This document shows positions 1 through 64,000 of a stretch of 64,000 bases of DNA, in pieces. Within the stretch, counting starts at the first letter, position 1. Every line of letters starts with the position of its first letter. Made by a program: the position numbers and the translations under genes. Origin of the DNA: Sphaerimonospora thailandensis (GTDB lineage: Bacteria; Actinomycetota; Actinomycetes; Streptosporangiales; Streptosporangiaceae); contig NZ_BOOG01000017.1 of the NCBI RefSeq assembly GCF_016863115.1, positions 1 to 64,000 of the forward strand. The letters are read 5' to 3'. The notes beneath the pieces were generated by a model that did no database searches, was not told the DNA's origin, and saw only the letters and a list, made by a program, of their open reading frames with translations.

Positions 1-648
1 GGCCGACTCAGCCCCTTCCGGCCCAGCCCCAGCCTCCGCCGTCTCAGTCTCGGCCGTCTCAGGCTCGGCCGTCTCAGGCTCGGCCGTCTCAGGCTCGGCC
101 GTCTCAGGCTCGGCCGTCTCAGGCTGCTCCTCGGCCGCCTCACTGGTGCCGAGGCCATCTGCGCGGCCATCTAGCGACGGAGCTGTCCATCCACCCTCTC
201 GGCCGGCCGTGCGCTCGCCCGCACTCTCGCAGCCATCCGCTCCCGCGCGATCGGCGTGGCCATCCCCACCCGTCCGGTCGTCAGCCTCCACGTGGTCCGT
301 ATGGGTGCCCGCGTCCACATCCGCGTCCATGCGGTTGTCCGCGAAGCTACCCGCATCCACGTGGCCCGGGAATGCGATGTCCGAGGGTGCGACGCCCGGG
401 AGAGAGGCGTCGGAGGGCGTACCAGGAACGGCAGCAAGCCAGTCGGGCCAATCAGACCACTGCTTAGAACGCACCGAAACACCCGTGACACGGCCACCCG
501 AGGTACGGGCGGCGGCACGCGCCTCCGCCTCGGCCCGCACCGCGGCCCACCACCGCGGTCCCAGCAGCGGCCGAGCTCGGGAAGGCGGCGGATCCGGATC
601 GAAGAGCCCGGCGGGTTTCGTCGCCCGTGCCGTCGCGTCCGGCTTCAT
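1..648 (-). CDS. Hypothetical protein with ETAEP repeats, partial
   Basis: The frame is open from an ATG at 648 to the window edge (216 codons), so the C-terminus is missing. The ATG follows GGGGAGGGGG; an in-frame ATG at 663 is an alternative start. The N-terminus is Lys/Arg/Pro-rich with a Trp-Trp pair near residue 33, then comes a short Trp-rich stretch (SKQWSDWPDW), then an Asp/Gly/Thr-rich low-complexity middle, and finally five ETAEP pentapeptides close to the edge. No membrane segment or known domain is visible. The AT-rich DNA just upstream (about 664-790) is the likely promoter. The function is unknown; the composition suggests a disordered protein. Confidence 0.6.
   Translation of the reverse strand, partial: MKPDATARATKPAGLFDPDPPPSRARPLLGPRWWAAVRAEAEARAAARTSGGRVTGVSVRSKQWSDWPDWLAAVPGTPSDASLPGVAPSDIAFPGHVDAGSFADNRMDADVDAGTHTDHVEADDRTGGDGHADRAGADGCESAGERTAGREGGWTAPSLDGRADGLGTSEAAEEQPETAEPETAEPETAEPETAEPETAETETAEAGAGPEGAESA
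51..125. repeat. 15-bp tandem repeat, five copies
   Basis: The unit CGGCCGTCTCAGGCT is repeated five times without a change. Read on the minus strand it encodes ETAEP, so any gain or loss of a unit keeps the frame of the partial gene. Confidence 0.9.
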
Positions 649-845
649 CGCCCCCCTCCCCATGAACCTGTCATTTCGAAAACCTGTCTGAATTCTCTCA
701 CACTCAATCCGGCAACGACAATAGTTTCGACCATCAAATTCCAAATAAAATACGAGAAGTAAATGGCGAATGACTTAGATGTTCCTAATGTCGGAAATGG
801 ATAGTGCCTCTTCGAAGCCAAGCGAGGTTGCGATGCCCACGGCTC

Positions 846-1041
846 CTGCGAGTGGTGTGCGCAGCGGGTACGTAACCGCTGGGCCTCGAGGTTGCGGAAG
901 CCGTACGCGTCCCGCCTGACCGTGAAGCCGTACGCGTCCCGCCTGACCGTCTTGATCACCCGGTTGGCGCCCTCGGAACCCGCGTTGGTGATCCCGGTCC
1001 GCGGGAACGCGAGGATCTCGAATCACCGAGTCTCGACCGTG
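846..1041 (-). pseudogene. ISL3-family transposase C-terminal remnant
   Basis: Minus-strand translation gives EILAFPRTGITNAGSEGANR, then VIKTVRRDAYGF and RNLEAQRLRTRCA, which matches the C-terminal end of ISL3-type DDE transposases (the N-A-x-S-E-G-x-N-R-x-I-K region). The fragment is dead: a TGA at 1023-1025 interrupts the frame where a Trp is expected, and nothing resembling the catalytic core lies upstream. A perfect 27-bp tandem duplication (897-923 and 924-950) repeats TVRRDAYGF. No terminal inverted repeats are visible. The rest of the 664-1166 interval is AT-rich intergenic sequence with no gene that I can support. Confidence 0.7.
897..950. repeat. 27-bp tandem duplication in transposase remnant
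   Basis: Two identical 27-bp units sit head to tail inside the ISL3 remnant. Since the host frame is already broken, the duplication has no evident coding role. Confidence 0.9.
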
Positions 1042-1166
1042 GAGGCGCCCAGCGCCTCACCATCGAAACCGCATCGCGTTGGAGATCATGGAGTCTGATC
1101 GGCGGAGCGGGGCCGCTCGTTTCGCTGGTCCGCCTGTACGGCGGTGCCGTACTAAGATCGCGTCCC

Positions 1167-2942
1167 GTGCTTCCGGATAGTTTCTGGCGGTTTATCCGGA
1201 TCGGATTAGTAGGTCTGGTTCTGGCGGCGGCGGTCGCGGGCCTGGTGCTCGGCGACGCCTGGCTCTGGGTGGCCGTCGAATGGTCGCCGCCGACCTACGC
1301 GTGGTTCTACGCGCGCGGCGGGTTCGACACCCTGACGGTTGTGGCGCTGCTCGTGGCCGCCCTGGTGAAGGCCGCGCTCCTGTGGCTGATCCTGCGGGCG
1401 CCCGCGCCGGGACCGCTGGACCGCCGGGCGAAGGCACTGCGCCGACTGCTGTATCTGGCGGTGGCGTACGCCCTCGTGCTGTGGTATCCGATCGCGCTGC
1501 TCCCCGACGCGGTCGATGCGGCATTCCAGCTCGCGCTGTGGACCGCCATCGACGTCCTCTACCTGCTCGTCATCCGCTGGCGGTCCCGCGCGCTGTGCGC
1601 GGCGGCCGGAGCGATGTTCGCGGTCGAGCTGGCCGGGATGGCCAACGAACTGCTCGACGAACTCGACCTCCCAGAGCTCGGATCGGGCGGCATCGTCGAC
1701 CTGGGCTTGATGCTGGGCGCGGTGGCGGCGACCATCATCACAGTTGTCGGGCAGCGGCGGGATGGCCGGTGGAGCCGCGGCACGCAGGCCGCCGGGTGGT
1801 TGTCAGTGGGCACCTACGCGCTGGTGATCCCGCTCAACTTCTTCTTCGGAAGGATCTCCAGCGGCCATCTGGCGATGGGGGTCATGATGGACGCGGTGGG
1901 GCTCGTCAGCATCGTGTGGATCGCGGCGACCGCCCGTGAACTGCCCGCTGAGGGCCGCCCGGCGGACCTTTCGCCCGCGCGGCGGCGCATGATCCGCATC
2001 GCGGTGGCGGCCGTGGCCGTACTGCCGATCATCGCGCTGATCCACCCGGAGCAGACCCCGCACCTCACCTACACCGGCTGGTCGATGGACTGCTATCGCC
2101 GGCCCAGCTTCGGCGACCTGAAACCCGCGGAACGCGACGCCGCGTTCCTGTGCCGGGCGCGGAGCACAGACGGCGGCGTCCCGCCCATGTTCCCCGACAG
2201 CCTGTCGGACCAGCAGATCCTCGCGTATGGGCGGGCGTTGTGCCGTGCGAAGGACCGCGACGAGCAGAAGGCGATCCTGACGCGGGCCGGGAGCCCGCGG
2301 CCCGCCTGGGGCGCGGACCCGTGGGACCTCGTCTACCTCTGCCCGGAGATCGTCGGCGCGACCCATCCTGAGCTGCTGCGGTCGACCGCGGAGGCGGAGG
2401 CGGCGAACGCCGCCTACATCGCCGAGAAGAACGCGAAGTGCCGCGATCCGTGGCCCCGGACGAAGGGTGTCGTCCAGGCCACGGCCAACTACTTCCTGTT
2501 CGCCGACGGCGATCACGGCTATATGGTCCACGACCCCCAAGACGAAGCGGCCGAGGAAGCTGTGGAGCAGGCGATCGACAAGCTCTACGACGACAGCGCC
2601 CGCATCGGGGTGGCCGGCAGCACGGTGCTCATCGGGCACATCGAAGACGTCATCGATCTGTGCCTCACGGTGAAGGCCTTCCGCACCGCGCCGCCACAAC
2701 GGACGGCCGGGTGGGATCAGGTCACCGAGGTGCCGATCGTCAGCCGCAGCGGCCGGCTCACCGTGCCGGAGAAGGGCGAGGGAGAAGTGGGCGCGGGCGC
2801 CCCGATGCCGAATCTGGCGATCGCGGGGAAGGGCCGCTACCGGCTCCGTGTCCACGTGCGGGTCGACGATGCAGGAGAGGAGCAGCACCTGGTCGTCGTG
2901 TTCCCGGGCGCGTCGAGAAAGAGGCTCAAGCTGAAGCCGTGA
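1167..2942 (+). CDS. Polytopic membrane protein, unknown function
   Basis: A 591-residue protein from a GTG start. I count about eight or nine hydrophobic segments in residues 10-292 (for example 11-32, 53-75, 94-112, 175-193, 234-255, 272-292), then a soluble C-terminal half of about 300 residues with several scattered cysteines (starting in WSMDCYRR) that may form an extracytoplasmic domain. I do not recognise a family. No Shine-Dalgarno is seen, but TAAGAT lies about 10 nt before the GTG, which would fit a leaderless transcript. The 3' end overlaps the convergent egtD end by 17 nt. Confidence 0.8.
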   Translation: MLPDSFWRFIRIGLVGLVLAAAVAGLVLGDAWLWVAVEWSPPTYAWFYARGGFDTLTVVALLVAALVKAALLWLILRAPAPGPLDRRAKALRRLLYLAVAYALVLWYPIALLPDAVDAAFQLALWTAIDVLYLLVIRWRSRALCAAAGAMFAVELAGMANELLDELDLPELGSGGIVDLGLMLGAVAATIITVVGQRRDGRWSRGTQAAGWLSVGTYALVIPLNFFFGRISSGHLAMGVMMDAVGLVSIVWIAATARELPAEGRPADLSPARRRMIRIAVAAVAVLPIIALIHPEQTPHLTYTGWSMDCYRRPSFGDLKPAERDAAFLCRARSTDGGVPPMFPDSLSDQQILAYGRALCRAKDRDEQKAILTRAGSPRPAWGADPWDLVYLCPEIVGATHPELLRSTAEAEAANAAYIAEKNAKCRDPWPRTKGVVQATANYFLFADGDHGYMVHDPQDEAAEEAVEQAIDKLYDDSARIGVAGSTVLIGHIEDVIDLCLTVKAFRTAPPQRTAGWDQVTEVPIVSRSGRLTVPEKGEGEVGAGAPMPNLAIAGKGRYRLRVHVRVDDAGEEQHLVVVFPGASRKRLKLKP

Positions 2943-3939
2943 GCGGTGGCGGGGCGCAACCCGTGGGGGATGCCGAGGCGAGGGTCAGGGCGAAGTCCTC
3001 CGCGGGATCGGTGTATCTGCTGGTGACCGCGAACCCGGCCCGCGTGAGCTCACCGGCCACCCCCTCCTCCCGGAACTTGGCGCTGATCTCCGTACGGATC
3101 TCCTCGCCCTCGTCGAAGGAGACGGCGAGACCGAGCGCGCTGATCGCGACCCGCATGGGGCGGGCGGCTCGCAGGCGCATCTCGATCCACTCGTTGTCCT
3201 CGTCGTAGATCGCGACGTGCTCGAAGGCGTCCGGCTGGAAATCGGCGTCCAGTTCCCGGTTGAGCACGCGCAGGACGTTGCGGTTGAACTCCGCCGTCAC
3301 GCCGAGGGCGTCGTCGTAGGCCGCGACCAACCGGGCGACGTCCTTCACCAGGTCGGTGCCGAGGAGCAGCATGTCCCCCGGCCGCAGCGTGGCGCGCAAC
3401 TCCTTCAGGAACACCTCCCGGGCGGTCGGCGGCAGATTCCCGATCGTGCCGCCGAGAAAGGCCACCATCCGGCGGCCCGGCGTGGGCAGCAGGCTGGGCA
3501 GCAGCGCCAGATGTGCCTCGAAGTCCGCGCGTACGGGCCGCAACTCGAGGCGGGGATAACGGACGGAGAGCCGACCGGCGGCCGCCTCCAGCGTGACCAC
3601 GTCGACGTCGACCGGCGTGTACGCGCGCAGCGTCCCCTCCGCAGCGAGGGCGTCGAGCAGCAGCACCGTCTTCTCACTGGTGCCCGATCCCAGCTCGACG
3701 AGTGTGTCGGCCCGGCTCCGCGCGGCGATGTCGAACACGTGCCGGCGCAGGATCTCCAGCTCTCGCCGTGTGGGGTAGTACTCGGGGAGGTGGGTGATCG
3801 CCGAGAACAGCGCGCTGCCCGTCTCGTCGTAGAACCATTTCGGCGGAAGCCACTTGGGCGTGGCCGTGAGCCCGGTACGGACATCGTGCTCCAGCGCCTG
3901 CCGCAGGTAGTCGTCGTCGAGACGGTCGATCACAGCCAT
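2926..3939 (-). CDS. egtD: L-histidine N-alpha-methyltransferase EgtD
   Basis: EgtD uses S-adenosylmethionine to trimethylate the alpha-amino group of histidine, giving hercynine, the first committed step of ergothioneine synthesis. The 337-residue length and motifs fit the family: LPPKWFYDETGSALF near residue 30, THLPEYYPTRRE, the SAM site VELGSGTSEKT, and FLGGTIGN. The ATG follows GAGGAG with 6-nt spacing. It is the last gene of the minus-strand egtABCD operon, 39 nt after egtC. Its 3' end overlaps the convergent membrane-protein gene by 17 nt, so the two transcripts run into each other. Confidence 0.95.
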   Translation of the reverse strand: MAVIDRLDDDYLRQALEHDVRTGLTATPKWLPPKWFYDETGSALFSAITHLPEYYPTRRELEILRRHVFDIAARSRADTLVELGSGTSEKTVLLLDALAAEGTLRAYTPVDVDVVTLEAAAGRLSVRYPRLELRPVRADFEAHLALLPSLLPTPGRRMVAFLGGTIGNLPPTAREVFLKELRATLRPGDMLLLGTDLVKDVARLVAAYDDALGVTAEFNRNVLRVLNRELDADFQPDAFEHVAIYDEDNEWIEMRLRAARPMRVAISALGLAVSFDEGEEIRTEISAKFREEGVAGELTRAGFAVTSRYTDPAEDFALTLASASPTGCAPPPLTASA

Positions 3940-3978
3940 GAGACGCTCCTCATCGAACGGTTCTCAGCGGATGAGTCC

Positions 3979-4794
3979 TCAACGGATCGGGGCGACCAGC
4001 ACACCGTCGGGGGACGCCGACAGAAGGTTGCGGTCGGGCACCGGACGCCATCCCGGGCGGTCGTCCAGCGGCTCGCTGGCCACGAGCACTCCCTCACCGA
4101 CATGGGCGTACAAGCTGTCACCCCAGGCGACGGCGGCGACCTCGGCGCCGCCGCAGGCGAGCAGGTTGAGCCGGGCCGCCGGATCGGCCGCGGCGACCCG
4201 CTTCACGACGAGGGTCAGTGCGTCGGCGAGCGAGGCGCCGGCCCGCAACCGGGTGAACACGAGCGAAGCGAGCCACGCCGAGTCGCACAAACTCTCCGGC
4301 TCGCACAAACTCTCCGGCTCGCACAGGCTCTCCGGCTCACACAGACTCTCCGGCTCACACAGACTCTCCGGCTCACACAGACTCTCCGGCTCGCACAGGG
4401 TCGCCCGACCGACCGCCAACCGTCTGACGACGTCCCGCTCGACCCGGCCGTTGTGGCTGAGCAGCCAGCGTCCGTCGGCGAACGGCGCGGTGGCCGTCTC
4501 CTCGACGGGCATGCCCACGGTGGCGCACCGCACGGCGGCGATGAGGCAGGTGGACCGCGCGGCCGCGGCCAGGCCGGGCAGGTTGGCATCGGACCAGATG
4601 GGGACGGTACGGCGGTAGCGCACCGGCTCGCACAGGACCGGGTCGTACCAGCCCATGCCGAAGCCGTCGGCGTTGACCGTGCCGTACCGCTGCATGCGCG
4701 GGGCGTACGACTGCTCGAGCAGGCCGTGCTCCGGCTCGGAGATCAGCCACGAGAGCGGTCGGGCCGGCCCGAACCACGCCGCATGACGGCACAC
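3979..4794 (-). CDS. egtC: Gamma-glutamyl-hercynylcysteine sulfoxide hydrolase EgtC
   Basis: EgtC is a class II glutamine-amidotransferase-fold (Ntn) hydrolase that removes the gamma-glutamyl group from the EgtB product. The GTG start at 4794 has GGAGG 6 nt upstream and puts the catalytic Cys at position 2 (MCRHAAWFG). ADGFGMGWYD and LLSHNGRV are the usual substrate-pocket motifs. The protein is 271 residues because six copies of a CEPESL hexapeptide (4291-4398) sit just before the conserved CDSAWLASLVF helix. That insertion is unusual; the flanking core looks intact, so I expect an active enzyme. Confidence 0.93.
   Translation of the reverse strand: MCRHAAWFGPARPLSWLISEPEHGLLEQSYAPRMQRYGTVNADGFGMGWYDPVLCEPVRYRRTVPIWSDANLPGLAAAARSTCLIAAVRCATVGMPVEETATAPFADGRWLLSHNGRVERDVVRRLAVGRATLCEPESLCEPESLCEPESLCEPESLCEPESLCEPESLCDSAWLASLVFTRLRAGASLADALTLVVKRVAAADPAARLNLLACGGAEVAAVAWGDSLYAHVGEGVLVASEPLDDRPGWRPVPDRNLLSASPDGVLVAPIR
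4291..4398. repeat. 18-bp tandem repeat in egtC, six copies
   Basis: Six consecutive 18-bp units of the type ACTCTCCGGCTCRCACAR differ at only a few positions. On the minus strand each encodes the six residues of SLCEPE. The array is in frame and lies in the loop before the CDSAWL helix of EgtC. Confidence 0.95.
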
Positions 4795-4845
4795 GTCAAT
4801 CCTCCGCTCTGTCCTCGATCCTCTGGCAGTCCTCTTCAGTCCCCT

Positions 4846-6210
4846 TCAGACCTCTGAACGGGCGCAGCGGAAACCGGCGAAGATCTGCCGGCGGATCGGA
4901 TAGTCCCAGTTCCGGAACGTCCTTCTGACGGCGGTGGGATGCGTGGCCCAGGATCCGCCGCGCAGCACCCGGTAGCTCTCCCCGAAGAAGACCTCGCTGT
5001 ATTCCGAGTACGGGAAGCTCCGGTAACCGGGATAGGGCAGGAACCAGGAGTCGGTCCACTCCCAGACGTCGCCGATGAGCTGCTCGACCCCGTACGGGCT
5101 GGCCCCACGCGGGAAGGCCCCGATGGGCGCGGGGCGGGCGGCCCGATTGCCGAGATTCGCCTGCCCGACGCTCGGCGGCCGGTCGCCCCACGGATACGCG
5201 TGCCCGCCGCACGCCTTCTCCCACTCGGCCTCCGTCGGCAGCCGCTTGCCGGCCCAGCATGCGTAGGCGTCGGCCTCGTACCAGGAGACGTGCTGCACCG
5301 GCTCGTCCTCCGGCACCGGCTCGACCCTGCCGAAACGCGTACGCGACCAGGTGTCGCCGTCCCGCGCCCAGAACAGCGGCGCGCGCACGCCGGAACGGCG
5401 CATCCACTCCCACCCCCTGGGGTTCCACCAACGCGGGTCGTCGTATCCGCCGTCGGCCATGAACGTGGCGAAGGCGCCGTTGCTCACCGGGTAGCGGTCG
5501 ATCCAGTAGCCCGGCAGGTGCCTGCGGTGGGCGACACGCTCGTTGTCGTACGCCCAGGGCGAGGCGGCGCCCGCGCCCATCGTGAAGATCCCCCCGGGGA
5601 TGTGGATCTCCGGGGCGACGGGTCCGATGGACCGGCCGGTGGGCAGACCGCCTTCCGGCACCAGTCCCGGATGCCCGGACAGCTGCAGTGTCGCGAGCAT
5701 GGTCTCGTCGTGCTGGTGCTCGTGCTGTGTCACCAGCCCGAAGACGTACCCGCCGACCCGAAGCGGGTCGGGGCCGTCGAGGCGCATGGCCTCGGGGTCC
5801 ATGCCGTCGAGCACGTCGAGCACCCGGCCGCGCACGCCGCAGAGGTACCGCCTGGTCTCGCCCGGCGGGAGGAGTGGCAGGGTCGGCCGGTCCCTGCGCG
5901 GCTGCTTGAACGCGTCGTAGATGTCGTCGATCTCCGGCCGCAGCGGGGCCATCCCGCCCACGGCACGCAGCACCCACAGCTCCTCGTAGTTGCCGACGTG
6001 GGCGAGGTCCCACACCAGTGGTGACATCAGCGGCGAATGCTGCCGGACGAGCAGGTCGTCGTCCGCGTCCGTGTACGTCAGTGAGCGCTCGCGTACCGTC
6101 ACCAGCTCTGTCACGATCCGTTCCTTCAGCCTGTGCGGGTCGTCCCATGAGTACGGATCATCCGCGCTGGTCACGCCGTAGTGATCGTAGTGATCGTTGA
6201 GCTCGGTCAC
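4846..6210 (-). CDS. egtB: Hercynylcysteine sulfoxide synthase EgtB
   Basis: EgtB is the non-haem iron enzyme that uses O2 to join gamma-glutamylcysteine to hercynine with sulfoxide formation. The 454-residue protein has an N-terminal DinB-like domain with the iron ligands His71 (DLAHVGN) and His163/His167 (THE-type HEHQHDE motif), then an FGE-sulfatase-like domain from about residue 200 (IPGGIFTMGA, VSWYEADAYACWAGKRLPTE, LRGGSWAT). The GTG at 6210 overlaps the egtA stop as GTGA, which indicates translational coupling; the frame stays open upstream but only antisense to egtA. egtC follows after 51 nt. Confidence 0.95.
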   Translation of the reverse strand: MTELNDHYDHYGVTSADDPYSWDDPHRLKERIVTELVTVRERSLTYTDADDDLLVRQHSPLMSPLVWDLAHVGNYEELWVLRAVGGMAPLRPEIDDIYDAFKQPRRDRPTLPLLPPGETRRYLCGVRGRVLDVLDGMDPEAMRLDGPDPLRVGGYVFGLVTQHEHQHDETMLATLQLSGHPGLVPEGGLPTGRSIGPVAPEIHIPGGIFTMGAGAASPWAYDNERVAHRRHLPGYWIDRYPVSNGAFATFMADGGYDDPRWWNPRGWEWMRRSGVRAPLFWARDGDTWSRTRFGRVEPVPEDEPVQHVSWYEADAYACWAGKRLPTEAEWEKACGGHAYPWGDRPPSVGQANLGNRAARPAPIGAFPRGASPYGVEQLIGDVWEWTDSWFLPYPGYRSFPYSEYSEVFFGESYRVLRGGSWATHPTAVRRTFRNWDYPIRRQIFAGFRCARSEV

Positions 6211-7379
6211 GCGATCATCTCCTCCATCAGATCGACGGCCGGGGATCGGCCCGATTCGATGTGCTTCGTGGCGAACGCGGAGACCTGGGCGACCAGCCAG
6301 GGCTCGGCCCCCAACCGGGGCAGCGCCTCGACGGCGGCCCGGAAACACACGGAGGCCGCCCCGCGCAGACCGGGATCGGCCAGCCCCAGGCGGGCGGCGT
6401 CCGCCCATCGGCCCTCCATCGGCGCGGCGGCTTCCAGCGCCGTGTCCGCCGTCCGGTCATCGGCGATCAGGGCGTACACGACGGCGGTGACGACCGCCCA
6501 GTCGTCGGCTCCCTGCGCGTCGGCTCCCTGCGCGTCGTTTCGTTGGGCATCGATTCCCTGGGCATCGAGGTAGCGGATCTCCAGCCAGCCGCGTGGTCGC
6601 ACCGGCGGGAAGAGGGTGGTGGCGTGATAGGCGAGGTCGTCCTCCCCGGGCGGCCGGCCCGCCGCCCGGGCGAAGTCGCGGAACGCCGTGCCGTCGAGAA
6701 CCGGGCGGAAGCCGCCCCCGGCATCTCTGATCATCATGAGGCGGGCGTCCAGCAGGTAGCGCGCCCAATCCGCGGCCGGGTCTCCACCCGCCTCGACGGG
6801 CGCGGTCCTGCTGGGGTCGAGGGCACGCCAGATGGCCTGCCGGGCCGACATCCATCCCCCGGCGGGCGAGTTGGCGAACGCCGCCACCAGCACGGGGCCG
6901 AGCCGGTGCGCCCGTGTCCAGCGGACCGCGGGGTCGTCGCCCACGTCGATGTTGAGCTGGATCGACGCCGTCGAGCACATCATGGTGAGCCCATACGGCA
7001 CGCCGAGGAAGGCCGCCATCGCGTCATAGCGAGGCTCCCGCAGTTGTCGCACCGGCGATCGCCGCGGGTCGAGTCCCATGCCGCCGAGCGACAGCCCGGC
7101 ACGGCCGAGCGCGAGCCGTACGGCCTGGACATCGGCGGCGAGAGCGGCGACCGCGACGGGCAGCCTTCCCGGCGGCCCGGAGAGTTCGAGCTGCCCTCCG
7201 GGCTCGAACGTGACGCGGCTCCTGCCGGGAAGCGGCGGGAGCGCGTCGCGGATTCGGGCGATGGGCACCTGCGCCGCCGGGAGGTCGGTGTCGTAAACCA
7301 GGAACTCCAATTCGACGCCCAACCGGTCCGCGGTCTCCCCGCGGAAGCACTCGCGGGCGTACGCCTGAACGTCCGTCAT
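6207..7379 (-). CDS. egtA: Glutamate-cysteine ligase EgtA
   Basis: EgtA makes gamma-glutamylcysteine from glutamate, cysteine and ATP and supplies the thiol donor for EgtB. GCS2-family features include LGVELEFLVYD near the N-terminus, FEPGGQLELSGPP, SIQLNIDVG and a C-terminal RGWLEIRYLDAQ. I chose the ATG at 7379, preceded by GGAGGGCGG, over an upstream start at 7427. Four DAQGx pentapeptides (6507-6566) follow the LEIRYL motif. It is the first gene of the operon; a perfect 16-bp palindrome sits 72 bp upstream. No egtE-type lyase gene is nearby. Confidence 0.92.
   Translation of the reverse strand: MTDVQAYARECFRGETADRLGVELEFLVYDTDLPAAQVPIARIRDALPPLPGRSRVTFEPGGQLELSGPPGRLPVAVAALAADVQAVRLALGRAGLSLGGMGLDPRRSPVRQLREPRYDAMAAFLGVPYGLTMMCSTASIQLNIDVGDDPAVRWTRAHRLGPVLVAAFANSPAGGWMSARQAIWRALDPSRTAPVEAGGDPAADWARYLLDARLMMIRDAGGGFRPVLDGTAFRDFARAAGRPPGEDDLAYHATTLFPPVRPRGWLEIRYLDAQGIDAQRNDAQGADAQGADDWAVVTAVVYALIADDRTADTALEAAAPMEGRWADAARLGLADPGLRGAASVCFRAAVEALPRLGAEPWLVAQVSAFATKHIESGRSPAVDLMEEMIA
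6507..6566. repeat. 15-bp tandem repeat in egtA, four copies
   Basis: Four 15-bp units encode DAQGI, DAQRN, DAQGA, DAQGA on the minus strand. The first two units have diverged and the last two are identical, as expected for growth at one end. Confidence 0.85.
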
Positions 7380-7450
7380 CCGCCCTCCATCGGCCAGCCG
7401 TGCCGAATCGAATTTCTTCCCACACACCTCACATTCAACCTAGATAGCCA

Positions 7451-7466
7451 TAAATAGATCTATTTA
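7451..7466. promoter_or_regulatory. Perfect palindrome upstream of egtA
   Basis: TAAATAGATCTATTTA is a perfect 16-bp palindrome in an AT-rich pocket (about 7425-7490) within very GC-rich DNA, 72 bp upstream of the egtA start and about 145 bp upstream of dapD. Its position between divergent genes suggests an operator for the egt operon, but the regulator is not known. Confidence 0.5.
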
Positions 7467-7611
7467 GCAGAAATTAGGACAAATCACCCAGCGACTGAAA
7501 GCAGTTGCTGGCCAGGCTCCGGTTGCGTGATCGGGCCCAGGTGGTGTGATACGCGTACGAGGCCGGGCTCGTATGCCCTGGTGACCCACCCTGCCGGTAG
7601 CGTTGGGTGAC

Positions 7612-8595
7612 ATGACGACTATCGATCCCGGCACCACGGGTGCGCACGGCATTGGTGTGGCGACCATCACCTCGGACGGCACCGTTCTGGACACCTGGTA
7701 TCCCTCGCCCTCGCTGGGCGAGCCTCCCGCCAAGGGCACTGAGCGGCTGACGGCCGAGGATCTGGCCGCATATCCGGACGGGGCGGACCTGGTGGCGCTG
7801 CTCGGCCCTGACCCGGCCCGCGGAGTGGAGGTCGTGGCGGTGCGGACGGGCATCGCCCTGCTTTCCGAACCACCGGTGGACACCCACGACGCCTACCTCA
7901 GGCTGCACCTGCTGTCGCACCGCCTGGTCAGGCCGCACGGAGTGAACCTCGACGGAATCTTCGGACTGCTGACCAACGTCGTGTGGACCAACCACGGGCC
8001 GTGCCCGGTCGAGGGTTTCGAGAACGTGCGACTGCGCCTGCGGGCCCGGGGACCGGTGACCGTCTACGGCGTGGACAAGTTCCCGCGGATGGTCGACTAC
8101 GTGCTCCCCTCGGGGGTCCGGGTCGCCGACGCCGACCGTGTACGGCTGGGCGCCCACCTGTCGAGCGGGACGACCGTCATGCACGAGGGCTTCGTGAACT
8201 TCAACGCCGGCACGCTGGGCTCGTCCATGGTGGAGGGACGGATCTCCGCCGGCGTGGTCGTCGGCGACGGCTCCGACGTCGGCGGCGGCGCCTCGATCAT
8301 GGGGACCCTCTCGGGCGGCGGCAGGCAGGTCATCTCCGTCGGAGAACGGTGCCTGCTCGGGGCCAACGCCGGCATCGGCATCTCACTGGGTGACGACTGC
8401 GTCGTGGAGGCCGGACTGTACGTGACCGCCGGGACCAAGGTCACCCTCACCGACGGCGGCGTGGTGAAGGCCAAGGAACTGTCCGGCAGGTCGGGCCTGC
8501 TGCTGCGTCGCAACTCGACCACCGGCACGGTCGAGGCGGTGTCCAGGGGCGGCGTCGGGATCGAGCTCAACGCCGAACTGCACGCCAACGACTGA
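7612..8595 (+). CDS. dapD: Tetrahydrodipicolinate N-succinyltransferase DapD
   Basis: DapD transfers succinyl from succinyl-CoA to tetrahydrodipicolinate in the lysine/meso-diaminopimelate pathway. The 327-residue protein is the actinobacterial long form: an N-terminal domain, then [20 protein letters not shown], then a left-handed beta-helix with hexapeptide-repeat character ([60 protein letters not shown]). I chose the ATG at 7612; a TTG at 7603 is also in frame. No strong Shine-Dalgarno is seen, so a leaderless message is possible. A perfect hairpin 68 nt downstream probably ends transcription. Confidence 0.95.
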
Positions 8596-8663
8596 GACTC
8601 TCGGGGTGTGGCGCCACGAGCCGTACGGCACCCTGAGATGTCCCTGAGACAGCCCTGAACTTG

Positions 8664-8695
8664 GCCGTCCGCCCTGGGATTCCAGGGCGGACGGC
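8664..8695 (+). terminator. Perfect hairpin after dapD
   Basis: A 14-bp perfect stem (GCCGTCCGCCCTGG and its complement) closes on a GATT loop. There is no T-tract, as is common for terminators in high-GC actinobacteria. Confidence 0.7.
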
Positions 8696-8710
8696 TCGTA
8701 CGGTTGAGAC

Positions 8711-8896
8711 ATGGCACGAATTCTTTTCATCGCAGCACTCGTCGTCGTCGGCTTCATCCTCCTGGGCTCGGTGATCGGACTGGTCGTCAGCGCGCTCAAG
8801 TGGATCCTGATCATCGGGGCCATCGCGCTGATCATCTCCGTCATCCTCAAGATCACACGCTCCAGCGGCAGCCGCTCCGGTCACTACGGGCACTGA
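8711..8896 (+). CDS. Small hydrophobic membrane protein
   Basis: A 61-residue protein with two predicted membrane segments (about residues 4-29 and 31-48) and a short basic Ser/Gly/His-rich tail ending in GHYGH. It starts 15 nt after a strong hairpin and is probably its own transcription unit. Small proteins of this kind are common and uncharacterised in actinomycetes. No function can be assigned. Confidence 0.65.
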   Translation: MARILFIAALVVVGFILLGSVIGLVVSALKWILIIGAIALIISVILKITRSSGSRSGHYGH

Positions 8897-9009
8897 CCGA
8901 CCCGCCCCGCTGACCGAACGGCGACTGTCCGGCCGACCGAGGACTGCCCGCCTCGCACGTCGGCCGGCCGTACGCTTTCACCTATGAGCGAGCTTTCAGG
9001 TGCGAGGGC

Positions 9010-10023
9010 GTGAGCGACGCCCGAGAGCATGGAGGCGGGCACGGGCACGGGCACGGCGTCCGGGCGGATGCCGACCGACGGTTCCTCATCACGGCCCTGC
9101 TGTTGATCCTCGCCTTCATGGCCGCGGAGATCGTGGTCGGCGTCTTCGCGCATTCGCTGGCCCTGCTCTCCGACGCCGGGCACATGCTCACCGACGCGGC
9201 GGCCATCGGTCTCGCCCTGGTCGCGATGCGGATCGCCGCGCGCCCGCCTGCCGGGGGCTTCACCTATGGGCTGAAACGGGCGGAAATCATCAGCGCCCAG
9301 TTCAACGGCATCACGCTGTTGCTGCTCACGATCCTGTTCGTCGTCGAGGCGGTCCACCGGCTGATCAGTCCACCCGAGGTCCAGGGTGCGCCGGTGCTGG
9401 CGACCGGCCTGGCCGGCATCGCCGTCAACATGGCGGCGGCCTGGCTGCTCAGCAGGGCCAACCGGGCGAGCCTCAACGTCGAGGGCGCCTTCCAGCACAT
9501 CCTCAGCGACCTTTACGCGTTCATCGCCACGACCATCGCCGGGCTGGTCGTGTGGATGAGCGGCTGGGTCCGCGCCGACGCGCTCGCGGCCCTCGTCGTG
9601 GCCGCGCTCATGCTCAAGGCGGGCTGGCGGCTGGTGCGCGACTCCGGCCGCGTGTTCATGGAGGCGGCCCCGGTGGGGATGTCACCGGCGGAGATCGGCC
9701 GGAGGATGGCCGCGATGGAGCAGGTCGCCGAGGTCCACGACCTGCACGTCTGGGAGGTCACCTCGGGATACGCCGCGCTCTCGGCCCATGTGCTCGTCGC
9801 CCCCGAGGCCGACTGCCATGCCGTACGGCAGGCCATCGAGGTGGTGCTGCGCGATGGGTACGGCATCGAGCACACGACGCTCCAGGTGGATCACGCCCCT
9901 GCCCGGCTACTCGAAATCGGACGAATCGACCGCTCCTCCTGTGAGACCGGCGGGGTCGGCGCGGCGGAACCGCACTGCCGCGATCCCCATGGCCCGTCTC
10001 ATCCGGGCAACTCGGGAAGATGA
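9010..10023 (+). CDS. Cation diffusion facilitator, zinc/cadmium efflux type
   Basis: A CDF-family H+-coupled divalent cation exporter of 337 residues, CzcD/ZitB-like. The N-terminus carries a His-rich metal-binding stretch (HGGGHGHGHG). Six membrane segments follow, with the transport-site pairs His58/Asp62 (SDAGHMLTD) and His163/Asp167 (QHILSD), then a cytoplasmic domain (VHDLHVWEVTSGYAALSAHV). It starts at GTG 9010; a 9-codon ATG frame beginning at 8984 stops across this GTG, perhaps by chance. Zinc is the likeliest substrate because both sites are H/D type. The last 40 residues are low complexity. Confidence 0.9.
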   Translation: MSDAREHGGGHGHGHGVRADADRRFLITALLLILAFMAAEIVVGVFAHSLALLSDAGHMLTDAAAIGLALVAMRIAARPPAGGFTYGLKRAEIISAQFNGITLLLLTILFVVEAVHRLISPPEVQGAPVLATGLAGIAVNMAAAWLLSRANRASLNVEGAFQHILSDLYAFIATTIAGLVVWMSGWVRADALAALVVAALMLKAGWRLVRDSGRVFMEAAPVGMSPAEIGRRMAAMEQVAEVHDLHVWEVTSGYAALSAHVLVAPEADCHAVRQAIEVVLRDGYGIEHTTLQVDHAPARLLEIGRIDRSSCETGGVGAAEPHCRDPHGPSHPGNSGR

Positions 10024-10078
10024 GATCCAGGAAAAGGGGCGGGCTCCGCCGCCGGAGCACGGCAGGGCCCGCGCTGAT

Positions 10079-10103
10079 CGGTCACTCGGTGACTCTGTGA
10101 CCG
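10079..10103. terminator. Hairpin downstream of the CDF gene
   Basis: CGGTCAC and GTGACCG form a 7-bp stem around an 11-nt loop, 56 nt past the transporter stop. No T-tract; assignment is tentative. Confidence 0.4.
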
Positions 10104-10162
10104 GGGGCCGTACCGCCCCAGCCGTTGCGGGAGGTGTCGATCAGCATGCCGAGCGTCGACGG
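10082..10162 (-). pseudogene. Possible glycoside hydrolase family 6 remnant
   Basis: The minus strand reads STLGMLIDTSRNGWGG and then stops at 10082-10084. The IDTSRNGWGG motif is characteristic of family 6 cellulases. Nothing cellulase-like lies upstream, where the downstream end of the next minus-strand gene begins, so this would be only a relic. The match is short and could be chance. Confidence 0.35.
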
Positions 10163-10178
10163 GCGACGGGCTATTCCG

Positions 10179-10523
10179 CTACCGTCGTATGACGTGCAGG
10201 ACGCTGGCGATCCGCTCGGCGGCGGTGACGACGTCGGAGGCGTGGCCGATCCGCCCGGCCCACGACAGCCAGTACCACCACTCGCCGTCGGTCTCGTCGG
10301 ACGCCAGCACGTCCTCGGCCACCGAGGGCTCCATCGGATTGACCACGCGCAGGCGTGGGTAACGCCCGGCAGGGGCCGTCAGGCGTACCTGAAACGCGTG
10401 GGCCTCGAGCTGGGCCGCGAGCCGTTGCAGATGGTCAAGCGCCTCACCAGGATCCGCGCACCCGGCATCGTCCAACACGGCATCGTCCAACACGGCGCCG
10501 TCCAACACGGCGTCATCCAACAC
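10179..10523 (-). CDS. Hypothetical protein with N-terminal VLDDA repeats
   Basis: About 114 residues, soluble, ending in a conserved-looking domain with EWWYWLSWAGRIGH and an alpha-helical tail (VVTAAERIASVLHVI). The GTG at 10523 has GGAGG 5 nt upstream; a TTG at 10535 would add four residues. The first 20 residues are four 5-residue repeats encoded by four 15-bp units (10464-10523), each of which itself begins with GTG and so could serve as a start. It is divergent from the TPR regulator at 10861 and may work with it, but no function is known. Confidence 0.65.
   Translation of the reverse strand: MLDDAVLDGAVLDDAVLDDAGCADPGEALDHLQRLAAQLEAHAFQVRLTAPAGRYPRLRVVNPMEPSVAEDVLASDETDGEWWYWLSWAGRIGHASDVVTAAERIASVLHVIRR
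10464..10523. repeat. 15-bp tandem repeat at a gene start, four copies
   Basis: Four units of GTGTTGGAYGAYGCC (minus strand) form the first 20 codons of the gene. Every unit starts with GTG, so repeat number could change start-site choice. Confidence 0.85.
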
Positions 10524-10860
10524 ACTGTCCTCCAAGGCGGATGTCGGGACCCGTCACCGGTCAGGGTGACCCCACGCGGACCGGCGGGGCAATCGCCGCC
10601 ACCCGCGAAACCGTGTGACAACCAGGGAATCCACCGGGATTCCGTGGAACAGCCACGGAAACCGCGGCCACGAACCCGACACAGTCGATACGGATTGGGC
10701 GCATACGGCTTTACCTTGGGGGAATAACCGTAAGGGTGAGACTGCACTGCAGATGGGCCGGCTTGGGAGTGCCCGTGGATCTTTGCCGTAGCGAGGCGCC
10801 CGTACGGGCACCGCGGTAGGCAAGAAGATCTACGGGACAGGACCTTCTAGGGGGGCGCCG
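10524..10860. other. Divergent intergenic region with two hairpins
   Basis: I see no gene here. Two adjacent inverted repeats lie at 10626-10643 (GGAATCC/GGATTCC) and 10642-10658 (CCGTGG/CCACGG), between divergent promoters for the genes at 10179 and 10861. They could be operator sites for the HTH protein encoded at 10861. Confidence 0.4.
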
Positions 10861-12318
10861 ATGGCCCGTGGAGAGCATTCACCGGCGTGCGCTCGCCGCT
10901 GGCGCGAACAGGCCGGGGCGCGGCAGTGGACGCTCTGGCAGACCGCCCAGGCCATCCACGGATGCTGCGGGGCGAGCCTGCTCAAGGCCCACCGGCTGGC
11001 CCGGGGCTGGTCGGCACGGCAGGCGATCGAGGAGCTGGAGTCGCTCTGCGAGCGGGAGTCGCTGGGCCTGCCCCGCGCCAGCATCGACCTGCTGAACGCC
11101 TGGGAGAACAACCGGGCCCGGCCCCGCCCGCAGACCATCGACCTGCTCGCCCGGCTCTACAGAGCCAATGCCGTACGGCTCGGCCTGGCCGGCGACTACT
11201 GCGAGGACCCCGGCGGTCAGCGCGTCATCGTGGTGAGCCACGCCAGTGGCGACGAGCCGATGCGGCTCGACGAGCTCATGGCCGACCTCATGGCCGACGA
11301 CGCCGAGCGCCGGGCGCTCTTCCATCAGGCCATGCTTCTCAGCATGCCGGACGGCCGGTTCTTCGCCGAGGTCGAGGGCACCCGGCACGATCTCGACCGT
11401 ACGCTCGCCGCCGGGTCGGTGACCGAGGACCAACTCGACCTGCTGGACGAGCTGGTCCTGCGCTACCGCAGGGAATACATGGTCACCCCGCCGCTGCCGA
11501 TGCTCTGCCGGGTCATGCTGGAGATCTCCGACGTACGTAGGCTGAGCGCCGCCCGGCAGCCGTTCTCCGTGCAGCGCCGCCTGCTGACCGCCACCACGAT
11601 GCTGGCGCTGCTGACCGCCGACGCGCTGATGAAGCTCGGCGACACGCGCCAGGCCCACGCCTGGTACGGCACCGCCCGCGCGGCCTCGGACGACGTGGGA
11701 GACCTGCGGCTGCGCGCGCTGGTCCGGGCGCAGCAGACCATGCTGCTCTACTACTACGGGGACCCCGGCGAGACGGTGCGGCTGGCCCGCGAAGCGCGGA
11801 TGCTGGCCGGTTCCGCCCCCAGCTCCCCCGCCGCTCTCGCGGCCGCGGCCGAGGCCCGCGCGCTCGCGCGCATGGGAGACGGCAAGGGCGCCAGGGCGGC
11901 GCTGGCGGAGGCCGAGCAGATCTTCGCCCGCATGCGCGGCATCACCCAGGATGATCTGGCCTTCGTCTTCACCGAGAAGCGGATGAAGTTCTATCGCACC
12001 GGGACGCTCATCGAGCTGGGGGACGCCCGGCAGATCCAGGGGATCGACGCCTATCCTCCCGGATTCCACACGATCGATCCCGCCCTGATCCTGCTCGATC
12101 AAGCCACTCATCTGGCCAGACAGGGTGACCAGGAGGAGGCGTGCCGGATCGCGGCGCAGGCCCTCGGGCAGGTGCCCGCCGAACACCGCACCTCGATCGT
12201 CGTCACCCGGGCCACGGCCCTGCTGTCCGAGGTCGATCCGGGCCTGCCCGCCGTACGGCACCTGCGCAGTGTGCTGGCGGAGTCGTCGCCCGGACTGCCC
12301 ACGGACACGCGGCTGTGA
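10861..12318 (+). CDS. XRE-like transcriptional regulator with TPR domain
   Basis: A 485-residue protein with an N-terminal helix-turn-helix-like region (about 25-105, including LLKAHRLARGWSARQAIEEL and a motif on choosing WENNRARPRPQTIDLLARLY), followed by an alpha-helical tetratricopeptide-type C-terminal half rich in Ala/Leu/Arg. This layout is common among actinobacterial regulators whose ligand is sensed by the TPR part. The start ATG follows AGGGGGGCGCCG. Its stop overlaps the start of the APH-type kinase gene by 4 nt, so both are probably made from one message. The target genes are unknown. Confidence 0.8.
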   Translation: MARGEHSPACARRWREQAGARQWTLWQTAQAIHGCCGASLLKAHRLARGWSARQAIEELESLCERESLGLPRASIDLLNAWENNRARPRPQTIDLLARLYRANAVRLGLAGDYCEDPGGQRVIVVSHASGDEPMRLDELMADLMADDAERRALFHQAMLLSMPDGRFFAEVEGTRHDLDRTLAAGSVTEDQLDLLDELVLRYRREYMVTPPLPMLCRVMLEISDVRRLSAARQPFSVQRRLLTATTMLALLTADALMKLGDTRQAHAWYGTARAASDDVGDLRLRALVRAQQTMLLYYYGDPGETVRLAREARMLAGSAPSSPAALAAAAEARALARMGDGKGARAALAEAEQIFARMRGITQDDLAFVFTEKRMKFYRTGTLIELGDARQIQGIDAYPPGFHTIDPALILLDQATHLARQGDQEEACRIAAQALGQVPAEHRTSIVVTRATALLSEVDPGLPAVRHLRSVLAESSPGLPTDTRL

Positions 12319-13274
12319 ACCGGGGCGCGGCGGGCGCGAGGGGGGTGACGGCGAGCGACTGCCGACTGGCCGACGAGGCGTCCGAGGTGCTGCGCGAGGT
12401 GTGCGTACGGCTCGGCGTCGACGTGACAGGAGCCCGGCTCCTGCGGCTGCGCAGCAACGCGGTGTTCAAGCTGCGCGGAGACATGGTCGTACGGATCACG
12501 ACCGCCCCCGACGCGGTGACCCGGCTGCCGGTGGTGCTGGCGGTCGCCCGCTGGCTCGCCGACCGCGGCTTCCCCGCCGTACGGCCCGTCGACGAGATCC
12601 CCGGCCAGCCGATCGTGCACGACGGGCGGACCGTCACCTTCTGGCGGTATGTCCCGTCCACCGGGCGGCCGACCACGAGACAACTCGGCCGGGTGCTGCG
12701 CAGCCTGCACGGCGAGCCGGTGCCGCCGATCGCGCTGCGGCGGCTCACCGACCCGCTCGCCGAGGTGCGGCACGCGGTGGAGCATGCGGTGGAGCACGCG
12801 GTCGGGGACAGTTCCGAGGTGCTCACCGGCGACCAGCGGACCTGGCTGCGCGACCGCATCGAGGATCTCACCGGCCGCTGGCTGGATCTGGACACCGGCT
12901 CCCCGGTTCTCCTGCACGGCGACGCCTGGATCGACAATCTGCTCCGCCTTCATGACGGGCACGTCATGCTGTGCGACTGGGACGGCGTGGCCGTCGGGCC
13001 GCGTGAGTGGGACCTTGTGCACACCTACCACGGTCAGCGCCGGTTCGGGCTGTCGGCCGCCGACGTGGACGATTTCGCCCGCGCGTACGGCTCCGACCTG
13101 CGGCAGTGGCCCGGTTACGGCACCCTGATGGAGGTCAGGGACATGTACGCGGTGGGCGTCCACATCCGCAACGCGGTCGGCGACCCGTTCTCACGCCAGG
13201 AACTGCCCCGCCGGCTCGACTCGCTCGCTCGTGGTGACGGGCACGCGCGCTGGTACATGGCGGCGCCCGCATAG
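12315..13274 (+). CDS. Aminoglycoside phosphotransferase-family kinase
   Basis: A 319-residue APH/choline-kinase-fold protein. The Brenner motif [10 protein letters not shown] supplies His201, Asp203 and Asn208; [15 protein letters not shown] supplies the metal-binding Asp221. The N-terminal lobe shows [18 protein letters not shown]. The GTG at 12315 overlaps the upstream TGA (GTGA); GTG 12345 is an alternative. A short [11 protein letters not shown] repeat lies mid-protein. Family members phosphorylate small molecules or act as orphan kinases; the coupling to a TPR regulator suggests a role in signalling rather than drug resistance, but the substrate is not evident. Confidence 0.85.
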
Positions 13275-13432
13275 TGCCCGACATTCGGGGGTACATTTCG
13301 AGACGACTGCGAGGAGGTGTCGCGGTCGTCATTTCAGGACGGATATTTCGATACAGCGCAATCGGGGGATTGCCGGCCGCGGGCATGCATGCTTCCTGGT
13401 GGCGCGGCGAGGCTCCCGAAAAGGAGAAGCAG

Positions 13433-13636
13433 TTGTCTGAAGGCACCGTCAAGTGGTTCAACGCCGAAAAGGGTTTCGGATTCATCGCTCCGGACGACGG
13501 CACCGCTGACGTGTTCGTTCATTACTCGGCGATCAACTCGGGTGGTTACCGCAGCCTGGACCAGAACCAGCGGGTCAGTTATGTGACCGTGCAGGGCACC
13601 AAGGGTCCCCAGGCCGAGCAGGTCACGCCGCTGTAG
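13433..13636 (+). CDS. Cold shock domain protein, CspA family
   Basis: A 67-residue single cold-shock domain that binds single-stranded nucleic acid. RNP1 (KGFGFI) and RNP2 (DVFVHYSAI) are intact and the length is normal. I chose the TTG at 13433 because AAGGAG lies 7 nt upstream and the product matches the family exactly; the open frame extends farther upstream but that part is unlike any Csp. A strong hairpin about 110 nt downstream ends the transcript. Confidence 0.92.
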
Positions 13637-13703
13637 CGATCGCCTCAACGTCTCGATAATCAGCGTCTCGATAACAGCGTTTCTACCACCACGTTTCTAA
13701 AAC

Positions 13704-13745
13704 CGCGTTCCTACGACCGCGTTCCTACGACCGCGTTCCTACGAC
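13704..13745. repeat. 14-bp tandem repeat in the csp 3' region
   Basis: Three perfect copies of CGCGTTCCTACGAC follow degenerate related units from about 13650 (CGTCTCGATAA, CGTTTCTA). Apart from this array and the hairpin after it, the 13637-13965 interval holds no gene I can support. Confidence 0.85.
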
Positions 13746-13748
13746 CAC

Positions 13749-13784
13749 GGGCCCGCGCCGCACCGAATCGGGCGGCGCGGGCCC
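13749..13784 (+). terminator. Hairpin terminator after csp
   Basis: A 13-bp perfect GC stem (GGGCCCGCGCCGC and complement) around a 10-nt loop, no T-tract. Confidence 0.7.
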
Positions 13785-13965
13785 CCGGTTCAAGCCCGGC
13801 AGGTACGGCTGCCGCTGGTTCCGGGCCTCCACTCCCGAGGCGGCCCCGGCCGATTCCGGAGACACACCCGGGAAAACGCGACCACATCCCTAAGGGATGG
13901 GTCAGGGACGAGTCCGGCTGATCTCCGATGGGCCGGCGTCCTCATCGCGGTCACAGTGATGAGGC

Positions 13966-14558
13966 ATGAGGATGCTGCTCGGGAATGCCGTGATCGGAGC
14001 CGGTGCGGCCGGGATGGCGGTCCTGCACCTGGTGTCGGGTCTGGACCCGCTCCAGGGCATGATCAGTGAGTACGTCTTCGCACCGTACGGCTGGCTGCTG
14101 CCCGTCTCGCTCACGCTGATCGCCGCGGGCTCGGCCGTGCTCGCCGTGTGGCTGACCCGCCTGCACCCTGACCCGCTGGGTCGGGGGGCCGCGTTCCTGA
14201 TCGGGGTGTGGAGTTGCTGCCTGCTGCTGGTCGCCGGGTTTCCCACGGACCGGCCCGGACTGTCGCTGTCCGTTTCCGGCGAGATCCACAGGTATGCGGC
14301 GTGCGTAGCTTTTCTCAGCGTGCCGGCCGCCGGGCTGATCATCGCCAGGATCACCGGTTCGAACCTCATCCGCACGCTGAGCGTGGTCGCGCTCGGTTCC
14401 CTCGTGCTCGTGGCCGTGCCGTACGTCATCAGGGCGCTGGGTGTCGACCCGGGAGCCGTGCCCGCCGGGCTCACCCAGCGCCTGACTGTGATCACCGAGG
14501 TGGCCGCCCTGTTTCTCGTACCGCTGCGCCACCCGCTTGAGGGCCGTCCTGAGGAACG
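13966..14558 (+). CDS. DUF998 membrane protein lacking its own stop codon
   Basis: The first about 190 residues are a DUF998-type integral membrane protein with six hydrophobic segments ([20 protein letters not shown] at the start, then segments near 45-65, 75-95, 110-130, 140-160 and 170-185). The family normally ends about here, but this frame has no stop: it continues antisense through mdh to 15492. The other frame has a TGA at 14538-14540, so a small frameshift near the end could explain the loss. I give the end just before mdh; the true C-terminus is uncertain. Confidence 0.6.
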
Positions 14559-15755
<1,197 letters not shown>

Positions 15756-15802
15756 TCATGATGACACCGGTTGAGCGGAACCCCACGGAAGGAGGGGCCC
15801 AG

Positions 15803-15898
15803 TTGAAGAAGGTGCGGATTGTGTCGCGACCGCGGCCGTCGAAGACCCCCCAGTCCCTTGACCTGCGTACCCCCTCAGGGCGCGTCCTGCCGTTCTGA
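15803..15898 (+). CDS. Possible small basic protein, 31 residues
   Basis: A TTG at 15803 sits 7 nt after a strong GGAAGGAGG ribosome-binding site, and the frame closes with TGA at 15896-15898. The product begins with KKVRIVSRPRPSK and is basic with no hydrophobic segment. It lies between mdh (divergent) and the glycosyltransferase gene (convergent, 4 nt away). The site strength makes it worth noting; translation is not proven and no family is known. Confidence 0.35.
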   Translation: MKKVRIVSRPRPSKTPQSLDLRTPSGRVLPF

Positions 15899-15902
15899 CT
15901 GA

Positions 15903-17042
15903 TCAGGCTCTGGCCAGCTCGTAGCAGCGACCGAAGCCTTCCAGCACGGCCGCCCATGAGCACGTCACCGGCTCGGTCTCCCGGTTGTGCGCGGCGATCG
16001 AGCGACGCAGCTCCGCGTCCCCGGCGAGCCGGGCGACCGCGGCGGCCAGTTCGTCGAACGTCCGGCCCAGCAGGCCCTCCTTGCCGGTGGTGACGAAGTC
16101 GGCGACCCCGCTCTGGGCCCGGGCGACCACGGGGACACCCGTCGCCCGGGCCTCCAGCGCGGCCAGCCCGAACGACTCACGCGGCGCCGGGGCCACGAAG
16201 ACGTCGGCGGATGCGAGCAGCTCCTTGATCTGTTCCCGGCTGAACCGTCCGGGCAGCGACACCCAGTCGAGGCGCCGGGCCTTCAGGTAACGCTCCATGC
16301 GTCCACGCGCCGGGCCGTCGCCCACGATCGTGGCCCGCAGCGCGATCTGGCCCGGCACCCTTGTGCGTACGGCCTCCAGCAGTTTGAGCAGCCGCAGCGG
16401 CTGCTTGCGCGGCGCGAGCCTGCCGACGGCCACCACATGCACAGAGTCTCCATGCACGGCGTCCCCATGCACGGCCTCCGGCGGCGCGCCGTCGTGCTGT
16501 GCTTCTTCCTGTGCTTGGTGGGGGCGCCAACCGGAGACGTCCAGGCCGTTGGACACCACCCGGACCGGGACCCGGGGGCCGGTCACCGCCCGGACCGGGC
16601 GGGCGGCGGCCTCGCTGACGGCGGTCGCGACCAGGCCCCAGCGCCGCCAGTCGAACGTGGCCTGCAGCGCCCGGTAAACACCGCGTGTGACCGGATCCCA
16701 CATGCTGTGCACGGTGACCACGACGGGCAGTCCGGAGCGTACGGCGGCCCGCACGCCCATCCAGGCGAACGGCGAGACCGCGCCGGTGTGCACGTGGACC
16801 ACGTCAGGCCGCCGGGAGGTCATGAGCCGGATCAGGTGGCCGGTGCCGCGCGGGTGAACCGGCAGGTCGAACGGGAGGCGCGCCACCACGCGGTGCACTC
16901 CGGGGATGGCGGCCCCCGGCGTCGCCGTCGCCACCTCGACCAGGTGGCCCGCCTCGCGCTGCGCTCTGACGAGGTCGGCGACCTGCACCTCTATGCCCCC
17001 GAGCCGGGGAAGGTAGCAGTCGCTGACGTGAAGAATCCTCAC
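15903..17042 (-). CDS. Family 4 glycosyltransferase
   Basis: A 379-residue GT-B fold retaining glycosyltransferase. The N-terminal domain opens with the acceptor-side Gly loop MRILHVSDCYLPRLGGIE and includes DVVHVHTGAVSPFAW; the C-terminal domain has VAVGRLAPRKQP, ATIVGDGPARGRMERYL, and the nucleotide-sugar motif APRESFGLAALEARATGVPVVA (E-x7-E type). It probably transfers a sugar to a lipid or phosphoinositol-type acceptor, given the neighbouring PIG-L gene (divergent, 158 nt away) and membrane protein at 18104. A short AVHGD repeat (residues about 200-212) lies in the linker. Confidence 0.88.
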   Translation of the reverse strand: MRILHVSDCYLPRLGGIEVQVADLVRAQREAGHLVEVATATPGAAIPGVHRVVARLPFDLPVHPRGTGHLIRLMTSRRPDVVHVHTGAVSPFAWMGVRAAVRSGLPVVVTVHSMWDPVTRGVYRALQATFDWRRWGLVATAVSEAAARPVRAVTGPRVPVRVVSNGLDVSGWRPHQAQEEAQHDGAPPEAVHGDAVHGDSVHVVAVGRLAPRKQPLRLLKLLEAVRTRVPGQIALRATIVGDGPARGRMERYLKARRLDWVSLPGRFSREQIKELLASADVFVAPAPRESFGLAALEARATGVPVVARAQSGVADFVTTGKEGLLGRTFDELAAAVARLAGDAELRRSIAAHNRETEPVTCSWAAVLEGFGRCYELARA

Positions 17043-17200
17043 CGGCCAAGACTGACAGAGTGGCCGGTCCCCATCAAACGCCTCCTATCGAACATCTCCC
17101 GTCCACGGACGAGCGGCACGCCGTACGACTGCCCGTGGGATCATGGCCGGAAGAGGTACGACACGCGGGTGAGGCAGATGAGAACCTTCGACGAGGCACG

Positions 17201-17998
17201 ATGAGCACCGCGGTGTTCTTTCACGCCCATCCGGACGACGAGGCGCTGCTGACGGCCGGGACCATGGCGATGCTGGCGCACGAGGGGCACCGGGTCGTGC
17301 TCGTCGTCGCGACGGCCGGGGAGCGCGGCCTCGCCGACCTCCCGCACGGCGACGAGCTGGGCCGGGCCCGGATGGACGAGTTGCGCGTCTCGGCGGCGGC
17401 GCTGGGCTGCGCGCGGGTGGTGCAGCTCGGCTACGGCGACTCCGGCCTGGCCATAGACGGCGGCGTGGCGGAGGACCGGCCGGACGACGCGTTCATCGAC
17501 GCCGACGTCGAGGAGGCGGCGCAGCGGCTCGCCGCCGTACTCAAGGAGGAGGCCGCCGACCTCATCACGATCTACGATCCGGCCGGCGGGTACGGCCACC
17601 CGGATCACGTGCAGGTGTATCGGGTCGGCACCCGCGCGGCCGAGATCGCCGGGACGCCCGTCGTCCTGGAGGCCACGGTGAACCGGGACCTGTTGCTCAA
17701 GGGCGTACGGCTGGCGGCCCGTTTCTATCCGTCGCTCGACGTCAGAAGCTTCGAGCGGGCCTACTCCCCCGGGGAGGCGATCACTCATCGGGTGAACGTG
17801 CGGAGGTTCGCCAGGGCCAAGCGGGCGGCTATGGCCGCGCACGGCACGCAGACGACCGGCGGCGACGGCGACCGCACCCTGGGCGCCATGCTCAAGATCC
17901 CTTATCCGCTCTACCGGATGGTCTTCGGCACCGAGTGGTACGTCCGCCGGGGCCTGCCGCCCGGCACCCGCCTGCGACACCCGTTCGACAATCCGTAG
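17201..17998 (+). CDS. PIG-L family LmbE-like deacetylase
   Basis: A 265-residue zinc-dependent N-acetylglucosaminyl deacetylase-like protein. The metal site HAHPDDE (His10, Asp12/13) is at the start and GGYGHPDH supplies the third ligand. The ATG at 17201 begins exactly at the family start. Family members deacetylate GlcNAc-inositol or bacillithiol/mycothiol precursors or antibiotic intermediates. The adjacent glycosyltransferase and membrane protein suggest a glycolipid or thiol-glycoside role, but the substrate cannot be told from sequence. Confidence 0.88.
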   Translation: MSTAVFFHAHPDDEALLTAGTMAMLAHEGHRVVLVVATAGERGLADLPHGDELGRARMDELRVSAAALGCARVVQLGYGDSGLAIDGGVAEDRPDDAFIDADVEEAAQRLAAVLKEEAADLITIYDPAGGYGHPDHVQVYRVGTRAAEIAGTPVVLEATVNRDLLLKGVRLAARFYPSLDVRSFERAYSPGEAITHRVNVRRFARAKRAAMAAHGTQTTGGDGDRTLGAMLKIPYPLYRMVFGTEWYVRRGLPPGTRLRHPFDNP

Positions 17999-18103
17999 GA
18001 TGCCTCGATCCTCCGGGAGGAGGAGCCCACGGGCCGGCTGCCCCGGCAGACTGGGTGGAAAGCGTTCGATGACGACGACGGGGTACGACGGGGGACATCG
18101 CGG

Positions 18104-19189
18104 GTGAACAGGAAGTGGCTGCAGATCACGCTGTCCGTGGTCTCGCTCGCGTTGGCCGCCGCACTGGTGATCTATCTCCCGCAGATCGTGCACGCGCTGA
18201 CCGGGGCGAAGGTCAGCTGGCGTGAGATCGGCCACGAGTTCGGCCGGATGGACGTGTCGACGATCGCGCTGATGACCGTGTTATGGCTGGCCAGCCTCTG
18301 GGCGTACACGTTCGTGATGACCTCGGCGCTGCCCGGGCTCACCCACCTGCAGGCGCTGACGCTCAACGCGGCGGGCAGCGCGGTCAGCAACCTGCTGCCG
18401 TTCGGCGGCGCCGCCGGGGTGGCGCTGACGTTCGGCATGACGCGCGGCTGGGGCTTCGCCAACCGGCCCATCGTCGTCTACACGCTCGTCACCGGCATCT
18501 GGAACACGCTGTTCCGCTTCATCCTGCCCGCCGTCGGCATCGTGTGCCTGCTGATCGCCGGCAGGGCGCCCAACCCCACGGTCGCACAGGCCGGATGGGC
18601 CGGCGCGGTCTCGATCCTCGTTCTCGTGGCCGTCGTGGCCGCCGCGCTCTACTGGGACCGGGCCGCCGCCGTCCTCGGGCGCGTGCTCGACGCGAGCGTA
18701 CGGATCCTGCCCCGGCGCGTCCGGCCCGGCGAGCACACGGCCTCGGCGGCGATCGAGCGGCTGCGCCGCGACACCGCCGGGATCATCCACCGGCGGTGGC
18801 CGGGACTGTCCCTCGGGATGATCGCGTTCCTCGGCCTGCAATGCCTGATCATGGCCTGCTGCCTGATCGCCACCGGGTCCTATCCCGGCCCGGCCGAGAC
18901 CGTCGCGGTCTTCGCGCTGAGCCGGGTGCTCACCACCGCGCTCGTCACCCCCAGCGGCGCGGGGATCATGGAGGGCGGCGTGGCCACCCTGCTGATCGGC
19001 GCGTTCGGCCAGCCCGCGAGCGGGGCCACCGCGGCGGCCGTGCTGTTCGGCTTCTGGACGTACACGATCGAGATCCCGTGGGGCGGGCTCGCGCTGGGCG
19101 GCTGGACGCTGCTGCGCAGGCGCGGCGGCGACCGCGCCGCGCGAGCCGCCTCCCCCATATCGGGGCACGATCTATCAGACACCCCCTAA
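18104..19189 (+). CDS. Lysylphosphatidylglycerol synthase-like membrane protein
   Basis: A 361-residue protein with about eight membrane segments of the LPG_synthase_TM/UPF0104 flippase-like type. NAAGSAVSNLLPFGGAAGVAL near residue 85-105 and TPSGAGIMEGGVATLL near residue 285-300 are the family signatures. It lacks the catalytic aminoacyltransferase domain, so it probably has a flippase or transport role in lipid or glycolipid movement. It starts at GTG 18104, 105 nt after the PIG-L gene and probably in one unit with it. Confidence 0.88.
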   Translation: MNRKWLQITLSVVSLALAAALVIYLPQIVHALTGAKVSWREIGHEFGRMDVSTIALMTVLWLASLWAYTFVMTSALPGLTHLQALTLNAAGSAVSNLLPFGGAAGVALTFGMTRGWGFANRPIVVYTLVTGIWNTLFRFILPAVGIVCLLIAGRAPNPTVAQAGWAGAVSILVLVAVVAAALYWDRAAAVLGRVLDASVRILPRRVRPGEHTASAAIERLRRDTAGIIHRRWPGLSLGMIAFLGLQCLIMACCLIATGSYPGPAETVAVFALSRVLTTALVTPSGAGIMEGGVATLLIGAFGQPASGATAAAVLFGFWTYTIEIPWGGLALGGWTLLRRRGGDRAARAASPISGHDLSDTP

Positions 19190-19329
19190 GATCGCAGCGC
19201 GAAGACAGAATGCCGTCGTCGGCGAAACGCTTGTCTCCGATTCACCGGCGCGCATACCGTTGCGCGTGACATGAATCAGCGATCGGCGGCCGCTGAGCGC
19301 GGTGTGACGAATCGGATGGGCGGCGGCCA

Positions 19330-22300
19330 ATGAGCTCGGTGGCGTTCCGGGTTCTCGGGCCCGTGGGTGCGCATGACGGCACGGGCGAGTTGGACCTCGG
19401 CGGGTTACGGCAGCGCGCCGTGCTCGCCCGTCTGCTGGTGGCACGCGGCCAGGTCGTCCCGGTCGACACCCTGCTGTTCGACCTGTGGAACGACGACGCG
19501 ACCAGGGGCGCGCAATCAGGACTGCAGGTGTACGTCTCACGGCTGCGCCGCGTCCTCGAGCCGGGCAGACCGCGCGGGGGGCCGAACCGGCTGCTCGTGA
19601 CCGTCGCGTCCGGCTACGCCCTGCGCACCGCCCCCGAGCACGTGGACGCGCTGCGCTTCGAGGCCGACGTCCGCTCGGCCGGGGAACGGCTGGACCGCCT
19701 CCCCCACGAGGCCAGGGCGATGCTCGAGGCATCACTCGCGCTCTGGCAGGGCACGCCGTACTCCGACTTCGCCGAGCAGCCGTGGGCCGAGGCCGAGGTG
19801 GCACGGCTGAGCGAACTGCGCGTGGTCGCGCGGGAGCGGTACGCCGACGCGGGCCTGCGGCTGGGGCTGCACGCGGAGACCGTGCCCGACCTGGAGGCGT
19901 TGACCACCGAGCACGCCCTGCGCGAGGAGGGCTGGCGGCTGCTCGCGCTCGGCCTGTACCGGTGCGGGCGGCAGGGTGACGCGCTGGCCGCGCTGCGCCG
20001 GGCCCGGACGATCCTGTCCGACGAGCTCGGCATCGATCCAGGGCCCGCGCTGCGGAAGCTGGAGTCGGACATCCTCGCCCAGGATCCCGGTCTCGACCTG
20101 GTCCTGCCCGCCCGGCGGCCGGTCGAGGCCGCCGCGACGTGGCCGCCCCGGCCGGTCGAGGCGGGAGCCGTACCTCCCCTTCGGCCCGAGCCGTTCGTGG
20201 GGCGGGAGGCCGAGCTCACCGCGCTCGCCGCGGCGCCGCCGCGGGCACGGGCGGGCCGGTTCACCGTCGCGGTGATCGGCGGCGATCCGGGCGCAGGGAA
20301 GAGCACGCTGGTACGGCGGCTCGCCGAACGCCTGGAAGGCGAGGGGTGGACGACGACCACCGGCTCCTGTCCCGACAGCACCGCCACCCCTCCCGGCTGG
20401 GCCTGGGTCGAGGTGCTGCGCGCGCTCGTCACGAGAAGGGGGGCGGGAGAGTACGCGGCCCTGCTCGCGCCGCTGCTGGACGACGCCGCCCCGGACAGCA
20501 CCGGCGACGACGACGCGTCCGGCGGTTTCCGGCTGCACCGGGCGGTGGGCGGTTACCTCTCCGGAGTGGCGCGGGAGGCGCCGCTGCTGATCCTCCTGGA
20601 GGATCTGCAGTGGGCGGACGACCAGACCCTGGCCCTGCTGCGGGCGCTGCCGAGCCTGCTCGCGGCCAGCCGCGTCCTGCTGGTGGTCACGTGCCGGGAC
20701 GGCGAGCTGAACGCGGGGCAGCAGGACGTGCTGGCCGCGCTCGCCCGCCTGGATCCCGTACGGGTCGGCCTCGGCGGGCTGGCCGACGCGGCGGTGGCCG
20801 AGCTGATCCGCGCCACCTGCGTGCACGAAGTGGACGACGAGGTCATCGGCGCGATCGTGGAGCGCGCGGGCGGCAACCCGTTCTTCGTCAAGGAGACGGC
20901 CCGCCTGTTCGAGGCGGAGGCCGACATCTCCCAGGTTCCCTCGGGCGTGCGCGAGGTGCTGCGGCGGCGGATCGCCCGGCTGCCGGAGCGGGCGCAGCAG
21001 GTGCTGCTGCAGGCCGCCGTGATCGGCCGTGACGTGGACGTCGACGTGCTGGTCGACGTGTCCGGCGACGAGGACTCGGTGGTGGACGCGGTCGAGGCGG
21101 CGCTGCTCGCCGGGCTGGTGACCGAGCCGGGTCCCGGCCTGCTCAGGTTCGACCACGCGTTGATCAGGGACACGATCTACTCGGACGCCTCCCGGCTGCG
21201 CAGGTCGCGGCTGCACGGCGCGGTGGCGTCGGTCATCGAGCAGCGCGACCCGAACGACGTGGCCGCCCTGGCCCATCACTACGACGCGGCGGGCACCGCG
21301 GAGACCGCGGCCAAGGCGCAGCGGTACGCCGGCCTGGCCGCCGAGCAGGCGGAGCGGCGGTTCGCGCACCGGGAGGCCGCTTCGCTGTGGCAGAAGGCCA
21401 TCGCCGCCTTCGACCGCGCCCACCCGGCTGCCCACCCGGCTGCCCACCCAGGTGCCCACCCGGCTGCCCGCCCCGGCGGCGGTCCCGTGAAGGAGCGGCT
21501 GGAGCTGCGGCTCAGGCTGATCAGGACCCTGGCGCTGGGCGGCGACATGACCGCGGCCCGCGCGCACCGGCGGGACGCCATGGACGTGGCCCTGCCGCTC
21601 GGCGATCTGGAGCTGACCGCGCGGGTGGCGGCCGCGCTCGCGGTCCCGCACAAGGGCATCGCCCGGGACTTCACCCGGACCGCCTGGGAGATCGTCAACG
21701 TCACAGAGAAGGCCCTGGAGGAGCTGCCGCCGAGCGAGCAGTCCCTGCGGGCCAGTCTGCTCGCCACGCTGGCGCTGGAACTGGAGGGCTCGGCCACCGA
21801 GCGCGGTTACCAGGCGTCGCTGGAGGCCGAGGAGCTGGCGAGGTCGAGCGGCGATCCCGCCCTGCTGGCGATGGCGCTCAGCGGCAGGCTGCGCCAGTCG
21901 TACACGCTGACACAGGTGGACGAGCGCGAGACCATCGGCCGGGAACTGCTGCGGGTCGGCGCGGAGTCCGGCCAGATCGCGGTCCAGGCGCTGGCCCACC
22001 TGGTGCTGCTGGAATGCGCGGCCGCCCGGGGCGACTTCGCCGAGGCCGACGAGCACCTCGCGCAGGCCGAGCGGCTCGGCCGGCGCTACGATCTACCCGC
22101 CCCGGCCGCCATTGGCGCGTGGTACGCCGGCCAGCGACTGATGATCACTGGCGACTACGACGCGGCGGAGCGCGCCTACCGGAACGCGGCCCGGCTGACG
22201 GCGCGGGCCGGCATGCTCGAAGGCCGTCAGGACCTGCCGCTGATCGCCACGTTCTGCCTCCACCTGGTCGACGGCCGCGCCGCCGAGATCGTCGAGCCGC

Positions 22301-22719
22301 TGGGCGAGGCCCACCAGCGCGGCGCCAAGTGGACGCTCGACGCGTACGTGGTGGCGCTGTTCTACGCGGGACACGTGAAGGACGCGCAGGCGGTCGCGGT
22401 GGCCCGGGAGCCGGTCCGTACCGACTTCCTCTACGAGCTCGCGCTCATCTGGCGGGCGCTGGCGGGCATGCTGCTCGACGACGAGAGCCGGATGCGGGAG
22501 GCGTACGAGAAGCTGCTGCCGTTCCACGACAGGATCGCCGGGGCGGGCACGGGCGTGGTCGCCCTCTGGCCGGTCGCCAGGACGCTCGGCGATCTCGCGG
22601 TACGGCTCGGCCTGCCGGCCGGGGAGCACTACGAGAAGGCGCTGGCCGTGGCCGAAAGGGGGAACGTGCCCCGATGGATCGCCGATGCCCGCCACGCCCT
22701 CCAGCCCCGGCACCCATGA
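19330..22719 (+). CDS. AfsR/SARP-type BTAD regulator with AAA ATPase and TPR
   Basis: A 1129-residue STAND-like regulator. Order: OmpR-type winged helix (about 1-95, with FRVLGPVGA and LRQRAVLARLL), BTAD domain (about 100-245, EQPWAEAEVARLSELR, YRCGRQGDALAALRR, DELGIDPGPALRKLE), an AAA ATPase with Walker A GGDPGAGKSTLV and Walker B LLILLEDLQWAD (about 295-500), then a long TPR-rich C-terminal half. Such proteins activate secondary-metabolism or stress genes when ATP binds. Residues 698-713 are four HPxA repeats. No biosynthetic cluster is adjacent, so its targets may be elsewhere. Confidence 0.92.
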   Translation: MSSVAFRVLGPVGAHDGTGELDLGGLRQRAVLARLLVARGQVVPVDTLLFDLWNDDATRGAQSGLQVYVSRLRRVLEPGRPRGGPNRLLVTVASGYALRTAPEHVDALRFEADVRSAGERLDRLPHEARAMLEASLALWQGTPYSDFAEQPWAEAEVARLSELRVVARERYADAGLRLGLHAETVPDLEALTTEHALREEGWRLLALGLYRCGRQGDALAALRRARTILSDELGIDPGPALRKLESDILAQDPGLDLVLPARRPVEAAATWPPRPVEAGAVPPLRPEPFVGREAELTALAAAPPRARAGRFTVAVIGGDPGAGKSTLVRRLAERLEGEGWTTTTGSCPDSTATPPGWAWVEVLRALVTRRGAGEYAALLAPLLDDAAPDSTGDDDASGGFRLHRAVGGYLSGVAREAPLLILLEDLQWADDQTLALLRALPSLLAASRVLLVVTCRDGELNAGQQDVLAALARLDPVRVGLGGLADAAVAELIRATCVHEVDDEVIGAIVERAGGNPFFVKETARLFEAEADISQVPSGVREVLRRRIARLPERAQQVLLQAAVIGRDVDVDVLVDVSGDEDSVVDAVEAALLAGLVTEPGPGLLRFDHALIRDTIYSDASRLRRSRLHGAVASVIEQRDPNDVAALAHHYDAAGTAETAAKAQRYAGLAAEQAERRFAHREAASLWQKAIAAFDRAHPAAHPAAHPGAHPAARPGGGPVKERLELRLRLIRTLALGGDMTAARAHRRDAMDVALPLGDLELTARVAAALAVPHKGIARDFTRTAWEIVNVTEKALEELPPSEQSLRASLLATLALELEGSATERGYQASLEAEELARSSGDPALLAMALSGRLRQSYTLTQVDERETIGRELLRVGAESGQIAVQALAHLVLLECAAARGDFAEADEHLAQAERLGRRYDLPAPAAIGAWYAGQRLMITGDYDAAERAYRNAARLTARAGMLEGRQDLPLIATFCLHLVDGRAAEIVEPLGEAHQRGAKWTLDAYVVALFYAGHVKDAQAVAVAREPVRTDFLYELALIWRALAGMLLDDESRMREAYEKLLPFHDRIAGAGTGVVALWPVARTLGDLAVRLGLPAGEHYEKALAVAERGNVPRWIADARHALQPRHP
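21421..21468. repeat. 12-bp tandem repeat in the BTAD regulator
   Basis: Four 12-bp units of CACCCGGCTGCC type (one variant) encode HPAA, HPAA, HPGA, HPAA in the linker between the ATPase and TPR parts. Confidence 0.85.
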
Positions 22720-22725
22720 CGCCTT

Positions 22726-23544
22726 CTATCGGCGGAGCAGGCCGTGGCAGGCGATGGCGGCGGCGGCCACGACATTCAGCGAGTCCACGCCCAGTTCCAT
22801 GGCGGCCGGGCTCATCGAGATGCGGACGGGCTGGTCGGCCTCCTTGAGCCAGTGTGACGACAGGCCATCGCCCTCCGAGCCCAGCAGCAGCGCCACCCGC
22901 TCCGCCATGACGACCTCGTCGAGCGGCGTGGCCGACTGATCGGGCGTCAACGCCAGCGTCCGGAATCCGGCCGCCCGGATCTCGGCCAGGCCGCCGTGCC
23001 AGTCGATCATCCGGGCGTACGGGATCGCGAAGACCGCCCCCATGGAGACCTTCACCGATCGGCGGTAGAGGGGGTCGGCGCATCGGGGCGACAGGACGAT
23101 CGCGTCGACGCCGAGCGCCGCCGCGCAACGGAAGATGGCCCCGACGTTTCCATGGTCGGTCAGGTCTTCGAGTACGACGATCCGACGCGTCCCGTTCAGG
23201 AGTTCGCGGACCTCTGGCAGCGCCGTACGTCCCATCGAGGCGAGCGCACCCCGGTGCACGGGAAAACCGGTGACGCCGGCCATGACCTGGTCGGAGACCA
23301 CGTAGACGGTGGTCTCCCCGGCGACGTCGGCGATGTGGTCGGGGAGGCCACGCTCGACCCACTTGGCCGTGGTCAGGATCGAGCGCACCGGGTGCCCCGC
23401 CCCGACGGCCCGCCGGATGACCTTCTCCCCCTCGGCGATGAACAGGCCGTGCTCGCTCTCCAGGCTCTTGCGGAGGTCCATGTCGCGCAGCCGTACGTAA
23501 TCGGCGAGGCGCGGATCGGCGGCGTCTTCGACCTGGATGAGCAC
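22726..23544 (-). CDS. SpoU/TrmH-family RNA 2'-O-ribose methyltransferase
   Basis: A SAM-dependent methyltransferase of the trefoil-knot SPOUT class acting on rRNA or tRNA ribose. N-terminal substrate-binding part (FIAEGEKVIRRAV) and knot motifs VLEDLTDHGNVGAIFRCAAA, LLLGSEGDGLS and RISMSPAAMELGVDSLNVVAA are all present (272 residues from GTG 23544). A longer frame to 23592 adds non-conserved residues. It is convergent with the BTAD regulator gene, with only 6 nt between the two stops. Confidence 0.9.
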   Translation of the reverse strand: MLIQVEDAADPRLADYVRLRDMDLRKSLESEHGLFIAEGEKVIRRAVGAGHPVRSILTTAKWVERGLPDHIADVAGETTVYVVSDQVMAGVTGFPVHRGALASMGRTALPEVRELLNGTRRIVVLEDLTDHGNVGAIFRCAAALGVDAIVLSPRCADPLYRRSVKVSMGAVFAIPYARMIDWHGGLAEIRAAGFRTLALTPDQSATPLDEVVMAERVALLLGSEGDGLSSHWLKEADQPVRISMSPAAMELGVDSLNVVAAAAIACHGLLRR

Positions 23545-23630
23545 CTGCCAAGGGTACGGCGGCGCCGGCGCGCCCCGATATCGGTGCACCAAAAACGACG
23601 TTTGGCCCTCTTCGCGATGCCCAGTATCGT

Positions 23631-23647
23631 TCCGTAAGCATTACGGA
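23631..23647. promoter_or_regulatory. 7-bp inverted repeat between divergent genes
   Basis: TCCGTAA-GCA-TTACGGA is a perfect inverted repeat 66 nt upstream of the VWA protein start and 87 nt upstream of the SpoU gene. Its position fits an operator; no binding protein is known. Confidence 0.35.
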
Positions 23648-23712
23648 GAATCTCCCCGAGAGCCATCCGCGGCGCGTCCGGGGAGAGCCAAATCGAGACC
23701 GAAGAGGGCACC

Positions 23713-25539
23713 GTGGGCGGACGGCACCGCACAGACGAACTCGAGGGCGACTTCAACCCCCAGCACGAGCCGCCACCCAGGCGACGCAGCGGCCCGGGCA
23801 AGGTGTTCGTCCCGTTGGCCGGCGCGGTCGCCCTCGCTGTGCTCTGCGGTGTGGCCGCCTATGTGGTCGTCAACAAGGATCCCCAGTGCGGAGAAGCGGG
23901 GAACGACGCCGGCGAAAAGATCGGTCTCACCGTGGTGGCCTCGCCCGACATTCAGCCGGCGGTGCAGAAGGTCGCCGGCAAGTTCGCCAAGTCGGGCAAG
24001 AAGGTCGACGGGAAATGCGTGACGGTGACGGTCAAGGCGGCGGAGTCCGCCGACGTCGCCAACGCGATCACGGGATCCGGCCCCACCAAGGCCCAGGCCG
24101 AGGACAAGTCCGGGGCCGACGCCGATGTCTGGATCCCCGACTCCAAGCTCTGGACCACCGGCCTGCCCACGGACGGCACGGCGAAGCTGGCGGGCAACGC
24201 CGCCCGTTCCCCCGTCGTGCTCACCACGTCGAAGTCCGGCGCGGAGAAGCTGCGCTCGGCCTTCAGCCCGGCGAGCTGGACCGGGCTCATGAGCGCCGCG
24301 AACGCCGCCAACCCCGACGGCCTGGCCAGGAAGGTGCGCGTGCTCGCGCTCGACCCCACGCAGAACGCCGCCGGGCTGGGCGCGCTGCTCGCCGGCGCGA
24401 GCGTGCTCAAAGCGGGCGGCGGCAGCGAGGAACTCCTCGTCGGCGTGCTGCGGCAGCTGTCGGAATCCACCGTGCCGTCCCCCGACAATCTCTTCGCCAC
24501 GCTGACGAAGACCACCGCACGCATCCCGGTCGGCGTCGCCTCCGAGCAGGCGGTCTGGTCGTTCAACACCAAGACCTCCCCGTCGAGCCCCGCGGTGGCG
24601 CTCTATCCGACCGAGGGCACGGTCAGCCTCGACTACCCGATCGTCATCAGGGCCAAGGCCGGCGCGGTACGCAAGGCCGCGGCCGCCTTCGCCGCCGAGC
24701 TGACCTCGGCCTCTGGCAAGAAGACCGTGCAGGACTACGGCTTCCGCACGCCGGACGGCAAGGGCGGCGGCCTGCTCAAGCCGGAGAACGGCGTGAGCGC
24801 CAAGAAGCCCGCTGAGATCAAACTGCCGGACCAGTCGTCGATCGACAAGCTGGCCCAGGCGTGGCGGCAGATCAAGCTGGGCACCCGCATGCTCGGGCTG
24901 ATCGACATCTCCGGAACGATGGCCGAGCCGGCGGACAGCACCGGGGTCAGCCGCATGAAGGCCATCACGGAGACCAGCATCGAAGGGCTGAAGCTGTTCC
25001 CCGACAAGACCGAGATCGGCATCTGGGCGTTCTCCGACAACCTGCAGGGCCCGGGCGTCGACTGGAAGCCCGTCATCTCGATCGGTCCGCTGGCCCAGCA
25101 GGTCAACGGCGTCACCCGGCGGGACCGCATCATCCAGGCGATGCAGCGGACGCAGGCGATCCCGACCGGCAACACCGGGCTGAACGACACACTGTGGGCC
25201 GCCTACCAGAAGATGACCAAGGAATATCAGCCCGACAAGGTCAACACGATCCTCCTGTTCACCGACGGCGTCGGCAACGACGACCCGAACGGCGGCATCG
25301 AGAACAAGGAGATCATTCAGAAGCTGAAGCAGGCGTACGACCCCAAGCGGCCGGTGAGCATCCTGATCGTCTCGTTCAACACGACGCAGGACGACGACAG
25401 GGCACAGATGGCCGCGATCGCCAAGGCCACCGGTGGCGCCGCCTACTTCCCCCAGACGGTGCTGGAGGTCCGCGACATCTTCCTCAAGGGCATCGCCCGC
25501 CGTCTGTGCGCGCCGAACTGTGGAGGTTCGGCGCAGTAG
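23713..25539 (+). CDS. Secreted solute-binding/VWA domain lipoprotein-like protein
   Basis: A 608-residue protein with a cytoplasmic N-terminus, one membrane anchor (about residues 31-53), an extracytoplasmic solute-binding-like domain (about 68-350) and a C-terminal von Willebrand factor A domain (about 390-600). The MIDAS motif DISGT at Asp398 has Thr where Ser is usual; LFTDGVGND gives the later Asp. Actinobacteria often carry this substrate-binding plus VWA arrangement, thought to act in cell-surface adhesion or in extracellular sensing. The GTG at 23713 follows GAAGAGGGCACC. The ligand is unknown. Confidence 0.88.
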   Translation: MGGRHRTDELEGDFNPQHEPPPRRRSGPGKVFVPLAGAVALAVLCGVAAYVVVNKDPQCGEAGNDAGEKIGLTVVASPDIQPAVQKVAGKFAKSGKKVDGKCVTVTVKAAESADVANAITGSGPTKAQAEDKSGADADVWIPDSKLWTTGLPTDGTAKLAGNAARSPVVLTTSKSGAEKLRSAFSPASWTGLMSAANAANPDGLARKVRVLALDPTQNAAGLGALLAGASVLKAGGGSEELLVGVLRQLSESTVPSPDNLFATLTKTTARIPVGVASEQAVWSFNTKTSPSSPAVALYPTEGTVSLDYPIVIRAKAGAVRKAAAAFAAELTSASGKKTVQDYGFRTPDGKGGGLLKPENGVSAKKPAEIKLPDQSSIDKLAQAWRQIKLGTRMLGLIDISGTMAEPADSTGVSRMKAITETSIEGLKLFPDKTEIGIWAFSDNLQGPGVDWKPVISIGPLAQQVNGVTRRDRIIQAMQRTQAIPTGNTGLNDTLWAAYQKMTKEYQPDKVNTILLFTDGVGNDDPNGGIENKEIIQKLKQAYDPKRPVSILIVSFNTTQDDDRAQMAAIAKATGGAAYFPQTVLEVRDIFLKGIARRLCAPNCGGSAQ

Positions 25540-25721
25540 TCCTCGAATTTCTCTCCTTTATCGCAAATACTGCGCTTTCACTGGAGATTACGGAACCATG
25601 CCCCGAATGCGCTCCGCTTTGCCAGCAAATAGCACTCGCCAGTAACAATCAGGATTCGCCAGGTGTTAGCGGGAGTTCGAAAGGGGAGAAATCCACCCGA
25701 CCGAGGATTTGAGGGGGCATC

Positions 25722-26324
25722 GTGGCCCAAGCATGGCTGCCCGGCACCAGCCGGCTTCCCTCCCTTGAGGACTCCGGGGCGATGTTGGGCGGTGCTCCGC
25801 GCACCGTCTGGTTCATCTGGCCCGCGGACCCTCAGGCGGTTTCGGCCAAGTCCGTCGCACAACGGCTCATCCAGCTCGATCGCCCCTCCCACCTGGTGTG
25901 GAACCCGGTGACCGGGGAGATCGTCCAGCTCCTCCCGCCCACCAGGGCGGCGAGCGGGCTGGTGGGCGACCGGGGCCGGAACGGACGCGTCTGCGTGCAG
26001 ATCCGGGTCATCGGATCGACGCACGAACCGTTCACCGATACCAAGCTCGACGGCCTGGACGACATCCTGGAGTGGCTGGACTCCTGGGAGGTCCCCCGGC
26101 GCTGGCCGTGCGGACCGCCTCTGCCGTACCCGCACTCGCTCATGGCCGACCGCAGCTGCCGGCTGTGGGCCCTCGGCGGGCACTTCGGCCATTCCCAGGT
26201 GCCGGGGACCCGGGAGGGCGATCCGGGTTCGATCGACATCTCCAGGATCCTCGGGACGGCTCCCGCGAAGCTGGAGGCCCCTCCCGCGCCTGACGACCTG
26301 CGGCTGCTGGAGCAGGTGATCTGA
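25722..26324 (+). CDS. Conserved hypothetical protein with amidase-like motif
   Basis: A 200-residue soluble protein starting at GTG 25722 with GAGGGGG 5 nt upstream. A C-terminal motif HFGHSQVPGTREGDPGSID resembles the metal-site end of N-acetylmuramoyl-L-alanine amidases and other peptidoglycan hydrolases (GHSQVPG...DPG), but the upstream catalytic His/Glu pattern is not evident. No signal peptide is seen. A peptidoglycan- or phage-related role is possible; I would not assign one. It ends 8 nt before the convergent MocR gene. Confidence 0.7.
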   Translation: MAQAWLPGTSRLPSLEDSGAMLGGAPRTVWFIWPADPQAVSAKSVAQRLIQLDRPSHLVWNPVTGEIVQLLPPTRAASGLVGDRGRNGRVCVQIRVIGSTHEPFTDTKLDGLDDILEWLDSWEVPRRWPCGPPLPYPHSLMADRSCRLWALGGHFGHSQVPGTREGDPGSIDISRILGTAPAKLEAPPAPDDLRLLEQVI

Positions 26325-26332
26325 CGGCCGGA

Positions 26333-27742
26333 TCACTGTGCGGCGAGGAGCCGTCGAATCACCGCACAGCCATGCCGTACGTCGGCCCGCGAAGCCGAGC
26401 CGTACCCGAGCACGAGACCGTGCACGCGGGGCGGCCCGTGATGGTGCCGGTCGGCGGTGTCGAGCAGCACGCCATGCCGCCGTGCCCGCTCGACCAGCCC
26501 CGGGACGACCTCGGCGGGCAGCTCGACCATCACGTGCAGCCCGGCGGTGTCCCCGCGCACGAGCGGCCCGAGCGGTCCGAGCGTCTCGACGATGATCGCG
26601 CGTCGACGGGCGTACTCCAGCCGCATCCTGCGCAGGTGCCGGTCGAGGTCGCCGCGTTCCAGCAGGGCCGCGACCGCGGCCTGCACCGGCCCGGGCGTGC
26701 GGTCGGTCAGCTCGACCCGGACGTGGGCGATCCGGTCGAGCAGGTCCCCGGAGGCCACCAGCCAGCCGAGGCCGACATCCGGGCTGAGCGACTTCGACAG
26801 CGTGCCGAGCAGCACCACCCGCTCGGGGTCGAGACCATAGAGCGCGGGCAGCGGCGCGACGTCGTAGCGGAACTCGGCGTCGTAGTCGTCCTCGACGAGG
26901 ATCGCGCCGGTGCGGCGCGCCCACGCGAGCAGCCGCTCCCTGCGCGGGATCGGCAGCCTGCCGCCCCTGGGGTACTGGTGGGCGGGTGTGGTGTAGAGCA
27001 CCCGCAGGTCATCCGGCAGCGCTTCGACGATCACGCCCTGCTCGTCCACCGGGCACGGCACGATCTCGGCGCCCCGGGCCGCGAAGACGCTCCTGGCCTT
27101 CCGGTAGCCGGGCTCCTCCACCCCGGCCCTCGGTGGCGACTCGCCCGGCCGGGGCCGCAGCAGCACCGCCGCGATGAGATCGAGTCCGTTGCCGGTGCCC
27201 CTCGTGACCATGATGTCGTCCGCCACGACGGGTACGGCTCGCGCTCGGCGGAGATGCTCGGCGAGGAGTTCGCGCAGCCCGGGATGCCCATGGGGATCCG
27301 GAGAGTCGCTGGGCGCGACGGCGCCGGCCGCCCGCCAGGCCCGCCGCCATGCCGCCATGTCGTACGCGAACGCCCAGGGTCGTCCGGGGCGCAGATCGAC
27401 CACCCGGTCCGCCGCTCCGGTCCTCACCGGACCATCCGGCCGCCGCTCTGGTCGCGCGGGCCGCCGTACGGGATCGAGCGGCAGTGCGCCGTCCGCCACG
27501 TACGTCCCGGAGCCGTGCCGGCCTTCCAGCCAGCCCTCGGCGTAGAGCTGCTGGTAGGCGACCATCACGACGGTCCGGCTGACGCCGAGCACGGCCGCGA
27601 GCCCGCGGCTCGACGGCAGCCGCTCACCCGCCCTCAGCCCGCCCGTGCGCATCGCGTCCCTGAGCAGGTCCACGAGCTGCACGGTCAGCGGCGCCGGCGA
27701 CGACCGGTCCAGTGCCAGCGGAATGTCGATGTGCCCGCGCAA
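26333..27742 (-). CDS. MocR-type PLP-dependent GntR-family regulator
   Basis: A fusion of a GntR winged helix (LRAGERLPSSRGLAAVLGVS, WLEGRHGSGTYV) with an aspartate-aminotransferase-like domain; the PLP lysine is Lys317 (LGTLSKSLSP), and the aspartate ligand is in VEDDYDAEFRYD. Such regulators (PdxR, GabR) control vitamin B6 or amino-acid metabolism genes. I chose TTG 27742 with GGGAGA just upstream because the product then starts at RGHIDIPLALDRS; the open frame reaches ATG 27820. A 12-bp inverted repeat lies just upstream of this start, consistent with autoregulation. Confidence 0.88.
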   Translation of the reverse strand: MRGHIDIPLALDRSSPAPLTVQLVDLLRDAMRTGGLRAGERLPSSRGLAAVLGVSRTVVMVAYQQLYAEGWLEGRHGSGTYVADGALPLDPVRRPARPERRPDGPVRTGAADRVVDLRPGRPWAFAYDMAAWRRAWRAAGAVAPSDSPDPHGHPGLRELLAEHLRRARAVPVVADDIMVTRGTGNGLDLIAAVLLRPRPGESPPRAGVEEPGYRKARSVFAARGAEIVPCPVDEQGVIVEALPDDLRVLYTTPAHQYPRGGRLPIPRRERLLAWARRTGAILVEDDYDAEFRYDVAPLPALYGLDPERVVLLGTLSKSLSPDVGLGWLVASGDLLDRIAHVRVELTDRTPGPVQAAVAALLERGDLDRHLRRMRLEYARRRAIIVETLGPLGPLVRGDTAGLHVMVELPAEVVPGLVERARRHGVLLDTADRHHHGPPRVHGLVLGYGSASRADVRHGCAVIRRLLAAQ

Positions 27743-27761
27743 GTGGTCTCCCAACGGCAGC

Positions 27762-27794
27762 CGGAAGTGGACACATTCGACATGTCCACTTCCG
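27762..27794. promoter_or_regulatory. 12-bp inverted repeat upstream of MocR gene
   Basis: CGGAAGTGGACA and TGTCCACTTCCG are perfect arms around a 9-nt centre (CATTCGACA). It lies 20 nt upstream of the TTG and overlaps a likely promoter (TACGTTA on the minus strand). This fits an autoregulatory operator; if the longer ATG start at 27820 were used, the palindrome would be inside the gene. Confidence 0.55.
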
Positions 27795-27952
27795 CCTAAC
27801 GTAACGGACATGCTCTCCACGACCGCGTGCAGCCGGGCTCCGGTTGTTTGACACGTTTGCTCGGCTATTTCCTGATTTTTCTACTCACGGCGTCGATGGT
27901 CACTAAGCTACGGTCTCGTCATGGCGGGGGCCCAGGGCGATGAGGAGACCGT

Positions 27953-29641
27953 ATGCACGGCCAGACGGATGCCTGGCGAGTCCCCGGCTACACGGAGATT
28001 CGCGAGCTGGGCAGGGGTGGCGCCGGCAGAGTCGTGCTCGCACGGCATGACGCCGACGACATCCTGGTGGCCATCAAGTACCTGTCCGACGCACTCATGT
28101 CGGACCTGCATTTCGTCGCCAGGTTCCGGCACGAGGCGCGCCTGCTCGCGTCGATGGACCCCAGCCCGCACGCGGCCAAGTTCTATGAATACGTGGAGGT
28201 GCCACGGGGCGCCGCCATCGTGATGGAGCTGATCAACGGCGTCTCGCTGCGCGCGATGCTCCGCTCCGAGGGCCCGACCGGTCCGGAGGCGGCACTGGTC
28301 GTGCTCAAGGGGTCGCTGCTCGGCCTCGCGGCGGCGCACGGCGTCGGCGTCGTCCACCGCGACTACAAGCCCGAGAACGTGATGGTCGAGGCCGACGGCA
28401 TGAGCAAGCTCGTCGACTTCGGCATCGCCACGCAGATCGGTCAGGGCGGCGGCGCCGTCTCGGGCACGCCGCCGTACATGGCGCCGGAGCAGTGGTCGGG
28501 CGGCCCTGCCGGCCCGGCCACCGATGTCTACGCGGCCACCGTCGTCTTCTTCGAGTGCCTCACCGGCGGCCGCCCGTTCCGGGCGCAGAACATGGCGGCG
28601 CTGGCCCGCCAGCACCAGGTCACCCCTCCCCCTGTGGAGGAAGTGCCGCCCTCGCTGCGCGGGCTGGTGGAGCGCGGCATGGCCAAGCGGGCCGCCGACC
28701 GGCCGCGGTCGGCACTGGAGTTCCTTCAGGAACTGGAGCTCGTCGCGGCCGACGTGTACGGCCCGGCCTGGGAGGAGCGGGGACGGCGCAGGCTCGCCGC
28801 TCTGGCCGGCCTGCTGGTCCAGTTCTTCCCCCTCGCCGAGGAGGCTCCCGAAGTCGGCACGTCCATCGCGGAGACGAACCTGGGCCGCGGCCTGCTCGGC
28901 AAGGTGAGCACGAAGATCGGCCTGACCGTCGTGGTCATGGCAGCCGTCGCGGGCGGCACGGCGGCCCTGGTCGGCTCCCTGACCGGGACCACGCTCCAGG
29001 CCGACGAGACGATCACGACACCGAGCACTTCGCCCGCCGATCCGCTGACGGTCGCCCCCGCCACCGACGAGGCGACGGCCGAACCCACGGAGACGCCCAC
29101 GGAGACGCTCTCGGAAACAGGCTCGGCCGACGATCCGAAGCCGACCGCGTCGAGCACCCCGGTAGTACGGCCCAGGCCGACGGCGACCGGCGGTCCCGTC
29201 CAGCAGCCCACTGCCACCCCGACCGCGAGACCGACCCCCAGCCCGACGGCCGGGCCCAAACCGAGCCCGACGCCCAGCCCGACGCCGACGAGGAAGCCAT
29301 CGCCGACCCAATCGGAGCCCGACACCACGATCACGCTCCCCGTCCCGAAGAGTCCGGCTCCGGGGAGTACGACGCCGGGGAGTACGACCCCGCCCACGAC
29401 GTCCAGACCGACCACCCCTCAGAACCCGCCGTCCTCGACCCCGCCGTCCTCGACCCCGCCGGGCGAAGGGACGCCGGGCGAAGACCCGCCGCCGAGACTG
29501 ACGGCCTCACCCGAGGCTCCGGACGGAAGCGCCGTTCCGGTGGGCGTCTTCGCCATCGGCCTGATGACGACCGGCCTGGTGCCCGCCACACTGGCGGTGA
29601 AGCGGGCGACCGGAAGGCTCCGTCGGCGGGACTCGAGGTGA
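27953..29641 (+). CDS. Transmembrane Ser/Thr protein kinase
   Basis: A 562-residue PknB-like kinase. Kinase domain residues 13-280: Gly loop GRGGAGRV (from 20), ATP lysine Lys42 (AIKYL), catalytic HRDYKPEN (Asp137, Lys139, Asn142), DFG at 155-157, and APE. A hydrophobic segment at about 321-345 is followed by a long Pro/Thr/Ser-rich extracytoplasmic stretch with no PASTA repeats, and a second membrane segment lies near the C-terminus (about 528-550). ATG 27953 follows GAGGAG with good spacing. It heads a signalling run with the pseudokinase and DUF2510 genes. Confidence 0.93.
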   Translation: MHGQTDAWRVPGYTEIRELGRGGAGRVVLARHDADDILVAIKYLSDALMSDLHFVARFRHEARLLASMDPSPHAAKFYEYVEVPRGAAIVMELINGVSLRAMLRSEGPTGPEAALVVLKGSLLGLAAAHGVGVVHRDYKPENVMVEADGMSKLVDFGIATQIGQGGGAVSGTPPYMAPEQWSGGPAGPATDVYAATVVFFECLTGGRPFRAQNMAALARQHQVTPPPVEEVPPSLRGLVERGMAKRAADRPRSALEFLQELELVAADVYGPAWEERGRRRLAALAGLLVQFFPLAEEAPEVGTSIAETNLGRGLLGKVSTKIGLTVVVMAAVAGGTAALVGSLTGTTLQADETITTPSTSPADPLTVAPATDEATAEPTETPTETLSETGSADDPKPTASSTPVVRPRPTATGGPVQQPTATPTARPTPSPTAGPKPSPTPSPTPTRKPSPTQSEPDTTITLPVPKSPAPGSTTPGSTTPPTTSRPTTPQNPPSSTPPSSTPPGEGTPGEDPPPRLTASPEAPDGSAVPVGVFAIGLMTTGLVPATLAVKRATGRLRRRDSR

Positions 29642-29660
29642 TGGATGAACGAGGTGATGG

Positions 29661-31157
29661 ATGAACGAGGGCGCGACGATCGCGGGGCATCGCCTGACCG
29701 GACGCACCCGGACGGGTGAACTCGGCACCTGGCACGACGCGATCTCCCCGGCGGGAGCCCCGTCGGGCGTGCTGCGGTTCGATCCGCACCTGATCGGCGG
29801 AGCCCGGGCCAGAGAACGGTTGATCACCGCGGTGAAAGCGGATCTTCAGCTGCTCCGGCAGGGCGGCCCACCGGTGCTCCTGCCCGTCGCCGACCTGGTG
29901 ACCGCGCGCGGCGAGGTCTGGCTGATCACCATACGCCGGGCCATGCCGACCCTCGCCGACCTGCTCGGGGGCACCGTGCCCGGGGCCGGAATCGACGCCG
30001 CCGGGGCGGCCTCGATCCTCCGGGAAACCGCGCAGGCGCTGCTCACCCTCCATGCGGCGGGGCTCACGCACGGCGCTGTGCATCCCGGCACGGTTGTCAT
30101 CGGGGACGACGGATCGGTGCTCCTGGCCGAACGAGGGCTGCTCGCGGCGCTCCGCGACGCGTCCACGCACCGAAACGCGAACGAGTTCGGGACGGGAAGC
30201 ACGGCGGAGAGCACGGCGGCAAGCACGGCGGCGGATACGGCCGCCTGGGCGGCACTCGCCCGAGGTCTGGCAGCGCGTTTCGCGCAGGACTCCGCACACG
30301 GTCGTCCCGCGCAGGGGATGGCCGCCGCGCTCCTCGACCGCGCCGCCGCGGTGGCCCTGGCCCAGGGGCTCGGCGCCGCCCGGGAGACCCTGCTCGCCGG
30401 ACGCGACATGCTTCCTCCCGGCAGCACAACCCTGGCCGGGACCGTCCACCTGTGGTTCTCGGGAGGCGCCCCGGCATCCCCAACCCCGGCATCCCCGCCC
30501 GCCGCCGACATGAGTCCCGTCACGCCCGCCGCCGGCGAGGCCGTCACGCTGCTCGACCTGTCCGGCGCGCACGACATCGCCCCGGCCGACCCGGCCGCCC
30601 CGGCGGGCCGTACGGCACAGCCGGACCATGACGTGATGATGCGCTTCGGGCCGGGGGTGCCGACTGAGACGACCGCCGAGCAGATCTGGCGCTCCGGGCG
30701 GACGTCCACCGTCCACACTCAAGTGATCGGCGACGCCCCACGCCGGCGGAAGCGGCGGACGACGGTGTGGGCCGGGCCGCTGCTGCTCGCGATGCTCATC
30801 GCCGCCGTGATCCTCTGGTTGCGGATGTCCCCGTTGGGCCCCGATCTCGCCGTGCTGAAGGTGGACGTCAAGCCGCCGAAGAAGACCGTGCGCTGCGGCG
30901 GCAGGGCCGACTTCGTCGGGGTCGTCACGACTAACGGCGGCCGCGGGACGATCCGCTACGAGTGGCTGCGCAGCGACGGCCAGAAGATCGAGCAGGAGCA
31001 GTCGGTGGGCTCGGGGACCACGTCGTTGGACTTCCCGTTGCACTGGACGGTGAAGGGCTCCGGGTCCTTCCGCGGCACCGCGACGCTGCGCGTCCTGTCC
31101 CCCAGCGCGACGGGGAAGCTTCTGCAGGATAAAGCTAGTTTTTCCTACAAATGCTGA
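29661..31157 (+). CDS. Membrane pseudokinase with extracytoplasmic Ig-like domain
   Basis: A 498-residue protein whose N-terminal half resembles a degenerate protein kinase: the expected HRDLKPxN catalytic loop reads HGAVHPGTV near residue 136, so the catalytic Asp is missing, and no DFG is seen. A low-complexity Ala/Pro/Thr linker (with a STAE/STAA repeat) follows, then a membrane segment (about 370-390) and an about 90-residue extracytoplasmic domain with a VRCGG...YEW pattern like Ig-type folds, ending in a Cys. It starts 19 nt after the kinase stop, where a 16-bp sequence (GAGGTGATGGATGAAC) is repeated twice. It may be a scaffold or regulator of the adjacent kinase. Confidence 0.8.
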   Translation: MNEGATIAGHRLTGRTRTGELGTWHDAISPAGAPSGVLRFDPHLIGGARARERLITAVKADLQLLRQGGPPVLLPVADLVTARGEVWLITIRRAMPTLADLLGGTVPGAGIDAAGAASILRETAQALLTLHAAGLTHGAVHPGTVVIGDDGSVLLAERGLLAALRDASTHRNANEFGTGSTAESTAASTAADTAAWAALARGLAARFAQDSAHGRPAQGMAAALLDRAAAVALAQGLGAARETLLAGRDMLPPGSTTLAGTVHLWFSGGAPASPTPASPPAADMSPVTPAAGEAVTLLDLSGAHDIAPADPAAPAGRTAQPDHDVMMRFGPGVPTETTAEQIWRSGRTSTVHTQVIGDAPRRRKRRTTVWAGPLLLAMLIAAVILWLRMSPLGPDLAVLKVDVKPPKKTVRCGGRADFVGVVTTNGGRGTIRYEWLRSDGQKIEQEQSVGSGTTSLDFPLHWTVKGSGSFRGTATLRVLSPSATGKLLQDKASFSYKC

Positions 31158-31176
31158 CTTCACTAGTGTGGCCCGC

Positions 31177-32412
31177 ATGACGACGACCCCCGCCGGCTGG
31201 TACCCCGACCCGTACGGCTCCCCCGACCTCCGTTGGTGGGACGGCACGCAGTGGACCGACGCCACTCATGCGCGGATGCAGCAGCCCGGTCAGGCGAGCC
31301 GGCCGGGTGCGCCGGATGAATTACGGCAGTCCCCTCACCTGGGATATCCCGTACGACCCGGCGACCCCCTTCCCGCGGCACAGGCGCCGTACGCCGGGGA
31401 ACCCGCGCAGCCGGCGGACCCGCCAGGACAGCCGAAACAGCCCGAAGAGCCAGACCGTCCCGAAGAGCCAGACCGACCGCGACAGGCCGGCCGACCCGGA
31501 CAGCTCTGGCAGCAGCCCGGCCCGCAGCACAGCGTCCCTCACCAGCCTCACCAGCCTCACCAGCAGCCGGGACAGCCGGTCTCCGACGTGCCGCAGTGGG
31601 GGAATCTCGGACAGACCGCCCAGATGCCGGTGCCGGACTTCGGGCCGCCGCCACAGCGGTCCTCGATGTGGCCGTGGGCCCTGGGCGGCGTCGCCGTGGT
31701 CGTCGCGCTCGCGCTCGTCATCGGCGGCGTGCTGTTCTTCGTGAACAAGGGCGCCGAGTCCACCGCGTCCCGGCCGCAGCCGGTGTCGACGCCACAGCTG
31801 GACGAGACCGTCCCCCCGTCGACCGAGCCGACGTCCCCGCCGTCCATGCCCGAGCTGCCCCAGCCGTCCGGAGAGCGGATCAGCGATCCCGTCACCGGGC
31901 TCTCCTATGCCTATCCCGGCGACTCCTGGATCGTGCCCAAGGCGGCAGAGATCAACAATCCCGGCGACCCCAACCGGCCGCTGTGGACGAGCGCCTGCCT
32001 GGTCATGTCCCAGCGGAACTACGACGGCCGGGGCAGCGACTGGATGGGCTCCATTTCCACCGGCCGCCTCCCCCAGGTCTTCCCGTACAACGGCCCCGGG
32101 AGCTTCGAAGGTCTCGCCGGAGCCCTGTTGTCCGTCTACGAGCCGGTCTTCTACCCCCTGCCGCACGCGCGGAAGATCGTACGCAACGAGGCGATGAAGG
32201 TGGGCGATCGTGAGGCCTGGGTGGTGGAGCTCGAGATGGACTTCTCGAAGGTCTCCGAGGTGAGCGCGTTGGAGTGGAAGGCCGAGAAGGCGGCGTTCGT
32301 CCTGGTCGATCAGGGCCAGGGACAGTCTCCTGCCCTGCTGCACATCTCCATTCCGGACAATCTGGACCAGTCGGCGTACAAGCGCGTGCTGGACTCACTC
32401 GAAGCCAGGTAA
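31177..32412 (+). CDS. DUF2510 membrane protein with Pro/Gln-rich linker
   Basis: A 411-residue protein. N-terminal DUF2510 motif (AGWYPDPYGSPDLRWWDG near residues 5-22), a Pro/Gln/Glu/Asp-rich disordered linker with PEEPDRP and QPHQPHQ repeats, a membrane anchor (about 168-190), then an extracytoplasmic domain of about 220 residues (YPGDSWIVPKAAE, FPYNGPGSFEGLAGALL). DUF2510 proteins are actinobacteria-specific and often associated with signalling. I chose ATG 31177 over GTG 31168. It lies between the pseudokinase and orn genes, on the same strand. Confidence 0.85.
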   Translation: MTTTPAGWYPDPYGSPDLRWWDGTQWTDATHARMQQPGQASRPGAPDELRQSPHLGYPVRPGDPLPAAQAPYAGEPAQPADPPGQPKQPEEPDRPEEPDRPRQAGRPGQLWQQPGPQHSVPHQPHQPHQQPGQPVSDVPQWGNLGQTAQMPVPDFGPPPQRSSMWPWALGGVAVVVALALVIGGVLFFVNKGAESTASRPQPVSTPQLDETVPPSTEPTSPPSMPELPQPSGERISDPVTGLSYAYPGDSWIVPKAAEINNPGDPNRPLWTSACLVMSQRNYDGRGSDWMGSISTGRLPQVFPYNGPGSFEGLAGALLSVYEPVFYPLPHARKIVRNEAMKVGDREAWVVELEMDFSKVSEVSALEWKAEKAAFVLVDQGQGQSPALLHISIPDNLDQSAYKRVLDSLEAR

Positions 32413-32432
32413 ACGCCGACTACTCTTGAGCC

Positions 32433-33029
32433 ATGAATGACCCACTGGTCTGGATCGACTGTGAGATGACCGGGCTCGACCTCGGCCGTGACGCGCTCGT
32501 CGAGGTGGCCTGTGTCGTCACCGACAGCGAGCTCAACCGGTTGGACGAGGGCGTCGACGTCGTCATCAAGCCCCCGGCCGAGACATTGGAGCAGATGTCC
32601 GAGGTGGTGCGGGAGATGCACACCGCCTCGGGCCTGCTGCGTGCGCTGGCGGCCGGGGTGACGCTCGCGGAGGCCGAGTCCATGGTGTTCGACTACATCC
32701 GCTCCTACGTGGCCGAGCCCAAAAAGGCTCCGCTGTGCGGCAACTCGATCGCGACCGACCGCGCGTTCCTCGCGCGGGACATGCCGCTGGTCGACGCGTT
32801 CCTGCACTACCGGATGATCGATGTCTCCTCCGTCAAGGAACTCGCCCGCCGGTGGTATCCCCGGGTCTACTTCGCCGCGCCCGAGAAGCAGGGCGGGCAC
32901 CGGGCCCTGGCCGACATCGTCGAGAGCATCCGGGAACTGCGCTACTACCGGGCGGCCGTCTTCGTGCCCCAGCCGGGCCCCGACTCGGCCACGGCCCGGG
33001 AAGTCGCCGAGGCCGTCTCCGCCTCCTGA
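32433..33029 (+). CDS. orn: Oligoribonuclease
   Basis: A DEDDh 3'-5' exoribonuclease of 198 residues that degrades 2-5-nt RNAs and pGpG. The acidic residues are in [11 protein letters not shown] (Asp9, Glu11), [10 protein letters not shown] and GGHRALADI (His and Asp); [13 protein letters not shown] is typical. ATG 32433 lies 20 nt after the DUF2510 gene stop; ribosome-binding signals are weak, so coupling or a leaderless start is possible. The tRNA-His gene follows 95 nt downstream. Confidence 0.95.
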
Positions 33030-33124
33030 CCCCAGGTTTCCAGACCGGCCGGCGGAACCGGTGAGCACACGGACTCCAAAATGCCGCTACACTTCTTTCG
33101 TACGCCTCGCAAGGGGCGGACATG

Positions 33125-33197
33125 GTGGGTGTAGCTCAGCTGGCAGAGCGCCAGGTTGTGGTCCTGGATGTCGTGGGTTCAAGTCCCATCACTCACC
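33125..33197 (+). tRNA. tRNA-His (GTG anticodon)
   Basis: A 73-nt cloverleaf: acceptor GTGGGTG pairs with CACTCAC, D arm GCTC/GAGC, anticodon stem CCAGG/CCTGG with loop TTGTGGT (anticodon GTG), T arm GTGGG/CCCAT. G at 33124 is the extra G(-1) and C at 33197 is the discriminator expected for histidine tRNA. CCA is not encoded. Confidence 0.96.
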
Positions 33198-33203
33198 CGG
33201 CGC

Positions 33204-33243
33204 GGCGGTGGCTGGTCCCGACTGGACCGGCCACCGCCTTTTT
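33204..33243 (+). terminator. Rho-independent terminator after tRNA-His
   Basis: A 15-bp stem with one G-T pair (GGCGGTGGCTGGTCC and its partner at 33224-33238) around a 5-nt loop, followed by five T residues. It is the only classical T-tract terminator I see in the window. Confidence 0.9.
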
Positions 33244-33413
33244 CGTATCCCGCATCCCCGTACGGGGGCCGGGAAGGGCAGCTCGCGGAAGCACTCTGGG
33301 TCATGCGCCGATCGCGTTCGGTCGCGATCCCGACTTCACCACGGTTACTCTGTGCTTGTTCCCACTGCTCGAGATTTCCCTCTGCTCGAATCGCCCCAGG
33401 AGAGCGGCAACCG

Positions 33414-33605
33414 ATGCCGAACAGGCAACACAACGCGATATGTCCCGGTTGTCACGGCCCCGGACGGGTCATCATCTATCGGATGGCGGTCGCCGGCGGC
33501 CGGATCGGGACCGCCGGCGTGGAAGAGCCCTGCCAGGACTGCGGCGGCAAAGGGTACGTGACCTTCGAGGTGGAGGTCGCCGAGCCCGCACCCGAAGACC
33601 GGTGA
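33414..33605 (+). CDS. Small DnaJ-type zinc-finger protein
   Basis: A 63-residue protein with two CxxCxGxG-type motifs (CPGCHGPG and CQDCGGKG), spaced as in one DnaJ zinc finger, so one Zn2+ is probably bound by four cysteines. AGGAGA lies upstream of ATG 33414. Its neighbours are tRNA-His and a DUF421 gene. The cellular role is unknown; similar small proteins may aid folding or bind nucleic acid. Confidence 0.75.
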   Translation: MPNRQHNAICPGCHGPGRVIIYRMAVAGGRIGTAGVEEPCQDCGGKGYVTFEVEVAEPAPEDR

Positions 33606-33659
33606 AAGCCCGCCGATCTCCCCTGACTTGACCGCCGCCCATCGGGGAAAGGGGGGGAG

Positions 33660-34154
33660 ATGTGGAAAGAGGTCTTCCTGCCGGAGACACCGCTACCGGA
33701 GATCTTCGTCCGGGGCACCGTCGTCTACCTGGCGATCTTCTTCATGCTTCGCTTCACGCCCCGGCGCGAGGTGGGCTCGTTCAGCACCACCAACCTGATC
33801 GTGATCGTCATCATCGCCGACGCGGCCCAGAACGCGATGGCCGGGAAATATCACTCGATCACCGACGGACTGCTCCTCGTGGCGACCATCATCGGCTGGT
33901 CGATCGTGCTGGACGCCGCGGCCTTCCGCTGGCCCGTCATCGCCCGTGTCGTCAAGCCGCCGCCACGCGTCCTCATCAGGGACGGCAGGCTTGACCGGCG
34001 CAATCTCCGGCGCGAGCTCATCACCGAGGACGAGTTGATGGCGCACCTGCGCGAGCAGGGAACCGATGATGTGAGCGAACTGAACGTGGTGCTGGAACCC
34101 GATGGACGGGTGAGCGTGCGCAGACAGGACGACGGGCGATCTTACGGAAGTTAG
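33660..34154 (+). CDS. DUF421 membrane protein
   Basis: A 164-residue YetF-like protein with three N-terminal membrane segments (about 20-40, 45-62, 70-90) and a soluble C-terminal domain containing the usual LIRDGRLDRRNLRRELITEDEL motif. Family members help alkaline or cell-wall stress in some bacteria, but their biochemical role is unknown. ATG 33660 follows GGGGGGGAG directly. Confidence 0.85.
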   Translation: MWKEVFLPETPLPEIFVRGTVVYLAIFFMLRFTPRREVGSFSTTNLIVIVIIADAAQNAMAGKYHSITDGLLLVATIIGWSIVLDAAAFRWPVIARVVKPPPRVLIRDGRLDRRNLRRELITEDELMAHLREQGTDDVSELNVVLEPDGRVSVRRQDDGRSYGS

Positions 34155-34253
34155 TCAGGCCGCATTGCCCCCAAAGTTGGGAAATGAGGGTTATGCTCGC
34201 TGTCAACGGCCGCGCGGGGGGCAGGCGATCTTTGACCTCTCGACGGAGGCCTG

Positions 34254-34478
34254 ATGAGAGTCGACGACCCTACCCGAATGGGACTCAGCAAGCGGGAAGC
34301 CGAAGTCATGGAGTTGATCGCAACCGGTCACTCCAACGGCGAGATCGCCCAGCGTCTGTTCCTCAGCGAGAAGACCGTGAAGAATCACGTCAACCGCATC
34401 TACGCCAAGCTCGGCGTCGAGTCGCGCGACACCGCGATCGGCCGCTGGCTGGGGACGACGCGAAGCGACGACGCCTGA
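34254..34478 (+). CDS. Stand-alone LuxR-type HTH regulator
   Basis: A 74-residue protein that is only a LuxR C-terminal DNA-binding domain ([20 protein letters not shown] through [20 protein letters not shown]). The usual N-terminal receiver or ligand-binding domain is absent, as in GerE-like small regulators. GGAGG is 3 nt before ATG 34254. Its regulatory targets are unknown. Confidence 0.85.
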
Positions 34479-34488
34479 CGCCCCAGAT

Positions 34489-34608
34489 GCCGGGACGCTC
34501 CGGTGCCGGGACGCTCCGGTGCCGGGCGCTCGGGTAGGCACAGCCGAGCCCCGGCATCCGCTCGATGGTGTCCTCGATGGTGTACGGCCGTACGGTGTAC
34601 GGCCGTAC
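34489..34608. repeat. Two short tandem repeats after the LuxR gene
   Basis: GCCGGGACGCTCCGGT occurs twice in tandem (34489-34520) with a third partial copy, and GGTGTACGGCCGTAC occurs twice (34579-34608), with a doubled CTCGATGGTGTC between them. They lie just past the convergent end of the lysine transaminase gene; no coding role is seen. Confidence 0.75.
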
Positions 34609-34611
34609 TGC

Positions 34612-35907
34612 TCAGCGGCCGGTACGGCTCAGCGCCCGGCGCAGAGCGGCCAGGCCGTGCTCCAGTTCGTCGGGCTGGACGGACAGCGCGGGGCGCAGCC
34701 GTACGGATCGAGCGCCGCAGGGCAGGACGAGGATGCCCTCCTCCTCACGGAGCCGGGCGACCAGCGTCGCTTGATCCAGGACGGCGGAATCGGGGACGTC
34801 GAAGGCGCACATCAACCCACGTCCGCGCGCGTTGACGATGAGGCCGTCGGCCTCCAGGCCCTGGAGCGCGCCGAGCAGTTTCTCCCCGAGGATCGCCGCC
34901 CCCGGGATCAGCCCATCGCGCTCGATGATCTCGAGCATCCGGCGGGAGCGCACCATGTCGACCAGCCCGCCGCCCCAGGTGGAGTTGATCCGGCCGCTGA
35001 CCGCGAAGACGTTGTCGGGCACGAGATCGACCCTGCGTCCTGCCATGATGCCGCCGACCTGCACCTTCTTGGCGAAGGCGACGATGTCTGGGGCGAGGCC
35101 GAGTTGCTGGTACGCCCAGGGCGTGCCGGTCAGGCCGACGCCGGTCTGCACCTCGTCGAGGATGAACAGGGCGTCGTTCTCGTGGCAGAGCGCCTGCATG
35201 GCCTGGAGGAACTCGGCGCGCATGTGGTTGTCGCCGCCCTCGCCCTGGATGGGTTCGGCGATGAAGCAGGCGATGTCGTGGCGGAATCGGGCGAACGCCT
35301 CACGTGCCTGGGCCAGCGCGCGTTCCTCCGCCCGCTCGACGTCCCCGAAATGGATCGCGGGGACGTCGATCCGGGGCCAGCCGAACTTGGGGAACCGCTC
35401 GGTCTTCACGGGGTCGGTGTTGGTCAGCGAGAGCGTGTAGCCGCTGCGGCCGTGGAAGGCCCGGGTCAGGTGCAACACCCTGGTGCCGAGCCCCGGGTGG
35501 CGGCCGTGGGCCTCGTTCCAGCGGCTCTTCCAGTCGAAGGCGCACTTGAGTGCGTTCTCGACGGCCAGCGCGCCGCCCTCGACGAGGAACAGATGCGGCA
35601 GCTCGGGATCGCCGAGCACCCGCTGGAACGTCTCCACGAACTCGGCCAGGTGGACGGTGTAGAGGTCGGAGTTGGCCGGCTTGTTCGCGGCCACGCGGCC
35701 GAGCGACTCCAGGAACTCCGGGTCGTCGGCGAAGGGGTTCATACCGAGGGGTGCCGACGCGAAGAACGTATAGAAGTCCAGATATCGTCGGCCGTCCCGG
35801 GCGTCGACCAGCCAGGAACCCGCACTCCTGTCCAGATCGAGCACCAGCCGGTAGCCGTCGACGAGCAGATGCCGCGAGAGTGCGCCATGCACAGCACTGG
35901 GATCCAT
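34612..35907 (-). CDS. lat: L-lysine 6-transaminase
   Basis: A class III PLP aminotransferase of 431 residues that converts lysine to 2-aminoadipate semialdehyde, the first step of lysine catabolism or of beta-lactam/aminoadipate supply. Core motifs: NALKCAFDWKSRWN, HGRSGYTLSLTNTDP, the PLP aspartate in FILDEVQTGVGLTG (Asp251) and the Schiff-base lysine in VAFAKKVQVGG (Lys280/281). ATG 35907 follows GTGGAGGTGAC. The AT-rich upstream DNA holds a 7-bp inverted repeat. No Lrp-type gene, often next to lat, is present. Confidence 0.93.
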   Translation of the reverse strand: MDPSAVHGALSRHLLVDGYRLVLDLDRSAGSWLVDARDGRRYLDFYTFFASAPLGMNPFADDPEFLESLGRVAANKPANSDLYTVHLAEFVETFQRVLGDPELPHLFLVEGGALAVENALKCAFDWKSRWNEAHGRHPGLGTRVLHLTRAFHGRSGYTLSLTNTDPVKTERFPKFGWPRIDVPAIHFGDVERAEERALAQAREAFARFRHDIACFIAEPIQGEGGDNHMRAEFLQAMQALCHENDALFILDEVQTGVGLTGTPWAYQQLGLAPDIVAFAKKVQVGGIMAGRRVDLVPDNVFAVSGRINSTWGGGLVDMVRSRRMLEIIERDGLIPGAAILGEKLLGALQGLEADGLIVNARGRGLMCAFDVPDSAVLDQATLVARLREEEGILVLPCGARSVRLRPALSVQPDELEHGLAALRRALSRTGR

Positions 35908-35935
35908 GTCACCTCCACCGTTACGCCGCTGACAA

Positions 35936-35966
35936 CACTATTCCCTCACATACGGGGTTAATAGTG
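35936..35966. promoter_or_regulatory. Inverted repeat upstream of lat
   Basis: CACTATT and AATAGTG flank 17 nt in an AT-rich stretch 29 nt upstream of the lat start. An Lrp-type or other operator is possible; this is inference from position only. Confidence 0.35.
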
Positions 35967-36034
35967 AAGACTTTCTAGCCAGATGTGACTTCTGGCGAAC
36001 ATTTTCCATACCTCAGGGGAAGGAGCTGACGACG

Positions 36035-36058
36035 CGGCCATGCCGTACGGCATGGCCG
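36035..36058. terminator. Perfect 24-bp palindrome after the PBP gene
   Basis: CGGCCATGCCGTACGGCATG continues to a perfect 24-bp palindrome, 29 nt past the PBP stop on the minus strand. A second small hairpin (CCGGG-CAAAG-CCCGG type) adjoins it. Likely a terminator. Confidence 0.55.
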
Positions 36059-36086
36059 GGCAAAGCCCCGGGGGGATGAAGGGCGG

Positions 36087-37757
36087 CTACAGCGCCCGGA
36101 GGAAGCGGGCGGCGATGGGGACGGCGGCGCCGGCGCCGGTGCCGCCGTTCTGGATGAAGACGGCGAAGGCGAGGTCGCCGCGATATCCGATGAACCAGCC
36201 GTGGTCCTGGCCGCCCTGCCAGTCCTCGGCCGTACCGGTCTTGCCGGCGGTCCCCTCGGGCAGTCCTCTGCCGCTCGCGGTTCCCACGGTCACCACCGCG
36301 CTCATCATCGCGCGCAGCCCGTCGGCCACGTCCTGCCGGAGGGTCACGGTCTCCGGCTGGACGGCCGCCATCTCGGCGGTGTCGAGGAGCAGCCGCGGCG
36401 GATGCCACTCTCCGCTGCGTACGGCGGCCGCCACGAGCGCCATGCAGAGCGGGGTCGCCTCGACCTTGCCCTGGCCGAAGGAGTCCGCGGCGAGCGCGTC
36501 GGGATTCTCGGGATGGTCGATGCCGCCACAGGTGCCGCCCGCGCCGGTGTCGATCGGCACGCCGAACCCGAACCGCCGGGCCTGCTCGACCAGCGCGTCG
36601 GCGTTCAGCCGCTCGATCGTCAGACGCACGAACGAGGTGTTGCACGACAGCGCGTACGCCTGCCGCAGCGTCACCGTGCCGTGGTCCTCGTTCTTGTAAT
36701 TGGGGAACGAACGATATCCGGGGATCTGGTAGGCGGCCGGGCACTCCACCGGCGTGTCAGGGGTGACTCCCGCGTTCAGCAGCGCGGCGGCGGTGATCGT
36801 CTTGAACGTCGACCCCGGGGCGTACTTGCGCTCGAACGCCCCTCGCGGCGTGGGGCCGCCCAGGCGGTCGGCGACCGCGAGGATCTCCCCCGTGGACGGC
36901 CGCACCGCGACCAGGGCGGCCGGATGCCCGACCTCATCGAGCGCCCGCGCCGCCGCCGCCTGCACGGCCCACTCGATCGTCGTCCTGATCTGCTTCGGCG
37001 GCCGGGGCCTGTGCTCGATCAGAGTCCTGGCCGGCTCGCCCGGGTTCTCCAGGCGGATCGCCCAGGCCGCGTCCGTCCCCTCCGTCGGCACGGCGACGCC
37101 CCCGGACATGGCGGCCGACAGTCGGGACACGTATTCGTCGGCCCAGCTGTCCCGCGGGAAGGGGCGTCCCTCGCGGGTCACCGGTCCCTGCGTCGGCGCC
37201 GGACCCGTGGCCCGTGCGATCTGCCCGCCCTCGGCGAGATCGGGGTGCAGGACGGCGGGCGTCCAGATGACCTTCCAGCTGAGGTCCCGTACGGCGAGGC
37301 GCAGCGTGGACCGGACCCGCCAGGTGCCGTAGCCCGGCTCCGCGCGCTCCTGGCTGAAGGGGACCTCGGCGGTGTCGTCGCCGGTCGTGACGGGCGCTTC
37401 AGGCATGAGCCGTATGGACGCCGACAGCAGCGCGTCCTCGAAGTCCCGGTGCCTGGCGACGAAGTCGTCGGGCGGGTCGTCCACCATCTCTCGCATCGCC
37501 TCGAAGTCGCCCCGCGACCATGCCCTGAGGTAGCCGTCGGCGACCTCCTGGGCTGAGCCGTCGGGCTCGGTCCGCAGCTCCAGCGTCGGCGGGGACGCCG
37601 AGGTGGCGGTCGCCGGGTCTGCGGTCGGGGCCGGGGACCCCGCCGGGGACTGGGCGGCCGTGGAATTCTGCCTGCCTGACACGATGAGACCGACCACGCC
37701 GGAGACGAAAATGGTGGCCGCGACCGTGATCAGGGCGAGCAGGGCCCGGTTCCGCAT
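36087..37757 (-). CDS. Class B penicillin-binding protein
   Basis: A 556-residue transpeptidase with an N-terminal membrane anchor (5-27), an NTF2-like MecA_N-type domain (about 60-180), then the transpeptidase domain. The catalytic motifs are STFK (Ser316), SCN (371-373) and KTG (506-508). It makes peptide cross-links at the cell surface; the NTF2-like domain is typical of PbpA-related or low-affinity PBPs of actinobacteria. It starts at ATG 37757, divergent from the gene at 37791 with 33 nt between them, so the promoters must overlap. Confidence 0.92.
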   Translation of the reverse strand: MRNRALLALITVAATIFVSGVVGLIVSGRQNSTAAQSPAGSPAPTADPATATSASPPTLELRTEPDGSAQEVADGYLRAWSRGDFEAMREMVDDPPDDFVARHRDFEDALLSASIRLMPEAPVTTGDDTAEVPFSQERAEPGYGTWRVRSTLRLAVRDLSWKVIWTPAVLHPDLAEGGQIARATGPAPTQGPVTREGRPFPRDSWADEYVSRLSAAMSGGVAVPTEGTDAAWAIRLENPGEPARTLIEHRPRPPKQIRTTIEWAVQAAAARALDEVGHPAALVAVRPSTGEILAVADRLGGPTPRGAFERKYAPGSTFKTITAAALLNAGVTPDTPVECPAAYQIPGYRSFPNYKNEDHGTVTLRQAYALSCNTSFVRLTIERLNADALVEQARRFGFGVPIDTGAGGTCGGIDHPENPDALAADSFGQGKVEATPLCMALVAAAVRSGEWHPPRLLLDTAEMAAVQPETVTLRQDVADGLRAMMSAVVTVGTASGRGLPEGTAGKTGTAEDWQGGQDHGWFIGYRGDLAFAVFIQNGGTGAGAAVPIAARFLRAL

Positions 37758-37790
37758 ACGGTTCTCATATCACGTGAGAGGAGATATGGG

Positions 37791-38633
37791 GTGGCAAGGG
37801 AGAAAGAACCCCTTCCGGGCCGCTATCCGGTGACCTTCGGGGAGGTCGAGCTCCTGCGTGACCTCGATCGGCCGGATGGATGGATGCTCACCATGGACGG
37901 CGTCCCGCAGTCGTACGTGGATCTGAGCGATCCGACCTACATCGACTTTTCCTATGTCCAACTGCTGGCCTACGTGATCGACTGCCTGCCCGAGGGCCCC
38001 CTCGACGCCGTCCACGTCGGCGGGGGCGCCTGCACGATCCCCCGCTACATCTCGGCGCGCCGTCCGGGGTCGCGGCACCTCGTGGTGGAGCCGGACGCCG
38101 GGCTGGTGCAGCTCGTCCGCGACCAGCTCCGGCTCAAGTCGGTGCCCAGGCTGAAGGTGCGCATCCTGGACGGCCGCGCCGCCGCCGCCGGGCTTCCGGA
38201 CCGGTTCGCCGACCTCTTCGTGCTGGACGCCTTCTCCGGCGCGACGATGCCCGTTGAGCTCGCCACCACGCAGTACATGGCGGAGGTCGCCCGGATCCTG
38301 CGACCGGACGGCACTTTGCTGATCAACGTGGCCGACGGGAAGGGCCTGGCCTTCGCCAAGCGGGTCGTGGCCACCGTCACCGAGGCCTTCCCGCACGTCG
38401 CGCTGCTGGCCGAGCCGGGCGTCTTCCGGGGCCGGCGCTTCGGCAACCTGATCGTGGCGGCCTCGCCCGTCGAGCTGCCCGTCGGGCCGCTCACGAGGAA
38501 GGCCGCCGGCGGCGCCGTACAGGCCAGGTGCGTGTCCGGTGAGGACCTGACCCGGCTGGTCGCGGGCGCGCGCCCCATCCGTGACGGTGATGCCGTGCTC
38601 ACCCCCGTGCCGCCGCCCGACCTGTTCGATTAG
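37791..38633 (+). CDS. Spermidine synthase-like methyltransferase-fold protein
   Basis: A 280-residue Rossmann protein of the spermidine synthase-like group: VHVGGGACTIPRY (SAM/dcSAM loop), HLVVEPDAGLVQLVRDQL, and DLFVLDAFSGATMP. Spermidine synthases usually have a GGGDG motif; here it is GGGACT, so the enzyme may act on a different aminopropyl or methyl substrate. GTG 37791 follows AGAGGAG. The stop lies 6 nt from the convergent pterin dehydratase stop. Confidence 0.85.
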   Translation: MAREKEPLPGRYPVTFGEVELLRDLDRPDGWMLTMDGVPQSYVDLSDPTYIDFSYVQLLAYVIDCLPEGPLDAVHVGGGACTIPRYISARRPGSRHLVVEPDAGLVQLVRDQLRLKSVPRLKVRILDGRAAAAGLPDRFADLFVLDAFSGATMPVELATTQYMAEVARILRPDGTLLINVADGKGLAFAKRVVATVTEAFPHVALLAEPGVFRGRRFGNLIVAASPVELPVGPLTRKAAGGAVQARCVSGEDLTRLVAGARPIRDGDAVLTPVPPPDLFD

Positions 38634-38639
38634 ACCTGA

Positions 38640-38897
38640 TCAGGCCTGATGGGCGGCGACGATGGCGTCGATGCGTGCGGCGAGCGTGAAGTCGAGATCG
38701 GTGAGGCCCCCCTCGTCGTGAGTGGTCAGCGCCAGGTGCAGCGTGCGCCAGCGGATGTCGATGTCGGGATGGTGGTTCATCGCCTCGGCCTGCTCGGCGA
38801 TGTCGTTCACGATCGCGATCGCCGTACGGAAGTCGGGGGCGACCACGGTCCTGCGGATGGTGTCGCCGTCCCGCCGCCAGTCGGAAACATCGTTCAT
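38640..38897 (-). CDS. Pterin-4-alpha-carbinolamine dehydratase
   Basis: An 85-residue PCD/DCoH-type enzyme that dehydrates 4a-hydroxytetrahydropterin. The core motif EAMNHHPDIDIRWRTLHLAL and DLDFTLAARID are intact. I chose ATG 38897 (with GGGAG upstream) instead of the open frame to 38993. No phenylalanine hydroxylase gene is adjacent, so a moonlighting or folate role is also possible. Confidence 0.9.
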   Translation of the reverse strand: MNDVSDWRRDGDTIRRTVVAPDFRTAIAIVNDIAEQAEAMNHHPDIDIRWRTLHLALTTHDEGGLTDLDFTLAARIDAIVAAHQA

Positions 38898-38968
38898 GAC
38901 TCCCACGACACCATGGACCAGGAAAACCTGCCAACCCATCAATCCCCCAACAGAAAACGGAGCGGTCG

Positions 38969-40195
38969 ATGCCCCTGCAGATGATCGGCGCACCCGGCGA
39001 TCCCGATCTGATCCGCCTCCCGTGGGATCTCCCGCTGGAGCAGTGGCCCGAGCATCACCTGGTGGCCCTGCCCCGCGGCATCTCCCGGCACGTCGTGCGC
39101 TTCGCCAGGCTGGGCGGGCGCGTCTATGCGATCAAGGAGATCAGCGAACGGTACGCCAGGCGGGAGTACCGCCTGCTGTGGGACCTGGTCCGCCACGACG
39201 CGCCGTCGGTCGAACCGGTGGCGGTGGTGACCGGGCGGACCGCGGCCGACGGCTCGGAGCTGGACTCCGCGTTGATCACCAGACACCTGCAGTTCTCCCT
39301 CCCCTACCGGGCCGTGCTGTCGGGGACGGTCCGGCCCGACACGCTGACCCGCCTGCTGGACGCGCTGGCGGTCCTGCTCGTACGGCTCCACCTGACCGGC
39401 TTCTACTGGGGCGACTGCTCGCTGTCCAACACCCTGTTCCGGCGGGACGCCGGGGCCTTCGCCGCGTACCTGGTGGACGCCGAGACCGGCGAGCTCCACC
39501 CGGCCATCAGCGAGGGCCTGCGGGCGCACGACATCGAAGTGGCGCACGTCAACATCTACGGCGAGATGCTGGACCTGGAGGCGGGCGGGCTGCTCCACCC
39601 GACCGTCGACCCGCTCACGTTCGCCGATCAGCTCGTCGAGCGGTACGAACGGCTGTGGACCGAGCTGACCCAGGACGAGATCATCGACGAGGTCGACTGG
39701 CACCGGGTGGACCAGCGCATCCGCCGGCTGAACTCGCTCGGCTTCGACGTCGCCGAGATGATGGTGCGCCGCAAGGCGGGCACCTCACGTCTGATCGTGC
39801 GTCCGAAGGTGGTGGACGCGGGGCACCACCAGCGACGCCTGCTGCGGCTGACCGGGCTCGACGTGGAGGAGAACCAGGCCCGGCGGCTGCTCAACGACCT
39901 CGACGCGTTCCGGGTGTCGAACGGCCTGCGCCACGAGGACGAGGCGATCGTGGCCCACCGGTGGCTCGCCGAGGTGTTCCAGCCGGTGATGCACGCGACC
40001 CCCGCCGACCTGCGACGCAAGCTGGAGCCGGCCCAGCTCTTCCATGAGGTTCTCGACCACCGCTGGTTCATGTCCGAGGCGGCGGGCCACGACGTCGGCC
40101 TGGCCGCGGCCGTACGGTCCTACGTGGACAACGTCCTGGTGTTCAAACCCGATGAGAAGGCCGTCATCACCACCTCCGACCCCCTCTCGCCGTGA
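38969..40195 (+). CDS. DUF4032 protein, kinase-like fold
   Basis: A 408-residue protein with a DUF4032-type domain; the N-terminal 220 residues resemble LPS/APH-type kinases: RVYAIKEISERYARREYRLL, and FYWGDCSLSNTLFRRD (a G-D-x-S-x-x-N loop). The C-terminal half is alpha-helical (VDWHRVDQRIRRLNSLGFDV, LRHEDEAIVAHRWLAEVFQP). The function is unknown. ATG 38969 is divergent from the pterin dehydratase. The 3' end overlaps the convergent DUF523 gene by 29 nt. Confidence 0.82.
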   Translation: MPLQMIGAPGDPDLIRLPWDLPLEQWPEHHLVALPRGISRHVVRFARLGGRVYAIKEISERYARREYRLLWDLVRHDAPSVEPVAVVTGRTAADGSELDSALITRHLQFSLPYRAVLSGTVRPDTLTRLLDALAVLLVRLHLTGFYWGDCSLSNTLFRRDAGAFAAYLVDAETGELHPAISEGLRAHDIEVAHVNIYGEMLDLEAGGLLHPTVDPLTFADQLVERYERLWTELTQDEIIDEVDWHRVDQRIRRLNSLGFDVAEMMVRRKAGTSRLIVRPKVVDAGHHQRRLLRLTGLDVEENQARRLLNDLDAFRVSNGLRHEDEAIVAHRWLAEVFQPVMHATPADLRRKLEPAQLFHEVLDHRWFMSEAAGHDVGLAAAVRSYVDNVLVFKPDEKAVITTSDPLSP

Positions 40196-40682
40196 GGAGA
40201 TGGGCCAGGTAGGCGGCGGCGTCCGGGATGCGGTCCTCACCGAAGACCCGGATGCCGCCGCGCTCCAGGAGCGCGGTGGTCACCCCCTGGCCGGGCGTCG
40301 TCCGGCCGCCGAAGGTGCCGTCGTAGATCCGCAGGGATCCGCACGACGGGCTGCCCTCCTTGAGGATCGCCAGCCTGGCCCCGGCCGACGTCGCGGCGGC
40401 CAGGGCCCGCCGCGCGCCCAGCAGGAAGGCGTCGGTCACATCGTCACCGGCGGGTGTGCGGATGCGGGCGGCGCCCTCCAGCACCGCCGCGCCGCCGGCG
40501 CCGCCCTCGATCTCGGCGGGAGGCCGGGGAACCGGCAGCCCGCCCTGGACCTCGGGGCAGAACGGGACGAGCCGCCCCTCCTCCCGCCACCTGGCGAGCA
40601 GTTCGTCGTCGCTGGTCTTGGCCCCTCCGTCGTACCGCACCCGGCTGCCGAGCAGGCACGCGCTGACCAGAATCCGCTCCAT
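40167..40682 (-). CDS. DUF523/TudS-type Fe-S thiouracil desulfurase
   Basis: A 171-residue DUF523 protein; characterised members (TudS) use a [4Fe-4S] cluster with three cysteine ligands to remove sulfur from 2-thiouracil. The three cysteines are here: Cys9 (VSACLLG), Cys42 (FCPEVQGGLP) and Cys114 (EGSPSCGS). I chose ATG 40682 with GGGAG just upstream over ATG 40691. The upstream leader carries a 17-bp tandem duplication (40691-40724). Confidence 0.85.
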   Translation of the reverse strand: MERILVSACLLGSRVRYDGGAKTSDDELLARWREEGRLVPFCPEVQGGLPVPRPPAEIEGGAGGAAVLEGAARIRTPAGDDVTDAFLLGARRALAAATSAGARLAILKEGSPSCGSLRIYDGTFGGRTTPGQGVTTALLERGGIRVFGEDRIPDAAAYLAHLLTARGGRRW

Positions 40683-40724
40683 GTCTCCCATTCTGTACGG
40701 CTGCCGCTTCTGTACGGCTGCCGC

Positions 40725-40935
40725 CCACGTCCGGCCCTGGTGCCGGCCCGTGCGATCCCGGCCTCAGCAAAATATGAAGATAATTCAGGAAATATGAATT
40801 TCCATTCCCGGGATAACAATCCTCATCCTTCGTGAATAAAGGGTCTATCTCATCGCATTCTCGATCATCGGGTCACCTCCGGATACTCCTCTAATGTGGG
40901 CTGGGCTGAATCGGCGCATTTGCGAGGAGTTGCCG
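40725..40935. other. AT-rich intergenic region before the roadblock genes
   Basis: An AT-rich patch (about 40765-40870) contains the inverted repeat GGAAAT-ATGA-ATTTCC (40788-40803). It is the only plausible promoter region for the three-gene roadblock cassette and for the divergent DUF523 gene. A frame open from ATG 40894 could extend the first roadblock gene. Confidence 0.45.
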
Positions 40936-41466
40936 GTGATCCGGATCGAGGACTGCCTGTCGGAGGCCATGTCCATCCCGGGTGCCCTGCACGCGGTTCT
41001 CGTGAACCATGCCAGCGGCACGGCCGTGGCGATGGAGGGGGCGGCGGAGGGGGCTGCGGAAGGGACGCCGGACCCGGCACGGGCGGCGGCCGGGATGACG
41101 GAGGCGTTCCGGGCGATGCTCGACGGCATCGCGCTGGCGTCCGCGGGCGGGCGCGACCGGATCGAGGACGCCATCATCACGACCGAGACGAGCTACCACC
41201 TCATCCGGCCCCTGGAGATGGCGGTGGACGGGCCGCTGCTGCTCTGTCTGCGCCTCGACATGGAGCGGGCCAACCTCGCCCTGGCCCGGCTGCGGCTGAG
41301 AACGCTCGCCCACGAGGTGGACATCGGCCGGCCGCATGAGGCCGAGACCGCCCTGGTGCTCCCGCGGCGCGTCCCGCGGCCGCCGCCATCTGGGATCGCC
41401 GGAGCGGTCCCCGCCGACGTGGAACTGCTCCTCAGGCTGCGCGCCGCGCTGGAGGCGCTGCCGTGA
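40936..41466 (+). CDS. Roadblock/LC7-like protein, first of three
   Basis: A 176-residue protein from GTG 40936, which has GAGGAG 6 nt upstream (an ATG at 40894 would add 14 residues). Its middle shares clear similarity with the third gene of the cassette: IEDAIITTETSYHLIRPLEM against IEDILITLSGQYHLIRPITG, then ERANLALARLRLRTL against GRSNLAMARHQLRAI. An AEGAAEGTPD insert interrupts the domain, and a variable Pro/Arg C-terminal tail of about 45 residues is added. Bacterial roadblock proteins form dimers that act on small GTPases, but no GTPase gene is here. Confidence 0.75.
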   Translation: MIRIEDCLSEAMSIPGALHAVLVNHASGTAVAMEGAAEGAAEGTPDPARAAAGMTEAFRAMLDGIALASAGGRDRIEDAIITTETSYHLIRPLEMAVDGPLLLCLRLDMERANLALARLRLRTLAHEVDIGRPHEAETALVLPRRVPRPPPSGIAGAVPADVELLLRLRAALEALP

Positions 41467-41876
41467 TCGTGCGCACCTGGTTGAAGCGACCCGGAAAGGC
41501 TGTCCCGATGGATCTGCGCCGCGACGTACACGAAGAGCTCGTCCTGCTCAGGAACCGTACGCCCGAGATCACCGGCGTGCTCGCCTGCACGGTGGACGGC
41601 ATGCTCGTGACGACGGATCTGGCCGCCGAGACCGAACAGACGGCGGCACTCACCTCCGCGCTGCTCTCACTGAGCCGCCGGATGACCGAGCTCGCCGGGG
41701 TCGGCGAGTTCGAGGAGACCCTGATCTCCGGCAGCCGAGGCCACACGGCCTGCTACGCCGCGGGCCGCAAGCTCGTCCTCACCGTTCTCGCTGGGCCGGG
41801 GGCCAACCTCGGCCTGCTCCGGATCGAGGGCCGGAAGACGGCGGCCAAACTCGCCGCCATCATCGAACCCGAATAG
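41463..41876 (+). CDS. Roadblock/LC7 domain protein, second of three
   Basis: A 137-residue protein; the core is a roadblock/LC7 domain (VHEELVLLRNRTPEITGVLA, LVTTDLAAETEQTAAL, ACYAAGRKLVLTVL, NLGLLRIEGRK). The GTG at 41463 overlaps the upstream stop as GTGA, so coupling is likely; ATG 41508 would begin at DLRRDVHEEL and also fits. Such proteins bind or regulate Rag/Mgl-type GTPases. Confidence 0.82.
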   Translation: MIVRTWLKRPGKAVPMDLRRDVHEELVLLRNRTPEITGVLACTVDGMLVTTDLAAETEQTAALTSALLSLSRRMTELAGVGEFEETLISGSRGHTACYAAGRKLVLTVLAGPGANLGLLRIEGRKTAAKLAAIIEPE

Positions 41877-41888
41877 GAGAAGAAGAAC

Positions 41889-42260
41889 ATGGCGAACATC
41901 GACATCTCACTCAAGGACATGCTCGGCATCGACGGTGCGATCGGCGCCGCCGTGGTCGACTACGGCAGTGGCATGGCACTGGGCACGCTCGGCGGCGGCA
42001 AACACCTCGACCTCCAGATCGCGGCCGCGGCCAACACCGAGGTGGTGAAGGCAAAGCTGCGCGCGATGGAGGCGTTGAAACTCAACGAGGCGATCGAGGA
42101 CATCCTCATCACGCTGAGCGGCCAGTACCACCTCATCCGCCCGATCACCGGACGGAGCGGCAAGGGGCTCTTCCTCTACCTGGCCCTCGACCGCGGCCGC
42201 TCCAACCTGGCCATGGCCCGCCACCAGCTCCGCGCGATCGAGGAGCAGCTGGAGGTCTGA
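41889..42260 (+). CDS. Roadblock/LC7-like protein, third of three
   Basis: A 123-residue protein 12 nt after the second gene, with AGGAGAAGAAGA before ATG 41889. The sequence (GIDGAIGAAVVDYGSGMALG, LNEAIEDILITLSGQYHLIR) is close to the first gene of the cassette, so it is a paralog. Probably one operon and perhaps a heteromeric complex. The convergent modC gene ends 49 nt downstream. Confidence 0.82.
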   Translation: MANIDISLKDMLGIDGAIGAAVVDYGSGMALGTLGGGKHLDLQIAAAANTEVVKAKLRAMEALKLNEAIEDILITLSGQYHLIRPITGRSGKGLFLYLALDRGRSNLAMARHQLRAIEEQLEV

Positions 42261-42309
42261 CCCTGGCTCTCTCCGGGATCGGCGTCAAGCCGGGTAGGCG
42301 CGGGTCGTC

Positions 42310-43424
<1,115 letters not shown>

Positions 43425-43428
<4 letters not shown>

Positions 43429-44219
43429 GCCTTGATCCAGCGGTCGCGCAGGGTCGCGAGTACGGCCACGCAGACGGCCAGCAGGACCAGGCTCAACACG
43501 ATCGCCGCCTCGGGATCGGTCTCCAGCGCCAGATAGACGGCGAGCGGCATGGTCTGGGTGGTGCCGGGGAAGTTCCCGGCGAACGTGATCGTCGCCCCGA
43601 ACTCGCCGAGTGCCCGCGCCCAGCACAGTACGGCTCCCGCGACGATCCCCGGCCCGACCAGCGGGAGCGTGACCCGCCGGAACACCGTCCACCGGGAAGC
43701 CCCGAGCGTGGCGGCCGCCTCCTCGTAGCGCAGATCCGCGGCTCTGAGCGTGCCCTCCACGCTGATCACGAGGAACGGCATGGCCACGAACGCCTCGGCC
43801 ACGACGACTCCCGCCGTGGTGAACGGCAGCGACAGCACGTCGCCGAACCATCGCCCGATCAGGCCGCCCCGGCCGAACACCAGCAGCAGCGCGACGCCGC
43901 CGACCACGGGAGGCAGGACCAGCGGCACCGTCACCAGGGCCCGCACCAGCCCGCGGCCGGGGAACTCCGCCCGCGCGAGCAGCCAGGCCAGCGGCACGCC
44001 GAGCACGAGACACAGGGCCGTCGCCGCCGTCGCCGTCACCAGCGACAGCCGCAGCGCCTCCAGCACCCGCGGTTCGGCCAGCCGGGCGGGCAGCGCCGGC
44101 CAGGGGGCCCGGGCGAGCAGCCCGGCGAGCGGGAGGACGAGGAACAGCATCCCGGCCGCCGCGGGCACGGCCAGCCCCCACGGCAGGCCCTGCCCGAGAC
44201 GCCGATCCGATTTGATCAT
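43425..44219 (-). CDS. modB: Molybdate ABC transporter permease ModB
   Basis: A 264-residue permease with about five or six membrane segments; the EAA loop sequence EEAAATLGASRWTVFRRVTL and RALGEFGATITFAGN are typical of ModB/CysT-type permeases. It lies 4 nt after modA and overlaps modC by 4 nt in the order modA-modB-modC. Confidence 0.92.
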
Positions 44220-44223
44220 TTTG

Positions 44224-44982
44224 TCAGACGAGTGTGAAGCCGGCGTCCGACAGCACCCGGCGGCCCTGGTCGGACAGGACGATGTCGATGAATTCCTTCG
44301 CGGCCACCTGCCGGCGGGTCCCCGGCACGACCGCGATCGGATAATCGTTGATCGCCTTGTCCGCCTCGGCGAACTCGATGCCCTCGACCTCGCCGCCGGC
44401 CGATCTCACGTCCGTACGGTAGACCAGCCCGGCGTCCACCTCGCCGAGCCGTACCTTGGTCAGCGCCGCTTTGACGTCCTGCTCCTGGGTGACGGGTTCG
44501 ACCGTCACACCGGCGGCGGCCAGCGCCGTCGCGGCGGCGGCGCCGCAGGGCACCTGCGGGGCGCACAGCGCGACCTTCACCCCGGGCCTGGCCAGGTCGC
44601 TCACCCCGGCCACGTGGGCGGGGTTGCCCTTCGGCACCGCGATCTCCAGCCGGTTGCGGGCGAAGATCCGGAAGGTGGGAGCCTCCGACTGGCGCATCGT
44701 CTCCATGTTGGCCGCGGCGAACACGTCGGCCGGCGCGCCCTGCTTGATCTGGCGGGCCAGGGTCGCGCTGCCGCCGAAGCTGAACCTGATCTTCATGGCG
44801 GGGTGGCCCTGCTCGAAGAGCTTGCCGATGGCGGAGAACGACTCCGACAGGGACGCGGCGGCGAAGACCGTCAACGTGTCGTCCTTCTGACCTCCGCCGC
44901 AGCCCGTCACGCACAGCATCGACAAGATCACCAGGATCGCCGGCGCCGACAGCGACCGCCTGCCGATCCTCGGCCTCACCAT
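44224..44982 (-). CDS. modA: Molybdate-binding lipoprotein ModA
   Basis: A 252-residue periplasmic-type binding protein with a signal peptide and lipobox (LCVTGC), so it is anchored outside the membrane. TVFAAASLSESFSAIGKLFE, FSFGGSATLARQIKQGAPAD, and LGEVDAGLVYRTDV are classic ModA motifs. I chose ATG 44982; the frame continues to 45132 but lacks a signal sequence start there. Binds molybdate or tungstate and hands it to ModB. Confidence 0.92.
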   Translation of the reverse strand: MVRPRIGRRSLSAPAILVILSMLCVTGCGGGQKDDTLTVFAAASLSESFSAIGKLFEQGHPAMKIRFSFGGSATLARQIKQGAPADVFAAANMETMRQSEAPTFRIFARNRLEIAVPKGNPAHVAGVSDLARPGVKVALCAPQVPCGAAAATALAAAGVTVEPVTQEQDVKAALTKVRLGEVDAGLVYRTDVRSAGGEVEGIEFAEADKAINDYPIAVVPGTRRQVAAKEFIDIVLSDQGRRVLSDAGFTLV

Positions 44983-45128
44983 CGTCGCTCGCTCGGGTCC
45001 TGCCGCATGCAGCAAATCTAACCGCAGTACGGGCCGCCTCCGCGTGGGGCCTACGCCAGGACGGCCGGTGACCTCCCCGACTTGACCGGAGTTCAATCCC
45101 CCATTGCGTGATAAACGCCTACAACAGG

Positions 45129-45174
45129 GCACTTAGCAGGGGTCCTGCATACATGTGGGGAGGGCACTAAGTGC
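45129..45174. promoter_or_regulatory. 8-bp inverted repeat upstream of dps
   Basis: GCACTTAG and CTAAGTGC are perfect arms separated by 30 nt, ending 31 nt upstream of the dps start. It lies in the divergent modA-dps region and could be a regulator-binding site or an mRNA leader hairpin. Confidence 0.4.
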
Positions 45175-45205
45175 ATCGCCCACCCCCGAACTGAGGAGAG
45201 ACGCC

Positions 45206-45796
45206 TTGGCCGCCAAACCTTCCGCCCATACCCAGCAGCGCGGCGACAGCCAGCCGTGGCTGCACCAGCAGGGGGTCGAGATCCAGGGATTCGGGACGGT
45301 ACGCGACTTTCCGGTCGGCCTGAGCCGGGAGACGAGAGACTACTCCTGCCAGCGGCTCAACCAGATCCTCGCCGACAGCCAGATCCTCTACAGCCTCTAC
45401 AAGAAGCACCACTGGCTCATGCGCGGCCCGACCTTCTACCAGCTCCACCTGCTGCTCGACAAGCACGCGGGCGAACAACTCAAGATCATCGACGAGATCG
45501 CGGAACGGATCCAGACCCTCGGCGGCGTGGCCGTCGGCGATCCGCGGCAGGTGGCGGAGATGACCGTGATCCCCCGGCCGCCGGACGGCGTGGAGGAGGT
45601 GCCCGCCATGATCTCCCGGCTCCTCGAGGCCCACGAGACGATCCTGGTCGCCGCGCACGACGCCGCCGCCAGAACCGCGGAGAAGGGCGATGACGGGACC
45701 AACGACCTGCTCGTCTCCGACGTCATCCGCACCGGGGAGCTCCAGGCGTGGTTCCTCGCCGAGCACCTCGTCGAGACCCCGCTCGTGCACGCCTGA
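45206..45796 (+). CDS. dps: Dps-family ferritin-like DNA protection protein
   Basis: A 196-residue Dps-type ferritin fold protein that oxidises and stores iron with peroxide and may coat DNA. Ferroxidase residues are in HHWLMRGPTFYQLHLLLDKH and GEQLKIIDEIAERIQTLGG. TTG 45206 has GAGGAGA 5 nt upstream and is preferred over GTG-like starts from 45155. The about 35-residue N-terminal extension (Lys, Gln-rich) may bind DNA. Confidence 0.9.
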   Translation: MAAKPSAHTQQRGDSQPWLHQQGVEIQGFGTVRDFPVGLSRETRDYSCQRLNQILADSQILYSLYKKHHWLMRGPTFYQLHLLLDKHAGEQLKIIDEIAERIQTLGGVAVGDPRQVAEMTVIPRPPDGVEEVPAMISRLLEAHETILVAAHDAAARTAEKGDDGTNDLLVSDVIRTGELQAWFLAEHLVETPLVHA

Positions 45797-45983
45797 GCGG
45801 CACGGAGCGGATCAGCACAGCTGACATCATGGGGCCGGTCTTCACGGGCCGTAGCGCATCCTCGATGACCGGATCGCCGTTCGCGCCTGCCACAACGATG
45901 CCGAGGCAGACGCCGGCAGTGGGATCGGCCTCCCCCCATCACCGCTCATGCTCAAGGACTGCCAAGCCGTCGCATCCCGACCG
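45797..45983. other. Intergenic region without a supported gene
   Basis: The 187 nt between dps and the toxin gene (convergent) hold no ORF I can support; short frames on both strands lack ribosome-binding sites. Confidence 0.5.
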
Positions 45984-46355
45984 CTAGTCCACAAGCCCGA
46001 TGTAGCCGAGCAGATTCTCCTCGATTAATCCCATAACCTGGGGCGGGAGCTGCCCCAGGTAGTCTCCCAGTTCCTCTTTGAGAAAAGGCTGCGCGCAGAT
46101 CGTACGGGCCCAGCACTTGCTGGGCAGATTGCCAAAACCTTGAGCGATCTTGACGCAGTACTCTGTCCTCAGCGTGGTCGCCGTGGAAGTCGGCACAACG
46201 TATACAAACGGCCAGTCGGCCTGCTCGTTATTGGCATCGTTGCTTAACACGATCACAGGCCGCTTCGGATGGTAGTTGCGTTTGTCGTTGGGAGGCAAGG
46301 TGAGCGACCGGTCAGAGACGTAGTACACGCCGCCCTTGCGGATGGATCCCCTCAC
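45984..46355 (-). CDS. Type II toxin, MazF/PemK-like
   Basis: A 123-residue PemK/MazF-like RNase candidate. The N-terminus has the RKGGVYYV strand; PVIVLSND and VYVVPTSTATTLRTEYCVKI follow, with KCWARTICAQPFLKEELG. MazF-fold toxins cleave mRNA or tRNA. It is the second gene of the pair: its ATG (46355) overlaps the upstream antitoxin stop by 4 nt. Codon and GC use is less extreme than in the neighbouring genes, consistent with acquisition. Toxicity is inferred from pairing with a Panacea-type antitoxin. Confidence 0.82.
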   Translation of the reverse strand: MRGSIRKGGVYYVSDRSLTLPPNDKRNYHPKRPVIVLSNDANNEQADWPFVYVVPTSTATTLRTEYCVKIAQGFGNLPSKCWARTICAQPFLKEELGDYLGQLPPQVMGLIEENLLGYIGLVD

Positions 46356-46996
46356 TGCTCACCGAGTGCTCTCGAGTTGGCCCGCTGCAGGGCCTCCCGA
46401 CCTTCCAAGAACTCCGATTTCAGAGCTTCTCCTGCCCCCGGGTCACCGGCTTCCGTCGGCCGTCGTGCCCGTCTGGATTTGACCCGCCGGATCAGCGCCG
46501 CGGTTTGTTTCCGGCGTCGCGCCCGGTTGAGGTCGAGGAGAACCCCGCGTTCCCCCCCCACCTGCGCTTCGATCACGGGGGCAGTCGCGTACGACAATTC
46601 CTTGAGCGCCGTCGCGCTCTTCGCACCGTGCATGCGTACGACATCGCGGATGAGCATCATGCCGATCACGTCCAGCGGATCGTCGATGTCGACGTTCATT
46701 CGCAGCACGCCGGAGCCGAGTTCGACGGCCGTGCTGTCATCGCGCTCCACGAGTTCGCTCTCCACCACGAACTCCTCGGCGCGCCTGATCGCGTGATCAT
46801 AGGGCCCATGGTGATCCCACCGCCAAGTCGCTCCGCTGAGCTGGGAGAGGCCTTCCTCGACCGCCTTCAGATCTGCGAGGTAGAGAAGTTCGGTGAGCTT
46901 CACCTTCGTAATCTCGAAGCCCATCTCCTGCGCCGTCTTGAGCACGGCCAGGACCGCACTGACCAGGAGGGTGGGTGATTCGACCATGGCGACCAC
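46352..46996 (-). CDS. Panacea (SocA/DUF4065-like) antitoxin
   Basis: About 214 residues with a Panacea domain: KLTELLYLADLKAVEEGLSQ, then TWRWDHHGPYDHAIRRAEEF. Panacea antitoxins are hyperpromiscuous and pair with many toxin folds. I chose GTG 46996, 4 nt after GGGGAGG; ATG 46987 is an alternative and the frame reaches a GTG at 47026. The C-terminal basic tail (VKSRRARRPTEAG) may contact the toxin or DNA. Gene order, antitoxin then toxin with ATGA overlap, supports a functional pair. Confidence 0.8.
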   Translation of the reverse strand: MVAMVESPTLLVSAVLAVLKTAQEMGFEITKVKLTELLYLADLKAVEEGLSQLSGATWRWDHHGPYDHAIRRAEEFVVESELVERDDSTAVELGSGVLRMNVDIDDPLDVIGMMLIRDVVRMHGAKSATALKELSYATAPVIEAQVGGERGVLLDLNRARRRKQTAALIRRVKSRRARRPTEAGDPGAGEALKSEFLEGREALQRANSRALGEQ

Positions 46997-47209
46997 CGTT
47001 CCTCCCCTGATCTCCTCTATCGGCACGGTACCCCCGATGGCCGCCTGACATTCCCACGCCGTTCCCTCTCCAGAGAGCGGATACGGAGAGCTACATCATG
47101 ACATCGATGAGTCACCATGTGGTCGGCTTCCGGCTTCCCCGGATCGCGGAACTCTGAGGAGTCTCGACGCTGAAGTGGCGTTGAACGCTGCGGTCTCCGT
47201 CCGCAGGTG

Positions 47210-48034
47210 TCAGCCCGCGGACCAGATGTCCTGTTCGATGTCGCCGGCGGCCTGCGGACCCATCATCACGAGCCCGCCGTCCACCAGGAGCGTCGCGCCG
47301 GTGATGTAGGAGGAGGCGGGACCGGCGAGGAAGACGATGACCGCCGCCACCTCGCGGGCGTCGCCCGGGCGCCCCAGCGGATATCCCGGGCGGCTGTCCG
47401 GCTTGGGCGGCCGGTCCTCCTGGCCGGTCATCGGGGTGGCGATCTCCCCCGGCGCCACCGTGTTGACCGTGATGCCGTGCCTGGCCAGTTCGAGTGCGAA
47501 CGTACGGCTCAGCAGCCGCAGGCCGCCCTTTGCCGCGCAGTACGGCCCGGCCCCGAGCCGGGGATACTCCTCGTGGACGCTGGTCACGTTGACGATCCGT
47601 CCCCCCGCCCCGCGCTCGATCATCCTCCGGGCCGCCCGTTGCGAACACAGGAACGGGCCGTCCAGGTCGACGGCGAGCACGGAACGCCACCGGTCGTAGT
47701 CGATCTCCAGCAGCGGCTCCGCCGTACCGGTGCCCGCGTTGTTCACCAGCACCCCGAGTCCGCCCAGTTCCTCGGCGAGTTCGTCTATCACTCCCGCGGC
47801 GGTCACCGGATCGGTCAGGTCGTGTCGTCGTACGGCGGCGCGCCGCCCGGCGGCGCTCACCTGTGCGGCGGTGTCCCGCGCACCGTCCTCGTCACAGTGA
47901 TAGGTGATGCCGACGCCGAACCCCTGGGCGGCGAGGGCCACCGCGGTCGCCTTGCCGATCCCCGAGTCTGCGCCGGTCACGATCGCCACTCTGTCGTAGT
48001 CGAAACGCGCCACCGGCGCGGAGGTGCTGCTCAT
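47210..48034 (-). CDS. Short-chain dehydrogenase/reductase
   Basis: A 274-residue classical SDR: cofactor loop TGADSGIGKATAV, NNAGTGTAEPLLE, catalytic Tyr/Lys in GPYCAAKGG (YxxxK), and a C-terminal SYITGATLLVDGG. The serine partner lies in NVTSVHEEY. It likely oxidises an alcohol or sugar with NAD(P); the nearest named group is glucose 1-dehydrogenase-like/oxidoreductases of unknown substrate. ATG 48034 is divergent from the 48139 gene. Confidence 0.88.
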   Translation of the reverse strand: MSSTSAPVARFDYDRVAIVTGADSGIGKATAVALAAQGFGVGITYHCDEDGARDTAAQVSAAGRRAAVRRHDLTDPVTAAGVIDELAEELGGLGVLVNNAGTGTAEPLLEIDYDRWRSVLAVDLDGPFLCSQRAARRMIERGAGGRIVNVTSVHEEYPRLGAGPYCAAKGGLRLLSRTFALELARHGITVNTVAPGEIATPMTGQEDRPPKPDSRPGYPLGRPGDAREVAAVIVFLAGPASSYITGATLLVDGGLVMMGPQAAGDIEQDIWSAG

Positions 48035-48138
48035 GCGACGCTCCCCCTTCCACCGCCGTCACACATTCCCCGGCGAGGGGATTCCATCCTGCGGCGGACC
48101 CGGGCATGGTGGGACAGGCACCGGGTAGGGGCGGCGAC

Positions 48139-48477
48139 ATGGGTGAGGAGAAGAAGAGCCCGAAGGAACTCGCCGAGGAACTGGCGACGAACGCGCAGGA
48201 CGATCCCCGGTTCAAGAACCGCACGCCCGGCATCCGGGCGACCCGCAAGGGCTCGAAGGAGCAGGCGGACGCCGACATCGCCGGCCGGGTCGGCGGGATC
48301 GGCACCACCGGCGGCGGTGGTCCCGGCGGAACGGTCGGCGAACCGCCAACGGGCCAGGTGCTCGCCGACACGACCCTTGGCAGCGAGGACGCACCATCCG
48401 ACGAAACCGGCGAAACCAGTGGACTCGCCGGACGCCGTGAACCGGGCGGGCCCGGCGAACCCCGGCGAGGCCAATGA
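48139..48477 (+). CDS. Small hydrophilic disordered protein
   Basis: A 112-residue Gly/Glu/Lys/Thr-rich protein starting MGEEKKSPKELAEELATNAQ with GGGGCGGCGAC upstream; the middle is Gly-rich and no hydrophobic segment is visible, so it is probably disordered. It is the first of three small same-strand genes (with 48558 and 48814). Function unknown. Confidence 0.55.
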   Translation: MGEEKKSPKELAEELATNAQDDPRFKNRTPGIRATRKGSKEQADADIAGRVGGIGTTGGGGPGGTVGEPPTGQVLADTTLGSEDAPSDETGETSGLAGRREPGGPGEPRRGQ

Positions 48478-48557
48478 GGTCCTGCCTTTCGCGTTGCCGT
48501 TTCGCTGCCGTACGCCGGGTACATCGGATGCGTGTCGACCGGAAGGAGCGATTGAGG

Positions 48558-48716
48558 ATGTGCCTGAGCTGCGGCTGCGGTGAGCCCGACAACGACCACG
48601 GCAACCCGGCCAACATCACCCGGCAGGATCTGCGACTCGCGGCCGAGGCCGCGGAGATCAGCCCGGAGCAGGCTGTCGAGAACATCCAGACGGCGGCGGC
48701 GGAAACCGCCGTATGA
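48558..48716 (+). CDS. Small CGC-motif protein, 52 residues
   Basis: A 52-residue acidic protein that begins MCLSCGCGEPDNDHG and continues in a helical region (LAAEAAEISPEQAVENIQTA). The Cys triplet near the N-terminus could bind a metal. GGAAGGAG lies 9 nt before ATG 48558. A family of short proteins with the same start occurs in other actinomycetes as I recall it, with no known function. Confidence 0.7.
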   Translation: MCLSCGCGEPDNDHGNPANITRQDLRLAAEAAEISPEQAVENIQTAAAETAV

Positions 48717-48813
48717 GCAGGACCAGCCAGACGAACCGCGGCTGAACACAGTTGAGCACCGCCTGACGCCTTCGGCATCGTCCGTCCGAGGAGAGGTCCA
48801 GGGAGAGATCGCC

Positions 48814-49035
48814 ATGACCGAGCATGCGCCGTACCCGGAGAACGACCCGCGCCGCCGCACGGCCCGGCTGCACGACATGCTGACCGAGGTGGCCGATCAT
48901 GCCCGGGAGGACGTCCTGAAGATCGACGAGCCGAAGGCGCAGGCGCTGTTCGAGACCGCGACCGAGGTGTGCCAGGGGCTCGCCACGGCCTTCGAGCACT
49001 ACGACCGGCAATCGGAGCCGGCCTGGCAGCGGTGA
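48814..49035 (+). CDS. Small helical protein, 73 residues
   Basis: A 73-residue charged, probably helical protein (LHDMLTEVADHAREDVLKID, FETATEVCQGLATAFEHYDR). ATG 48814 has GGGAGAGATCGCC upstream. It follows the two preceding small genes and ends before a bidirectional hairpin. Function unknown. Confidence 0.65.
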   Translation: MTEHAPYPENDPRRRTARLHDMLTEVADHAREDVLKIDEPKAQALFETATEVCQGLATAFEHYDRQSEPAWQR

Positions 49036-49042
49036 CCGAAAA

Positions 49043-49077
49043 GGCGGCCCCGAAGGAACGCCTCCTGAGGGGCCGCC
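49043..49077. terminator. Bidirectional hairpin between convergent genes
   Basis: GGCGGCCCC and GGGGCCGCC pair around a 17-nt loop between the stops of the small gene at 48814 and the convergent HesB-like gene. Confidence 0.6.
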
Positions 49078-49093
49078 CCCGCGGTGACGCGGA

Positions 49094-49390
49094 TTATTCC
49101 CGCGGCCCTTGCTGCCCGACCAGCCGGAAGGTCCGCCGCCCTGCGGCGTCAGGCTTCGCGTCGAGGACCTTGTCCCCGACGATCGCCACCGCCTCCGGTT
49201 CCACGAAAACCCGGACATCCGCCTTCTCGACGACCTCGTCTCCTGACGAGGCCGTGCTCACCAGGGAGAATTCGAGCGCGTTCGTTTCGTCCCGCTTCGC
49301 CGCGATACGCAGCCCGGCCCACTCGGGCAGGGACTCCCCCACCATCAGATCGCGAATCGCCTCCACGGCGTTCTCCGTCACCGTCAGCAC
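49094..49390 (-). CDS. HesB/IscA-like Fe-S assembly-fold protein
   Basis: A 98-residue A-type-fold protein: VLTVTENAVEAIRDLM at the start and WAGLRIAAKRDETNALEFSL. The usual C-terminal CxC cluster-binding cysteines are absent, as in many actinobacterial HesB-like proteins, so carrier activity is doubtful. GTG 49390 has GAGGAG 6 nt upstream; the frame to 49417 is less likely. Confidence 0.8.
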   Translation of the reverse strand: MLTVTENAVEAIRDLMVGESLPEWAGLRIAAKRDETNALEFSLVSTASSGDEVVEKADVRVFVEPEAVAIVGDKVLDAKPDAAGRRTFRLVGQQGPRE

Positions 49391-49479
49391 GGCCAACTCC
49401 TCGACTACTCGGACCACCCCGCAGAACCACCCCCTACCCGCATGTCGGCAAAAAGCACGCCCGGGCTGTGATGGCAGCG

Positions 49480-49740
49480 TCAGGCGGGCAGAAACACGCT
49501 GGGAGCACCGTGCCAGGAGATCGTGAGCTCTTCGCGGGCACGGGTGGCGGCGACGAACAGCAGGCAGCGCTCCCGCTGCAGGTCCTGGTGGTGCGCGATC
49601 AGATCCACGACCGCCGGTGTGATCGCTGAGGCCGGGGGCACCGCGTGCTCGCCGACCCCGATGACGCGACGCAACGGAACTCCATGCCCTTCATCCGGTG
49701 CATGGTGCCCACTCCCATCGCCGTGTCGGTGTACTTCTTC
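49480..49740 (-). pseudogene. UvrD-like helicase C-terminal remnant, frameshifted
   Basis: The minus strand reads MGVGTMHRMKGMEFRCVA in one frame (about 49740-49675), then shifts to a second frame reading VIGVGEHAVPPASAITPAVV and RCLLFVAATRAREELTISWH before a stop at 49480. The V-A-A-T-R-A-R-E motif is helicase motif VI of superfamily I. No other helicase motifs lie upstream, so this is a relic of a UvrD/AddA-like gene, inactivated by truncation and a frameshift in or near a CGTCGCGTC stretch. Confidence 0.7.
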
Positions 49741-49750
49741 GCCAGTGCCT

Positions 49751-50013
49751 ATGGTGCCGATCGTCGACTCCATCCTGCGCGGCCCCGAGCCCGGCCGGGT
49801 CAAGGCGTTCGTGGTCTACCCGATGAACGCGCTGGCCAACAGCCAGCTTCACGAGCTGGAGCGATTTCTCGAGTGGGGACTTCCCCGGGACGCACGTCCG
49901 GTCAGCTTCGCCCGGTACACGGGTCAGGAGAGCGAGGAGAGGCGCACTCGTATCCTCGCCCAGAAGCCGGACATCCTGCTGACCAACTACGTAATGCTGG
50001 AATACCTATACGG
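49751..50013 (+). pseudogene. DEAD-type helicase fragment, defence-type
   Basis: The plus strand from ATG 49751 gives VKAFVVYPMNALANSQLHEL, FARYTGQESEERRTRILAQK and PDILLTNYVMLEYL. This is the core around motifs Ia-II region of large DEAD/DEAH helicases of the DrmA/DUF1998 type found in DISARM-like and related systems. Walker A is missing at the left and everything after NYVMLEYL is missing at the right, where a methyltransferase tail begins in another frame. It is dead. Confidence 0.65.
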
Positions 50014-50247
50014 GCCGAGTTGGACGCTGCCTACTTCCACCTCTATGGCGTGTCCCGCGATGATGTCGACTACATCATGGACACCTTCCGGGCCTTCCAG
50101 AACGTGACGCCCGGCCTGTTCGCGGAGACCAAGAAGGCGATCCTGGAGATCTACGACGCGATGCAGGATGCCGTCGAGGGGCGTAAGCCGTACCAGACGC
50201 CGCTCGACCCACCCCCCGGCCACGGCCCCCGCCATCCCACGAGATGA
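50014..50247 (+). pseudogene. Restriction methyltransferase C-terminal fragment
   Basis: In a different frame the plus strand gives AELDAAYFHLYGVSRDDVDY, IMDTFRAFQNVTPGLF, and EIYDAMQDAV, ending DPPPGHGPRHPTR then a stop. This matches the C-terminal end of Eco57I/PglX/DrmMI-like class methyltransferases. Joined directly to the helicase fragment by a deletion, so the original gene order was probably helicase and methyltransferase near each other. Non-functional. Confidence 0.6.
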
Positions 50248-50324
50248 TCTGGGTACCCGTTCGCTCGGTCGCTTTGAGTGGCAACTTCATTACCCACTGA
50301 CAGTCGATTGGATACCGTGTTCGG

Positions 50325-51215
50325 GTGGCGGAGTGCTTTGCCGTGGTTGATGCCACGGACTGGCTTGTGGAGCTTTTCGAGGCCGGAGGATCGGAGGAGA
50401 AGGTCTGGCTGACTGAGCCGAAGACCGGCAGACGCGCCTTGTTCAAGCCCAACCTGCGGCATGACAACGCGGAGCAGGCAGACCACTGGCCGGAGAAGCT
50501 CGCGTCTGAGTTGGCGGGCCAGATAGGCACACCCGCCGCCAGGATCGACCTCGCTGTTCGGAACGGCCAGCGTGGTTGCCTCTCCTACGATGTCACGCCG
50601 AGTGACTGGGAGTTGCAGCCAGGTTGGGTGCTGCTTACTCATCTGCTCGGTCGGCACGATCCGATGGATAAGAAGCACCAAGGGCACACCCTGACCAACA
50701 TCCGCATCGTCCTCCATGATTACGACCAACCAGGAGGATTCGCCGGCCCCTCGGACATGACCGCGTTCGATGTCTTCGTCGGCTACCTGGTACTCGACGC
50801 GCTGATCGCCAACCGTGACCGGCATCCGGCGAACTGGGCAGTGCTTCGTGGGCCAACCAAAAAAGATCAACAGCTGTCCCCGTCCTTCGATCATGCGACG
50901 AGCCTCGGCTTCAGCCTCACTGACCAGGAACGCATCCGTAGGATGAATCATCAGAGAGAGTGGGAAGCCTTCCTGAAGAAGGGGACCGCACACCGGTTCG
51001 AGGGCTGCCGCCGACTCAGCTTGGTCGACTTCGCCGTACAGGGGTTGAGCCTCCTCCGCGCGGACGCTCGCCAATACTGGCTTGACCAGCTGAGCAGCTA
51101 CAACAAGGATCAGATGGTCGCCCTGGCCGAGTCCATCCCGGAAATGTCGGAGGCGGCGCGTACGTTCGCGGTGGAACTGGTGGACACCAACAGGAGGAGG
51201 TTGCTAGATGCCTAG
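50325..51215 (+). CDS. HipA-like Ser/Thr kinase
   Basis: A 296-residue HipA/PI3-kinase-like fold kinase. Lys41 (RALFKPN) is the likely ATP-anchoring residue, Asp165/Asn170 (NRDRHPANW) the catalytic loop, and SFDHATSLG supplies the metal-binding Asp189. It is shorter than HipA (about 440) and lacks the N-terminal HipA_N domain, which seems to be encoded by the next gene. GTG 50325 is the only good start. Its stop overlaps the HIRAN gene start by 8 nt. Kinase activity and target are not known. Confidence 0.75.
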   Translation: MAECFAVVDATDWLVELFEAGGSEEKVWLTEPKTGRRALFKPNLRHDNAEQADHWPEKLASELAGQIGTPAARIDLAVRNGQRGCLSYDVTPSDWELQPGWVLLTHLLGRHDPMDKKHQGHTLTNIRIVLHDYDQPGGFAGPSDMTAFDVFVGYLVLDALIANRDRHPANWAVLRGPTKKDQQLSPSFDHATSLGFSLTDQERIRRMNHQREWEAFLKKGTAHRFEGCRRLSLVDFAVQGLSLLRADARQYWLDQLSSYNKDQMVALAESIPEMSEAARTFAVELVDTNRRRLLDA

Positions 51216-51966
51216 CTCGACTCGGGCCGTGTCCGCGCCTACAGGGAGCACGCTGACGGCGCCCCGACTGCTGGTGGCGCGGCGAACCCCAGACGGCCTG
51301 ATCACGCCGATCGGTGTCCTCGACCAGCTCACCGGCGGTTACTCCTTCGCCTACCTGCGGCAGGTGCTGGACGTTCCCGCCTTCCGCCCTCTCCTCGGCT
51401 TCGAGGACCTAGAACGTCGCTATGTCTCAACTGAACTGTTCCCGCTGTTCAGTCAGCGTCTGATGGATCCTCGTCGGACCGACTATCAGTGGTATCTCAC
51501 CGTGTTGGGCCTGTCTGAGGGCGCCTCGCCGATGGTCGTCTTGGGCAGGTCAGAGGGCCGCCGTGCCGGAGATGCGATCACACTGGTCGCCGAACCCGAG
51601 GTAGATGCTTCAGGTCGAACCTCAGCGAGTTTCTTCGTGCACGGGCTACGCCACCGGGCCGGAGCCGAGCCGCGCGTTGCCACCCTGCGAAAGGGCGAGC
51701 AGCTCGCTCTGCGCGATGACCTACAAAATCCGGTCAATCCCCGCGCACTGCTGGTGACCCGTAACGCTGAGGAACTTGGATGGATCCCGGATCTGCTCCT
51801 CGACTACGTGCACCGGGTCCGCGAGACAGGCGAAATGACGATTCGGGTCGCGCAGGTTAACGGCGCGGATACCCCGCCTAATCTTCGGCTCAGGGTGCAA
51901 CTCGAGGGCTGCACGCCGGAGGGTTATCTGCCCTTCCACGGTGAGGACTGGGCCACGACCGCCTGA
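51208..51966 (+). CDS. HIRAN-domain protein with HipA_N-like N-terminus
   Basis: A 252-residue protein. Residues about 28-110 resemble the N-terminal subdomain of HipA (DGLITPIGVLDQ, GGYSFAYLRQVLDVPAFRPL); residues 140-230 form a HIRAN domain (LRKGEQLALRDDLQNPVNPR, LGWIPDLLLDYVHRV), a fold known to bind DNA or RNA ends. ATG 51208 lies inside the last codons of the kinase gene (TAG at 51213-51215). The two together could form a split HipA-type toxin or sensor. A truncated copy of its 5' end is at 56311. Confidence 0.75.
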   Translation: MPSSTRAVSAPTGSTLTAPRLLVARRTPDGLITPIGVLDQLTGGYSFAYLRQVLDVPAFRPLLGFEDLERRYVSTELFPLFSQRLMDPRRTDYQWYLTVLGLSEGASPMVVLGRSEGRRAGDAITLVAEPEVDASGRTSASFFVHGLRHRAGAEPRVATLRKGEQLALRDDLQNPVNPRALLVTRNAEELGWIPDLLLDYVHRVRETGEMTIRVAQVNGADTPPNLRLRVQLEGCTPEGYLPFHGEDWATTA

Positions 51967-51986
51967 CGAAGGCCGCGGTCGATCGA

Positions 51987-52307
51987 TTGACGCAACCGCC
52001 ACGGGTGGCGGAGGAAGACGACGATCTGGGCCTGTGCCCGGGCCTCTTCCTGCATCCGGCAGCACCCGTCCCGGGCCGTATCGACCTGCTCTGGTTTACG
52101 AGTCCCCCTGGTCACGGCCAGGTGGTGGCGTACAGCTGCCTGTGTCAGTCGACCTGTTTCGAACTGCTCGCCTACAGCAGGCTCTACCGCATCCGCCGTA
52201 CCACCCTGCCCCGCCTCGGCGTACCCACCGTCTCGTTCACAGGCGGCTGGCGGCGTCCGGAGGCGTACGACTGGTGGCACCGCCTGCTCACCGGCCACGC
52301 CCGCTGA
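51987..52307 (+). CDS. Conserved hypothetical protein, 106 residues
   Basis: An open frame from TTG 51987 (or GTG 52005) encodes DDDLGLCPGLFLHPAAPVPG, VVAYSCLCQSTCFELL and RLYRIRRTTL, with four cysteines in the middle. It looks like a structured protein rather than a shadow, but I do not know the family. It lies 20 nt after the HIRAN gene, so it may share its transcript; ribosome-binding evidence is weak. Confidence 0.5.
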   Translation: MTQPPRVAEEDDDLGLCPGLFLHPAAPVPGRIDLLWFTSPPGHGQVVAYSCLCQSTCFELLAYSRLYRIRRTTLPRLGVPTVSFTGGWRRPEAYDWWHRLLTGHAR

Positions 52308-52394
52308 ACCTACCGGCCGTCGCGATGTGCTGACCGCGATGGCCTAAAGGACAATGGGGACGGCCTGCAACCTGACCCGGGGGCCGAGCCTCCC

Positions 52395-53124
52395 GTGGAG
52401 CGGCCCGATCGTGGCGGCCATCCGGAGCTGCGTTTCTCCCTGGCCGGCATGGGCGCTCAAGTTCTCCATGCTCGCCGGGATCGAGGTGCCGGAGGTCCGG
52501 CTCTACCAGCGAGAGGAGTTGGACACCCTACCCTCCGGCGTGTGACCCGGAAGCGAAGAATGGGCTTATGCCGTACGGCGATTCGACCGCGACGATCGAC
52601 GCGGCGCGATCCACATCGAGGACCTCGCGCAGGCGCGTGGCGTCTACCCGAACGAGAAGTACCTCGGGAACTACGAGACGGTGGCAGCGCTCGTCTACCG
52701 CCGCCGCGACGTGGCCTCGCTCCGGGAGTTCGCCCGGCGACTCGCCTTCAACGTGCTCATCTCCAACGGCGACGCGCACCTGAAGAACTGGTCGCTGATC
52801 TACCGCGATCCGCGGGTGCCCGCCCTGTCGCCCGCCTACGACCTGGTCTCCACCGGCGTCTACATGGGCGACGGCGAAACGCTCGGCTTGAAGTTCGCCG
52901 GAACCAAGCGGTTCGACCAGATCACGGTGTGGACTTTCGAACGGCTAGAGCGACGGCTTGGCGCCACCGAGGCCGGGCTGGGTGACGTCGTCGCGGACCT
53001 GGTGGCGCGGGTTCACGAGGCATGGCCCGAGTGCGCGGAACTGCTGAGTGGCACCCCCGACATCCTCAAGGCCGTGAGCGCCACCATCGACGCCCGGAGC
53101 CGTACCCTGCTCCCCACCCAATAG
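52395..53124 (+). pseudogene. hipA pseudogene
   Basis: A degenerate HipA toxin. Upstream pieces give ELRFSLAGM in one frame and LKFSMLAGIEVPEVRLYQRE in the next (a frameshift near 52455); a TGA at 52543-52545 then breaks the main frame before EEWAYAVRRFDRDDRRGAIH. The C-terminal kinase part from about 52561 is intact (LAFNVLISNGDAHLKNWSLI, SPAYDLVSTGVY) but the 5' part with the HipA_N region is missing. Non-functional as toxin. Confidence 0.75.
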
Positions 53125-53203
53125 TGGATCCCCGACTCCAGCAGGCAGACGCCGGATCACCACGGACGTTGCTCATCGGGCAATCCGGCAGGTCGGCCTG
53201 GAA

Positions 53204-53686
53204 TCAGAGGTCGTCGGTCAGCAGGGCTTCTGCGGACTCAGCGGTCGCGGCGGCCCGAATCCAGGCGTCGAGCCGATCGAGGTCGTGACACTTCCTGATC
53301 TTGTCTGGGAAGCTGTCAGGCACCTGAATGCCGCGAGCGGACAGAACCGCCAGGATCGCCTCAGCCTTACCCTCGGCCTGTCCTTCGGCCTTGCCTTTGG
53401 CGATGTTGTCGCGAGCCCAGTCGCTGAGGTATTCGTAGGTTTCGGTCTTCAACTGCTTCTCCAATTGATCCCAGACCTCTCGGGGCAGCGCCGCACGCAC
53501 CATGTCAGCGTACATACCCGCCTGGTCGTGGTCGAGATTGTGTAGTGCGGTGAGCAGGGCACTGACGATGTCGGGACCCTGCGGCGTGTCGCCGTGGTGG
53601 ATGACCGACAGCACGGCCAGTTCGAGGTCCCCGCCCGCCTCAACGGGGTCGGTGATGACCGGGAACTCCGGGGGGCCGCCCCATCC
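53204..53686 (-). pseudogene. Rpn-family nuclease/transposase-like C-terminal fragment
   Basis: The open minus-strand frame gives FPVITDPVEAGGDLELAVLS, then GPDIVSALLTALHNLDHDQA, and ends in a Lys/Glu/Gly-rich tail (GKAEGQAEGKAEAILAVLSA, RGIQVPDSF). This is the C-terminal half of a common actinobacterial protein with an Rpn/PD-(D/E)xK-like N-terminus; the N-terminal nuclease part is missing and a TAG lies at 53687-53689. A start at GTG 53614 might still express a 136-residue remnant. Confidence 0.6.
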
Positions 53687-53716
53687 CTAGATGAAACCGG
53701 GTGGTCGTGGTGACGG

Positions 53717-54007
53717 TCAGCGACAGCAGGCCTGGTGATGTTCGAAGCCGGCGGCGATGCCACGAAGGTAGGCGCCAGCGGTCTGCGTGCTGAAGTCTTC
53801 GAGATCGAAGACGATATCAAGCACCGCCCTCGCGGCTTCCTCGTGCTCAGGCGGCACGGCTTCCACCATCCAGGAGAACGTTCCGGTCCGCTCGATACGC
53901 TCCGCAAGCTCCCTCATCCGACCTGGATCCACACGTTTTGCGAGGGCAAGCGCGGCGGCCTCGAAACGCGCCTTCATCGCGGGGACGTCGTCATCATCGT
54001 CAAACAC
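53717..54007 (-). CDS. Small acidic hypothetical protein
   Basis: A 96-residue protein, GTG 54007, with GGAGGA 7 nt upstream. It opens with FDDDDDVPAMKARFEAA and is helical (ALAKRVDPGRMRELAERIER, HEEAARAVLDIVFDLEDFST). An unusually acidic N-terminus is the only mark. No family recognised. The DNA just upstream (54020-54110) is AT-rich and may hold its promoter and that of the divergent XRE gene. Confidence 0.6.
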   Translation of the reverse strand: MFDDDDDVPAMKARFEAAALALAKRVDPGRMRELAERIERTGTFSWMVEAVPPEHEEAARAVLDIVFDLEDFSTQTAGAYLRGIAAGFEHHQACCR

Positions 54008-54240
54008 AGGCACTCCTCCTGGCAGTAAATGCGGAAGCTCGCATGTCACTCAAGATAGATAACATAGTGCAACCAGACTGGAACTTTAAGTTATCCACCC
54101 TCACGCCGCAGGTGAATCCCGGTTTCCTCGGCCGAGCGTGTCGAACGCCGTTCGCCAACAGGCGTACGGTCAAGCCCTCGCCAAGGAGGAGATCGCGTCA
54201 TAGCCTGATGGCGTCGAGTGCTACCGAAAGGTCGACGCCG

Positions 54241-55446
54241 ATGAGCGAGATCAGCACAGGGCAGATGATCAGGCTTCAGCGCGAGCGACGCGGCATGAGC
54301 ACCACCGGCCTCGCGACCCAGGCGGGATGCACCACTCGCCACATCGAGCTCATAGAGCAGGGTAAGCGCACTCCTTCGCTGCCCCTGCTTCGCGAGATCG
54401 CCAAGGTGCTGGGCGTGCGCTCTGCTGTGCTTCTCGGTGAGAATCCCCGCGATTCACACGAGACTGGCCGCCCGCAGATCTGCGACCTCGAACGGGCACT
54501 GTTCACCTACAAGACCCTCGCACCCGACATCGAGCCGTCCGACGCCGAGCAGTTGACCGAGCGTGTCACCGCGGCCCGGGGCGCCTGGTTCACCTCGCCC
54601 AACAAGTACTCCATCCTGATGCGCACTCTCCCGCAACTGATCAGCGATGCGGAACGGCTTGTACTGGACACAGACGGTCGGCCGGAGGAGCGCCGATCGG
54701 CGTGCCGGGTGGCGGCGGACACCTACATCCTGGGCCGCAGCGTGTTGAAGCATCTCGGCCGGATCGACCTCGCCCACCTGGCGGCCGACCGGGCGATGCG
54801 GTACGCGGAGGAGACCGAGGACCCGCTGATGGTCGCGTGGGCGCACTGGAATCTCGGCCAGTCCATGCTGTCGGACGACATGCACGACGTGGCCTATGAC
54901 GTCGCGCGACGGGGCATGGAAATGTTCGAGCCCGCCCTGGCCGACGGCGATGACCGGCACGCATCGGTCTTCGGGGGTCTGCATCTGGTGGCGGTGATCG
55001 CGCTGGCCCGCTCCGGAGACGATGAGCAGGCACGTGAACTGCTACGCGGGCCGGCATCGTCACTCGCGCAGCGGGTCGACGAGCAGGCCAATCACTTCGG
55101 GCTGGTGTTCGGTACGACGAACGTCGCCATCCACATGGCCAGCATCGAGTGCGAGATGCGGCGGCCCGAGGCGGCGCTTCGGGCCGCTGACGACATCGAT
55201 GTGAGCCGTGTACCCTCCATCGAGCGCCGGGTCACTCATCTCGGGCAGATCGCCCGGGCATGTGAGGACCTGGGGGATGACGCCGCCACCCTGGTCCATC
55301 TGCTACGCATCGAGCGCGAATGCCCCGAGGAGCTGGATCACAAGCGGCTGCTGCGGGAGATGGTGCGTTCCCTGACCCAGCGGGCCCGGCCCTCCTGGGC
55401 CCCCGAGGTACGGCAGCTCGCCGACCGTCACCGCATCGTCGCCTGA
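54241..55446 (+). CDS. XRE-family transcriptional regulator with TPR-like C-terminus
   Basis: A 401-residue protein with a Cro/C1-type HTH (residues about 8-62: MIRLQRERRGMSTTGLATQA, CTTRHIELIEQGKRTPSLPL) and an alpha-helical C-terminal part typical of actinobacterial XRE/WhiJ-like regulators. ATG 54241 (AAAGG 9 nt upstream) begins exactly at the HTH; the frame extends upstream to 53938 without support. An RsbW-like ATPase gene follows after 66 nt, a pairing common in actinomycetes; the usual DUF397 partner is not seen here. Confidence 0.8.
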   Translation: MSEISTGQMIRLQRERRGMSTTGLATQAGCTTRHIELIEQGKRTPSLPLLREIAKVLGVRSAVLLGENPRDSHETGRPQICDLERALFTYKTLAPDIEPSDAEQLTERVTAARGAWFTSPNKYSILMRTLPQLISDAERLVLDTDGRPEERRSACRVAADTYILGRSVLKHLGRIDLAHLAADRAMRYAEETEDPLMVAWAHWNLGQSMLSDDMHDVAYDVARRGMEMFEPALADGDDRHASVFGGLHLVAVIALARSGDDEQARELLRGPASSLAQRVDEQANHFGLVFGTTNVAIHMASIECEMRRPEAALRAADDIDVSRVPSIERRVTHLGQIARACEDLGDDAATLVHLLRIERECPEELDHKRLLREMVRSLTQRARPSWAPEVRQLADRHRIVA

Positions 55447-55512
55447 CACGAACTGAAAGTTCGTCCCCTATGGTTCGGCCAGGTACGGCCTGGCCGATCT
55501 ACCGTCCCACCC

Positions 55513-56220
55513 ATGTCAACTCTGCGTGATGAAGCAATCACATATCCCCTCATTGAAGGGGCACGAGGGGAGTCTCCCGGCTGGCGCTCCGACCATGCCG
55601 CAGCTCAGCGGAGAGCAGCAGCTCGACCTGCAGCACGCACCGAGATGCCGAAAATCTCCGGTCTCGTCGACACCTTTGTTGAGGAGCCCGCTGTCCCGTT
55701 CATGCCGCAGCAGCGAGAGCGGGGCTCCCCACTCGCCGCCCCCGGCGAGGTGCCTCCGGAGCACGTGCAAGTGATGATCGACCTGCCGCCCGGCCGGTTG
55801 ATCTGGCGGCGCACCTTCCTGGGGGCGCCCGATCAGATCCCGCACGCTCGCCATTTCGTACGGTTCCTCCTGGCCGACGCCTGGTGCCGGGACGACGCCG
55901 AGCTGATCGTCACCGAGCTCTCGGGCAACGCCATCCGGCACACCGGCAGCGGCGGGGCCGGCGGCACCTTCATCGTCGAGATCACCCGCACGCTGGAAAG
56001 CGTCCGCGTCGCGGTGTACGACTGCGGCTGGGGCGGCGTCCCCCGATTCGGCGTGCCTTGCAGTACGACAGCCGAGCGCGGCCGGGGCCTGGCCGTCGTC
56101 GCCACCCTCGCCGACGCCATTGGCTACGAGGGATCCGACGAACTCGGGCACCTGGTCTGGGCAACACTGCTTTCCCCAGAACAGCGAGCCTCCCCAAGCC
56201 CGCTCTCGCCGACTGATTGA
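55513..56220 (+). CDS. RsbW-like ATPase (GHKL anti-sigma-type)
   Basis: A 235-residue protein; the C-terminal 140 residues form a HATPase domain: HARHFVRFLLADAWC, ELIVTELSGNAIRHTGSGG (N-box), VAVYDCGWGG (G1) and RGRGLAVVATLADAIGY (G2). The N-terminal 80 residues are variable. Such proteins bind ATP and may be anti-sigma factors or anti-terminators linked to XRE regulators. Start ATG 55513; ATG 55645 is an alternative. A C-terminal piece of this gene is duplicated at 58686. Confidence 0.8.
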   Translation: MSTLRDEAITYPLIEGARGESPGWRSDHAAAQRRAAARPAARTEMPKISGLVDTFVEEPAVPFMPQQRERGSPLAAPGEVPPEHVQVMIDLPPGRLIWRRTFLGAPDQIPHARHFVRFLLADAWCRDDAELIVTELSGNAIRHTGSGGAGGTFIVEITRTLESVRVAVYDCGWGGVPRFGVPCSTTAERGRGLAVVATLADAIGYEGSDELGHLVWATLLSPEQRASPSPLSPTD

Positions 56221-56310
56221 GTCGTACGGCGGAAGCGACGCTTACCAGTTCCGCCGCACGAAGCTGGTCAAGATCGACGCCCCTATGCATCCGGAGAGTC
56301 CGCGTCGGAG

Positions 56311-56584
56311 ATGTCGGAGGCGGCGCGTAGGTTCGCGGTGGAACTGGTGGACACCAGCAGAAGGAGGTTGCCAGGTGCCTAGCTCGGCTCGGGCCGTGTC
56401 CGCGCCTGCGGGGAGCACGCTGACAGCGTCCCGGCTGCTGGTGACGCGGCGAACCCCAGACGGCCTGATCACGCCGATCGGCGTCCTCGACGAAGTCCCC
56501 AGAGGCTTCTCCTTCGCCTACCTGCGGCGGGTGCTGGACGTTCCCGCCTTCCGCCCCCTCCTCGGCTTCGAGGACCCGGAATGA
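56311..56584 (+). pseudogene. Truncated duplicate of the kinase end and HIRAN gene start
   Basis: Positions 56311-56579 repeat 51144-51412 with the same length and no indel, differing by scattered substitutions. It includes the last codons of the HipA-like kinase and the first about 70 codons of the HIRAN gene (HipA_N-like part). The copy ends at a TGA at 56582-56584. The HIRAN domain is absent, so this is a non-functional segmental duplicate. The rest of 56585-56734 has no gene. Confidence 0.85.
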
Positions 56585-56698
56585 TGGGGCTGGTCTCGGA
56601 GCAGGCGCTGGTGGAGATCAAGAAGTTGCGTGCGGAGGACGACATGAGGCCCCCATACGGCACGTTAGCCGTGTACCGGTACGGCCCTCGCCGTTCTC

Positions 56699-56735
56699 CT
56701 GACCGGCCGAGAACTTCCACAGTATGATTCCAGTA
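56699..56735 (+). promoter_or_regulatory. Candidate promoter of the first VapBC pair
   Basis: CTGACC (56699-56704) and TATGAT (56723-56728) lie 18 nt apart, and the vapB-like ATG starts 6 nt after the -10, so the message is probably leaderless. An 8-bp direct repeat CAGTATGA overlaps the -10 and the ATG and may be an RHH operator half-site pair. Confidence 0.5.
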
Positions 56736-57013
56736 TGAGCGAGAAGAAAGCCCGGATCACGATCACTGTCGACCCTCACCTGGCCGCCTATGCCGAACGG
56801 CTCGTCGAGACCGGCAAAGCCCCTTCTGTCTCCGCCGTACTCAACGACGCGCTCGCCGAGCGGATTCAGCGCGACCGGCGCGCCCGCCGCTGGTGGAGCG
56901 CCAAAGCGGCCGAAGCCGCCGCCGACCCCGCCTGCAACACCCGAATCACCAGGATGCGCGCCCACATCGACGAACAGCTCCGCCGATTCGAGCAGGAGCG
57001 CGACAGCGCGTGA
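56735..57013 (+). CDS. VapB-like ribbon-helix-helix antitoxin
   Basis: A 92-residue protein beginning ARITITVDPHLAAYAERLVE, an RHH DNA-binding fold as in many antitoxins, with a basic/helical C-terminal part to bind toxin. ATG 56735 is probably leaderless. Stop overlaps the PIN-toxin start by 4 nt, the standard TA order. Confidence 0.8.
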   Translation: MSEKKARITITVDPHLAAYAERLVETGKAPSVSAVLNDALAERIQRDRRARRWWSAKAAEAAADPACNTRITRMRAHIDEQLRRFEQERDSA

Positions 57014-57438
57014 GCGACCACACCCCGACACCCCTCATCCTCGACACCACCGTCCTGCATGAACTGGCCCGCGGCGAGGTCGGCACCATCGGTCTCATCC
57101 AGGGTTACGACGCCGACGGGCAACCCATGGTCGTGTCCGCCCTGGCGATCACTGCGACGCTCATCGAAGCACGTAACGAGGAAGCCGCCGACGCCATGCA
57201 CGGCCTGGCCGCGATGGAGCACGTCATGGTCGCGGCTCTCAAGGACGCAGAACAGGCCGAGAACCTCGCCCTGGTGGCCGTCGCCACCGGCCTGGACGTT
57301 TGCGAGGCGCACACCGCTGCGATCGCCGACGTCTCGATCTGCCCGATCCTGACGTTCGACGCCGGCCGGTGGAACGAGGCGTCACGATCGCTGGACAACC
57401 ACCTGTTCACAATCGAGGTCACCGACCCCGACCTGTGA
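57010..57438 (+). CDS. PIN-domain toxin, VapC-like
   Basis: A 142-residue PIN-like protein: the first acidic residue is in LILDTTVLHELARG (Asp12), with later acidic positions in EARNEEAADAM and FDAGRWNEASRS. PIN toxins cut tRNA or rRNA. The catalytic set is not fully canonical by eye, so activity is not certain. GTG 57010 overlaps the antitoxin stop (GTGA), which fits coupled expression. Confidence 0.7.
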   Translation: MSDHTPTPLILDTTVLHELARGEVGTIGLIQGYDADGQPMVVSALAITATLIEARNEEAADAMHGLAAMEHVMVAALKDAEQAENLALVAVATGLDVCEAHTAAIADVSICPILTFDAGRWNEASRSLDNHLFTIEVTDPDL

Positions 57439-57860
57439 CAAGGCCCCGGCCCTCATCACCCCTACGGGGACTCGTAGTGAGTGGGCTCGCCAAGGGGATC
57501 GACACCCGCGAGGGCTTGGTGATCAGCCAGTTCTGGCCGGACTCACCGCCCCACCAGCGTAACTTCCCGATGAGAAACGCTGTGATGAGCGGCTACGCCG
57601 CGGCCACGGTCGTCGTGGAGGCTCTCTGGAAGAGCGGGGCACGGATCCAGGCGAGGCTGGCACTGGAGCATGGGCGGCCTGTGGTGATGCCCGATCAACT
57701 ACTTGAGCACAACTGGGCTCGTGACTACGCGAAAAAGCCCGGCGTACATGTGGTCTCAAACCTTCGCGAACTGCTCGATGTCGCGGAAAGATTGATCTCG
57801 GAATTGAACATCGGCCCCGAGTCGCTTCCGGAGACCCCTGCCCTGGTCAGGAGCCGCTGA
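57435..57860 (+). pseudogene. dprA/smf-like fragment with internal deletion
   Basis: The frame runs from a GTG that overlaps the PIN stop to 57860. It reads GLVVSGLAKGIDT then jumps straight to EGLVISQFWPDSPPHQRNFP, MRNAVMSGYAAATVVVEALW: compared with DprA, about 40 residues between the two motifs are missing, together with the N-terminal half. A DprA/SMF-type single-strand DNA binding protein gene, probably defence-associated, reduced to a remnant. The short product may still be made. Confidence 0.65.
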
Positions 57861-57948
57861 TCCGTGGAACGCCGTTCGGCGACATGTCGCCCAGCAGGCC
57901 CACTATCTGCAACCCCACCGACCCCGCTCCCGGGCCGGCTATGCGCGG

Positions 57949-58383
57949 TCAGAGGTCGTCTGGCAATAACCGGAACGCCTTGTGCCGGGTCAGAGGGCGT
58001 ACGGCACGGAAGTCACGGCGATCCAGGGTGAGCAGACAGTCGGTTTCATACAGCGCCGCGAGGACCGCGTTGACCACATCGACGAGGTCGAGGTTCAGTT
58101 CCTGATATCGGACACGGAGTCGAAGAGCTCGCTGCACGGTCTCGGGGGTGACCTCGGCGAGCACGGCGCGAGTCTGCCCGCATCGCTCCATGAGCATGTC
58201 GACGGCCAGATCTGCGGCGCGCCGACCGGCCCGGATGGTCGTCACCTGGTGGACTTCGGTGACGGTCAACGGGGAGATGACGAGCAGCCCGGCCCTGTCG
58301 AGTGCCATGCCGGCCTGGACGTGTTCGGGATCGCTGCGATTGAGCGCGGCGATGAGACCCGAGGTGTCCCCAATGACGATCAC
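57949..58383 (-). CDS. PIN-domain toxin, VapC family
   Basis: A 144-residue PIN protein with Asp6 (IGDTSGLIAALN), VSPLTVTEVHQ-like ISPLTVTEVHQVTT (acidic position), and DVVNAVLAALYETDCLLTLD, FRAVRPL. This set of acidic residues is the VapC nuclease site. GTG/ATG 58383 overlaps the antitoxin stop by 4 nt. It lies in the opposite orientation to the first PIN pair, with the dprA relic between the two. Confidence 0.85.
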   Translation of the reverse strand: MIVIGDTSGLIAALNRSDPEHVQAGMALDRAGLLVISPLTVTEVHQVTTIRAGRRAADLAVDMLMERCGQTRAVLAEVTPETVQRALRLRVRYQELNLDLVDVVNAVLAALYETDCLLTLDRRDFRAVRPLTRHKAFRLLPDDL

Positions 58384-58640
58384 GCGGCGTTGCCGGCGGC
58401 GCCGCGCTTCCCGGCGACCGTTTCGGCCACCGCCTCGCGGATCTCTTCTTCGCGGACCGGTCCACCGAAATCGAGGGACCGCTCGAAGAACGGCTCATCC
58501 CAGCTGCGTGTGGACATCGCCACGAGATGGAACGCTCGCCGGATGAGCTCCGCCTCGGGCTTGCCTTCGCGCTCGGCCGCCAGCTTGACGAGCCGGAGGT
58601 CTTCTTCGTCGACCATGACGGTCGTCCTCTTCAAAGCCAT
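58380..58640 (-). CDS. VapB-like antitoxin
   Basis: An 86-residue RHH-type protein (LKRTTVMVDEEDLRLVKLAA at the start, then EAELIRRAFHLVAMSTRSWD) that should neutralise the overlapping PIN toxin. ATG 58640 is preceded by TAGCAT 6 nt upstream, so it is probably leaderless. CATATG at 58638-58643 and 58660-58665, 16 nt apart, may be an operator. Confidence 0.82.
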   Translation of the reverse strand: MALKRTTVMVDEEDLRLVKLAAEREGKPEAELIRRAFHLVAMSTRSWDEPFFERSLDFGGPVREEEIREAVAETVAGKRGAAGNAA

Positions 58641-58665
58641 ATGCCTATGCTAGCACCACCATATG
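58638..58665. promoter_or_regulatory. Paired CATATG sites at the second VapB start
   Basis: Two CATATG palindromes separated by 16 nt overlap the start and the -10-like TAGCAT of the vapB-like gene. Possible autoregulatory operator; inference from position. Confidence 0.35.
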
Positions 58666-58685
58666 ATCGGCCGAGCGCCTCCGAA

Positions 58686-58875
58686 ATGGGACTCCCCTCT
58701 TCGGTATGCGTTGCCGTACGACAGCTGAGCACCGCCGGGGTCTGGCCGCGTCGTCGCCACCCTCGCCGACGCCGTCGGCTACGAGGGATCCGACGAGCTG
58801 AGGCACCTGGTCTGGGCCACTTTCGTCTCCCCAGAAGAGCAAGCCTTTCCGGGCCCAGCCCTGCCGACCGGCTGA
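58686..58875 (+). pseudogene. Duplicate of the RsbW-like ATPase C-terminus
   Basis: This segment repeats about 56031-56220: VVATLADAVGYEGSDELRHL corresponds to the same part of the intact gene, and both end in a TGA at a fixed offset (2655 nt). A 2-nt insertion near 58749 puts the N-terminal part out of frame. Only the C-terminal about 60 codons are present. Confidence 0.8.
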
Positions 58876-58917
58876 TCTCCATCGAGGCGGCGACCGCGAG
58901 CAAGTGTAACCGCAGGC

Positions 58918-59012
58918 GAGTTACATTTGCTGCGGTCCTGGTTACATTTCCTCGGATTCCAGTTACGCCTCGCCAGGTTCTGGTTACGTTTCCCCGGGCT
59001 CCGGTTACATTT
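58918..59012. repeat. Five-copy 21-bp phased direct repeat upstream of mcrB
   Basis: GTTAC starts at 58920, 58941, 58962, 58983 and 59004, so the period is exactly 21 bp (about two helical turns). Four of the five continue as GTTACATTT or GTTACGTTT, and the linker is GC-rich. An inverted GTAAC lies near 58908. On both strands the repeats are open but show no sign of a gene. This looks like an iteron-type protein-binding array between vapBC and mcrB. Confidence 0.75.
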
Positions 59013-59211
59013 ATGCTCGGTCATCGCGCAGTTGGCGGAGCTTTGCGGCAAAAGCCCGGTGGAAGTCCATCCGTCCCTGTTCTCGACGCTGCGGGCAAGT
59101 CACCAGGCCGGTGGCCAGAGCCGGCCATCTGTTCAACGGATGCGAGGGCGGCGAAGTCGCTACGGTGATCGTGATGGTGACCTCGGGACCGGAAGGAACG
59201 ATCCACTGGTG

Positions 59212-61254
59212 ATGGCGTCGCGGACGGAACTCACGAGGAAGATGCTGTTCACCGCCGCCCAGGTGCTGGCCGAGCGTCCCGAGGGCGTACCGACCCGCGA
59301 GCTCTGGCTGCTCGTCAGGGATCGGTTACCAGGCCTGGAAGAGGAGTGGAAACCGGGTGGCGTCGCGAGCAACACGCCGGAGATCGCTCTCGGGTACAAG
59401 AGCGGCGGCCTGGTCAAGTCCGGCTGGGTCGTCAAGGCTCAGGGCCGCTGGCGGCTCACCCCGCTCGGCCGAATCGCACTCGGCGAGCACCCCCACGTGT
59501 CGCCGTTCATGGCGGCCGCCCACGCCGCCTATCAGTACTGGGAGCAGCATCGGACCGGGTTCGAGATGGCCAAGCAGCTGCTGGAAGCCGTACCGGAGGG
59601 AAGCTGGGTGGCGGCGCGCGATCTCGCGGTGGAGACCGGCCTGGACGAGATGCGCCTTGTGCAGTGGCTGCAGGGTGAGCGTCCCGAGGGATGGCACCGG
59701 GTGCTCGACGGGGACGGTGGTGTGCCGGACGCCGTGCGCGCTGACGAGGAACTCCAGGAGCGCTGGTATCGGCTCCTCGAAAAGGATGGTCTGTCCTTCG
59801 TGACCGGCCGGGCCTCGTTGACGCGCCGGATCTCAGGCGCGGACCTACGGCAGCTCATGCTTGACAACCCGGACAGTCGGACCCGGAGGGCGTGGCTGGT
59901 GCGTGGACTCGGGATGTACGGCGGGAGCCTGCTGCGCGACTGGCTCACCGAGGGATTCTGCTCGCTGCCCGCGTCGAAGTTGCCGGAGCTGCCGCCCGGC
60001 TCGCCGCTGGACGCCATCCGGGCGGCCGTGGAAGAGGACTACGCCCACGGGTCGTTCAACGAGAAGCTGAAGAAGACCAACGAGTTCTACGCGTTCCTCA
60101 CCCGGATGCGCGACGGCGACCTGGTGCTCTGCAACGACGGCGGGAAGATCTATATCGGCCGTCTCCGCGGTGAGCCGGCCTTCCGTGCCAGCGTTGAGAA
60201 CCGGGCGAACCTGCAGCGGCCGGTCAGCTGGCTGAACGGCGACTCGCCGCTCGACTTCGACGACCTACCGGACGAGATGTCCGCCAAGCTGGCCACCCAG
60301 CACGACGTGCTCGACCTCACCGAGTTCATCGACGACCTGGAGCGGCTCGTCGGGCCGCAGCCGGCGCCGGCCAGGGAGTTCACGCTTCCGGACGTCATGC
60401 CGGAGCTGGCCGACGAACTGCTGGTCGACCAGGAGTGGCTGCAGGAGTGCGTTTGCCTGCTCCGGGATCGGCCGCAGCTCATCCTGTACGGCCCGCCGGG
60501 GACGGGCAAGACGTACATCGCGCAGCATCTCGCCCAGCACCTCGCGGGCGGCAAGCCACAGAACGTGAAACTTGTTCAGTTTCACCCCGCGTACTCCTAC
60601 GAGGACTTCTTCGAGGGCTTTCGTCCGGTCCAGACGCCGGATGAGCGAGGGGTGGTGTTCAAGCCGCTGCCCGGCCCGCTGCTGCGGCTGGTGGACGCCG
60701 CCCGGCAACGCCCGGAGGAGCCGTTCGTCCTCATCATCGACGAGATCAACCGAGGTAACATCGCCAAGATCTTCGGCGAGCTGTACTTCCTGTTGGAGTA
60801 CCGGAAGAAGGCCATCGACCTGCTGTACTCCTCGGCCGACGAATCCGGCACCCCGTTCACACTGCCGGAGAACCTGGTCATCATCGGCACCATGAACACG
60901 GCCGACCGGTCGATCGCCCTGGTCGACGCAGCGATGCGGCGACGGTTCGCCTTCGTGGAACTGCACCCCGAGGAGAAACCCACCTCGGACATCCTGCACC
61001 GCTGGCTTGTCAGCCGCGAGCTTCCCATCGAGGCGGCCCGCCTGCTTGAGGAGCTGAACGCCCGGATCGAGGACCGCGACTTCAAGATCGGCCCGTCGTA
61101 CCTGATGCGCCCGGGGATCTACCGCGACGCGAAGGGGTTCGACCGGGTCTGGCGCACGCAGATCCTGCCGCTGCTCGAAGAGCACCACTACGGCGACGGC
61201 ATCGACGTGGCCGAGCGGTACGGACTGGAGACGCTGCGGCGAACGCTCTCATGA
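59212..61254 (+). CDS. mcrB: McrB-type AAA GTPase, restriction subunit
   Basis: A 680-residue protein with an N-terminal part of about 400 residues containing a winged-helix-like domain (ELTRKMLFTAAQVLAERPEG) and DNA-reading elements, then an AAA+ NTPase of the McrB type: Walker A GPPGTGKT (Gly427-Thr434), Walker B IIDEINRGNIAKIF (Asp510), and NTADRSIALVDAAMRRRF (from 562) as sensor/arginine motif. It moves DNA for cleavage by McrC. ATG 59212 is chosen (GGAAGG 15 nt upstream); a 12-codon frame (ATG 59174) stops across this ATG. The frame continues upstream through repeat DNA without support. Confidence 0.9.
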   Translation: MASRTELTRKMLFTAAQVLAERPEGVPTRELWLLVRDRLPGLEEEWKPGGVASNTPEIALGYKSGGLVKSGWVVKAQGRWRLTPLGRIALGEHPHVSPFMAAAHAAYQYWEQHRTGFEMAKQLLEAVPEGSWVAARDLAVETGLDEMRLVQWLQGERPEGWHRVLDGDGGVPDAVRADEELQERWYRLLEKDGLSFVTGRASLTRRISGADLRQLMLDNPDSRTRRAWLVRGLGMYGGSLLRDWLTEGFCSLPASKLPELPPGSPLDAIRAAVEEDYAHGSFNEKLKKTNEFYAFLTRMRDGDLVLCNDGGKIYIGRLRGEPAFRASVENRANLQRPVSWLNGDSPLDFDDLPDEMSAKLATQHDVLDLTEFIDDLERLVGPQPAPAREFTLPDVMPELADELLVDQEWLQECVCLLRDRPQLILYGPPGTGKTYIAQHLAQHLAGGKPQNVKLVQFHPAYSYEDFFEGFRPVQTPDERGVVFKPLPGPLLRLVDAARQRPEEPFVLIIDEINRGNIAKIFGELYFLLEYRKKAIDLLYSSADESGTPFTLPENLVIIGTMNTADRSIALVDAAMRRRFAFVELHPEEKPTSDILHRWLVSRELPIEAARLLEELNARIEDRDFKIGPSYLMRPGIYRDAKGFDRVWRTQILPLLEEHHYGDGIDVAERYGLETLRRTLS

Positions 61255-62486
61255 CATCCCCGGTCCCCGTCGTCGCGCTTGTCGAGGGCGCTCCGCCGCG
61301 TGAGTTCGCGCTCACGGCCGAACAGGCGGCCACCCTTGCCGCGGCGAAGGCCGTACAGGTGGCGCCCGGGCCGCGCGCCGGGCTGTGGTGGATCCGCGAC
61401 AACGGCTACGTAGGGGCCGCGGCGATCGGCGGCGTCCAGGTCAGCATCAGGCCGAAGACGCCGATCGACCGGCTGCTCTTCCTCCTCGGCTACAGCCGGT
61501 CCCTGCGGGGCTGGCGGCAGGAGGAGGTCCACGCCGGTGAACATCGGGACCTGCTGCCCGCGCTCGCGCATGCCTTCGCTCGGGGCGCCCGACGCGCACT
61601 GGACCGGGGCATGCTGCAGGGGTACCGCGAGATCGAGGAGTCGGCCCAGGTGGTCCGGGGGCGGATCCGGGAGGCCGAACAGATCAGGCGCAGGTACGGC
61701 CTGCCGTTGCCGATGGAGGTCCGCTATGACGAGTTCACCGTGGACATCGCGGAGAACCGGCTGCTCCTGGCGGCCACGACCCGGCTGCTGTGCCTGCCAG
61801 GCCTCGCCGAACCCACCCGGAAGACGCTGCGGCACGTGCTGGCGCGTCTCGCGGGCGTCTCGCCCCTGGTGCGCGGAGCGCCGCTCCCGACATGGCACGC
61901 GAACCGGCTGAACATCCGCTACCACACGGCGCTGCGGCTCGCCGAGCTCGTGCTGCGCGGGCGCTCGTACGAACTGGACGACGGCACGGCGGTGCGGGTG
62001 GACGGCCTGCTCTTCGAGATGTGGCGGGTCTTCGAGGACTTCGTCACCGTGGCGCTGTCGGAGGCCTTCCAGCCGTACGGCGGGCGGAGCAGCCCGCAGG
62101 ACCGGCTCCACCACCTCGACGAGGATCGGCGGGTGGCGCTGCGGCCCGATCTGGTCCGCTATGCGGTCGGACCCGGCGGGATCGAACAGCCCGCCGCCGT
62201 GGTGGACGCCAAGTACAAGATTTCTGCCGGCCCGGACGGACACAACGGCGATCTCTACCAAATGCTCGCCTACTGCACCGTGCTCGGCCTCTCATGCGGC
62301 CATCTCGTGTACGCCAAGGGCGACGCCGAGCCGTACCGGCACGTGGTGCGCCGGGCCGGTATCGAGATCAGCCGGCATGCCCTCGACCTGACCCTGCCCC
62401 CGACTGAGCTGCTCGCCGCCGTAGCGGAGCTGGCGGCGAACATCACCCGGCACGATGCCGAGCTTGTGGCCGCTCGCTCTCGGTGA
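61251..62486 (+). CDS. mcrC: McrC-type nuclease subunit
   Basis: A 411-residue McrC protein. The N-terminal part binds the McrB ring; the C-terminal PD-(D/E)xK nuclease has Asp300 (LRPDLV), Asp319 and Lys321 (VVDAKYKI), intact. ATG 61251 overlaps the mcrB stop (ATGA), so both subunits are coupled. Together they would cut DNA that carries modified bases. Confidence 0.92.
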   Translation: MTSPVPVVALVEGAPPREFALTAEQAATLAAAKAVQVAPGPRAGLWWIRDNGYVGAAAIGGVQVSIRPKTPIDRLLFLLGYSRSLRGWRQEEVHAGEHRDLLPALAHAFARGARRALDRGMLQGYREIEESAQVVRGRIREAEQIRRRYGLPLPMEVRYDEFTVDIAENRLLLAATTRLLCLPGLAEPTRKTLRHVLARLAGVSPLVRGAPLPTWHANRLNIRYHTALRLAELVLRGRSYELDDGTAVRVDGLLFEMWRVFEDFVTVALSEAFQPYGGRSSPQDRLHHLDEDRRVALRPDLVRYAVGPGGIEQPAAVVDAKYKISAGPDGHNGDLYQMLAYCTVLGLSCGHLVYAKGDAEPYRHVVRRAGIEISRHALDLTLPPTELLAAVAELAANITRHDAELVAARSR

Positions 62487-62626
62487 GCGCGCGTAGCTCA
62501 GAAGACCCCCCAACCAGGCGATTTGTCCGCCCGAGGAGGCGACATCACACTCTGCCACCCAGGAGTCCTCCGCTCCTATGTACGAACCTCTGGCGAGATT
62601 GATCATGTGTGGGCACAATTGCCGGT

Positions 62627-63559
62627 GTGAAGGCATACGTCGGGGTGACTGACGCAGGTTGGTACCGATTTCTGGCCGCGCGCCCGGATCTCACCGAGGT
62701 GAACTTCTGGCGGCCATCGAGCGGCCGGGAGTTTCGGGCGATCGACCACGGCGAGCCGTTCTTCTTCAAGACCCATCATCCGCACAACCGCGTGGTCGGC
62801 GGCGGCTTCTTCAGCGGCTTCGCGCCTCTCCCCGTGTCTGAGGCGTGGGAGCTCTTCGGCCAGGGCAACGGCGCCGCAAGCCTGGTCGAAATGCGGCAAC
62901 GGGTGGGAAAGTACCGCACGCAGCCAATGGCTCTCGGCGAGGACCCGGTCATCGGCTGCGTCATCATCCGTGATGTCTTCTTCTTTCCGGACGACCGAAT
63001 CGCCGGGCCGCCGCCGGACTTCGCGCCCAACATCGTGCAGGGCAAGAGCTACGACCTGGCCAGTCACCCGGCCGCCGGCTACTTCCACGATCTGCTCGGC
63101 CGGATCGGAATCGGCGTGGAACTCGACCTGTCCGAGCCGTGGCACCGCGACGGGCCCGTCTTCGGCGACCCGCGCCTGGCCCCGCGCAGGCTCGGCCAGC
63201 AGGCGTTCCAGGCCGTGGTCCTGCACGCCTACGAGCGGCGCTGCGCGATCACGGGCGACCGGATCCGGCCGGTGCTGCAGGCGGCCCACATCCGCCCGGT
63301 CGCGGATGGCGGCGAGCACCGTCTGGACAACGGGCTGCTGCTCCGCTCGGATGTGCACACGTTATTCGACCGCGGCTACCTGGCCGTCGATCCCAGGCAT
63401 CGGTTGGTGGTCAGCCCGCGGCTGCGCGAGGAGTTCGGCAACGGCGAGGAGTTCTACCGCCGGGCCGGACAGGAGATCAACGTTCCGGACCGACCACGCG
63501 ACCGGCCTGATCGTGAGGCCCTCGAATGGCATCTCGATGAGGTGTTCCTCAGGAGTTAA
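62627..63559 (+). CDS. HNH endonuclease with N-terminal modified-base reader-like domain
   Basis: A 310-residue protein. N-terminal about 170 residues ([40 protein letters not shown]) look like a separate PUA/EVE-like or restriction-associated domain; the C-terminal HNH has [19 protein letters not shown] (His221), LDNGLLL (Asn235), and [11 protein letters not shown] (His244). It follows mcrC by 140 nt on the same strand. GTG 62627 is my choice; GTG 62609 is open. An accessory nuclease for the McrBC system is a reasonable guess. Confidence 0.85.
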
Positions 63560-63919
63560 CCGGGGAAGCGGATGAAGTCCGCGGGGACGTGGTCCACCAG
63601 CCAGACGCCGTTGGCGCTGAGGCGGAACTCGTACCTGGCCGCGTGCATCGCACCGGCGTCCACGACAAGCACGACCGGCTTTCCCCTGCGCGCTCCCACC
63701 CTGGTGGCGGCCCCCGATCCGGGGACAGGTGGACATGATGGCACCCCCCTGCTCCAGTTCCGGCCGGGAGATCGGAAACCCGTGGGAGGCCGCCGCCGCG
63801 AGCAGCACGTCGACCCTCACCCAGCCGTGCGCGTCCAACTCGATGCCGATGCGCCCGGGCTCATGCCGCAGATGCTTGGCGAGATACTTCGAGATCTTCA
63901 CCAGCCGCCGCTCGTCCAT
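63556..63919 (-). pseudogene. kptA: kptA (RNA 2'-phosphotransferase) pseudogene
   Basis: The start MDERRLVKISKYLAKHLRHE, then [20 protein letters not shown] is a clear Tpt1/KptA N-terminus. Right after RPELEQ an internal deletion of about 85 residues joins it to HHVHLSPD in a new frame, then a second frame change at a run of five G restores [20 protein letters not shown] to a normal C-terminus ([13 protein letters not shown]). The remaining parts carry the correct ends, so inactivation is recent. Overlaps the HNH gene end by 4 nt. Confidence 0.8.
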
Positions 63920-63929
63920 CGCCCTCCCC

Positions 63930-63974
63930 GCCAGTCGTCATCAACCAGTGCCACCGTAACCGCCGACGACTGGC
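63930..63974. other. 10-bp inverted repeat at the right edge
   Basis: GCCAGTCGTC and GACGACTGGC are perfect arms around 25 nt, upstream of the kptA relic. Could be an operator, a promoter hairpin, or an end of a mobile segment; no mobile gene is seen. Confidence 0.4.
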
Positions 63975-64000
63975 TTATTTCCGGCCGCGACGATCTTTCC

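What the first reader, a model, noticed from the sequence alone, without database searches (positions are those of the whole stretch)
50325..51966. Split HipA module: kinase plus HIRAN-domain gene
A short HipA-like kinase lacking HipA_N overlaps by 8 nt a second gene whose N-terminus resembles HipA_N and whose C-terminus is a HIRAN domain. No HipB-type HTH gene is adjacent. HipA kinases phosphorylate aminoacyl-tRNA synthetases in classical TA systems, and HIRAN domains sense nucleic-acid ends. A nucleic-acid-sensing, split HipA toxin would be a new arrangement, and it sits in a defence island.
Basis: partly seen in the sequence, partly recalled or inferred. Interest (0 to 1): 0.62.

Follow-up and report, generated by a model that had tools for sequence, protein, structure and literature searches.

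The report
Known hipIN kinase–HIRAN antitoxin pair
Two overlapping genes encode a small protein kinase and a partner that probably holds it in check and carries a DNA-end-binding type of domain; this two-gene kit was described in 2021 as hipIN, so it is a further member, but some relatives sit inside antiviral gene clusters and phages, which makes it worth testing.

Summary
A 296-aa HipA-like kinase (50325-51215) overlaps by 8 nt a 252-aa protein (51208-51966) built of a HipS/HipA-N-like and a HIRAN domain; a predicted structure supports both domains. It is not a new arrangement: it is a hipIN module (HipI kinase plus HipN) as defined by Gerdes et al. 2021, who also published the idea that HIRAN senses phage DNA ends. 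PADLOC lists both proteins as candidate system PDC-M03. The pair is real: the kinase gene lies directly upstream in 26 of 28 related loci, overlapping in 20 of 26; six catalytic residues are invariant in 23 of 23. Some relatives sit inside a BREX operon, inside a type I restriction operon, between PglX and PglW, or beside integrases of two phage types, which supports an anti-phage role; but 15 of 24 scanned loci showed no defence-type neighbour. In actinobacterial HipN the HIRAN pocket is altered, not simply decayed: HLTF's Arg71 and Asn91 positions stay (26/27, 27/27), Asp94 becomes Asn (26/27), Tyr93 is mostly lost (2/27 kept). HLTF-like 3'-end sensing should not be assumed. Most likely a kinase toxin restrained by HipN and released during infection. 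New member of a known kind.

The parts
50325..51215 (+). hipI: HipA-like core kinase, 296 aa, GTG start; K41 (nucleotide-binding Lys), D165-R166-H167 and N170 (catalytic loop), D189 (metal-binding), S23 beside the Gly-rich region (residue roles inferred from HipA-family kinases, recalled)
   Evidence: HipA_C E 2.2e-9; PDC-M03A E 1.2e-108; profile match to CtkA E 2.4e-12; K41, D165, R166, H167, N170, D189 each 23 of 23 actinobacterial kinases
51208..51966 (+). hipN: putative antitoxin, HipS-like domain plus HIRAN domain, 252 aa
   Evidence: PDC-M03B E 5e-77; AF2 model and fold comparison
51208..51215 (+). 8-nt overlap of hipI end and hipN start, likely translational coupling (inferred)
   Evidence: sequence; an 8-nt overlap also in L044, L045, L046 and L048, overlaps of 4-26 nt in 20 of 26 loci with a kinase
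51259..51597 (+). HipS / HipA N-subdomain-1-like domain (HipN residues 18-130)
   Evidence: Z 12.9 to 7vkb_B, 12.7 to HipS 8ezr_A
51604..51951 (+). HIRAN domain (HipN residues 133-248)
   Evidence: Z 12.8 to 3k2y_D, 9.9 to HLTF 5bnh_A; Pfam HIRAN below cut-off
51649..51738 (+). HIRAN pocket positions: R148 (=HLTF R71), H149 (=Y72), Q173 (=N90), N174 (=N91), V176 (=Y93), N177 (=D94)
   Evidence: HMMER alignment to HLTF for N90-D94; R71/Y72 placed by eye; counts
56296..56581 (+). remnant of a second hipIN: end of a kinase gene plus the first 69 codons of a second hipN
   Evidence: 286-nt repeat, 90% identical to 51129-51414; 83% aa identity over HipN residues 1-69

Best explanation
A probably horizontally acquired hipIN module acting as a kinase toxin under the control of its HIRAN-bearing partner. 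HipI is a small HipA/CtkA-fold Ser/Thr kinase without the lid domain (shown by sequence, and by the model of a relative). HipN supplies that lid in trans as a HipS-like domain (predicted fold) and holds the kinase inactive in a co-translated complex (inferred from HipST and HipA). [quoted passage not shown] In this actinobacterial branch the pocket keeps the positions of HLTF R71 and N91 but has Asn for D94 and mostly lacks Y93, so its ligand may differ from the single-stranded end bound by human HLTF.
For: Pair conserved: kinase ORF directly upstream in 26 of 28 genome-contig loci (L047 and L068 broken, L067 short); 7 of 8 plasmid records with hipN also have the kinase, directly adjacent in 6 (in L080 an IS110 gene lies between); adjacent in Vibrio and Clostridioides phages; fused in an E. 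coli P2-type phage, where Pfam HIRAN and HipA N-terminal domains pass their cut-offs. Overlapping gene ends in 20 of 26. K41, D165, R166, H167, N170, D189 in 23 of 23 and in 4 of 4 non-actinobacterial kinases. HipS and HIRAN folds of HipN. Anti-phage context: between brxD and brxHI (L059), between PglX and PglW (L050, L068), between hsdS and hsdM (L079), beside JetD/JetC (L060), HmaC (L074) and PDC-M55C (L044); next to the integrase in a PM2-like Vibrio phage and in phage phiCDKH02. Patchy: strong matches in 6 of 296 other genomes of the order; lower GC (pair 0.631, window 1-46000 0.704). Analogies: HipS inhibits HipT directly (PMC10627512, passages); DS-6/HipAD, a HipA-type kinase with another partner, defends E. 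coli and needs a predicted catalytic residue (PMC13092281, passages).
Against: No experiment on hipIN was found (searches; open-licence library only). No Trp is invariant in the HipS-like domain; the commonest, at column 25, is in 21 of 27 and absent from the window, so the Trp65 inhibition of HipBST is not evident here (the Trp65 position itself was not mapped). The model of an artificial kinase-HipN chain has pTM 0.61, so docking is not shown. Ser/Thr after G22 in only 11 of 23 kinases. Changed HIRAN pocket; in HLTF only the N90/N91 double mutant lost all function, and N90 is kept in only 2 of 27. 15 of 24 genome-contig loci whose flanks were scanned gave no PADLOC match, three gave only weak ones and one a GlgB-type match; five loci have metabolic neighbours. 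No hipN relative was confirmed in viral contigs.
Confidence: 0.55

Rival explanations
1. An ordinary toxin-antitoxin module that stabilises mobile DNA: HIRAN binds DNA only for autoregulation or co-localisation, and there is no specific phage trigger.
For: Sits among other TA genes (PemK-like, PIN and RHH), on plasmids and in a GC-atypical stretch; a second decayed copy lies nearby. 15 of 24 scanned relatives have no PADLOC-matching neighbour.
Against: Nesting in BREX and type I RM operons and a position next to phage integrases is more specific than plasmid stabilisation needs.
Confidence: 0.2
2. HipN is not an antitoxin but the targeting or activating subunit: HIRAN brings the kinase to DNA ends or stalled forks, where HipI phosphorylates repair, replication or phage proteins.
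For: HIRAN of HLTF binds DNA (PMC4666394, section 16). The kinase of relative L055 is structurally nearer to CtkA (Z 27.2) than to HipT (18.7) or HipA (18.1). No invariant HipS-type Trp.
Against: The partner has a HipS-type lid fold (Z 12.5-12.9), and HipS is an antitoxin in HipBST (PMC10627512, passages).
Confidence: 0.15
3. The copy in this window is a decaying passenger without function.
For: Surrounded by remnants: second hipN fragment (56296-56581), truncated HipA_C gene (52681-53124), helicase and DprA fragments.
Against: Both genes are open over full length, catalytic residues and the overlap are intact, and the kinase keeps 61-69% identity to five relatives of the family, HipN 60-68% to six.
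Confidence: 0.1

Closest known systems
hipIN (HipI kinase, HipN HipS-HIRAN putative antitoxin; Gerdes, Baerentsen, Brodersen 2021, PMC8262856: abstract, passages, section 3 parts 1-2 of 3 and section 15 seen)
   Same: Short kinase without N-subdomain 1 followed by a HipS-like + HIRAN gene, no HTH gene; reported in Actinobacteria; same proposed function
   Different: No difference in architecture seen. The paper says that actinobacterial HipN lack DNA-binding motifs; here the R71 and N91 positions are kept and Asn stands at D94
PADLOC PDC-M03 (phage defence candidate)
   Same: Both proteins match (E 1.2e-108 and 5e-77)
   Different: None seen; candidate only, no paper holding this name found
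HipL (fused kinase-HipS-HIRAN)
   Same: Same three domains in the same order; an example sits in an E. coli P2-type phage
   Different: One polypeptide there, two overlapping genes here
hipBST (HipB, HipS, HipT)
   Same: Split HipA: core kinase with the lid domain as a separate protein
   Different: HipS upstream of HipT there, kinase first here; HipB there, none here; HIRAN here and no invariant Trp
DS-6 / HipAD (PMC13092281, passages)
   Same: HipA-type kinase plus a partner unlike HipB
   Different: Partner has DUF3037/DUF1829 there, HipS+HIRAN here; shown to defend there, untested here
CtkA (3akj, 3akk, 3akl)
   Same: Only solved chain matched by the kinase profile at E<=0.01 (E 2.4e-12); best fold match (Z 27.2, relative L055)
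   Different: I know of no partner gene for CtkA (recalled, not tested)

Membership tests
hipIN (Gerdes 2021) | Short core kinase (279-321 aa for the small families), lacking N-subdomain 1 | tested here: met
   296 aa, HipA_C only
hipIN (Gerdes 2021) | Hip core kinase motifs intact | tested here: met
   K41, D165, H167, N170, D189 present and 23 of 23 conserved; Gly-rich region judged by alignment only (G22 in 22 of 23, one gap)
hipIN (Gerdes 2021) | Downstream partner with N-terminal HipS-like domain | tested here: met
   Residues 18-130, Z 12.7 to HipS 8ezr_A on a predicted model; by sequence only E 0.22-0.57
hipIN (Gerdes 2021) | Partner with C-terminal HIRAN domain | tested here: met
   Residues 133-248, Z 12.8 and 9.9 on a predicted model; Pfam HIRAN 17.1 bits, under its 24.7 cut-off
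[quoted passage not shown]
   no tree built
hipIN (Gerdes 2021) | HipN neutralises HipI (proposed, untested in the source) | not testable with these tools
   needs experiment
PADLOC PDC-M03 | Matches to both A and B models in adjacent genes | tested here: met
hipBST | HipB HTH gene and separate HipS upstream of HipT | tested here: not met
   order kinase then partner, no adjacent HTH family
hipBA | Adjacent HipB HTH antitoxin and full-length HipA | tested here: not met
HipL | Single fused protein | tested here: not met
   two frames with 8-nt overlap
DS-6 / HipAD | Partner with DUF3037 and DUF1829 | tested here: inconclusive
   no such family listed at E<=1 by Pfam; HipS and HIRAN folds instead
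HIRAN DNA-end binders (HLTF type) | Pocket Tyr72 and Tyr93 (paper) and Asp94 (role recalled) | tested here: not met
   H149, V176, N177 in the window; Y72 kept in 3 of 27, Y93 in 2 of 27, D94 in 0 of 27
HIRAN DNA-end binders (HLTF type) | Asn90/Asn91 pair (double mutant inactive in HLTF, PMC4666394) | tested here: inconclusive
   N91 position Asn in 27 of 27; N90 position Asn in 2 of 27, Gln in the window

The most novel reading that the evidence does not exclude
HipIN is a guard kinase that has been inserted more than once into BREX, Pgl and type I restriction clusters: when those systems cut or fail against phage DNA, HIRAN binds the resulting short nucleic-acid product (a dinucleotide-sized ligand, as its pocket holds in human HLTF) and releases the kinase. 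The deoxydinucleotide-degrading diDNase genes found beside some hipIN pairs would be the off switch that clears the signal. In the actinobacterial branch the Asn-for-Asp pocket would recognise a differently finished end, for example one with a 3'-phosphate.
Probability: 0.15. Interest if true: 0.8.

Novelty: new member of a known kind. Interest (0 to 1): 0.38.

Why it matters
The module itself is known, but I found no published test of it. The contexts found here (inside a BREX and an RM operon, beside integrases of two phage types) and the altered HIRAN pocket turn a general 2021 hypothesis into specific tests: does hipIN back up BREX or restriction, and is its trigger a DNA end or a very short oligonucleotide? 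If a HIRAN domain were shown to sense oligonucleotides and switch on a kinase, it would be a new kind of infection sensor in bacteria.

Tried and rejected
diDNase as part of this locus: not found. The diDNase-like protein of L078 (Pfam DNA_pol_A_exo1) matches, among the window and the loci then held, only L078 and L057; in the window's own genome its only match is on another contig (C15, E 1.3e-6). I first searched RNase_T (PF00929) in the own genome and in 15 relatives' genomes and saw none close to hipN, but one search shows that this is not the family of the L078 gene, so those two searches say little. The name diDNase for L078 rests on the statement in PMC11706625 that the Nocardiopsis flavescens NA01583 plasmid carries one, not on an assay.

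Link between HIRAN residues and diDNase: not supported; L078 has Asp at the D94 position but L057 has Asn. Tyr72 to His is not special to Actinobacteria: Vibrio, Clostridioides and Nostoc HipN have His too, and Vibrio lacks the Arg of R71.

E. coli P2-type HipL with an exonuclease gene 9 nt upstream: 61 of 5426 genomes, all at least 99% identical in a search that sees only near matches, so I count it as one event. That exonuclease is of another family (Rv2179c-like). P0006 had no other relative in phages or plasmids at E<=1e-10.

Docking of kinase and HipN: an artificial L055 chain gave pLDDT 90.6 but pTM 0.61, so I draw nothing from the arrangement. HMMER matches to haemoglobin, peptide deformylase and the like are taken as chance. 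The sigma-70 scan found no promoter, which says little for an actinobacterium. The viral structure search gave kinase-like or HIRAN-like partial matches, none read as a HipIN.

Row choices: A4 holds the window plus 26 of 28 genome-contig loci (L068 broken and L069 partial left out). Kinase counts use the window plus 22 of 26 (L047, L054, L067, L068 left out: broken or cut). Flank scan: 46 genes from 24 of 28 loci (E limits 1e-8, 1e-8, 1e-10, 1e-6, 1e-6); L052, L058, L062, L071 not scanned; genes called by a simple GC-frame script and chosen by size and closeness, with no control set, so no enrichment is claimed.

Full report
What is there. The GTG start agrees with close relatives, whose kinases begin at the same place with ATG. 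The first protein is a HipA_C kinase (37.8 bits, cut-off 30.5). The second matches Pfam HIRAN only below its cut-off (17.1 against 24.7 bits), so I modelled it from 27 sequences: mean pLDDT 91.3, pTM 0.85. By VIA-align residues 18-130 match 7vkb_B (a 102-residue chain of a bacterial kinase complex, Z 12.9), HipS of Legionella (8ezr_A, 12.7), a 101-residue chain of E. coli HipBST (7ab3_E, 12.5) and the HipA N-terminal part (2wiu_C, 11.4). Residues 133-248 match HIRAN of lp_0118 (12.8) and of human HLTF (9.9). Foldseek's own list shows the HIRAN part only among its 50 rows.

Is it a unit? A scan of one genome per species with the HipN profile gave 28 loci, named actinobacteria or MAGs by title. 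In 26 of 28 a kinase ORF lies directly upstream; L069 and L071 lack it, L047 and L068 are broken and L067 is short. In 20 of 26 a hipN start lies 4-26 nt inside the kinase gene, with the same 8-nt overlap in L044, L045, L046 and L048; the other six are L047, L052, L055, L058, L066 and L068 (starts chosen by me). Clustering ORFs of the 28 loci and the window gave no other gene shared by three or more loci, apart from frames overlapping the pair and a dehydrogenase-type ORF in three loci and the window. Kinase residues K41, D165, R166, H167, N170 and D189 are invariant in 23 of 23. So this is a conserved, probably co-translated pair with an active-looking kinase.

What it is. This is hipIN. Gerdes et al. 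2021 (PMC8262856; abstract, passages, section 3 parts 1-2 of 3, section 15) define HipI as a short kinase family and HipN as a HipS-like plus HIRAN putative antitoxin, and suggest that HIRAN recognises phage DNA ends and activates the kinase for abortive infection. PADLOC already holds both proteins as PDC-M03A and B (E 1.2e-108 and 5e-77). The claim of a new arrangement therefore falls. My search for at least two of the names hipIN, HipN, HipI kinase, HipL kinase, HipL found only that paper; HIRAN domain with phage defense and kinase found three. One of these, PMC11706625 (passages and section 27), reports a third of deoxydinucleotide nuclease genes next to HipA and HIRAN genes and type I restriction components near some of them, so part of the restriction link is in print. 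I found no experimental test of hipIN in those searches or (25 of 791 papers listed; 15 of 353 listed); nor a report of hipIN inside BREX. Supplements and subscription papers were not seen.

The kinase. By profile the only solved relative at E<=0.01 is CtkA (E 2.4e-12), and the kinase part of the model of relative L055 is nearer to CtkA (Z 27.2) than to HipT (18.7) or HipA (18.1). A Ser or Thr follows G22 in 11 of 23 kinases (the window has Ser), so autophosphorylation control is possible here but not general.

The partner. HipS blocks HipT by inserting Trp65 (PMC10627512, passages). [quoted passage not shown] the commonest (column 25) is in 21 of 27 and not in the window, so if HipN blocks HipI it probably does so differently. 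The HLTF pocket holds one dinucleotide between Y72 and Y93, and only the N90/N91 double mutant lost all function (PMC4666394, section 16). In 27 actinobacterial HipN (window included) the R71 position is Arg in 26, N91 is Asn in 27, N90 is Asn in 2, Y72 is His in 24 and Tyr in 3, Y93 is Tyr in 2, and D94 is Asn in 26 and Asp in 0. HipN or HipL from Vibrio, Clostridioides, two cyanobacterial plasmids, E. coli phage 899 and the Nocardiopsis plasmid have Asp there; His at Y72 is not special to Actinobacteria, and Vibrio lacks the Arg. Gerdes et al. say that actinobacterial HipN lack the DNA-binding motifs; the fixed Asn and the kept Arg and Asn look like conserved replacement more than decay. The N90-D94 alignment comes from the HMMER match; R71/Y72 I placed by eye, and the identity of R71 and the role of D94 are recalled.

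Context elsewhere. L059: brxD, hipI, hipN, brxHI follow one another on one strand, hipI starting 7 nt after the brxD stop. L050 and L068: hipIN between PglX and PglW on the opposite strand, the L068 pair itself broken. L079 (Rhodococcus plasmid): a type I restriction gene, hsdS, hipI, hipN, hsdM on one strand. L060: JetD and JetC beside it. L044: PDC-M55C. L074 (Nostoc plasmid): HmaC. Weak matches only: L051, L065, L067; L057 has GlgB-type matches, not counted. Against this, 15 of 24 scanned loci gave no match, and L045, L048, L055, L061 and L063 have metabolic neighbours. In phages, hipIN lies next to the integrase in Vibrio phage 10N.222.46.E12_PE001, which carries a PM2-type capsid gene, and in Clostridioides phage phiCDKH02. 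Of plasmid records 7 of 8 with hipN also have the kinase, 6 directly adjacent; Oscillatoria has no kinase match at E<=1e-5. A fused HipL lies in the P2-type phage 899 between replication and portal genes and in 61 of 5426 E. coli genomes, all at least 99% identical. The viral-contig scan confirmed none.

Context here. The window stretch 46.0-58.6 kb has GC 0.661 against 0.704 before it and 0.680 after 58.9 kb, and the pair 0.631. Around it are a PemK-like toxin, PIN and RHH genes, an AAA_5 protein and an HNH nuclease with restriction-type PADLOC matches, a helicase fragment with weak Druantia matches, a HipA_C remnant and a fragment of a second hipIN. Calling this a TA and defence-like island is fair, though it is partly decayed. 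Six of 296 other genomes searched in the order have a strong HipN match.

Verdict. Observation confirmed, interpretation partly supported, novelty low for the module itself. Its value lies in the testable context and pocket findings.

Noticed in passing
52681-53124 (with 52354-52680): Remnant of a canonical HipA: HipA_C profile positions 113-213 (E 8.3e-21); the N-terminal part is not in this frame. Just downstream of hipIN.
   Followed up: partly
56296-56581: Fragment of a second, diverged hipIN (90% DNA identity to 51129-51414).
   Followed up: partly
L059:332-5988: hipIN lies between brxD and brxHI of a BREX gene run.
   Followed up: partly
L079:1-7209: hipIN lies between hsdS and hsdM of a type I restriction operon on a Rhodococcus plasmid.
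   Followed up: partly
L050:909-10964; L068:1185-11977: hipIN between PglX and PglW, opposite strand; broken in L068.
   Followed up: partly
L072:11590-14431; L075:4953-7751: hipIN next to the integrase in a PM2-like Vibrio phage and a Clostridioides phage.
   Followed up: partly
L076:7456-9660; L082:9001-11205: Fused HipL 9 nt after an Rv2179c-like 3'-5' exonuclease gene (L082) in P2-type prophages; near-identical DNA in 61 of 5426 E. coli genomes.
   Followed up: partly
L078:5723-6340; L057:6780-7367: diDNase-like (DNA_pol_A_exo1) genes convergent with hipN; among the loci held at that call only these two.
   Followed up: partly
57345-57857: Truncated DprA-like gene: DNA_processg_A profile positions 127-192 of 212.
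   Followed up: no
58927-63559: AAA_5 protein, a following gene without PADLOC match, and an HNH nuclease with type II restriction matches: possible restriction cluster.
   Followed up: no
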